A DNA stretch of 34,380 nucleotides from Methanobrevibacter sp. (GTDB lineage: Archaea; Methanobacteriota; Methanobacteria; Methanobacteriales; Methanobacteriaceae): assembly GCA_017459665.1 (NCBI GenBank), contig JAFUCN010000085.1, positions 1-34,380 on the forward strand. The letters are read 5' to 3'. Within the stretch, counting starts at the first letter, position 1. Every line of letters begins with the position of its first letter. Shown here in pieces: positions 1 through 34,380 of the stretch. The notes under the pieces were generated by a model. The model worked only from the letters and a program-made list of their open reading frames with translations. It did not search any database and was not told the DNA's origin. Position numbers and translations under genes: made by a program.

Positions 1-144
1 GTTTTTTTAGCACCATACCATGTTTTGGTCTTATTTATGGTAACAGCACTATCACTTGCAGTTATTGCTTTTTCTTTTAATAAAGAAGTTATTTGTATTG
101 TCATGCTTTATCCTATTTTTTTAATTTTCTATAAATTATTCTAA
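1..144 (+). CDS. C-terminal fragment of an integral membrane protein
   Basis: Frame 1 is open from the window edge to a TAA at 142-144 and encodes the last 47 residues of a protein that begins upstream. The fragment is almost entirely hydrophobic. It shows two likely membrane spans, one around VLFMVTALSLAVIAF and one around ICIVMLYPIFLIFYKLF, joined by a short polar turn (NKE), and ends right after the second span. The family cannot be recognised from this tail. No hairpin follows the stop; the next 120 bases hold the copA promoter. It is inferred to be a real gene end because an open hydrophobic frame runs to a stop directly ahead of a promoter. Confidence 0.55.
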   Translation, partial: VFLAPYHVLVLFMVTALSLAVIAFSFNKEVICIVMLYPIFLIFYKLF

Positions 145-181
145 ACTGCGATTTTACGATTTTGTGCATAGTCGCACTTAC

Positions 182-226
182 ACAAAGTTTAGATAGTTTT
201 GTCTTACCTAAACTTTATTATATATT
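182..226 (+). promoter_or_regulatory. copA promoter with a 14-bp inverted repeat next to the TATA box
   Basis: Two arms at 182-195 and 205-218 match as an inverted repeat at 12 of 14 positions. The core AAAGTTTAG (184-192) and CTAAACTTT (208-216) is perfect. The right arm runs into the TATA-like box TTATTATATATT (about 215-226), some 45 bases before the copA start. This is the position of an archaeal repressor operator, and a metal-responsive regulator is the natural guess, but no regulator for it lies in the window. Confidence 0.45.
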
Positions 227-268
227 AAATGTAAAATTATTTTCATTGATTAAAATGGTTGTGATGAT

Positions 269-2761
269 ATGGTAAAACACAAACATATGGATTTGCCGAT
301 TGAAGGGATGCATTGTGCTTCTTGTGTTTTAAGTGTAAATAAGACATTTGAAAAGATTGAGGGGGTAGAAGAGGTTGATGCAGACCTGGCAGCAAACAAA
401 CTACATATCACTGTTAATACAAAAAAGATTTCTTTTGAGGAAATGGAAAGGCTGGTTAGAAATCTCGGTTTCGAACTGCATGCAGATGAAATGACATTAA
501 GAATCCAGGGAATGCATTGCGCTTCATGTACCATGAATGTGGAGAATTTTCTAATCAGGTTGGACGGTATTTTTGATGTTAAGGCTGATTTGACTTCCCA
601 ATCTGCAAAAATAAGATATGATTCATCAAAAGTTGACATGGATGAGATTGAAAAGACAATCGAATCATTAGGCTTTGAACTTCTTGGAATCGAAGGCCAA
701 ACAGAGATTGATGAGGAAGCAATATATCAAAATGATTTAAAAGAAAAACGCAATAGAATTATTGTCGGATTAATTTTTTCAGGCATTCTGATGGTTTTGA
801 TGTTCAGCGGTTGGGATCCTCTGATGGGATTAACCCACTCTATACATCATGCAACTGGAATTAACATTTCCTCAATGGGCTTGCTTTCACTTATTGTAAG
901 TATAGCACCATTTTTATATGTTTCTCTACCTATTTTAAAAGCCGGTGGAAACGGATTGATGCATAAGAACCTTAATATGGATGTAATGTATTCAATGGGT
1001 ATTATGGTTGCATATGTTTCAAGTATTTTGGGAACATTCCATATTGTCCTGGACCATTCATTCATGTTTTATGACTCAGCAGTAATGCTTCCTTCATTTT
1101 TAATGATTGGAAGATACCTTGAGGCGAGAGCTAAGAAAAGAACTTCAGATTCAATCCGTGAACTGATTGGTCTTCAGCCTACTGTTGCAACCGCCATTGA
1201 AGTTGACGACAATGGTGAAATCATCTCTCAAAAGGAAGTTTCAATAGCAGATATTGTTTTAGATGACTTGCTTCTTGTTAAACCTGGTGAAAAGATTCCT
1301 GTTGACGGAGACGTTGTTGGCGGTGAGTCTTACGTTGACGAGTCAATGATTAATGGTGAACCGATTCCTAAAGTCAAGAAGGATGGTGAAGAAGTCTTTG
1401 CCGGAACAATAAATCAGGATGGTGTTTTACATATTAAAGCTAAAAAGATTGGAAAAGAGACAGTCCTGTCCAATATCATCCGTTTGGTTGAAAAGGCACA
1501 ATCTTCAAGACCTCCTGTACAGAAGTTTGCAAATACTATAGTCACCTACTTCATTCCGGTCATTCTGACAATAGCAATTGTTGTATTCTTGATTTGGTAT
1601 CTTGTTTTAGGTGCATCACTGTTATTTTCACTTACATGTTTAATCTCAATTCTTGTTGTTGCATGTCCGTGTGCACTGGGCCTTGCAACTCCGACTGCAG
1701 TAACCGTAGGTGTTGGAAGGGCTGCAGAATTTGGTATTCTGATTAAAAATGGAGATACACTGGAAAATGCGGGTCAAATTGATGTTGCAGCATTTGATAA
1801 GACAGGTACAATTACAGAAGGAAAACCTGAAGTCGATGACATTATAGCATATGGCATCGGTGAGGATGAACTGATAAAGCTCGCTGCAAGCATAGAGCAG
1901 AATTCAACACATCCAATTGCAAAAGCTATTGTAAACAAATCTAAGGAGTTGGGCATTGAACTAGACCAGACCAGCAGTTTTGAAAATGTCACAGGTAAAG
2001 GTCTAAAGGCCGAGCTTAATGGAAGTGTTGTTTTGGCCGGGAACCTGGCTTTAATGGAATCTCAAAATATCGATGTATCAGATGAATTAGTGGATAAATA
2101 TCATGAACTTGAAAGTTTAAGTAAAACAATTATATTTTTAGCTTATGATAATGCAGTTAAAGGTATTTTAAGTTTATCTGATAAAATAAAAGCCAATTCT
2201 AAAAGAACAGTTGAAGAACTGCACAAGATGGGCGTTGAAACATACATGCTTACAGGGGACAATGAATCCACTGCAGTCAATGTTGCCCGTGAAGTTGGAA
2301 TTGACAATGTAAAAGCAGGAATTCTTCCCGAAAACAAATTGGACATTGTTAAACAGACTCAGGCAAATCACACCAAAAAGGTTCTGTTTGTTGGAGACGG
2401 TATCAACGATGCTCCAGCGCTCACACAGGCAGATATTGGTGTTGCCATGGGTAACGGTACTGATATTGCAATGGAAAGCGGTGACATTGTGGTTATGGAA
2501 GGAGATTTGGAAAATGTTGTTGCAGCCGTCCAGTTTTCCAAAAAAGTAATGAGAAGAATCAAGGAAAATATATTCTGGGCATTTGCATATAACTCAATAC
2601 TGATTCCAGTTGCAGCAGGCGTATTGTATCCTACATTTGGTATAATCTTCGAACCGGCTCTGGCAGGGCTTGCAATGGCGTTAAGTTCTGTAACAGTCAT
2701 ATCTCTTTCATTAATGCTGAAAAGATATGTTCCTGAAATAAAAAGAGAAAGTAAAAATTAA
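269..2761 (+). CDS. copA: Copper-type P1B-ATPase with two heavy-metal-binding domains
   Basis: ATP-driven heavy-metal exporter, most likely for Cu(I), in the cytoplasmic membrane (830 residues). Two N-terminal HMA domains carry GMHCASC motifs with Cys16/Cys19 and Cys84/Cys87. They are followed by membrane helices and the actuator motif (INGEPIP, close to the usual TGE loop). The transmembrane metal site is CPC at 466-468. The phosphorylated aspartate is Asp510 in DKTGTITEGK, the P1B HP signature is His548-Pro549, and the hinge GDGINDAP includes Asp710. CPC plus duplicated CxxC domains is the CopA (P1B-1) pattern; silver transport cannot be excluded. A single-gene unit: its own promoter lies upstream, a palindrome covers the stop codon, and purB is convergent. 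Metal control is suggested only by the upstream inverted repeat. Confidence 0.95.
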   Translation: MVKHKHMDLPIEGMHCASCVLSVNKTFEKIEGVEEVDADLAANKLHITVNTKKISFEEMERLVRNLGFELHADEMTLRIQGMHCASCTMNVENFLIRLDGIFDVKADLTSQSAKIRYDSSKVDMDEIEKTIESLGFELLGIEGQTEIDEEAIYQNDLKEKRNRIIVGLIFSGILMVLMFSGWDPLMGLTHSIHHATGINISSMGLLSLIVSIAPFLYVSLPILKAGGNGLMHKNLNMDVMYSMGIMVAYVSSILGTFHIVLDHSFMFYDSAVMLPSFLMIGRYLEARAKKRTSDSIRELIGLQPTVATAIEVDDNGEIISQKEVSIADIVLDDLLLVKPGEKIPVDGDVVGGESYVDESMINGEPIPKVKKDGEEVFAGTINQDGVLHIKAKKIGKETVLSNIIRLVEKAQSSRPPVQKFANTIVTYFIPVILTIAIVVFLIWYLVLGASLLFSLTCLISILVVACPCALGLATPTAVTVGVGRAAEFGILIKNGDTLENAGQIDVAAFDKTGTITEGKPEVDDIIAYGIGEDELIKLAASIEQNSTHPIAKAIVNKSKELGIELDQTSSFENVTGKGLKAELNGSVVLAGNLALMESQNIDVSDELVDKYHELESLSKTIIFLAYDNAVKGILSLSDKIKANSKRTVEELHKMGVETYMLTGDNESTAVNVAREVGIDNVKAGILPENKLDIVKQTQANHTKKVLFVGDGINDAPALTQADIGVAMGNGTDIAMESGDIVVMEGDLENVVAAVQFSKKVMRRIKENIFWAFAYNSILIPVAAGVLYPTFGIIFEPALAGLAMALSSVTVISLSLMLKRYVPEIKRESKN

Positions 2762-2790
2762 TTGATTTAAATCAATTAATTCTTTTTTTA
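2757..2790 (+). terminator. Perfect 24-bp palindrome over the copA stop plus T-run; probably bidirectional
   Basis: Bases 2757-2780 are a perfect palindrome with 12-bp arms (ATTAATTGATTT and its complement) that includes the copA TAA at 2759-2761. TCTTTTTTT follows on the plus strand. On the minus strand the palindrome, just beyond the purB stop, is followed by TTTTTAC. It can therefore serve both convergent genes. Termination itself is inferred. Confidence 0.7.
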
Positions 2791-2793
2791 ATT

Positions 2794-4143
2794 TTAAAAC
2801 CAAGTTTTGGATTGTTCAAGCAATTCATCGATAATTGTTGGAATAGATCCGGTATAAGTATGTGGATCCATTATTTTATCGACATCTTCTTGAGTTAAGT
2901 ATTTTTGAACATCTTCGTCTTCTAGAATTAACTCGCCGAGTAATAATTTTTCTTTATTTGCTTTAATAGCATTTTTCCTTACAATGCCGTATGCGGTTTG
3001 TTTTCCCATTCCTGCACGGGTAAGTTCTGCCATTAATCTTTCAGCCATTATTAAACCGTTAGTTAAATTCAAGTTTCTTTCGATGTTTTCATCATAAAAT
3101 ACTAAATTGGTCATTAATTTTATTGTCAGGTTTAAGATGTAGTCGGTTAAAATACAGCTTTCCGGAAACATAATCCTTTCACAGGAGGAGTTGGTTAAAT
3201 CTCTTTCGTGCCAGAGAGGGTTGTTGTCTAATGCTGCATTTACATATGACTTGACGATTCTTGCAACACCACAGATTCTCTCAGCAGTGATAGGATTCAT
3301 TTTGTGTGGCATTGTACTGCTTCCAACTTGTTTTTCCGGATCGAAGTATTCCCCAACTTCCATAAGTTCAGTTCTTTGTAGGCTTCTGATTTCTAAAGCG
3401 ATTTTATCTAGGGTACTTGCAATGTTAGCTAAAACACTGATGAATTCTACATGGTTGTCCCTTTGAACAACTTGGTTGGTAATTGTAGCTGCAGGAAGTC
3501 CTAGGATTTCTGCAACGCTTTTGTGGATTTCCCAACCTTGTTCACCTAAAGCAGCAGTTGTACCTACTGCTCCGTCCATCATTCCAATACAGACATTTGC
3601 TTCAGCATGTTGTAATCTGTCGTATTGTCTGTGGAGTTCATCTGCCCAAAGACCAAATTTCATTCCATAGGTTGTTGGAAGTGCATGTTGTCCGTGTGTA
3701 CGTCCGATACATACTTTCATTTTATTTTCTTCGGCTAAATCGAGCATTATTTTAGTTAATCTTTCTAGTTTTTCTTTTAGAACGTCGATTGAGTCTTTGA
3801 TTAATAATGAATTTGAACTGTCTACAATATCGTTTGATGTAGCTCCGAAGTGCACATATTCTCCTGCACCATTTTCACATACTTCTGTAATTCCTTTTGA
3901 TAAAGCAGCAATGTCGTGGTTTGTTTCAGCTTCAATAGCTTTTACTCTTTCTAATTTCACATAATCAGTATTTGCTTTTGCAGCTATTTCATCTGCCACT
4001 TCCTGAGGTATAATTCCTAGTTTTCCTTCTGCCTGTGCCAATGCAGATTCTACATCCAACATTCTTTGCAATTTGTTTTCCTCTTCCCAAATTCTTTTCA
4101 TTTCGGGAGTACCATACCTAAATTCTATAGGGTGTATAGCCAT
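2794..4143 (-). CDS. purB: Adenylosuccinate lyase
   Basis: Catalyses two fumarate-releasing steps of purine synthesis: SAICAR to AICAR, and adenylosuccinate to AMP. It is a cytoplasmic homotetramer. The 449-residue protein starts with the family-typical MAIHPIEFRYGTPEMKRIWE region. It contains the fumarase/aspartase superfamily signature GSSTMPHKMNP, whose flexible loop carries the catalytic serine, and the conserved TSNDIVDSS and GRTHGQHALP segments that hold substrate-binding Thr and His residues. Length fits the archaeal enzyme. It is transcribed alone, convergent with copA and divergent from the XRE regulator. A TATA-like stretch (TTTAATTATAATAA on the minus strand, about 4165-4180) lies upstream; only a weak GAGATGA ribosome-binding site precedes the ATG. 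Confidence 0.96.
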   Translation of the reverse strand: MAIHPIEFRYGTPEMKRIWEEENKLQRMLDVESALAQAEGKLGIIPQEVADEIAAKANTDYVKLERVKAIEAETNHDIAALSKGITEVCENGAGEYVHFGATSNDIVDSSNSLLIKDSIDVLKEKLERLTKIMLDLAEENKMKVCIGRTHGQHALPTTYGMKFGLWADELHRQYDRLQHAEANVCIGMMDGAVGTTAALGEQGWEIHKSVAEILGLPAATITNQVVQRDNHVEFISVLANIASTLDKIALEIRSLQRTELMEVGEYFDPEKQVGSSTMPHKMNPITAERICGVARIVKSYVNAALDNNPLWHERDLTNSSCERIMFPESCILTDYILNLTIKLMTNLVFYDENIERNLNLTNGLIMAERLMAELTRAGMGKQTAYGIVRKNAIKANKEKLLLGELILEDEDVQKYLTQEDVDKIMDPHTYTGSIPTIIDELLEQSKTWF

Positions 4144-4291
4144 TTTTTATCATCTCATTAAAATTATTATAATTAAAGTTTGATTTTCATGTTTTAATTA
4201 TTTGTTGTTTTTTTGTTTGGCATTTTCTCAATTCAAATTAAAAATTATTCATGATTTTATTAAAAACAGTATTAATTTAAAGAAACATTTA

Positions 4292-4314
4292 TATTATCTA
4301 TATAAAAGATAATA
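4292..4314 (+). promoter_or_regulatory. XRE gene promoter: palindrome framing the TATA box
   Basis: TATTATCT (4292-4299) and AGATAATA (4307-4314) are perfect 8-bp inverted arms around ATATAAA, which is the TATA box (about 4299-4307) of the downstream regulator. A dimeric repressor bound here would block TBP. Autoregulation by the adjacent XRE protein is the simplest reading, but it is inferred. Confidence 0.55.
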
Positions 4315-4343
4315 GTATACTGGTAAATCATATGGGTGATTGT

Positions 4344-4544
4344 ATGGAAACAAACATTCGACAGTTTCGCCATGACAAGGGCATAACTCAACAGGAGTTG
4401 GCCGATAAAGTTGGTGTTACTCGTCAGACAATAAACGCTTTAGAAAATGCTCGCTACAACCCTTCCTTATTATTAGCCTATAATATTACGAAGATTTTGG
4501 GTAAACAATATATTGAAGATGTTTTTATATTGGATGAAGATTAA
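4344..4544 (+). CDS. Small XRE-family helix-turn-helix regulator
   Basis: A 66-residue DNA-binding protein that is almost entirely one Cro/CI-type HTH domain. The helix-turn-helix is [20 protein letters not shown], followed by the [15 protein letters not shown] segment typical of short archaeal and Firmicutes regulators that sit beside membrane-protein genes. An ATG at 4332 would add four residues, but GGTGA at 4335-4339 sits four bases before the ATG at 4344, the same spacing as at rpl44e and aIF2-alpha here, so 4344 is chosen. Its promoter lies inside a palindrome. A hairpin and T-run follow, then a CPBP protease and a two-TM protein, which are plausible targets. The signal it senses is unknown. 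Confidence 0.85.
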
Positions 4545-4547
4545 AAC

Positions 4548-4585
4548 AATAATATGAAATAGTTATTATTTTGTGGTCTTTTTTT
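4548..4585 (+). terminator. Hairpin and T-run after the XRE gene
   Basis: AATAATA (4548-4554) pairs with TATTATT (4564-4570) across a nine-base loop, and seven Ts follow at 4579-4585. It begins three bases after the stop codon. The AT-only stem is weak, so the T-run is the stronger evidence. Confidence 0.45.
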
Positions 4586-4651
4586 AATCATATTAGCTAT
4601 GACTATTTAATATTAACTTTATTTTGACTTATTAATAAAATATGGATTATT

Positions 4652-5431
4652 ATGTCTTCAATAAATGAAACACTTAAAAATATTACTTTAAAGGAGTTAT
4701 GTATAGTTATAATTTCTTTATTTATTATTTCTCATCTGTTAAGTTTTTTTGACATTCTTTCTTTTAATTCCGCATTGATTTATGTATTTGTAATTGCATA
4801 TTTTGTTTTTAAGCTTAGGAATTCATTTTCCAGCTTAAAAAATGATGTTGTGGACGTTTTTTCAAAGGATTCGATTAGGTCAATACTGTTGGTTGTTGTT
4901 TTGAATATATTCCTGTCATACGGGCTTTTATATTTGTCCAATTGTATTATAACGACATTTCCGGCTTTAAATTATTTTGTTAAATTCCCATTGTCTTCAA
5001 TATATTTGAATAACTCTTTGAATTTAGCTTTTGGAGTCATTGCAATCATTGTCATATCTCCAATTTGTGAAGAGCTAATATTTAGGGGAGTAATGTTAAG
5101 TAGGTTAAGATTGTTCGTTCCAACAAAATTTGCGATTTTGATAACTTCTCTGTTATTTGCATCCCTTCATACTTTTGGTTCTATAACTTCTGCATTCATA
5201 TTTGCCATGTGTATGGCTATTTTATACCTGAAAACAGATAATATATTGGTTCCGATTTTTGCACATTTTTTGAATAATCTTTTAGCAGAGGCTATGCTTT
5301 TTGCTGACAGTCAAAATCTTTTGTTCACTAGTTTGCCGCTGATTTATACATTTTCAATATTGTCCGTCATTTCTTTTGTTATCATTTTAATTTCGATTTC
5401 AAATGAATGGAATAATTTTAATATTAATTAA
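4652..5431 (+). CDS. CPBP-family intramembrane metalloprotease (CAAX/Abi type)
   Basis: A polytopic membrane protein of 259 residues with about seven to eight hydrophobic spans. It has all three CPBP (Abi) motifs: EExxxR at Glu140, Glu141 and Arg145 (EELIFRG); FxxxH ending at His173 (FASLH); and HxxxN at His205-Asn209 (HFLNN). In Rce1-type relatives these residues form the active site within the membrane. Archaeal and bacterial members are linked to prenyl-protein processing, bacteriocin self-immunity or regulated proteolysis, and the substrate here is unknown. No clear ribosome-binding site precedes the ATG, and the TATA-like TTTAATATT (about 4605-4613) is close, so the leader is short or absent. 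The next gene starts 28 bases on with a good ribosome-binding site, so the two are probably co-transcribed. Confidence 0.88.
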   Translation: MSSINETLKNITLKELCIVIISLFIISHLLSFFDILSFNSALIYVFVIAYFVFKLRNSFSSLKNDVVDVFSKDSIRSILLVVVLNIFLSYGLLYLSNCIITTFPALNYFVKFPLSSIYLNNSLNLAFGVIAIIVISPICEELIFRGVMLSRLRLFVPTKFAILITSLLFASLHTFGSITSAFIFAMCMAILYLKTDNILVPIFAHFLNNLLAEAMLFADSQNLLFTSLPLIYTFSILSVISFVIILISISNEWNNFNIN

Positions 5432-5459
5432 GCTAAAATATTTTTAAAGGAGTTTTACT

Positions 5460-5861
5460 ATGGATTTGAAAAAAATAGGCATAGCTTTAATTTTCATTGG
5501 TATTGTATTGACTGTTGTTTTCATCGATAACGATAAGGTATTTGTCCCAGCTTTAACTGTTACTGTTTTAGGGTTTTTTATAACTGTTGTCGGATTTGTT
5601 AGTGAAATCAGAAAAAGAAAAATCATTAATGATAAGTTGGACAAGGATATCGGAACAGTTCTCCAACCTCTCATTACAAAATATTCTAATTTAAATAAGC
5701 AATATAAATCAGAGTTTTCCGGCGATGACTATGCTCAAAAAAGATTGCAGTTAAATAGGGATTTGGAACGGGAAATTTCAGAAAATCTTCCTTATTTGGA
5801 AAGTAGGGAAATTAAAAAGATTGTTATTCAGTTCAGCCAAGAGCAAGATAAAATCAATTAA
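5460..5861 (+). CDS. Two-TM small membrane protein with a charged cytoplasmic tail
   Basis: Family not recognised. The 133-residue protein has two hydrophobic spans (about residues 6-22 and 29-47), joined by the short polar loop DNDKVFVP. A basic stretch (EIRKRK) follows, then a roughly 80-residue, strongly charged, probably helical tail with coiled-coil character (KLDKDIG, QKRLQLNRDLEREISENL). The positive stretch after span two suggests that both ends face the cytoplasm. AAGGAG lies seven to eight bases before the ATG. It follows the CPBP protease by 28 bases and is probably in its operon. It might be a partner or substrate of the protease, which is inference from position only. Confidence 0.7.
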   Translation: MDLKKIGIALIFIGIVLTVVFIDNDKVFVPALTVTVLGFFITVVGFVSEIRKRKIINDKLDKDIGTVLQPLITKYSNLNKQYKSEFSGDDYAQKRLQLNRDLEREISENLPYLESREIKKIVIQFSQEQDKIN

Positions 5862-5885
5862 TTTTTCTAAATTTTTTTTCATTAA

Positions 5886-5928
5886 TGTACATATTGTTAC
5901 AACAAGGTTTTAAATAGTACATTATACA
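5886..5928 (+). promoter_or_regulatory. trp operon promoter with TRP-box-like operators
   Basis: A perfect TGTACA lies at 5886-5891. TTGTTACAACAA (5894-5905), an inverted repeat with a two-base centre, follows. The TATA box TTTTAAATA is at about 5908-5916. AGTACA (5916-5921) and TATACA (5923-5928) lie just downstream, where the transcript would start near 5938-5942. In Methanothermobacter thermautotrophicus the repressor TrpY binds TRP boxes of consensus TGTACA around the trpE promoter. The motif and its placement match, so tryptophan-dependent repression is inferred. No trpY is in the window. Confidence 0.65.
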
Positions 5929-5949
5929 ATAATTTAATTAAGTGATAGA

Positions 5950-7446
5950 ATGTTTTCCCCAAGTTTAGAAGAAGTAAAAGAAATTGCAAAAAATAAGGAG
6001 TATAAAAGAATACCTGTGTCATATGAATTATTTTCAGATATAGCTACTCCAATCGAAGTATTAAGAATTTTAAAAGGCATAAGTAAACATACTTACATGC
6101 TGGAAAGTGTTGAGGATTCACAAAAATGGGGAAGATACAGCTTTTTAGGTTATGATCCTCTTTTGGAGTTCACCTGCCAGGATGGAGAAGTAGTGATTAA
6201 AGGTGATGAAAGCTTTGAAAAGCTCACTGACGATGAGAGGATAATCAAAACAGATAATCCGGGCGATGTAATTAAGGAATTGGTTAAACAGAACAGATCT
6301 CCTAAACTTGAATACCTTCCTCCATTTACCGGTGGTTTTGTAGGTTATTTTGCCTATGATTACATCAAATATTCCGAACCTTCACTTAATCTTGATGCTG
6401 AAAATCAGGATGGCTTTAAAGACATTGACATAATGTTGTTTGATAAGGTTATTGCATTTGACAATTTCAAACAGAAAATAGTTCTGATTGTCAACATGAA
6501 AACTGATGATTTGGAAAGTAACTATAAAAAGACATGTGATGAGCTAAAAGAAATAGCAAACTTAATAAAAAACGGCAAAAAACCAGAAATAGAACCTCTA
6601 AAATTACAATCAGATTTCAAACCAGTATTTTCACGTGAAAAATACTGTGACATGGTTTTAAAAGCAAAAGATTACATTTATGAAGGAGATATTTTCCAGG
6701 TAGTGCTTTCAAATAAAATCGAGGCTGAAATCACAGGAAGCCTATTTGATACTTATAGGGTTTTAAGAACAACAAACCCTTCACCATATATGTTTTATTT
6801 CTCAAGTGATGATATAGAAATCGCAGGAGCATCTCCTGAAACATTGGTCAAGTTAACTGATAAGAAATTATACACATTCCCTCTTGCAGGTACAAGACCA
6901 CGTGGAAAAACAGAAGAAGAGGATTTGGAACTTGAAAATGATTTGCTTTCAGATGAAAAGGAACTGGCGGAACACAATATGCTGGTTGATTTGGGAAGAA
7001 ACGATATTGGAAGAATATCAGAAATCGGGTCTGTAAGCGTAGACAAGTACCTGTCAATTGAAAGATTTTCTCACGTGATGCATATAGGCTCAACAGTCAG
7101 CGGAACATTGAGAAGCGATTTGGAATCCCTTGCAGCAATTGATTCAATTTTACCTGCAGGAACATTGTCAGGAGCTCCAAAAATAAGAGCATGTGAAATT
7201 ATCAATGAAATTGAGGACAATAAACGTGGAATTTATGGTGGCGCCATTGGATATGTCGATTTCAGCGGAAACATCGATACATGTATTTCAATTAGAATAG
7301 CATTTGCAAGAAACAATAAGGTATTCATCCGTTCCGGAGCCGGAATCGTTGCAGATAGTGTCCCGGACAATGAGTTCGATGAATGTCTAAATAAGGCTGC
7401 TGCTGTAGTTAATGCATTAAAACTTGCTGATGGAGGGATAGAATGA
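5950..7446 (+). CDS. trpE: Anthranilate synthase component I
   Basis: Makes anthranilate from chorismate with ammonia supplied by TrpG; first committed step of tryptophan synthesis. The 498-residue protein has the N-terminal regulatory region with MLES at 50-53, matching the LLES tryptophan-binding motif of feedback-inhibited enzymes, so feedback inhibition is expected. The chorismate-binding domain contains ASPETLVKL, FPLAGTRPRG, EHNMLVDLGRNDIGR, HVMHIGSTVSG, LPAGTLSGAPK and the closing GAGIVADSVPDNEFDE. It is first gene of trpEGDCFBA. Its stop overlaps the trpG start in an ATGA arrangement, consistent with coupled translation of the two subunits. Confidence 0.97.
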   Translation: MFSPSLEEVKEIAKNKEYKRIPVSYELFSDIATPIEVLRILKGISKHTYMLESVEDSQKWGRYSFLGYDPLLEFTCQDGEVVIKGDESFEKLTDDERIIKTDNPGDVIKELVKQNRSPKLEYLPPFTGGFVGYFAYDYIKYSEPSLNLDAENQDGFKDIDIMLFDKVIAFDNFKQKIVLIVNMKTDDLESNYKKTCDELKEIANLIKNGKKPEIEPLKLQSDFKPVFSREKYCDMVLKAKDYIYEGDIFQVVLSNKIEAEITGSLFDTYRVLRTTNPSPYMFYFSSDDIEIAGASPETLVKLTDKKLYTFPLAGTRPRGKTEEEDLELENDLLSDEKELAEHNMLVDLGRNDIGRISEIGSVSVDKYLSIERFSHVMHIGSTVSGTLRSDLESLAAIDSILPAGTLSGAPKIRACEIINEIEDNKRGIYGGAIGYVDFSGNIDTCISIRIAFARNNKVFIRSGAGIVADSVPDNEFDECLNKAAAVVNALKLADGGIE

Positions 7447-8027
7447 TTCTTTTAATAGACAATTATGATAGTTTTTCTTATAACCTATATCAACTTATCG
7501 GACAGGTAAATCCTGACATTAAGGTTTTAAGAAACGATAAGATTACAATAGAAGAAATTAGAGATTTAAATCCGCAAGCAATTATTCTCTCTCCAGGTCC
7601 TGGAAGGCCGGAAGATGCGGGAATATGTATAGAGCTTGTTAGAGAGTTCCATGATAAGATTCCTATTTTGGGAGTCTGTCTGGGCCACCAGTCTATATGT
7701 GCTGCATTCGGCGGTGAGATATCCCATGCAAAACGATTAATGCATGGAAAATCCTCAGACATTTCACTTGATTATGACTTTATTTTCAAAGGTCTGCCAA
7801 GCGAGATAAATGTAGGAAGATATCACTCCCTAAGTCTGGTTAAAGAAAGCCTTCCGGACTGTTTGGAAATCATTTCAAAGGCAAAGGATGATGGGGAAGT
7901 CATGGCTGTAAAGCATAATGAGTTTAATGTTTACGGACTCCAGTTTCATCCGGAATCCATATTGACACCTGACGGTTTAACAATTATAGAAAATTTCATA
8001 GAAAAGGTTAACAGAGGTATTTTATGA
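7443..8027 (+). CDS. trpG: Anthranilate synthase component II, glutamine amidotransferase
   Basis: Hydrolyses glutamine and passes ammonia to TrpE. The 194-residue class I amidotransferase has the oxyanion segment LSPGPGRPEDAG, the nucleophile Cys79 in GVCLGHQ, and the His169/Glu171 pair in QFHPES completing the triad. It is a stand-alone subunit, not fused to TrpD. The ATG overlaps the trpE stop and GGAGGG sits just upstream inside trpE. Its own stop overlaps the trpD start in the same way. A role in p-aminobenzoate synthesis is unlikely given the full trp context. Confidence 0.97.
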   Translation: MILLIDNYDSFSYNLYQLIGQVNPDIKVLRNDKITIEEIRDLNPQAIILSPGPGRPEDAGICIELVREFHDKIPILGVCLGHQSICAAFGGEISHAKRLMHGKSSDISLDYDFIFKGLPSEINVGRYHSLSLVKESLPDCLEIISKAKDDGEVMAVKHNEFNVYGLQFHPESILTPDGLTIIENFIEKVNRGIL

Positions 8028-9031
8028 TTAAAGAAGCAATTTTAAAAGTTTACAAACATGAAGATTTAACTTATGATGAAGCATATCAGACTATGGATGA
8101 GATCATGAGCGGCGAGGCAAGTGAGGTTCAGATGAGTGCTTATTTAACTGCAATGTCTATGAAAGGTGAAACTATTGATGAGATTACTGCATCTGCAGAA
8201 GCTATGAGGGCTCACTGCGTAAGATTGCTCAATGATGAAAAAGTTCTGGAGATTGTTGGAACTGGTGGTGACGGTTCGAATACATTCAACATATCAACAA
8301 CCTCTTCAATCGTAATTTCAGCAGCAGGAGTTCCTGTTGCAAAGCATGGAAACAGATCAGCATCAAGCAAATGCGGTGCTGCAGATGTTTTGGAACAGTT
8401 AGGAGTAAACATTTACATTGAACCTGAAAAAAGTCTAAAATGCCTTAAAGAGATTAACTTATGTTTCCTGTTTGCTCAAAATTATCATTTATCCATGAAA
8501 TATGTTGCTAATGTAAGAAAAGAGCTTTCAATAAGAACAATCTTTAATATTCTTGGGCCGCTAACCAATCCCGCCGGTGCTTCCATGCAGGTATTGGGAG
8601 TATATGAAAAGGACTTGGTGGAGCCGTTAATTGATGTATTGAGCAATTTGGGTGTTGAATCTGCATTGTCCGTTTATGGATTGGACGGTATGGATGAAAT
8701 TTCTGCCAGTGACAAAACATTTGTCTGTGAGCTAAAGGACGGTAAAAAGATGTCTTATGAGATTTCACCGGAATATTTCGGAATGGAACTTGCATCCAAA
8801 GAAGATTTGGTTGGAGGGGATGCAAGAGAAAACGCTAAAATTACATTAGCCATTTTGACAGGTGAGAAAGGACCAAAAAGAAATGCGGTACTTTTAAACT
8901 CTGCTGCAGGTTTGTATGTTGCAGGAAAAGTGGAATCACTGAAAGAGGGTGTTGAAATGGCATCAGAAATTATTGATTCCGGAAAAGCATTAGCGCAGCT
9001 TGAAAAATTCATTGAATTTACCAACAGATGA
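8024..9031 (+). CDS. trpD: Anthranilate phosphoribosyltransferase
   Basis: Transfers the phosphoribosyl group of PRPP to anthranilate. The 335-residue protein has a helical N-terminal domain, the PRPP-binding loop GTGGDGSNTFNIST, and the KHGNRSASSKCGAADVLEQL segment that binds anthranilate and the Mg-PRPP complex. RTIFNILGPLTNPA is a further family signature. The length is normal. GAGGT lies just before the ATG inside trpG, and the trpG stop overlaps the start. The end is four bases before the preferred trpC start. Confidence 0.97.
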   Translation: MIKEAILKVYKHEDLTYDEAYQTMDEIMSGEASEVQMSAYLTAMSMKGETIDEITASAEAMRAHCVRLLNDEKVLEIVGTGGDGSNTFNISTTSSIVISAAGVPVAKHGNRSASSKCGAADVLEQLGVNIYIEPEKSLKCLKEINLCFLFAQNYHLSMKYVANVRKELSIRTIFNILGPLTNPAGASMQVLGVYEKDLVEPLIDVLSNLGVESALSVYGLDGMDEISASDKTFVCELKDGKKMSYEISPEYFGMELASKEDLVGGDARENAKITLAILTGEKGPKRNAVLLNSAAGLYVAGKVESLKEGVEMASEIIDSGKALAQLEKFIEFTNR

Positions 9032-9035
9032 TATT

Positions 9036-9812
9036 ATGTTAGATGAAATTGTTGAAAAGACAAAAGAAAGAGTTGAAATTTCAAAAAGTATAATGCCTTT
9101 GGATGAACTTAAAAAGGCAGTATCCCTAATGGAAGTATCTGATGAGTTCCCGTTTAAAAAGGCATTAAGTGAAGATGATATTTCAATTATTGCTGAGGTT
9201 AAAAAAGCTTCTCCTTCAAAAGGTTTGATTGCTGAGGATTTTGATTATCTTGCAATTGCAAAGGAATATGAGGCTGCAGGTGCAAGTGCGATTTCAGTTT
9301 TAACAGAACCTTACTTTTTTAAAGGGTCTGATGATTATCTAAAAGAAATTGCCAGTGAGGTTAACATTCCAGTTTTAAGAAAGGATTTTGTAGTCGATGA
9401 ATATATGATTTGGGAAGCTAAGCTTCTTGGAGCTTCAGCAGTTTTGTTAATTGTTTCTATTTTGGATATTGTTCAGTTAAAGAAATATTTGGATTTGGCA
9501 CATGATTTAGGCCTTTCAGCTATTGTTGAAGCTCATGATGGTGATGAAATCATGAAGGCGATGACTGTAGGTGCTGAAATTATAGGTGTAAATAACAGAA
9601 ATCTAAAGGATTTTACTGTAAACATCGAAAACAGTATCGACCTACGTAGATGTGTTAGTGGAGATGTGGTATTTATTTCTGAAAGTGGCATTAAAACACC
9701 TCAAGATGTTGCCAGATTAAAGGAAAATAATGTTGATGCAGTTTTAATTGGTGAAACTTTAATGAAAAGTGATGATAAAAAGTCCATGATTTCGGAGTTG
9801 AAGAATGGTTAA
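9036..9812 (+). CDS. trpC: Indole-3-glycerol phosphate synthase
   Basis: Closes the indole ring: CdRP to indole-3-glycerol phosphate plus CO2 and water. It is a TIM barrel of 258 residues when read from ATG 9036. A TTG at 9000 would extend it 12 residues into trpD, but 9036 follows the trpD stop by four bases, has GATGA at spacing four, and gives the usual family length. Motifs include AEVKKASPSKG (catalytic Lys and phosphate contacts), VLRKDFVVDEYMIWEAKLLGA, IGVNNRNLKDF, ISESGIKTP and VLIGETLM. The end overlaps the trpF start. Confidence 0.95.
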   Translation: MLDEIVEKTKERVEISKSIMPLDELKKAVSLMEVSDEFPFKKALSEDDISIIAEVKKASPSKGLIAEDFDYLAIAKEYEAAGASAISVLTEPYFFKGSDDYLKEIASEVNIPVLRKDFVVDEYMIWEAKLLGASAVLLIVSILDIVQLKKYLDLAHDLGLSAIVEAHDGDEIMKAMTVGAEIIGVNNRNLKDFTVNIENSIDLRRCVSGDVVFISESGIKTPQDVARLKENNVDAVLIGETLMKSDDKKSMISELKNG

Positions 9813-10404
9813 AATCAAAATCTGCGGACTCAAGAGATTGGAGGATATAGAAATTGCAAATAAGTATAAACCCGACTATATAGGTTTTGTATTTGCAGAT
9901 TCTAAAAGAAAGGTATCCCATGATTTAGCTGGTGAGTTGAAAAAGAATTTAAATTCTGATATAGTTTCAGTTGGTGTTTTTGTAGATGCTCCACAAGATG
10001 AGATATTGGAATTATTCAATCAGAAAATAATAGAAATCGCTCAGCTTCACGGGGCTGAAAGTGAAGAGTATATAAGAAATCTTAAAGAAAAAACTAATCA
10101 TGAATTAAAAATCATTAAAGCTATTGAAATTACACAAAATACTGATTTATTGAGTTATGATGATTCAAAAGCTGATTATCTATTACTTGACAGTGGAAAA
10201 GGCAGTGGAAAAACATTTGACTGGCGACTGATAAGAAAAGATTTGAAAAAGGAATTTTTCTTGGCTGGAGGTTTAAACAGTTCAAATGTCATTGAAGCAA
10301 TAAATGAATTCCATCCATATGCTATTGATTTAAGTTCAAGCCTTGAAACTGATGGATTTAAAGATGAAAATAAAATTAAGGAGATAATGGAGGTTATCAA
10401 TTGA
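9805..10404 (+). CDS. trpF: Phosphoribosylanthranilate isomerase
   Basis: Isomerises phosphoribosylanthranilate to CdRP by an Amadori rearrangement. It is a small TIM barrel of 199 residues. The N-terminal [14 protein letters not shown] carries the catalytic cysteine, [13 protein letters not shown] contacts phosphate, [15 protein letters not shown] carries the general-acid aspartate, and [11 protein letters not shown] plus [11 protein letters not shown] complete the phosphate site. It overlaps trpC by eight bases and trpB by four. A GGAGTT ribosome-binding site lies inside the trpC end. Because trpF follows trpC here, the product of trpD passes to TrpF before TrpC in the pathway. Confidence 0.96.
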
Positions 10405-11585
10405 GTAAAGGAAGATATGGTGAATATGGAGGCCAATACATATCTGAAACATTGATGAATGAATTAATCTATTTGGAAGAGCAGTATAATCATTATATGA
10501 ATGATCCGGAATTTGTAGATGAACTTAATACACTTTTAAAAGAATATGCCGGACGCCCTTCCCTGTTGTATTATGCTAAAAGAATGACTGAAGACCTGGG
10601 TGGAGCTAAAATCTATTTGAAACGTGAAGACTTAAACCACACTGGGGCACATAAGATTAACAATGTTTTAGGTCAAGTATTGCTTGCCAAAAAAATGGGA
10701 AAAACAAGAGTCATCGCAGAAACCGGTGCTGGCCAGCATGGTGTTGCAACAGCGACTGCCGCTGCGCTTTTGGACATGGAATGTGAAGTGTTCATGGGGG
10801 AAGTGGACACTAAAAGGCAGGCATTAAATGTTTATAGGATGGAATTGCTTGGTGCAAAGGTACATTCCGTCAAATCCGGAACAAAAACCCTAAAAGACGC
10901 AGTAAACGATGCATTTAGAGATTGGATTGCAAGAGTTCATGATACAAATTATGTAATCGGTTCCACAATGGGGCCCCATCCATTTCCAATGATTGTACGT
11001 GACTTCCAGGCTGTAATAAGTGCTGAAGCTCGCCAACAGTTTTTGGATAAGGAAGGCAAACTCCCGAATGCAGTAATTGCATGTGTTGGAGGTGGAAGTA
11101 ATGCTATGGGAGCTTTCTATAACTTCATTGATGATGAAGAGGTTAAACTGATTGGTTGTGAAGCAGGCGGAAAAGGTGTAGACACCCCATATAATGCAGC
11201 TGCTTTAACTAACGGTAAAATAGGAATATTTCACGGCATGAAATCAATTTTCAGTCAGGGGGACTATGGTCAAATCGCTCCGGTATACTCAGTTTCAGCA
11301 GGTCTTGACTATCCTGGTGTAGGGCCAGAACACGCTTATTTAAGAGATATTGGAAGAGCGCAATACGTTCCGATAACTGATGAAGAGGCAGTGGATGCAT
11401 TTGAATATCTGTCAAAAATGGAAGGCATTATTCCTGCCATTGAAAGTGCTCATGCAGTTGCCCATGCAATGAAAATAGCGCCGGAAATGGATAAGGATGA
11501 AATTATAATGATATGTCTTTCAGGAAGGGGAGACAAGGATGTCAGATCAATTGCAGAATATAGGGGAGTTGATTTAAATGAGTAA
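10401..11585 (+). CDS. trpB: Tryptophan synthase beta chain
   Basis: PLP enzyme joining indole and serine to make tryptophan. The 394-residue protein is of the standard TrpB1 type that pairs with TrpA. The Schiff-base lysine is Lys85 in HTGAHKINN. Others are [23 protein letters not shown], the PLP-phosphate loop [10 protein letters not shown] and CLSGRGDKD near the end. The start is a TTG at 10401, not ATG: GGAGGT six bases upstream, normal N-terminus [15 protein letters not shown], and overlap with the trpF stop (TTGA) all agree. Confidence 0.97.
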
Positions 11586-12351
11586 AATCGCAAATGCATT
11601 TGAAAATGGAACAGCTTTTATTGGATTTTTAACTGCTGGAGATCCAACCATTGATAAAACAGTTGAATACATTTTGGCTATGGAAGAAGCGGGCTGTGAT
11701 TTGATAGAAATTGGTATTCCATTCTCAGACCCAATGGCTGAAGGTGTTGTAATTCAGGATGCAAATGTAAGGGCACTTAAACACAACACAACAACTGATG
11801 ATGTGTTTGATATTGTCTCAAGGGTTCGCCAGAAGACAGACATTCCATTGGTATTTTTAACTTATATCAATCCTGTTTTCTTTTATGGTTATGAAAAATT
11901 CTTTAAGAGATGTGCTGAGTTGGGAATTGACGGAATCATTTCTCCGGATTTGCCTTTCGAAGAAAAAGGAGAAATCGTGGATATTGCCCGTAAAAATGAT
12001 GTGGATGTAATATCCTTGATTGCTCCGACTTCAAGTGAAAGGATTAAAATGATAGCAAGTGATGCATCAGGATTTATTTATGTCGTTTCATCACTTGGAG
12101 TTACAGGTATGAGGGCAGAAATTAAAACTGACCTGAATGCAATATTGTCCGATATTAGGGAAGTCACAGATTTGCCGCTGGCAGTCGGTTTTGGTATAAA
12201 CACTCCTGAACAGGCATCAGACATTTCTAAAATTGCAGATGGTGTTATTGTTGGAAGCGCTATCGTTAAAATAATAGAAGAGCATGGTGAAGATGCAACT
12301 GAAGCTTTAAAAGAATATGTCTCATCCATGAAAAATGCATGTCTTGAATAA
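11578..12351 (+). CDS. trpA: Tryptophan synthase alpha chain
   Basis: Cleaves indole-3-glycerol phosphate to indole and glyceraldehyde 3-phosphate; indole is channelled to TrpB. The 257-residue TIM barrel has the catalytic glutamate in [15 protein letters not shown], the catalytic aspartate in [14 protein letters not shown], then [10 protein letters not shown] and [10 protein letters not shown] for phosphate binding. It overlaps trpB by eight bases and ends the operon. Its stop lies in a small inverted repeat; the pcn promoter follows immediately. Confidence 0.97.
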
Positions 12352-12368
12352 TAAACCTTATTATATAT
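12348..12368 (+). promoter_or_regulatory. Inverted repeat over the trpA stop merging into the pcn TATA box
   Basis: ATAATAA (12348-12354) and TTATTAT (12358-12364) are perfect arms around ACC; the trpA TAA at 12349-12351 is in the left arm. The right arm continues into TTATTATATATG, a TATA-like element about 45 bases before the pcn start. No T-run follows, so this may be promoter sequence rather than a terminator. Confidence 0.4.
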
Positions 12369-12409
12369 GAAAAATAAATATAATAGCATTATTAAATAGA
12401 GGATTATTT

Positions 12410-13144
12410 ATGTTTAAAGCAGAATTAAGCGATTCTAGTATATTAAAAACAAGTTTTGATGCTATTTCATCAATTGTTGATGAAGTACAAATTCAAACTG
12501 ATAGTGAGGGCATGAGATTAGATGCCTTAGACCGTAGTCACATAACTTTCGTACATTTAGAGCTTAAAGCTAGTTTATTTGATGAATATGTTTGTGATGT
12601 TCCTGAAAAGATTAATATTGACACTGATGAATTCATGAGAGTTCTTAAACGTGCAAAATCACAAGACAGAGTTTTAATGTCTGTTGATGAAGGTAATTTC
12701 ATCATTACCTTTGAAGGAGATGCAACCAGAACTTTCAAAATAAGATTAATTGATATTGAGTATGATAACCCTGTTCCTCCTCAAATCAGTCATCCAACCA
12801 CATTTAAAGTTCGTTTCTCAATCTTGAAAGATTGTATTAATGATATTGACATCTTTTCTGATAAAATCGCTTTACAAGTTGATGAAGATTACTTTATTGC
12901 ATCTGCAGACGGTGAATTCGGTGATGCAAGCATTAAATATCTTCACGGTGAAAATATCCAAGAACATGCAAAATCTTTATTCTCATTGGATAAGATTAGA
13001 GAAATGCTTAAAGCAGATAAATTTTCAGAAGAAGCTGAAATTAGCTTAGGTACCGACATGCCATTAAGTTTAACACTTACAATGGTTACAGGCGACGGTA
13101 AGCTTAGTTTCTTGCTTGCTCCTAGATTAGAAACAGATGAATAA
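12410..13144 (+). CDS. pcn: DNA polymerase sliding clamp (PCNA)
   Basis: Ring-forming processivity factor for DNA polymerases and docking platform for Fen1, ligase, RFC and repair enzymes; homotrimer in archaea. The 244-residue protein has the clamp N-terminus [25 protein letters not shown], the [13 protein letters not shown] segment that forms part of the DNA-facing channel, and the C-terminal SFLLAPRLE region near the partner-binding pocket. Length is normal. AGAGGA precedes the ATG. It heads a replication/translation cluster, followed 51 bases later by Gins51. A strong hairpin with T-tracts holds its stop codon, so much of its mRNA may end before gins. Confidence 0.96.
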
Positions 13145-13174
13145 TTTCATTTGTTTTTTCTTATTTTTTTTAAT
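13131..13174 (+). terminator. Hairpin with the pcn stop codon in its loop, plus T-tracts
   Basis: AAACAGATGAA (13131-13141) pairs with TTCATTTGTTT (13146-13156): 11 pairs, one G-U. The four-base loop TAAT contains the stop at 13142-13144. T-rich tracts follow to about 13174. It is the clearest case of a stop codon held in a terminator-like loop here. Confidence 0.6.
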
Positions 13175-13195
13175 TAATTTTAGAGATGGTATTAA

Positions 13196-13975
13196 GTGAG
13201 TCAATTTTATCAGGATTTGCGTAAAATTCAAAAAAAAGAGCGTAATAATGGTACTTTAGCTCGTGTTGAGGAAACATTTTACAATGACATTCATGAATAT
13301 GTGGATGGACTAAAAAAAGAAGCTATTAAAGATCCATTTTCCAAAGCTCCTGCTATGCTTAAGGAGGCCCAGATTATCGCTACAGACATTTGTCAGAGAA
13401 GGGAAACCAAAATTACAAATTCTGCAGTTTTAAATATTCATAGGTCTTATCATTTATTTACTGGCAAACCGCAATTTGATTTGGTGGATACCACTCCTTT
13501 AAACCTGACTCCTGAAGAGGAAAAGTTCTATTTCTCATTAATCGATACCTTAAAAAATCATAGGGCAAATATTTCACTCGATAAATTGTCTGAGGAAGAT
13601 GAGGTTTCCAAAGATAGAAGAGCTGTTGAGCCGTCCAAACCTCAAAAAACTACATTGACTCCTGTTGTTGAAAAAGAAGAGCCAAAACCTGTACCAGAGG
13701 AAATTCCAAAACCTTCTGAAAAGCCTAAGGAAGTTGTTCCTGCAGAAACTATTGAGGAAAATCCTAATCAGGAGGAATTCTATGACTTTGAATCTAAAAA
13801 GATAGCCAGAGACACAGAACTGGTTACCATGCTTGTTTTTGATGATGTTGGTCCAATTGTGGGTGTTGACGAGAAAATTTATGGTCCCTTCAGACCGCAG
13901 GACATTGTTACCCTGCCACTGATAAATGCAAAAATATTTTTCAAAAATCGTAAAGGCCGTCAGGTCAAAATTTAA
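13196..13975 (+). CDS. gins51: GINS complex subunit of the Gins51 type
   Basis: Subunit of the archaeal GINS complex, which joins MCM and GAN/Cdc45 in the replicative helicase. The N-terminal half (about 1-145) is the helical A domain. The last 55 residues (LVTMLVFDDVGPIVGVDEKI, then YGPFRPQDIVTLPLINA) match the small beta-rich B domain that comes last in Gins51 proteins. Between them lies a Pro/Glu/Lys-rich linker (about 145-200; KEEPKPVPEEIPKPSEKPKE), which makes the protein 259 residues, longer than compact Gins51 proteins. Start is GTG 13196, preceded by GATGGT at suitable spacing. The location after pcn is typical of euryarchaea. Confidence 0.85.
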   Translation: MSQFYQDLRKIQKKERNNGTLARVEETFYNDIHEYVDGLKKEAIKDPFSKAPAMLKEAQIIATDICQRRETKITNSAVLNIHRSYHLFTGKPQFDLVDTTPLNLTPEEEKFYFSLIDTLKNHRANISLDKLSEEDEVSKDRRAVEPSKPQKTTLTPVVEKEEPKPVPEEIPKPSEKPKEVVPAETIEENPNQEEFYDFESKKIARDTELVTMLVFDDVGPIVGVDEKIYGPFRPQDIVTLPLINAKIFFKNRKGRQVKI

Positions 13976-14004
13976 CATTTTCCATTACCTTTAAATAACT
14001 TAAT

Positions 14005-14031
14005 AAATAGATATATTTAACGTATCTATTT
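14005..14031 (+). repeat. 9-bp perfect inverted repeat between gins51 and rpl44e
   Basis: AAATAGATA (14005-14013) and TATCTATTT (14023-14031) are perfect inverted arms with a nine-base spacer, TATTTAACG. It could be an operator or an mRNA stem ahead of the terminator. No promoter is clearly placed to choose between them. Confidence 0.35.
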
Positions 14032-14034
14032 GTG

Positions 14035-14057
14035 ATATAAAAAAATTATATTTTTTT
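14035..14057 (+). terminator. Hairpin and T-run ending the pcn-gins51 unit
   Basis: ATATAA (14035-14040) pairs with TTATAT (14046-14051), followed by a further run of six Ts to 14057. The stem is AT-only, so the T-run carries most of the weight. The remaining bases to 14191 hold a possible TATA (TTTAGATAA, about 14139-14147) for the ribosomal genes and nothing else recognised. Confidence 0.45.
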
Positions 14058-14191
14058 GTAATTTGGATTTCTGCTGTCTGTAGACTTGATGCGTTACAAT
14101 GCAGTTTTGATCTCTAACATTTTTTGATATGAATTGGATTTAGATAAATTCATGGATAGATTTACATTGACTTATTAATTACGGTGAAAAA

Positions 14192-14470
14192 ATGAAAATA
14201 CCAAAAGAAAAAAGAACATACTGTCCTCACTGTAAAAGACACACAGTGCATGAAGTTCACACTGCTAAAAAAAGAAAAGCTAGTGAATTAACCTGGGGAC
14301 AAAGACAATTCAGTCGTGTAACTGCTGGTTATAGAGGTTACCCAAGGCCTTTACCTGCTGGAAACAAACCAGTTAAGAAATTAGACTTAAGACTTAAATG
14401 TAAAGAATGCGGTAAATCCCACATTAAACAATCTTTCAGAACAGGTAAACCTGAATTTGTAGCTAAATAA
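14192..14470 (+). CDS. rpl44e: Large-subunit ribosomal protein L44e
   Basis: Component of the archaeal 50S subunit near the E site. The 92-residue basic protein has a zinc-binding set of four cysteines in two pairs, CPHC near residue 11 and CKEC near residue 70, and the conserved [18 protein letters not shown] core. GGTGA lies four bases before the ATG. The S27e gene starts ten bases after the stop, and this L44e-S27e-aIF2-alpha-Nop10 order is conserved in euryarchaea. Confidence 0.96.
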
Positions 14471-14480
14471 GGTGGTTAAC

Positions 14481-14660
14481 ATGGTTAGTAATGGTAGAGG
14501 AAACTTTTTAAAAGTTAAATGTTTAGATTGTGATAATGAACAAGTAATTTTTGATCGTGCAGCATCTGATGTTAAATGTATCATCTGCGGTAAAACTCTC
14601 GTTAAATCCCGTGGTGCTAAAGCAAAAATTACTGCACATATTGAAAAAGTTTTAAACTAG
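14481..14660 (+). CDS. rps27e: Small-subunit ribosomal protein S27e
   Basis: Zinc-ribbon protein of the 30S subunit, 59 residues from ATG 14481. A GTG at 14472 would add MVN, but GGTGG at 14471-14475 is then inside the gene; from 14481 it is a ribosome-binding site at spacing five, so 14481 is preferred. CxxC pairs are CLDC and CIIC, separated by about 15 residues, as in the family. The stop lies in the left arm of a hairpin. Confidence 0.95.
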   Translation: MVSNGRGNFLKVKCLDCDNEQVIFDRAASDVKCIICGKTLVKSRGAKAKITAHIEKVLN

Positions 14661-14695
14661 ATTCACTAGTTTTTAACTTATTTACTATTTTTTTA
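14654..14695 (+). terminator. Hairpin over the rps27e stop with following T-runs
   Basis: AAACTAG (14654-14660) pairs perfectly with CTAGTTT (14666-14672) over the loop ATTCA. The TAG stop is the end of the left arm. TTTT and then TTTTTTT (to about 14694) follow before the aIF2-alpha gene. Confidence 0.55.
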
Positions 14696-14720
14696 TAATT
14701 TTATTGATGTTGGTGAAAGT

Positions 14721-15518
14721 ATGGTAAGAAAAAGTCAAGAATGGCCTGATGAAGGAGAACTAATTGTTGGTACTGTTTATAAAGTTCTTAATTATGGTGC
14801 TTTTGCTAAATTAGAAGAATATCAGGGCAAAGAAGCTTTCATTCATATTTCTGAAGTATCTTCTGGTTGGGTAAAAAATATTAGAGACCACGTAAGAGAA
14901 AACCAAAAAATCGTTTGTCGTGTTTTAAGAGTAAATCCTAAAAAAGGGCATGTGGATGCTTCTCTAAAAAGGATTCGTGAAGACCAAAGAACTAAAAAAA
15001 TCCAACATTGGAAAATTGAACAAAAAGCTGAAAAATTTTTAGAATTATCTGCTAAATCTTTAGATAAGGATTTAGATGAAGCATATGATGAAGTAGGTTA
15101 TGAGCTCATGGATATCTTCGGAGATGTTTACGGAGCTTTTGAAACTGCAGCTGATGAAGGTGCAGAATCACTTACTGAAGAAGGAATTCCACAGGATTGG
15201 GCAGATGCTATTACTGAAGTGGCACAGAAAAATATCACACCGCCTGAAGTTCACATCAGTGGTTATGTTGATATTGAAACATTTGTACCTAATGGTGTTG
15301 AAATTATCATTTCCGCACTCAAGGCTGCTGAAGACAATGGCGATGAGGAAGAAGAGATTAAAGTCCAGTGTGTCGGAGCTCCAAGATACAGAATCACTGT
15401 AAAATCTACTGATTATATATTAGCTGAAAAAGCTCTTAAATCTGCAGCTGAAAGATGTATTGCAGTTGTAGAGGAATCTGATGGAAACGGTTCTTTCTTA
15501 AGAGAATTGGATAACTAG
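14721..15518 (+). CDS. eif2a: Translation initiation factor aIF2, alpha subunit
   Basis: Alpha subunit of the heterotrimer that carries initiator Met-tRNA to the small ribosomal subunit. The 265-residue protein opens with an S1/OB domain (about 8-85; [20 protein letters not shown], then EAFIHISEV). A helical domain and a C-terminal alpha/beta domain (about 175-260) that contacts the gamma subunit follow. GGTGA with spacing four precedes the ATG, the strongest type of site in this window. Nop10 begins six bases after the stop. The initiator tRNA it serves is also in this window, at 24844. Confidence 0.96.
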
Positions 15519-15524
15519 ATTTCT

Positions 15525-15692
15525 ATGAATATGAAAATGAATAAATGCCCTGATTGCGGCATTTATACCTTAAAGGATTCTTGTCCGAAATGCGGAGGCA
15601 AACTTAAGGTTATTTATCCTCCAAAATTTTCAATTGAGGATAAATACGGTAAGTATCGCCGCATCTTGAAGAAAGAATCAATGATGGAGTAA
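15525..15692 (+). CDS. nop10: H/ACA ribonucleoprotein protein Nop10
   Basis: Small protein of the H/ACA RNP that, with Cbf5, Gar7-type proteins and guide RNA, makes pseudouridine in rRNA. It has 55 codons from ATG 15525. In-frame ATGs at 15531 and 15537 would give 53 or 51 residues, and no ribosome-binding site decides between them. Visible are the zinc ribbon CPDC...CPKC (NKCPDCGIYTLKDSCPKCGG) and the Cbf5-binding tail PPKFSIEDKYGKYRRILKKE, both diagnostic. It lies between aIF2-alpha and the PAC2 gene, as in other euryarchaea, probably translated by coupling. Confidence 0.93.
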   Translation: MNMKMNKCPDCGIYTLKDSCPKCGGKLKVIYPPKFSIEDKYGKYRRILKKESMME

Positions 15693-15697
15693 TCATA

Positions 15698-16471
15698 ATG
15701 AATAATGCTGCTGAGATAAATATTTTAGAAGAAGTTGAATTGGAAAACCCAATTTTTATAGAAGCATTGCCTGGTATGGGACATGTCGGTAAATTGGCCG
15801 CTGACCATATGATTGACGAGTTAGGAGCAACAAAATTTGCTGAAATATTTTCTCCTACTTTTCCGCCTCAAGTTCTTGTAAGGGATGAGGGAATAATCGA
15901 AAACATGTTTAATGAGTTATATTACATTAAGGACCTTGGAGAAGATAATTTGGATTTAATTATCCTTGTCGGCAATACTCAGGCTTTATCTCCTGAAGGA
16001 CAATATCTTGTGTGCAAGGATATTTTAGAGTATGTCACAGGTTTTGGCATTGATAGAATCTTTACATTAGGTGGTATGGCTACAGGCCAACCAGTTGAAA
16101 ATCCAAGGATTTTTGGTGCAGCTACTTGTGAAGCCAATATTGAGTTATTAAGAGAAGCCGGCATTGAAATCAGATCCAATGACGGTGGAATAGTCGGTGC
16201 TTCTGGACTGTTTTTAGGTTTGGGTGCTCGTCAAGGAATTCAAGGAACCTGTCTTATGGGTGAAACTCCAGGTTACTTCATTGATGCTGAATCCGCTGAA
16301 GCGATGTTGGCTAAATTGTCCCATTTACTTAATTTTGAAATTAATGTTGATAAATTAGAAGAAAGAGCTGAAGAAACTCGTCAAATGATAGCTCAGGCTC
16401 AACAAATGGAACAAGATTTAATTAATAAAGCTAATGCTGGAAATGCAGATGATTTAAGATATATTGGATGA
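15698..16471 (+). CDS. PAC2-type proteasome assembly chaperone family protein
   Basis: Member of the PAC2/PbaB family, whose characterised members help 20S proteasome assembly or bind assembled proteasomes. The 257 residues begin with FIEALPGMGHVGKLAADHMI, then SPTFPPQVLV, a central LGGMATGQPVENPRIFGAAT and IVGASGLFLGLGA, with a helical charged tail (about 215-250). The final residues are LRYIG, so the HbYX motif by which some family members plug into the proteasome is not in its standard place (tyrosine is third from the end). It starts six bases after nop10. The stop codon lies in a hairpin loop. Role in proteasome assembly is from family, not shown here. Confidence 0.85.
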   Translation: MNNAAEINILEEVELENPIFIEALPGMGHVGKLAADHMIDELGATKFAEIFSPTFPPQVLVRDEGIIENMFNELYYIKDLGEDNLDLIILVGNTQALSPEGQYLVCKDILEYVTGFGIDRIFTLGGMATGQPVENPRIFGAATCEANIELLREAGIEIRSNDGGIVGASGLFLGLGARQGIQGTCLMGETPGYFIDAESAEAMLAKLSHLLNFEINVDKLEERAEETRQMIAQAQQMEQDLINKANAGNADDLRYIG

Positions 16472-16501
16472 TTATTCAATATATTACTTTTTACTTTTTT
16501 T
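16458..16501 (+). terminator. Hairpin with the PAC2-gene stop in its loop, then T-runs
   Basis: GATATATTG (16458-16466) pairs with CAATATATT (16477-16485), nine pairs with one G-U, over a ten-base loop containing the TGA at 16469-16471. ACTTTTTACTTTTTTT follows directly up to the next start codon. The right arm could also be the TATA box (ATATATTA) of the next gene. Confidence 0.5.
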
Positions 16502-17062
16502 ATGAATGTTGTTGTTGTGCCGGATGCGGCAATGATTGTAATCCCATTAATTGAGAAAAATGGACATAATTATTTGTCTCCTTCAAATTTTTCCAGATAT
16601 GATAATATGGACATCTGTGAAGGGAATCTAGTTTTTGACAGTGTTTTTACAAAGTATATGTCCAGTGAACTTCCTTCTGGGGTTAGATCAAGACTTTTCT
16701 TATTTTCAAAGGTTTTAAAAGATGCTGATGCTGCAATTATAATTGGAAAACACCCCAAAGATTATGAAAGGATGTATGACAGGTTAAATACGTTGATACT
16801 GTTTGGAGGAAATGCTTGCAATAATGCACATAGTCTTTCTGTCAAAATGATTGAGGATTCAAAAATTCCAACTTTAAAACTTGCTTTTCCTCAAAATCAG
16901 ATGCAACTAATAGAATTGATTAATAGAACAAATGAATTCCTAAGAAATTTGGATAAAATTAACACAACAGTAAATGATGACAATTTAACTGTTGATTTGA
17001 CCTTAAAAAAAGATAAATGTTCTATTTTTGATGTAAAAAAGATATTGGATAAGTTAATATAA
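16502..17062 (+). CDS. Probable methanogenesis marker protein 5 family
   Basis: A 186-residue soluble protein that resembles, from memory of the family, methanogenesis marker protein 5 (TIGR03271): MNVVVVPDAAMIVIPLIEKN at the start, ELPSGVRSRLFLF, ADAAIIIGKHP in the middle and IPTLKLAFPQNQMQLIELIN near residue 125-145. Members are confined to methanogens; the biochemical role is unknown. The start at 16502 fits the family N-terminus, but the only sequence before it is a T-run with no ribosome-binding site. With a possible TATA at about 16479-16486 the mRNA could be leaderless. An ATG at 16532 would remove the first strand and is less likely. EndoQ follows 22 bases after the stop. Confidence 0.6.
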   Translation: MNVVVVPDAAMIVIPLIEKNGHNYLSPSNFSRYDNMDICEGNLVFDSVFTKYMSSELPSGVRSRLFLFSKVLKDADAAIIIGKHPKDYERMYDRLNTLILFGGNACNNAHSLSVKMIEDSKIPTLKLAFPQNQMQLIELINRTNEFLRNLDKINTTVNDDNLTVDLTLKKDKCSIFDVKKILDKLI

Positions 17063-17084
17063 TCTTAATTTCTAACAATTATAC

Positions 17085-18260
17085 ATGTTGGTTAATGCTG
17101 ATTTTCACATCCACAGCTGTTTTTCGATGGCATCATCAAAGGACATGCTGATTAAAAATATCGCTCCTAAGGCTAGCCAAAAAGGTTTGCAGCTTGTGGG
17201 AACAGGTGATGCTCTTCATCCTGGATGGCTGGACATCATTGAAGAATCAACAACTTATTCTGGTGATGGAATCTATACGACTGAGGATGTTGATTTTGTC
17301 CTGACAACTGAAGTTGAGGCAAAACACAGGATTCATCATGTAATTATCATCCCTAACTTGGAAATTGCTCGTGAATTATCACAAAAGCTTCCTTCAAAAA
17401 ACAAGGCTGCTGATGGAAGGCCTAAAACTAAGTTGGGTGGTGCAGAGCTTTTGGAACTTGTCAGAGAATATGATTGTCTGATTGGTCCGGCACATGCATT
17501 CACTCCATGGACTGGAATGTATAAGTCTTATGACAGTATCTATGACTGTTATGGCAAAAAACCGGACTTTGTTGAGTTGGGTTTATCTGCAGATACAGAC
17601 ATGGCAGATAAGGTTTCAGAACTTAAGGATTTCCCATTTCTTACAAATTCAGATGCTCATTCTCCATGGCCTCACAGATTGGGTAGGGAATTTAATCAGA
17701 TGGAGGTGGAAGATATTTCATTTTCATCAATAAAACATGCAATTAAACATAAGGATATTAAAGCAAATTATGGTCTCGTACCGAATCTTGGAAAGTATCA
17801 CATGACTGCATGTACCAAATGCTTCAAGTTGATTGATCCTGAAATTGCAAAGGAAAACAAGATGAAATGCAGTTGTGGTGGAACAATCAAAAAAGGCGTT
17901 GACTTTAGAATTTCTGAAATTGCCGATTTAAATGAACCAAAACATCCTGATTTTAGACCGAAATACGTTCATGTAATGCCTTTGGCAGAACTTATAGCAA
18001 CTGTCTATGATAAAGGAGTAACTACAAAGACAGTTCAGAGAAAATGGCAAACTTTAATTGATGGTTTCGGTACAGAGATTGATGTTTTAATCAATGCTTC
18101 TGTTGAAGATATTAAAAAAATCGATTCAAGTATTGTTTCTGCCATTGAATCCTTTAGAAATGGAACAATCGATGTTATTCCAGGTGGTGGAGGAAAATAT
18201 GGTCAGATATCTTTTAAAAAGGAGCCTATCAGAAAAGAAATAACTTTGGATAATTTTTAA
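17085..18260 (+). CDS. Endonuclease Q-type PHP-domain protein
   Basis: Resembles the EndoQ family (TIGR00375), whose tested archaeal members nick DNA 5' of deaminated bases (uracil, hypoxanthine, xanthine) and abasic sites. The 391-residue protein has a PHP domain with metal-binding motifs DFHIHSCFS (residues 5-13), GTGDALHPGW, HHVIII, GPAHAFTPW and LTNSDAHSPWPHR. A zinc-binding insert CTKC...CSC follows (about 246-264). A helix-hairpin-helix-like region (VLINASVEDIKKIDSSIVSA, about 330-350) and the glycine-rich IPGGGGKYGQISF end follow. Known EndoQ proteins act with PCNA; pcn is in the same cluster here. Its stop is three bases from the 3' end of a tRNA gene on the other strand. Confidence 0.82.
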   Translation: MLVNADFHIHSCFSMASSKDMLIKNIAPKASQKGLQLVGTGDALHPGWLDIIEESTTYSGDGIYTTEDVDFVLTTEVEAKHRIHHVIIIPNLEIARELSQKLPSKNKAADGRPKTKLGGAELLELVREYDCLIGPAHAFTPWTGMYKSYDSIYDCYGKKPDFVELGLSADTDMADKVSELKDFPFLTNSDAHSPWPHRLGREFNQMEVEDISFSSIKHAIKHKDIKANYGLVPNLGKYHMTACTKCFKLIDPEIAKENKMKCSCGGTIKKGVDFRISEIADLNEPKHPDFRPKYVHVMPLAELIATVYDKGVTTKTVQRKWQTLIDGFGTEIDVLINASVEDIKKIDSSIVSAIESFRNGTIDVIPGGGGKYGQISFKKEPIRKEITLDNF

Positions 18261-18263
18261 AAG

Positions 18264-18337
18264 CGGACTTGGAGGGATTTGAACCCTCGATCTTAAGATT
18301 AGGAGTCTTACGCCCTTCCAGACTAGGCTACAAGCCC
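18264..18337 (-). tRNA. tRNA-Arg (anticodon CCT)
   Basis: A 74-base cloverleaf on the minus strand. Acceptor GGGCTTG pairs with CAAGTCC (one G-U), discriminator G, CCA not encoded. The anticodon stem TAAGA/TCTTA holds the loop CTCCTAA, giving CCT, which reads AGG. The T-arm is GAGGG TTCAAAT CCCTC. It follows tRNA-Arg(TCT) by 55 bases on the same strand, probably on one transcript, and nearly touches the end of the EndoQ gene. Confidence 0.95.
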
Positions 18338-18392
18338 AAAGTTATCAAACAATTCATTTTAAAAATTTTCATAAAAAAAGAATTTGTAAGAG

Positions 18393-18466
18393 CGGACCCG
18401 CCGGGATTTGAACCCGGGGTCTTCGGATTAGAAGTCCGACGCCCTATCCAGCTAGGCTACGGGCCC
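18393..18466 (-). tRNA. tRNA-Arg (anticodon TCT)
   Basis: A 74-base cloverleaf on the minus strand. Acceptor GGGCCCG pairs with CGGGTCC (one G-U), discriminator G, CCA not encoded. The anticodon stem TCGGA/TCCGA holds the loop CTTCTAA, giving TCT, which reads AGA, the usual arginine codon of such AT-rich genomes. The T-arm is CCGGG TTCAAAT CCCGG. It closely resembles its CCT neighbour, suggesting an old duplication. Confidence 0.95.
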
Positions 18467-18496
18467 TTACATATAACAATAATAAGTTTATTTTTT

Positions 18497-18512
18497 GTAT
18501 TATATATAGTTA
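18497..18512 (-). promoter_or_regulatory. TATA box of the tRNA-Arg pair
   Basis: On the minus strand ACTATATATAATAC is centred about 37 bases before the mature 5' end of tRNA-Arg(TCT). That gives a start some ten bases before the tRNA, a normal archaeal tRNA promoter layout. Confidence 0.55.
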
Positions 18513-18523
18513 ACTATTATTTA

Positions 18524-18552
18524 AAAAAATAAAAAAGGATTAAAAATAATCC
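18524..18552 (-). terminator. Terminator abutting the stop of the PepSY-like gene
   Basis: On the minus strand GGATTA (18552-18547) pairs with TAATCC (18542-18537) over TTTT, then TTTTTTATTTTTTT follows. The stem starts directly after the stop codon at 18555-18553. Confidence 0.7.
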
Positions 18553-19062
18553 TTACATTCTTTCAGTCATTCCTGTAGCATCGTTTACACCAATGCTGTC
18601 TACATTATTTCCATTTGCATCATATATTGTGAAAATCCAGTATCCATTACTGTATCTTCCATTTCCAGCATAACATCCGGCTTGTTCAATTGCGCCATTT
18701 GCTATACTTTGAGCTTGGGAATAAGATAAGTGTGTACTTGTGCCAGATCCTCCATGACTTGAACCTCCAGATCCACTGCCTGAACCTGAACTTGAACCTG
18801 ATCCGCTTCCACTTCCGGAACTTGACCCGGAACTGCTTGAACCTGAACTTCCGCTATTTGATGAAGTTGTAGCTACAGAAGAACCAGTACCGTTATTTAA
18901 ACTTGAAATATTTCCAATTCCATTTCCTGCATCGTCACTTGAGGACATACTGGATAAATCAGAAAATATTGGACTATCACTATTAGTTATACCATATGCG
19001 GCAACAGCAGCAGCAATACATAAAACAACAATAATTGAAATTATAATATTAGCTTTGTCCAT
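18553..19062 (-). CDS. Membrane-anchored protein with Ser/Gly linker and PepSY-like C-terminal domain
   Basis: No characterised homologue recognised. The 169-residue protein has an N-terminal membrane anchor (about 4-24, NIIISIIVVLCIAAAVAAYG) with no obvious cleavage site, so the rest is probably outside the cell. Residues 36-65 are Ser/Asn/Gly-rich. Residues 66-110 are almost pure Ser/Gly, a flexible spacer. The last 58 residues (LSYSQAQSIANGAIEQAG, then GYWIFTIYDANGNNVDSIGV) look like a single PepSY repeat, a fold seen in secreted peptidase propeptides and other extracytoplasmic proteins. GGAGGG lies six bases before the ATG. It has its own promoter with a palindrome at the expected start site, and a terminator next to the stop. 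It is divergent from frhA. Confidence 0.75.
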   Translation of the reverse strand: MDKANIIISIIVVLCIAAAVAAYGITNSDSPIFSDLSSMSSSDDAGNGIGNISSLNNGTGSSVATTSSNSGSSGSSSSGSSSGSGSGSGSSSGSGSGSGGSSHGGSGTSTHLSYSQAQSIANGAIEQAGCYAGNGRYSNGYWIFTIYDANGNNVDSIGVNDATGMTERM

Positions 19063-19077
19063 GCTTTTCCCTCCATA

Positions 19078-19120
19078 TTACTTATAATAAGTAACTTTAG
19101 TATTTTATAGAATATATATG
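19078..19120 (-). promoter_or_regulatory. Promoter of the PepSY-like gene with a 17-bp palindrome at the start site
   Basis: TTACTTAT-A-ATAAGTAA at 19078-19094 is a perfect palindrome, just upstream of the GGAGGG site. A TATA-like TATATATTC on the minus strand (about 19110-19118) would start transcription near 19085-19090, inside the palindrome. This is a typical repressor position; no regulator is identified. Confidence 0.45.
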
Positions 19121-19146
19121 TTTCTATATCAATTTTTCAGTATCAC

Positions 19147-19205
19147 TTATAAATGTTTAATAATATAATATAATATGTTAGTTTCTAATTTCTTAATTGA
19201 GGTGA
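19147..19205 (+). promoter_or_regulatory. frh operon TATA box and ribosome-binding site
   Basis: TTATAAAT at 19147-19154 gives an expected transcript start near 19175. GAGGTGA at 19199-19205 stands five bases before the TTG at 19211. The combination sets the FrhA start at 19211. Confidence 0.55.
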
Positions 19206-19210
19206 CATAT

Positions 19211-20425
<1,215 letters not shown>

Positions 20426-20440
20426 AGTGGAGGAAAATTA

Positions 20441-21010
20441 ATGCCTTATAGTTCGGATATTATCGTCATTGGATGTGGAAACGTATTGTTTAAAGATGAT
20501 GGTTTCGGTCCAATAGTTATTAATATTTTACAAAAATATTCTAATGACAAAAACGATTATTACGATCCAGCTGTTACTTCATATGTTGAAGATGAATTTG
20601 ATAAAGAAATATTAAGCCAAATACAAGAGAAATTTGAAGGTATCATAATGCCAGATGGCGTCCAGTTCATTGACGGAGGAACTGCAGCTCCAACTAATTT
20701 CTTCCCGTTATACGAAGAATATGATTGGAAAAAATTGATTGTCATTGATGTTGTTGAATTCAACGCTGAACCTGGAACTGTAGATACATTTGATCCTAAT
20801 ATCATGAAAATAGGAAAGTATGATAATCCTCATGGAATGACTGTGGAAGAACCTCTTCAAAAAATTTCTGAAAAATGTGAAGTCGTTGTTGTTGGCTGTA
20901 AACCGGCTGAGATTCCAACTCCGGATATAGATATGGGTTTAACAGAACCTGTTGAAAAGGCAATTCCTGAAGCTATTGATATTATTTTAAAAGAAATCGG
21001 GGTAAAATAA
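20441..21010 (+). CDS. frhD: Hydrogenase maturation endopeptidase for FrhA
   Basis: Nickel-dependent M52-family protease that trims the FrhA C-terminus after the metal centre is assembled. The 189-residue protein has the family opening [17 protein letters not shown], in which Asp20 takes the place of the nickel-binding acidic residue, then [13 protein letters not shown] and [13 protein letters not shown], and a [14 protein letters not shown] segment toward the end. GGAGG lies before the ATG, 15 bases after frhA. Its stop TAA shares its last base with the frhG ATG (TAATG), implying coupled translation. Confidence 0.93.
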
Positions 21011-21852
21011 TGTTTGATAAATTGAAAAAAGCTTTTGGCGGTTCATCTGAACCAGAAGCACCAAAAGTAGAAGAAAAAGTTGAAGCTGCTCCTGCAGAAA
21101 CCCAAGCTGCTCCTGCAGAAACCCAAGCTGCTTCCTCAAAACCACGTATTGGTTACATACACTTAAGTGGTTGTACTGGTGATGCAATGTCTTTAACCGA
21201 AAACTATGATATTTTATCCACAGTTTTAACTGACATGGTTGACATTGTTTACGGACAAACTTTAGTTGATAAATGGATTCACGGTACTTATGCTGAAGAA
21301 ATGCCAGAAATGGACTTATGTTTAATTGAAGGATCTGTATGTTTACAAGATGAACACAGTGTACACGAACTTTTAGAAGCAAGAGAAAAATCTGGTTTAA
21401 TCGCAGCATTCGGTTCCTGTGCAGTAACTGGTTGTTTCACCACTTTCGCTCGTGGTGGTCAACAAGCACAACCTAAACACGAATCCTTCTTACCAATTAA
21501 CTCATTAGTTAAAGTAGATTTAGCACTTCCTGGTTGTCCTGTCGCTCCTGAAATGATTGCTAAAGCAGTTGTTGCTTTATGTGAAGGAGACTTAGATTAC
21601 TTAAAACCAGCAATGGATTGGGCTGCATGTGATAAAGGCTGTGGCTGTGATGTATTAACTAACGTAATCCGTCAAGGATTATGTACTGGATGTGGAACTT
21701 GTGCTCTTGCTTGTCCAACTAGAGCAATGGGCTTTTCCGAAGGTAGACCTAGCTGTGATAGAGACAGATGTATTAAATGTGGATCTTGTTATATGATGTG
21801 TCCAAGGTCATGGTTACCTGAAGGAAGAATTAAAAAGGAAACAGGACTTTAG
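21010..21852 (+). CDS. frhG: Coenzyme F420-reducing [NiFe] hydrogenase, gamma subunit
   Basis: Small electron-transfer subunit between the NiFe site in FrhA and the flavin subunit FrhB. Residues about 45-215 form the hydrogenase small-subunit core with the proximal cluster cysteines ([23 protein letters not shown]). Residues about 225-270 hold two ferredoxin-like [4Fe-4S] motifs, [12 protein letters not shown] and [12 protein letters not shown]. In 280 residues, the first 45 are an Ala/Glu/Pro-rich extension including two exact copies of AAPAETQ, not part of the core. The start overlaps the frhD stop, and the stop overlaps the frhB ribosome-binding site. Confidence 0.95.
21085..21126 (+). repeat. 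Two exact 21-bp tandem repeats in the frhG N-terminal extension
   Basis: Units at 21085-21105 and 21106-21126 are identical (GCTGCTCCTGCAGAAACCCA plus A) and each encodes AAPAETQ. A partial third copy begins at 21127. Exact third-position identity points to recent slippage or unequal exchange. Confidence 0.9.
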
Positions 21853-21863
21853 GAGGAATGAAT

Positions 21864-22715
21864 ATGCCATTAGGTACTTACAAAGAAGCAGTATCTGCAA
21901 GATCTACTGATAAAAAAATTCTAGACGTATCACAAGACGGAGGAATTGTTTCAGCATTACTCTGTTACGCACTCGATGAAGGAATCATTGAAGGTGCAGT
22001 TGTAGCTGGAACTCCTGATGAAGATTGGAGACCTATTCCTACTGTTGTAACTTCATCTGATGAAGTTATTGCAGCTGCTGGAACCAAATACTCAATGTCC
22101 CCAACATTATCTGTTTTAAAAGAAGCAACCCGTCAATACGGTCTTGAAAAATTAGGAGTTGTTGCAACTCCATGTCAAACACAAGGTTTAAGAAAAGCAC
22201 AAGCTTATCCATTCACAAGATTCGTCGTTGACAAAATCAAATTAATCGTCGGTATCTACTGTATGGAAAACTTCCCTATGGCTTCTCTTGATACCTTTGC
22301 AACCGCAAAATTAGGATTTGACAGCTTACAAGATGCTAGTAAAATGGACATCGGTAAAGGTAAATTCTGGTTAACCAAAGACGGTGAAGATTCTGGTTTA
22401 GCTATTAAGGAAACCCACGGTTACGAACAAGCTGGATGTAACATTTGTCAAGATTATGTTGCTGAATGGGCTGACGTATCAACTGGTTCAGTTGGATCTC
22501 CTGATGGATGGTCTACTGTTTTAACCAGAACTGATGACGGTTCTAACATATTCAAAGCAGCTGTATCTGCTGGTTTAATTGAAACAAAACCAATGGATGA
22601 AGTAAAACCTGGTCTTCCTTTACTTGAAAAATTAGCTAAAGGTAAAAAAGACAAAAACACTGCAGAACGTGAAAGAAGAGCTAAAATGGGAGTTAAAATC
22701 CCTACTATTTATTAA
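21864..22715 (+). CDS. frhB: Coenzyme F420-reducing hydrogenase, beta subunit
   Basis: Flavin- and F420-binding subunit that passes hydride to F420; holds FAD and one [4Fe-4S] cluster. The 283-residue protein starts [17 protein letters not shown] 21858 is only one base from AGGAGG (21851-21856), whereas ATG 21864 has seven bases of spacing, so 21864 is chosen. Motifs are [50 protein letters not shown] and [18 protein letters not shown], in which the cysteines supply cluster ligands. Last gene of the operon; a T-rich tract follows. Confidence 0.96.
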
Positions 22716-22721
22716 ATCTTC

Positions 22722-22741
22722 TGTCTTTTTTCTTTTTTTTA
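22722..22741 (+). terminator. T-rich terminator of the frh operon
   Basis: CTGTCTTTTTTCTTTTTTTT lies seven bases beyond the frhB stop. No strong stem is seen, so it fits a simple poly-U archaeal terminator. Confidence 0.6.
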
Positions 22742-22756
22742 AAAATTAGTATATAT

Positions 22757-22786
22757 TAAAAAATAGAGTGAAGAGTGTAACTCTTC
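22757..22786 (-). terminator. Hairpin terminator of the methionine aminopeptidase gene
   Basis: GAAGAG (22770-22775) pairs with CTCTTC (22781-22786) over TGTAA. On the minus strand it starts two bases beyond the stop codon and is followed by ACTCTATTTTTT. Confidence 0.65.
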
Positions 22787-22788
22787 GA

Positions 22789-23706
22789 TTAAATAGTTGT
22801 AACAGTACAACCTTCTTTTTCAACAACGATTGTATGTTCTTTTTGACTGACAAAACAGTCCTTTTTCTCACGAAGTGGTGCATAAGGATAAACAGCCATC
22901 GCATCAGATAACTGTTTTAGAGCAATATTTCCTTTTCTCTCACCAAATTCATCAGTAATCCATCTTCCGGAAAATGGAACATATCTGTGATTGTGCTGAA
23001 TATATTTTAGTACTCTTTGTGTACTTTTCATTCTAAATGGCTTGTTTGCCATGTATGAGAAGATGTAATGGCCAGGCATATCATTTACTATTCCTTCACC
23101 GTTAGTTGCAAAGGGTTCAATTGCCACAGCTTGACCCTCTTCTAAAATATAGTTGTCATGATTGTCATAATTTGGAATTGAAATACCTGCATGCAGGTTA
23201 TTTTGCTCCAGACTGTGTCCTGTTAAATTAAAAATAGGGTTCAAGTTATATTCAGATATTGCCTCATGAACTGCAGCACCGATTTTAGAAACTTCAACGC
23301 CGGCACGTGCTGTTGCAATTGCTGCTTCAAGACCTGCAGCTGATGCTTCTACAATTTCTTCATGCAGGTTTATTTCATCTTGAGTATAATTTTCATCAAT
23401 ATTTCCATCAGCAATTATTGTAACTGCCGTATCTGCAATGTATCCGTCAATCATTGCACCTAAATCTAGTTTTACCATATCTCCAGCACGAATTACAGTT
23501 TCATCACCTGCAGGAGATGTGTAATGGGCAGCTACTTCATTTAATGACACATTACATGGAAATGCAATTTGGGCTCCTGATTTTAGGATTTCGCTTTCGA
23601 CGTATTCGACCAAATCAATAACTAAAGTTCCGTCTTTAATCATTTTTGATGCTTCTTCACGTATTCTTGAAGCAATTTTTCCTGATTCTATATAAGATTC
23701 CATCAT
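22789..23706 (-). CDS. map: Methionine aminopeptidase, type II
   Basis: Removes the N-terminal methionine from new proteins; cytoplasmic two-metal enzyme. The 305-residue protein is an archaeal type II form (long insert before the last strand). Ligands by alignment with the family are Asp81 (VKLDLGA), Asp92 (YIADTAV, 11 residues later as in MetAP2), His164 (LTGHSLE), Glu197 (AIEPFAT) and a glutamate near 296 (HTIVVEKEG). His61 in AAHYTSP corresponds to the substrate-binding histidine. Two ATG codons are adjacent at the start; GAAGGT lies eight bases before the first. It stands alone, convergent with frhB and divergent from the coiled-coil pair. Confidence 0.95.
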   Translation of the reverse strand: MMESYIESGKIASRIREEASKMIKDGTLVIDLVEYVESEILKSGAQIAFPCNVSLNEVAAHYTSPAGDETVIRAGDMVKLDLGAMIDGYIADTAVTIIADGNIDENYTQDEINLHEEIVEASAAGLEAAIATARAGVEVSKIGAAVHEAISEYNLNPIFNLTGHSLEQNNLHAGISIPNYDNHDNYILEEGQAVAIEPFATNGEGIVNDMPGHYIFSYMANKPFRMKSTQRVLKYIQHNHRYVPFSGRWITDEFGERKGNIALKQLSDAMAVYPYAPLREKKDCFVSQKEHTIVVEKEGCTVTTI

Positions 23707-23808
23707 AAAATAATACCTTCACTAAATTAAATAATTAATTATATAAATTGATAAAGTTATATATTATTTATATTACTTCACGCTATAAATATAATTGGAG
23801 GTTAAAAA

Positions 23809-24219
23809 ATGGATACTATTCCTACAATGCCAGACCAAATATTTTATTTAATTATCTTGGTAATTGTTGCTGTTGTATTAATTATTGTAGTTTATCAATG
23901 GAGAAAAGTTGCACAATCCAAAAATTCAATCTTAATGCTTGAAAAAGAAATTGAACTTAAAAAAATGTCTATGGTGGAAAAAGACATTGAATCAAAAAGA
24001 TTAATGGACAATCCAATTCCTTTACCACAAGAGCAACAGGACAGTCTTTCAGCTATAAGACAATCCACAACTGAAGTCAGAAGCAACGTCGGTTATCTTC
24101 ACTCTGAAATCAATGAAAGATTAGCAAGACTCGAAGCTGAAACTGAACAAAGAAAATTGGAAAAAATGCTCAAAGAGATTGAAGCAAAAGAAGCTAAACT
24201 TAAAAAGATGGATAAATAG
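23809..24219 (+). CDS. Small membrane-anchored coiled-coil protein (first of a pair)
   Basis: Not recognised as a named family. The 136-residue protein has one hydrophobic span (about 10-29, FYLIILVIVAVVLIIVVYQW) followed by RK, placing the remaining ~105 residues in the cytoplasm. That part is strongly charged and helical, with heptad-like stretches (KEIELKKMSMVEKDIESKRL and RLARLEAETEQRKLEKMLKE). GGAGGT stands six bases before the ATG, and a TATA-like TTATATATTATT (about 23757-23768) lies upstream. The next gene begins eight bases after the stop and has the same anchor-plus-coil design, so the two products probably work together. It might scaffold something at the membrane. Confidence 0.75.
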   Translation: MDTIPTMPDQIFYLIILVIVAVVLIIVVYQWRKVAQSKNSILMLEKEIELKKMSMVEKDIESKRLMDNPIPLPQEQQDSLSAIRQSTTEVRSNVGYLHSEINERLARLEAETEQRKLEKMLKEIEAKEAKLKKMDK

Positions 24220-24227
24220 GTGGAAAT

Positions 24228-24752
24228 ATGGATGCTATGGAAGCTGTTGCAGTTTTAATTTTAATTATTGCAATTGCAGTTTTAGTTTATTATTACTTAT
24301 TAAATAGTCCGGAATCTATGGACAAATTGCGCAATATCGTTCCAACAAGTGCAGATGCTCATATGAATGAGGTTTTAAATAGGGATTCCGAACCTGCATA
24401 TGATGATTTGCCTAAAGAAGATACTGCTAGTGAAGGCGATGATTCCATGACTAAAAGAATCAAAGTCAAATTAAGTGACATCGACATGTCTGGTTTAAAT
24501 ACTGACGCATTTTCAAATAAAATCGATGCATTTTTAGATGCTAAAAGTGATCAGTTAATTAAAGATTGGTCTTTAGCTACCACTAATGATTTGGAAGAAC
24601 TTGAATCTAAATTTTCCCAAACCACTAGTAATGTTGATGCTTTAGAGAAAAATTTCAATGAGTTTAAAAAATCTTCAGTCGAATTCCAAAAGGCGACTGA
24701 AGAAAAATTAGACGATTTGGATAAAAGAATTGAATCTTTAGAAAATAAATAA
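24228..24752 (+). CDS. Small membrane-anchored coiled-coil protein (second of a pair)
   Basis: Not recognised as a named family. The 174-residue protein has an N-terminal membrane span (about 4-25, AVAVLILIIAIAVLVYYYLL). A Ser/Asp/Glu-rich disordered stretch (about 50-75) follows, then KRIKVKLSDIDMSGLNTDAF. The last 70 residues are a predicted coiled coil (DLEELESKFSQTTSNVDALE and ATEEKLDDLDKRIESLENK). GGTGG precedes the ATG by five bases, directly after the first gene of the pair. The stop codon is in the loop of a ten-pair hairpin. Confidence 0.75.
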   Translation: MDAMEAVAVLILIIAIAVLVYYYLLNSPESMDKLRNIVPTSADAHMNEVLNRDSEPAYDDLPKEDTASEGDDSMTKRIKVKLSDIDMSGLNTDAFSNKIDAFLDAKSDQLIKDWSLATTNDLEELESKFSQTTSNVDALEKNFNEFKKSSVEFQKATEEKLDDLDKRIESLENK

Positions 24753-24779
24753 ACTTTATTTTCTTTAATTTTCCTTTTT
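24740..24779 (+). terminator. Hairpin with the stop codon in its loop, then T-runs
   Basis: AGAAAATAAA (24740-24749) pairs perfectly with TTTATTTTCT (24755-24764). The five-base loop TAAAC contains the TAA at 24750-24752. TTAATTTTCCTTTTTT follows, typical of a terminator. Confidence 0.65.
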
Positions 24780-24788
24780 TGTCGAAAG

Positions 24789-24800
24789 GTTTATATATTA
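24789..24800 (+). promoter_or_regulatory. TATA box for initiator tRNA (and probably RNase P RNA)
   Basis: GGTTTATATATTATC around 24789-24800 is a strong archaeal TATA box about 50 bases before the tRNA. No further TATA or T-run is visible between the tRNA and the RNase P RNA, so it probably drives both. Confidence 0.5.
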
Positions 24801-24843
24801 TCTTTTCTATAATTATTATATAGTTGTACTACTTTTTTCTTAT

Positions 24844-24918
24844 AGCAGGGTGGGGTAGTCTGGTGAACCCGCGGGGCTCATAACCCCGAGATCCCTAGTT
24901 CAAATCTAGGCCCTGCTA
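24844..24918 (+). tRNA. Initiator tRNA-Met (anticodon CAT)
   Basis: A 75-base cloverleaf. Acceptor AGCAGGG pairs with CCCTGCT, discriminator A, CCA not encoded. D-stem GGGT/ACCC, anticodon stem CGGGG/CCCCG with loop CTCATAA, T-stem CCTAG/CTAGG. The A1-U72 first pair and the run of G-C pairs in the anticodon stem are the archaeal initiator features, so this is called initiator rather than elongator. Confidence 0.95.
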
Positions 24919-24934
24919 TCTTAATTAATATTTT

Positions 24935-25223
24935 TATGGCAAGTTAAAGACAGCTACTGGTTATTTTAACTAAGGAAACTCCGCCCATCAATACAGAACT
25001 ATGGCGTTGAAAAACGTATACTGAGAAGTATGACTCTGGAGCAGAAACGACACGGCTTTTAATGGTAGACGATGATATTTAATTGAGGACATTAAAAGAA
25101 TCGGTGAAACGGCCATTCCATAGGATGCAAGAACAAAGCTGCCGATAATCGCTGTTGTAGGCAAGGTAGTTCGCTAAGATGAATGCTGTTAAACAGAAGG
25201 TGGGTTACTCTTAACAGGCCATA
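24935..25223 (+). ncRNA. rnpB: RNase P RNA, archaeal type A
   Basis: Catalytic RNA of RNase P, which removes tRNA 5' leaders. It is about 289 nt. The conserved elements are CR-I GGAAACTCCGCCC (24974-24986), CR-IV AGATGAATGCTG (25178-25189) and CR-V ACAGAAGGTGGGTTA (25193-25207). CCGCC in CR-I pairs with GGTGG in CR-V to form P4. P1 is TATGGC (24935-24940) with GCCATA (25218-25223), and GTTAA/TTAAC forms part of P2. The P1 helix can be extended outward by TTAATTAATATT (24921-24932) pairing with AATATTAATTAA (25224-25235). It begins 16 bases after the initiator tRNA without an intervening promoter and ends 14 bases from the convergent dus gene. Ends are inferred from pairing. Confidence 0.92.
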
Positions 25224-25239
25224 AATATTAATTAATATT
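25224..25239. terminator. 16-bp palindrome between rnpB and dus, possible two-way terminator
   Basis: AATATTAATTAATATT is a perfect palindrome. It starts right after the RNase P RNA P1 helix and includes part of the dus stop (25238-25240, minus). Its left part also pairs with sequence before rnpB. Terminator or processing-stem function is inferred. Confidence 0.4.
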
Positions 25240-26218
25240 AATAAGCAATCATTTGCCTAAATTCTTCTAATAGATTATATAGTTCTTCTTTTGAATTAAT
25301 TTTAAACAGTTTAGGTTTGATTTCAGAGCTTCTGTATGTATTTTTAAGGTAATATGCTGCATGTGTTCGCATTTTATGCATTGCTACTTTTTCACTTCTC
25401 AAATCAGAAAGCAGCTCAGCATGCTTTTTAATCATGGCTATTTTTTCATCAATTGTTATCCTTTCAGGTTCAATTCCTTCATCCAGATAGTCAATGCACT
25501 GCTTTATAAGCCACGGATTTCCGCGTATGGCTCGTCCAATCATGATTGCATCACAATCTGTCTCATCAATCATCTCTTTAGCATCATAACATGTCCAGAT
25601 ATCTCCATTACCTATTACTGGAATTGAAACGGCATCTTTAACTTCCTTGATAATCTTCCAATCTGCAGCAACGTCATATCGGTCTTCCCGTGTTCTTGGA
25701 TGAACTGCTATTGCAGAGGCTCCTGCATCTTCTACAATTCCTGCAACTTCAAGAGCATTAATGTGTTTTCTGTCCCATCCGCTTCTTATTTTAACGGTAA
25801 CTGGCACTGGAACACTTTCAACTACACTTTTGACAATGTCTGCTATTTTTTCAGGACTTTTCAAAAGGGCGCTTCCGGACTGGCTTTTAATGGCCACTTT
25901 GGTGACGGGACATCCCATGTTGATGTCAATAATGTCAGGTTTCATGGTTTCATAAACATATTTGGAAGCTGTTTTAAATGTTTCAGCTTCCGCTCCGAAA
26001 ATCTGCTGAGCTATTGGACGCTCTTTTTCAGTCATATACAACATCTCCTTTGTTCTTTCATTGTCATACATGATTGACTTTGCTGAAACCATTTCGGTTC
26101 CGATAAGTCCGCAGCCCATTGATTTAGCAATTTGTCTAAATGGTGAATCACATATTCCTGCCATTGGAGCTAGACAAATCTGATTGTCAATTTTAACATT
26201 GCCAATTTTCCATTTCAT
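25238..26218 (-). CDS. dus: tRNA-dihydrouridine synthase
   Basis: FMN enzyme that reduces specific uridines in the tRNA D-loop to dihydrouridine. The 326-residue protein has the N-terminal LAPMAGICDSPFRQIAKSMG, the proton-donating Cys103 in INMGCPVTKV, VTVKIRSGWD, AIAVHPRTREDRY, IPVIGNGDIW and IMIGRAIRGNPW (FMN phosphate), plus the C-terminal helical domain. Length and order are normal. No ribosome-binding site is visible before the ATG, so the message may have a very short leader. It is convergent with rnpB, so tRNA modification and tRNA processing genes are side by side. Confidence 0.95.
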   Translation of the reverse strand: MKWKIGNVKIDNQICLAPMAGICDSPFRQIAKSMGCGLIGTEMVSAKSIMYDNERTKEMLYMTEKERPIAQQIFGAEAETFKTASKYVYETMKPDIIDINMGCPVTKVAIKSQSGSALLKSPEKIADIVKSVVESVPVPVTVKIRSGWDRKHINALEVAGIVEDAGASAIAVHPRTREDRYDVAADWKIIKEVKDAVSIPVIGNGDIWTCYDAKEMIDETDCDAIMIGRAIRGNPWLIKQCIDYLDEGIEPERITIDEKIAMIKKHAELLSDLRSEKVAMHKMRTHAAYYLKNTYRSSEIKPKLFKINSKEELYNLLEEFRQMIAY

Positions 26219-26261
26219 TAAATAAATATTTAGTTTAGCAATTATTTAATTAATTGTATTT

Positions 26262-26298
26262 AAAAAAAGTAGTAATGTGGATTAGTTAAATAATCCAC
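26262..26298 (-). terminator. Hairpin over the DUF1002 gene stop, then T-run
   Basis: GTGGATTA (26277-26284) pairs perfectly with TAATCCAC (26291-26298) across six bases. The minus-strand TAA at 26284-26282 is in the hairpin. On the minus strand ATTACTACTTTTTTT follows. The GC content of the stem makes it one of the more solid terminators here. Confidence 0.7.
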
Positions 26299-27130
26299 TT
26301 AAAAATCCTTTTGCTGAATCGCTGTCAGTGCTTCCCAAAACATCAGATACTTGGCTTTGATAGTTGTCTATATCGCCTTGAACGTTTTGGATTTGTTCAA
26401 TACTGTCTGCTAAATTTTCAATATCGGTATTTGTAAGGTTGATATTGTAGGTAATTGTGTAATTGTTGATTATATTTACAATTGTAGCATGATCAGTAAT
26501 GTCTTCTTCTTGAACGGTCTGTTTCACATCGTCAACTAAATTGGATAACTCATCTGCGTCAACGTCAGAATTTTCCACAATTTCTGCTTGAGTGTAGATT
26601 TCATTGTTGGCTGCTTCTTTTACTGTATCTGGAATTTCAACATCGGTTGCCACTTCGTATGAATTCATGATTCCTGTAAGTGCTGATTCACCGGTTGCAG
26701 TTACAGGGCTTGTTACATAAACGTGTCCGCTTGTAATTCCAACAGATTTTAGGGCAGATAGGTACATATCTCCGGTTATTGTGGTGATTTTTGATTTGTC
26801 CACACTGACTTCAAGATTGTCGTTGTCATTTAAATCCACAAGTGCTGAGGAAAATATCTGGTTTGAATTGTAAGTTTTTCCTGTTATGGTGCTTGCAATC
26901 TTATTTACTTCGCTGGCTGTGATTATTTTTGAATCAATAGTGTATAAATCAACGCCTGCCTGTTTTACAAAAAAGTCATCTACGATATTTTTATAATCTG
27001 TGTTTTTGTGTGTAGTTTCACCATAAGTTATTACAACTTGGGAGCCGTCATTAGCTGAAAAACCTACAGGTATGAGCATTCCTATAATTAATATTGATAG
27101 GAGAATCATGCTTAAACTAATCTTGCGCAT
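26282..27130 (-). CDS. Secreted DUF1002 family protein
   Basis: Function unknown. The 282-residue protein has a signal peptide (about 1-26; MRKISLSMILLSILIIGMLI, then PVGFSA). The rest matches DUF1002 as known from Bacillus and other Firmicutes and from methanogens: VVITYGETTH, SKIITASEV, ITTITGDMYLSALKSVGIT, VTSPVTATGESALTGIMNSYE. The second half is helical and Asp/Glu-rich (about 175-270). The GTG at 27139 would add MII, but AGGTGA followed by five bases leads to the ATG at 27130, giving a proper signal peptide. It is divergent from the CobN-like gene with 198 bases between. The shared control region and common secretion suggest linked roles. Confidence 0.8.
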   Translation of the reverse strand: MRKISLSMILLSILIIGMLIPVGFSANDGSQVVITYGETTHKNTDYKNIVDDFFVKQAGVDLYTIDSKIITASEVNKIASTITGKTYNSNQIFSSALVDLNDNDNLEVSVDKSKITTITGDMYLSALKSVGITSGHVYVTSPVTATGESALTGIMNSYEVATDVEIPDTVKEAANNEIYTQAEIVENSDVDADELSNLVDDVKQTVQEEDITDHATIVNIINNYTITYNINLTNTDIENLADSIEQIQNVQGDIDNYQSQVSDVLGSTDSDSAKGFLSGLFN

Positions 27131-27169
27131 TATTATCACCTCTAATATATTGGTACATTTTATTTAGTC

Positions 27170-27190
27170 GATACAATATTTAAATGTATC
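27170..27190. promoter_or_regulatory. Inverted repeat framing the DUF1002 TATA box
   Basis: GATACA (27170-27175) and TGTATC (27185-27190) are perfect arms around ATATTTAAA, the minus-strand TATA box of the DUF1002 gene, about 50 bases before its start. The layout copies that of the XRE promoter at 4292-4314. The plus-strand CobN-like gene may use TTTAAACTTATAG (about 27267-27279). Operator role inferred. Confidence 0.4.
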
Positions 27191-27328
27191 TTTTTTGTGT
27201 TTATTTGATTTTAATGAATTATAGTTCTAATTAAGTTTAGTTAATTTTATATGTTTTCAAATTAAATTTAAACTTATAGTGAATTATTGCTATGTTTGTT
27301 ATAAATAATTGTAAAAGGGGGTGAAAAT

Positions 27329-30300
27329 ACGAAAAAGTTAGATTATAGGTTGTTATTTACATTAATTCTTTCGATAATGCTCATATTTTCAATAAGCATG
27401 GTTTTTGCAGATGAAAATAATGCAGTATCTGATGTGGTTGGTGTTCCTAATGAGATAAGTGATGTTGGTCAAGATTCGCAATTGATTGAAATTGAGAGTT
27501 CCCAGGTTGATGAATCTATTTTGGCAGAAAGTAATAATGTTATTAATATTCATGTAACTGACTCTTATAACGAAACTGGCAACACATGGGATGAAGATGG
27601 ATTTGACTTAGCGGGAGCTACCGTTAAGGTTTATGACTCTTCAAATAAACTAATTTCAACACACACAACAAATTCAAAAGGTAATGCAGTAATCAAGAAC
27701 TTGGCTTCAAGCAAATATTACTTGGAAGTCAGCTATTCAACATATGAACCAATGAAACTTGATGTTGTCGATTTTACCAAAAAAAGCGGTACAGTAAATA
27801 TTGATAATGTAATGTTCGTTCCGGATATCCTGATGCTTGTGGACTACAACTCCCACAACGAAAAAGTGGATGTCTTGATGAACATGTCCAGAAGAGTTGC
27901 GTTTATCAGTACCACTGATTTTGACAAAGGAAGGGCATGGTTAGTTGAATATGCAAACTACATTCATATTGATATGTTTTCAGAATCGGCGTATAGTGTT
28001 TTTACAGGTCAATACTTAAAGGAATTATTGGCAAAATCACCGGCTAATGCAAGATATAACGTTGCATATACATTCGGTGTCTGCTCACAGCAAATCCTAA
28101 ACAACACTGGTTTGCATGTTGTTGGAGCTTCAGCTAATAACAACACTTTTGATACAATTGAAAACACATATGTTGGCTCATATTTCCAGGCAAGAGATAT
28201 TGAGGAATCACATATCCTACAAAGTAATATGAAGAATTATTTGGCTTATGTTTATTATTTAATCAATCCGTCAAAATACACAGATCCTACACTTGATGAG
28301 GCTAACTCTCCTTTAATGTCTCCTGAGTGCGGATTTTACCATCCGGACATGGGAATCTATTCATTGGTTCCTGAAGGAAAGCTTGTAAATCAGTGGATTC
28401 GTGAAAATCCGGGTTATACTCATAGTGGTGATGGAAGTCTAAACTGGATGGTCGAAGACTATGTGGAATGGTTGACAAATGTCTTGGATCCGACAAGTCT
28501 GTTTATTAAGTTTGAAAACGATTATATTGCTAAATTCAATCCAAACAAAACATTTATAGCTATCGCTTCTTACTATGGTGGTGAAGAAGTAGTTGATGCT
28601 CTAATCAGAGGCTATGAAGCTAGCGGAAGGCCGGCATTCAATGTATTTAAGACAGGCACACAACCCCCTATCTCTTCAATCTTAAACAAGATTAACAATA
28701 TTTCAAAAGTGGGAATGTCTGCTGTTAATTCATTGTGCAGTTGGTCACTAGATTATACTGCTGGTACTGCAGAACCGGACTTATCAGATATTGATTTGCA
28801 TGTATTGAAAGGTATAGTTGATATATCAGAATACAGTTTTAACAGTGAATTGGGTCCTCAAGTGGAATGGACATTTATGGTTACCTATCCAAGTTTTGAA
28901 GGAGTATTCGGACAGGTTGCACTGTCTTATGTGGATGGCTATGGAAAATCTCATGTCATTCAAGATGGTATAGATAAAATGGTCAAATTAAACTGTGCTT
29001 GGGCTGATTTAAAAGATTTAAACAATTCTGATAAAAAAATATCTGTAATGCTGTACAATTACCCACCAGGTAAAGCAGAAATTGGTGCATCTTATCTTGA
29101 TGTTTTCAATAGTGTCTATGATTTGCTTATTCAGTTGTATGCTCAAGGATATGATATTGGAGGTGCTGTTGAATACTCAAATGTTTACAACAACACTTAT
29201 CAGTGGATTATCAACTCAAATACTGATTATCGTGTCAATGGAAATTACACTAATTTGATTTCACTTGAAAATTTGACTGATATAATCTTTGATATGAACA
29301 ACAAAGGTTCATGGGCATCAGGTTTGCTTGAAAAATATGTTGAAGAAAACTGGGATTATTTAATGGAACACCATCAGTTAATTTCTCTTGAAGATTTTGA
29401 ATATTTGACATCTGATTTAAGGGATGAACTATATAAAGAACTTATAGATTATTGGGGTGACAATTTAGGTCCTGCAATGGTTTATAAAGAAAAATACATC
29501 GTAATTCCAGGTATATGGTTCGGTAATGTATTTGTTACTTTCCAGCCAAGTAGAGGTTGGGAGGAAGTACAGGATTATCACAGCCTGACTATACCTCCAC
29601 ATCAGCAATACGTTGCATTTTATGAATGGATGGATAAAATCGCAAATGTCAATGCTATGGTTAGTATGGGAACTCACGGTACTCAGGAATGGTTGCCAGG
29701 TATCAATCTTGGTGCATTCCCGGGGGATTGGACATTTGAATTGACTTTAATTCCAACAGTCTATCCGTATATTGTTTCCAACCCTGGTGAAGCTATGGTT
29801 GCAAGAGATAGAAGTTCAGCACTTCTTATTACTCACATGACTCCTGCAATGGTTTCATCTGAGTTATATGGTAATTATACTACCTTGAAAAATTACATTA
29901 ACTACTATAAAGACCAAGTTGCTCTTAATGTAACTGCCAATGCTGAATCCTATAGAAATATGATTTTGGAATTGGCTCCTGCTTTAGGTTTTAGAAACAT
30001 TACCGAAAACGAAAGTTTCAGTGACTGGATAGATGAACTGCACCTTTATCTTGATGCAATGGAAGATGACTTCAATACTTATGGATTGCATACATTAGGT
30101 AAGGTCTTAACTGGTTATGAGCTTGCAGAAGAGATAATTACAATTGTAACTTCTCAAACTAAGATTTATAATCAATTAATAGAGTTTTTATATCCTGATT
30201 TGGCTAATTTAAGCTTTTATAAGGATATGCAAGGCAATCTCAAGTATTCAAATGAAGTCAGTGCCATTAAAGCTTACCTTAAGGAGTATGTTTATCGTAT

Positions 30301-32185
30301 GGTTAATGGTAGTTCAGCTGAAGAGCTAAACAATGAATTGGGAATTTTAAAGGGAACCGCTTTATATAATTCAACAAGTTATTGTGAAGATATAATCGTC
30401 AATATTCAGAATAATAATGAATGGAATGCGATTTTACTTGCTTTAAGTGGAAATTATGTAAAAGCAGGATTGTTTGCAGACCCATCATATGGGGATTCTA
30501 TTCCTACAGGATATGACGGTTATGCATCTGACCCAACAAGAATGCCGTCTTTAGCAGCATATGATTCTGCTGTAAGAATTGTTGACATGCTTTTGGCTAA
30601 TTACTATGATCAGCATGGTAAATGGCCGGAATTAACTTCATTGATTTTATGGGGTACTGAAATATCAAGAACTGAAGGAATTGGTGTCGCTGAGTTTATG
30701 TATCTGCTTGGTTGTAAACCGGTATGGGCGGACAATGGAAAAGTTCTGGGCGTTGAACAAATACCTATTGAAGATTTAAAAGTTGAATTAAACAATGGTA
30801 CAATTGTTAACAGGCCTAGAGTTGACGTATTCGCCAGTATGGTTACAAACAATAAGGATTGGATTACTTGGATGTTAACAGCAGTTAAACTGGCTGCTGA
30901 AGTCGATGGTGAAGATGCATCTAACAATTTTGTTAAAAAGCATTATGCTGAAAATCCAACTTTGGACAGATTATTCGGTCTTCCGGGCAATGTATTGGAA
31001 GGAACCGGTATGTCTAATCTTATTCCGAATACTGCTGACTGGAACATATCAACTTTCCACGATTATGCAATGGATATTTATTTAAATAAGGTATCTTATT
31101 CATGGACTCTTGACGAAAAAGGAAATATTGTCATTAATAAAGAAAAAGAGATATATAAATATCTGATTGAAAATGTTGATGTAATTACCCAGAACTTTGA
31201 CAGTAGCTGGAGATTATTTGACTCAGACGATTATTTCGACTGGTTTGGTGGTTTGTTAAATGCAGCTAACAGATTGAAAGAACAAGCCGGTAAAGAACCT
31301 GTAGATACAATGTTCTTTGATATTAGGAATAAAAACGATATCAAATCCAGAACATATATGGAAGAAATCAATTTCGAAATTCGCAGTATGCTTTTAAATC
31401 CACAGTATACTGAAGCATTAATTCATACTCCTGCCGGAATGAATTCCTATGCTGAAAGTATGCAGAATTTCTATGGGTCACTGCTATTAGGTGGGCGTCC
31501 GTTAAATACTCAATTGGGTAATCAGCTAGCTGAACAGATGTTGTACATATCATCTACTGTTAATAAAGCTAGTTTGGCTCCTGGTTCTCAATCATGTACT
31601 GCTTGGATGATTTATATGGCTCAACAAGGGCTTTGGGATGCAGATTCAAGCACTGTTCAAAGATTAATTGATGATTATATGAGAAGTGTAGTACAATATG
31701 GTGTTGCATGTTGTCACCACACATGTAAAAATCTTGCATTTAGTGATGAGATAATTCAGGCAAGTTCATTAACTGCTGCTGAAAAACAAAGATTTGCAGA
31801 AATTTTAGCTCAAGCAACAAATACTGAGCAATTATATACTGCAGATGAAACTGGAGGAAGCAGTGGTAATGCGAACACACTAGCTAACGGAACTTCTCAA
31901 GAGAAATCAAGCGGTTCTAGAGATGGTGGTCAAACAGCAGTTGGTGAAGATCCATCTCCAAGTGGAACAGCACAATCAGCTTCAGATGCTCAGGATTCAT
32001 CATCAAGTGATGCCGGTGCAAGTGGAGCTCAAGCTTATGAACTTTCACAGAAATCTGCATCTAAATCTGCAGTTTCTGCCGAGTCCAGTATGCCAATATT
32101 TGTTATTATTGCAGTAATTATCTTAATTGCAATATTCCTGGTTGGATACTTAAGAAACGATGAAGACGATTTTGATGATTATTAA
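27329..32185 (+). CDS. Secreted, membrane-anchored CobN/magnesium-chelatase H-like protein
   Basis: Homologue of CobN/ChlH, the large chelatase subunit that holds the tetrapyrrole while a metal is inserted, but built for export. From the ACG at 27329 it has 1618 residues: n-region KKLDYR and hydrophobic core ending SMVFA (about 1-27); a small Ig/carboxypeptidase-regulatory-like domain (about 72-165, GFDLAGATVKVYDSSNKLIS); the CobN domain (about 166-1500) with MGTHGTQEWLPG (His783), YPYIVSNPGEAMVARDRSSA, RLFGLPGN and FDSDDYFDWFGGL; CCHHTC (1461-1466); a Ser/Gly/Ala linker (about 1510-1580); a final membrane span (IFVIIAVIILIAIFLVGYL) and an acidic tail. Starts without ACG would be TTG 27350 or ATG 27377. 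No ATPase subunits are nearby. Substrate and metal unknown. Confidence 0.85.
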   Translation, partial: TKKLDYRLLFTLILSIMLIFSISMVFADENNAVSDVVGVPNEISDVGQDSQLIEIESSQVDESILAESNNVINIHVTDSYNETGNTWDEDGFDLAGATVKVYDSSNKLISTHTTNSKGNAVIKNLASSKYYLEVSYSTYEPMKLDVVDFTKKSGTVNIDNVMFVPDILMLVDYNSHNEKVDVLMNMSRRVAFISTTDFDKGRAWLVEYANYIHIDMFSESAYSVFTGQYLKELLAKSPANARYNVAYTFGVCSQQILNNTGLHVVGASANNNTFDTIENTYVGSYFQARDIEESHILQSNMKNYLAYVYYLINPSKYTDPTLDEANSPLMSPECGFYHPDMGIYSLVPEGKLVNQWIRENPGYTHSGDGSLNWMVEDYVEWLTNVLDPTSLFIKFENDYIAKFNPNKTFIAIASYYGGEEVVDALIRGYEASGRPAFNVFKTGTQPPISSILNKINNISKVGMSAVNSLCSWSLDYTAGTAEPDLSDIDLHVLKGIVDISEYSFNSELGPQVEWTFMVTYPSFEGVFGQVALSYVDGYGKSHVIQDGIDKMVKLNCAWADLKDLNNSDKKISVMLYNYPPGKAEIGASYLDVFNSVYDLLIQLYAQGYDIGGAVEYSNVYNNTYQWIINSNTDYRVNGNYTNLISLENLTDIIFDMNNKGSWASGLLEKYVEENWDYLMEHHQLISLEDFEYLTSDLRDELYKELIDYWGDNLGPAMVYKEKYIVIPGIWFGNVFVTFQPSRGWEEVQDYHSLTIPPHQQYVAFYEWMDKIANVNAMVSMGTHGTQEWLPGINLGAFPGDWTFELTLIPTVYPYIVSNPGEAMVARDRSSALLITHMTPAMVSSELYGNYTTLKNYINYYKDQVALNVTANAESYRNMILELAPALGFRNITENESFSDWIDELHLYLDAMEDDFNTYGLHTLGKVLTGYELAEEIITIVTSQTKIYNQLIEFLYPDLANLSFYKDMQGNLKYSNEVSAIKAYLKEYVYRMVNGSSAEELNNELGILKGTALYNSTSYCEDIIVNIQNNNEWNAILLALSGNYVKAGLFADPSYGDSIPTGYDGYASDPTRMPSLAAYDSAVRIVDMLLANYYDQHGKWPELTSLILWGTEISRTEGIGVAEFMYLLGCKPVWADNGKVLGVEQIPIEDLKVELNNGTIVNRPRVDVFASMVTNNKDWITWMLTAVKLAAEVDGEDASNNFVKKHYAENPTLDRLFGLPGNVLEGTGMSNLIPNTADWNISTFHDYAMDIYLNKVSYSWTLDEKGNIVINKEKEIYKYLIENVDVITQNFDSSWRLFDSDDYFDWFGGLLNAANRLKEQAGKEPVDTMFFDIRNKNDIKSRTYMEEINFEIRSMLLNPQYTEALIHTPAGMNSYAESMQNFYGSLLLGGRPLNTQLGNQLAEQMLYISSTVNKASLAPGSQSCTAWMIYMAQQGLWDADSSTVQRLIDDYMRSVVQYGVACCHHTCKNLAFSDEIIQASSLTAAEKQRFAEILAQATNTEQLYTADETGGSSGNANTLANGTSQEKSSGSRDGGQTAVGEDPSPSGTAQSASDAQDSSSSDAGASGAQAYELSQKSASKSAVSAESSMPIFVIIAVIILIAIFLVGYLRNDEDDFDDY

Positions 32186-32203
32186 TTTAATCATCCTTTT
32201 TTT
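32174..32203 (+). terminator. Hairpin with the CobN-like gene's stop in its loop, then T-run
   Basis: GATGATTA (32174-32181) pairs perfectly with TAATCATC (32188-32195). The six-base loop TTAATT holds the TAA at 32183-32185. Seven Ts follow at 32197-32203. Confidence 0.7.
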
Positions 32204-32292
32204 AATTTTTTAATATTTTCTAGAAAATATTCTTATTTTTAGTAATTTTTAAATATTTTATTTTATCAAAAATAATAATATATTAGAAATTT

Positions 32293-32320
32293 TTTAAAGT
32301 GTATTTTAATAAACTTTAAA
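32293..32320 (+). promoter_or_regulatory. 8-bp inverted repeat upstream of the adhesin-like gene
   Basis: TTTAAAGT (32293-32300) and ACTTTAAA (32313-32320) are perfect arms with a 12-base spacer. A TATA-like AATATATTAG (about 32276-32285) upstream would place the transcript start near 32305, inside the repeat. Operator function is inferred in an extremely AT-rich region. Confidence 0.35.
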
Positions 32321-32354
32321 TTATTATATTAAATTTAATTTGATGAGGTATAAT

Positions 32355-34380
32355 ATGTTTAAAAAAGCTAGTTTATTAGTTTTATTACTGTTAATCTTTT
32401 TTTCGGTTGGTGTAGTTAGCGCTAGCGATAATATCGATGGTAATTATACTAATGATATTTTAGATACGTCTGACATTGCCGTTGATGACGCACTGTCAGC
32501 CAGTTCTCACGTTATAACAAAAGACAATTATAATCAATATTTTGATAATGAAGGAAATGCAATAAATACTGTTGTAAAATCAGGAGATACAGTTAATTTC
32601 CAGGGTGACTTTTCCAATCTAAGATTTGCGTTTAATACTCCCGTAACTATTGTTGGAGACAGCACTCATAAAATGACAAATGTTGCTATAACATTAAACA
32701 GCGGAGCATCCGGAAGTTCTGTATCCAATTTGAATATTGCAAATACAAAATCTGCAACTTGGGGTTTGTTTTTAAATTCAGCAAGCAAATGTACCATTAA
32801 AAACTGTATTATAACAAATACTGGTTCTGCTTCCTACTGTATTTCTCTTGCAAATGGAGCCAATTATAATAACATTACTGACAATACTTTAACAGGTTAT
32901 GGCGAATGTTATGGGCATGGTACAAGGTCTATTCCGGCATTGCTTGTAAGTGGTTCTAATTATAATTACCTGGCCAATAATCATGTTGAAGTTGATGATG
33001 CAAACGGTATTTATCTATCCAGCTATTCAGGTTCCTCATATGGAATCGCAATAAATGGTGGGGAATCATTCTTTAACACAATCTACAACAATACTGTTAA
33101 ATATAATGTCCTTCCAACATCATGGGCTTATGGTATCCAGATAATGGGTGGAAACAACACCATCAAATCCAATACAATTATCGGAGGTTATAGAGGTGTT
33201 TCTACTGCAGGTAGTGGCAATATAATTAGGGATAATAAAATTATCAACCTCACAGGTGCTGATTACAATAATTTAGGTGTTGAAGTCGGTGGGGAATTCG
33301 GAATTGTCGGTTCATATGATTCCATTGTAATTAACAACACCATCACTGGAGCTAAAATAATTGCAACTGGTGCAGGAATATCCATTATTGACAATGGAAT
33401 TGCCCAAGATAATTTCGTTGACGTTACCTTAAAAGGAAGAGGAATTGTTGCAGCAGGTTCCAATGTTGAAGTTAAAAACAATAAGGTATTTACACAGTCA
33501 GGTTCAGGCATTTATGAAAAGGATGAAGGATCAGGCTTATTGATTGACGGAAACGAAATCACATCAGATACTGGAATCTGTATTTTAATTGAAAAATTAA
33601 GTTCAAAAAGAATGCCTTCTGATGTAACAATCACAAACAACGTCCTTTATACAAACAACGAATATGCAATTGACGTAAGCGGTGTTAAGGCTGATACTGC
33701 AAAAATAGAATCAAATAATGTAGGTTCCGGAAAAATATTGTCTCCGTCAGGTGTTGTTGACCCTTCAAAACCGGCTTATAACTATAAAGGAACAACACAC
33801 ATCATCACTTCCTCAAATATACGCCAATATATCAACGACAATGGTGGTTTAACATCTAAAATCAATGATGGAGATATTTTAAACTTCCAGGGAACATTTT
33901 CAAATGAAATAATCTACGTTACAAAAGCTGTAAAAATAACAGGAAACAATCCTATATTCTACAATTCCTCATTTAAGGTCACATGTGGCAATGTATTGAT
34001 TGAAAATTTAAACATCATCAATGCAAATGCTGAAAGGGTAAATGCGTGGGGTATTTTTGTCTATCAGGCTCCTGGTGTCAGAATACAAAACAATAACATT
34101 AGCGTCAATGATCCGAATGCGGCTTATGCAGTTTACGTCCTGGAATCAACCGATGTTGATGTAATCAATAACTATTTTGTTTCTGAGGGAAATTATCTTA
34201 CATTTACACTGCTTTCATATGCCAGCGAAGAATGTAACTTTACAAACAATACAATCAACACTATCGGTACAGGTGAAGTCTATAATTTTGAGCCTGAAAA
34301 ATGCATTGACGGAAATGAGTTATGCTTGGACGGCAGCGAGTTCTGTCTTGACGGTGGACACATTGTTTCTGAAATATATA
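32355..34380 (+). CDS. Adhesin-like secreted beta-helix protein (3' end beyond window)
   Basis: One continuous frame from ATG 32355 to the window edge, 675 codons with no stop, so the C-terminus is missing. GAGGT lies five bases before the ATG. A signal peptide (about 1-24, MFKKASLLVLLLLIFFSVGV) precedes Asn-rich right-handed beta-helix (PbH1/NosD-like) repeats, e.g. NNTIKSNTIIGGYRGVSTAG. The layout shows an internal duplication: VITKDNYNQYF...GDTVNFQGDFSN (from residue 53) returns as ITSSNIRQYIN...GDILNFQGTFSN (from residue 483), each opening a new helix. The visible end has three CxDG steps (KCIDGNELCLDGSEFCLDGG). Such proteins are numerous in gut Methanobrevibacter and are thought to act at the cell surface; the ligand is unknown. 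Confidence 0.88.
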   Translation, partial: MFKKASLLVLLLLIFFSVGVVSASDNIDGNYTNDILDTSDIAVDDALSASSHVITKDNYNQYFDNEGNAINTVVKSGDTVNFQGDFSNLRFAFNTPVTIVGDSTHKMTNVAITLNSGASGSSVSNLNIANTKSATWGLFLNSASKCTIKNCIITNTGSASYCISLANGANYNNITDNTLTGYGECYGHGTRSIPALLVSGSNYNYLANNHVEVDDANGIYLSSYSGSSYGIAINGGESFFNTIYNNTVKYNVLPTSWAYGIQIMGGNNTIKSNTIIGGYRGVSTAGSGNIIRDNKIINLTGADYNNLGVEVGGEFGIVGSYDSIVINNTITGAKIIATGAGISIIDNGIAQDNFVDVTLKGRGIVAAGSNVEVKNNKVFTQSGSGIYEKDEGSGLLIDGNEITSDTGICILIEKLSSKRMPSDVTITNNVLYTNNEYAIDVSGVKADTAKIESNNVGSGKILSPSGVVDPSKPAYNYKGTTHIITSSNIRQYINDNGGLTSKINDGDILNFQGTFSNEIIYVTKAVKITGNNPIFYNSSFKVTCGNVLIENLNIINANAERVNAWGIFVYQAPGVRIQNNNISVNDPNAAYAVYVLESTDVDVINNYFVSEGNYLTFTLLSYASEECNFTNNTINTIGTGEVYNFEPEKCIDGNELCLDGSEFCLDGGHIVSEIY

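Follow-up and report, generated by a model that had tools for sequence, protein, structure and literature searches.

Why would a methanogen carry a CobN-type protein outside its cytoplasmic membrane, and what could this protein do there? The question is raised by a contig of Methanobrevibacter sp. (GCA_017459665.1, JAFUCN010000085.1), of which positions 1 to 34,380 were analysed and are referred to as the window. The initial annotation described a full-length CobN-type chelatase divergent from a secreted DUF1002 protein. Both open reading frames are present in this arrangement, with matches to PF02514 and PF06207, respectively. The same annotation could not match the role to any described system. 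Such systems are, however, on record in HmuS and BtuS (PMC12583661, PMC6460266).

Membrane-anchored extracytoplasmic CobN-like proteins, BtuS1 and BtuS2, were described in Bacteroides; loss of both does not abolish porphyrin release in B. fragilis (PMC6460266). HmuS, reported in 2025 together with a cryo-EM structure, removes iron from heme anaerobically in an NADH-dependent reaction that uses no ATP; many archaeal homologues exist, and their role was called unclear (PMC12583661). In Methanosarcina barkeri, the levels of two BtuS proteins respond to the iron source (PMC10846266). In 2010, a homologue from M. ruminantium was recorded as a surface protein with helices at its N and C termini and was listed together with adhesin-like genes that have adjacent locus numbers (PMC2812497). 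In older literature, such genes are named CobN or put forward as possible nickel chelatases in F430 formation (PMC3087415). The existence of HmuS makes an exported archaeal chelatase less of a mystery than the initial annotation held. The kind of protein is already described, while its archaeal branch shows features on which we found no report and which open its function and energy source to testing.

Architecture and predicted fold

The chelatase gene and the segments of its product are located as follows.

27329–32185, + strand: extracytoplasmic class I chelatase (CobN/HmuS-like), 1618 aa, assigned by PF02514, tree and fold
27329–27409, + strand: signal peptide, residues 1–27, with a basic n-region and a hydrophobic peak of 2.65 at residues 8–26
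27590–27784, + strand: Ig-like or CarboxypepD_reg-like domain (PF13620, PF17802)
28223–31477, + strand: CobN-Mg_chel domain (profile match)
31835–32053, + strand: Ser/Gly-rich linker (37% Ser+Gly)
32096–32152, + strand: C-terminal membrane anchor, hydrophobic peak 3.32

The whole-model PF02514 score (563 bits against a cut-off of 24.5, model positions 10–1029 of 1090) and a catalytic His within G-x-H-G/A place the protein in the class I chelatase superfamily. Hydrophobic peaks occur only at residues 8–26 and 1590–1608, the second of which is preceded by the Ser/Gly linker. The two stretches and the linker make export with C-terminal anchoring a sound prediction from sequence, in agreement with the extracytoplasmic location originally proposed from the signal peptide, linker and anchor. 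The signal peptide is common to the relatives that were compared. The N-terminal Ig-like domain that had also been proposed is borderline: the SpaA model PF17802 just passes (23.5 bits against 23.1), while the related PF13620 falls just below its Pfam cut-off (31.4 bits against 32.3).

The modelled body of the protein (window positions 28196–31795) reaches a pLDDT of 88.5 and a pTM of 0.87. It superimposes over nearly its full length on CobN (7C6O) and HmuS (9P4S, 9D26) with TM scores of approximately 0.73–0.75, and the range over the solved CobN, HmuS and ChlH structures together is 0.68–0.75. The initial annotation had suggested comparing the ring pocket with CobN and ChlH; the predicted chelatase fold is complete and intact, and the pocket is judged here through aligned residues.

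Relation to HmuS and the active-site residues

Cytoplasmic class I chelatases resemble the window protein in part. CobN (PDB 7C6O) shares the fold, the core His and a DSDDY motif, but is cytoplasmic, works with CobS/CobT, adjoins cob genes and has no C-terminal extension. ChlH/BchH (PDB 4ZHJ) shares the fold and the core His, but is a cytoplasmic protein of the chlorophyll pathway with ChlI/ChlD partners and a separate tree branch. The window protein scores far under every cut-off of the CobN and BchH equivalog models (372 bits against 829 for ChlH/BchH). No cob genes are found near it. A profile search of the assembly (81% complete) for an ATPase partner, covering ChlD, gave no match over the cut-off, the best reaching 25.9 bits against 499.55, which bears out the initial statement that such a partner is lacking. 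A standard role as CobN or ChlH was discarded in view of location, missing partner, cut-offs and tree.

In a tree of 36 proteins (878 columns, C-terminal extension excluded), the window type shares a clade (SH-aLRT 97) with HmuS and further exported proteins of archaea. Outside this clade are CobN and ChlH, together with a CobN-like protein from a haloarchaeon and a methanogen protein that lacks a signal peptide. The clade also holds a second exported chelatase of the same genome, encoded on contig 7 (C7) and approximately 25% identical to that of the window. Within this one family, the archaeal homologues thereby separate into two ancient paralogues, each defined by its residues, motifs and gene partners.

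Three regions of the protein bear on its possible activity.

29675–29677, + strand: His783, equivalent of the catalytic His538 of HmuS (23 window-type proteins)
31199–31261, + strand: motif DSSWRLFDSDDYFDWFGG, in which Trp1202 and Ser1199 of HmuS are kept and His1209 is replaced by Asp1301 (alignment)
31709–31726, + strand: CCHHTC motif, a possible metal site within the C-terminal extension (alignment)

Mutation of HmuS His538 to Ala abolishes turnover (PMC12583661). The equivalent His783 is invariant in all 23 aligned window-type proteins, as are His751 (codon at 29579, HmuS His506) and Glu821 (codon at 29789, HmuS Glu577). The window protein resembles HmuS (PDB 9D26, 9P4S) in its chelatase fold, anchored extracytoplasmic location, lack of an ATPase partner, the His538/Glu577/His506 set, Trp1202, tree branch and a C-terminal extension with a Cys motif. 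This extension is common to HmuS and the archaeal proteins and absent from CobN and ChlH. Its motif differs by type: HmuS has CSGFVC, the C7 type CCDCSC and the window type CCHHTC, whose CCHHxC pattern is invariant apart from the last Cys, absent in one of 23 proteins. We infer that the Cys motif binds or receives metal.

Several features of HmuS are missing. In place of the HmuS motif LSLDHxxEFMGG, which contains His1209, the window protein reads LFDSDDYFDWFGG; two of three aligned CobN proteins likewise have Asp at the His position. In place of the Met-rich insert of domain IV are 10 residues without Met, compared with 79–145 residues and 11–30 Met in HmuS. HmuS also has a heme-holding site separate from its catalytic site (PMC12583661). 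The heme site Met79/His254-Gly-Arg/Gln299 is not kept; the columns of the ligands Met79 and His254 hold Phe and Ser, although the head and neck region aligns weakly, making the missing residues less certain there than in the body. Further differences are the extra Ig-like domain, the lack of hmuY and hmuR and, in this genus, a gene that stands alone. The window protein is not HmuS, but is plausibly HmuS-like in action. With the BtuS proteins it shares export, a membrane anchor, CobN-like sequence, absence of cob genes and two copies per genome. It differs in that the archaeal paralogues diverge in motif and neighbours, and the heme-iron role of BtuS in Bacteroides is shown by genetics only.

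Gene neighbours and a possible mode of action

Two further genes of the window flank the chelatase.

26282–27127, − strand: secreted DUF1002 protein, 281 aa, ATG at 27127 (PF06207)
32355–34380, + strand: beta-helix surface protein that runs off the window (PF13229, 66.5 bits)

The DUF1002 protein matches PF06207 over the full model (175.5 bits against a cut-off of 26, positions 1–220 of 220). Its AF2 model has a pLDDT of 84 and no fold match in the PDB at E<0.001. The two genes had been taken as a functional unit, to be examined by neighbourhood conservation. In the genus of the window, DUF1002 lies beside the chelatase, always divergently, in 45 of 56 parsed genomes with both families, with at least one gene between them at a few of the 45 loci and domain-match gaps of up to approximately 7 kb. 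In other genera of the family, the two adjoin in no genome. At the genome level, 92 genomes have both, 13 and 14 have a single one and 20 have neither (p = 2e-7, a value confounded by kinship and assembly completeness). In the library searched, no paper names both CobN and DUF1002, and two name CobN together with DUF2149. DUF1002 as an obligate partner was rejected, because the two genes are not adjacent in other genera and because two members of the genus, with genomes closed or 99% complete, keep the chelatase and have no DUF1002. It may instead be an accessory secreted protein that shares the control region of the chelatase. The beta-helix neighbour is more widely kept than DUF1002: a co-directional copy, usually 100–180 bp downstream, follows the chelatase at almost every locus of the genus and is also found behind it in other genera, and in one genome the chelatase–beta-helix pair is tandemly duplicated.

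A different set of partners accompanies the C7 paralogue: DUF2162, an ExbB-family protein and DUF2149 come after it. The ExbB protein is approximately 32–36% identical to Bacteroides HmuU (E down to 1e-37), DUF2149 matches HmuV with E values of approximately 1e-5 to 1e-10, and their order behind the chelatase is that of HmuU and HmuV. Both families have invariant motifs in common with their Bacteroides counterparts, including a single Asp in the membrane helix of DUF2149. DUF2162 occupies the position of HmuT but shows no homology to it by hhalign. The trio lies directly behind a window-type chelatase in two genomes of another genus (L214, L215) and near one in a third genome (L222), while in the genus of the window this type is not beside the ExbB/DUF2149 pair. 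HmuU/HmuV homologues thus adjoin archaeal members of the branch as they do HmuS, although of the complete hmuYRSTUV operon only the U and V homologues were encountered, beside C7 or the window type of another genus.

The Bacteroides HmuUV pair has been assigned to powering the outer-membrane heme receptor HmuR. To our knowledge, the archaea of this family have neither an outer membrane nor a TonB receptor. Retention of the pair beside the chelatase suggests that its client is the chelatase itself or transfer across the cytoplasmic membrane, and opens the role of HmuUV to direct tests. That the ion-driven pair acts on the chelatase as a motor is a tentative idea.

With a probability of roughly 0.55, we read the window protein as a surface-anchored class I enzyme of the HmuS/BtuS branch, acting as a chelatase or de-chelatase. 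It would most likely run in reverse, binding a metallo-tetrapyrrole outside the membrane and closing around the ring, and the metal would be removed, or less likely inserted, at the His783 site without an ATPase. Close to the membrane, the CCHHxC site may accept the freed metal. Any energy or conformational work that the reaction requires might be supplied by the ExbB/DUF2149 pair, which this genome encodes beside C7 at the second locus, and not by CobST or ChlID. Capture or stripping of such rings at the surface, as first proposed, is plausible. The reading is favoured by the grouping with HmuS, the invariant His783, His751 and Glu821, the common extension, the intact fold, the HmuU/HmuV linkage, the ATP-free reaction of HmuS and the iron response of BtuS in M. 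barkeri. The missing HmuS-defining features, the distance of the window copy from ExbB/DUF2149 and the B. fragilis result argue against it, as do two observations on metals. A search of the 81%-complete genome gave no FeoB_C, an argument against iron uptake provided that the gene is not encoded in the portion absent from the assembly. In one genome, a cluster of exported chelatases and the trio adjoins CbiM, a cobalt/nickel transporter component, which points to Co or Ni rather than Fe. Iron from heme-like rings is our first guess for the substrate, because its removal requires the least demanding chemistry and has been documented for HmuS. A corrinoid or F430 is possible instead: both stay candidates in view of the absent HmuS heme ligands and of CbiM next to the cluster. 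Removal of iron would suggest how gut methanogens could gain metal from heme-type rings.

The same residues can be read differently. Replacement of the second axial His of HmuS by Asp, the adhesin-like beta-helix protein nearby and the separate heme-holding site of HmuS itself would fit a non-catalytic receptor or store that passes corrinoid, F430 or heme intact to a transporter, its metal unmoved. We consider this rather unlikely, since a pure binder has no need for invariant His783, Glu821 and His751, and the residues lost are those of the HmuS holding site. A structural or adhesive protein that reuses the chelatase fold without a tetrapyrrole ligand would sit well between surface proteins, with an Ig-like domain and a conserved beta-helix neighbour. 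Core catalytic residues that are invariant across genera and the ExbB/DUF2149 linkage in other genera make it quite improbable. Still less probable is a cobalto-, nickel or magnesium chelatase of cofactor synthesis misread as exported. The CobN-like DSDDY motif with Asp in place of HmuS His1209 and the older naming as CobN or F430 nickel chelatase candidates (PMC3087415) speak for it; signal peptide, anchor, equivalog scores, tree position and the lack of a ChlD match over the cut-off speak against it.

Start codon and shared control region

The region between the divergent genes has the following elements.

27128–27328, no strand assigned: control region common to the divergent pair, with conserved blocks (alignment of 17 genomes)
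27317–27324, + strand: Shine-Dalgarno sequence GGGGGTGA of the chelatase gene, kept in the genus
27329–27331, + strand: likely non-AUG start codon ACG (Shine-Dalgarno spacing, census of 54 genes, control reading frames)

The ORF finder places the chelatase start at TTG 27350. An in-frame ACG lies four bases past GGGGGTGA and is followed by the basic n-region and the signal helix. Counted to this codon, the gap from the DUF1002 ATG is 201 bases; the initial value of 198 is adjusted, and the divergent arrangement stands. Neither this start nor the CCHHxC motif nor the second, operon-borne paralogue was part of the initial annotation.

Among 54 chelatase genes from 53 genomes of the genus, the start position reads ACG in 35, ATC in 9, ATT in 4 and ATA in 2, with CTG, ACA, ATG and TTG once each. 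For one of the ATT cases (L054), an ACG at 2-nt spacing is an alternative. A genome outside the genus has ATC at this position, while ATG precedes the signal peptide in the exported chelatases of several other genera. In a control covering the reading frames of the examined loci, 27 of 29 other long frames with such a Shine-Dalgarno sequence carry ATG or TTG at the start position; the remaining two appear to match the pattern by chance. The DUF1002 gene itself has ATG behind the same kind of sequence.

TTG 27350 is a legal start, but a poor candidate for the true one. It lies within the hydrophobic stretch, 25 nt from the Shine-Dalgarno sequence, and is not conserved, whereas the codons of the basic n-region upstream of it are, and the ACG/ATC/ATT position follows the near-perfect Shine-Dalgarno sequence at 4–5 nt. 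An in-frame GTG overlaps the Shine-Dalgarno sequence in approximately seven genes and an in-frame ATG lies two codons downstream in three; these do not account for the remaining non-AUG starts. The start position is strongly supported, and the chelatase is probably translated from a non-AUG codon, which may keep its output low. One may picture extracytoplasmic class I chelatases as a separate energetic type, in which an HmuUV-type pair replaces the ATP-driven CobST or ChlID and the lone copy of this genus is also held low by a maintained non-AUG start, a proposal that we regard as speculative.

A literature search for ACG starts in archaea gave one paper, on an unrelated matter, and an Rfam search of the window for a riboswitch yielded RNase P RNA, three tRNAs and nothing else. 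Switching among ACG, AUC, AUU and AUA, with AUG or UUG in just 2 of 54 genes, is unusual, and the position offers a clean test of archaeal start-codon selection. Mapped onto the tree, the start codon has changed at least nine times, nearly always from one non-standard codon to another.

Probable start codons of the exported chelatases

The window chelatase gene appears, from its sequence, to begin with an ACG codon (region 27317-27331). Almost every genome of the genus has ACG, ATC, ATT or ATA at this same place, and a codon other than ATG, GTG or TTG is found there in 52 of the 54 genes. A strong Shine-Dalgarno sequence, conserved in the genus, precedes this position. At one locus (L062:2882-16868), the chelatase gene and that of the beta-helix surface protein are present as a pair twice in tandem. 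The first chelatase copy seems to start at CTG and the second at ACG.

The operon of the second paralogue

The same genome encodes a second chelatase in an operon on contig 7:

L006:3641-13317, C7 chelatase operon: chelatase, then DUF2162, ExbB-family, DUF2149 and DUF3344 genes

The gene order resembles hmuS-x-U-V of the Bacteroides heme operon; hmuY and hmuR are absent. The slot of HmuT is taken by the unrelated DUF2162 protein, a predicted transporter. Its APCPCC motif, which is invariant in the aligned DUF2162 proteins (L006, L068, L075, L076, L081, L083, L037, L069), constitutes a possible metal site.

A cluster of two exported chelatases with DUF2162, ExbB, DUF2149 and DUF3344 (L083:1410-17974) adjoins CbiM, a component of a cobalt/nickel ECF transporter.

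DUF1002 copies and other window features

Many members of the genus carry two DUF1002 genes per genome. The additional copy of this genome (contig 7, L007:4534-5397) adjoins a secreted repeat protein gene, with no chelatase beside it.

Two RNA genes are adjacent in the window:

24844-24918, tRNA, directly before the RNase P RNA
24939-25219, archaeal RNase P RNA (Rfam, 209 bits)

ORFs at 5950-12351, assigned by eye only, resemble a full operon for tryptophan biosynthesis (trpE, G, D, C, F, B, A).
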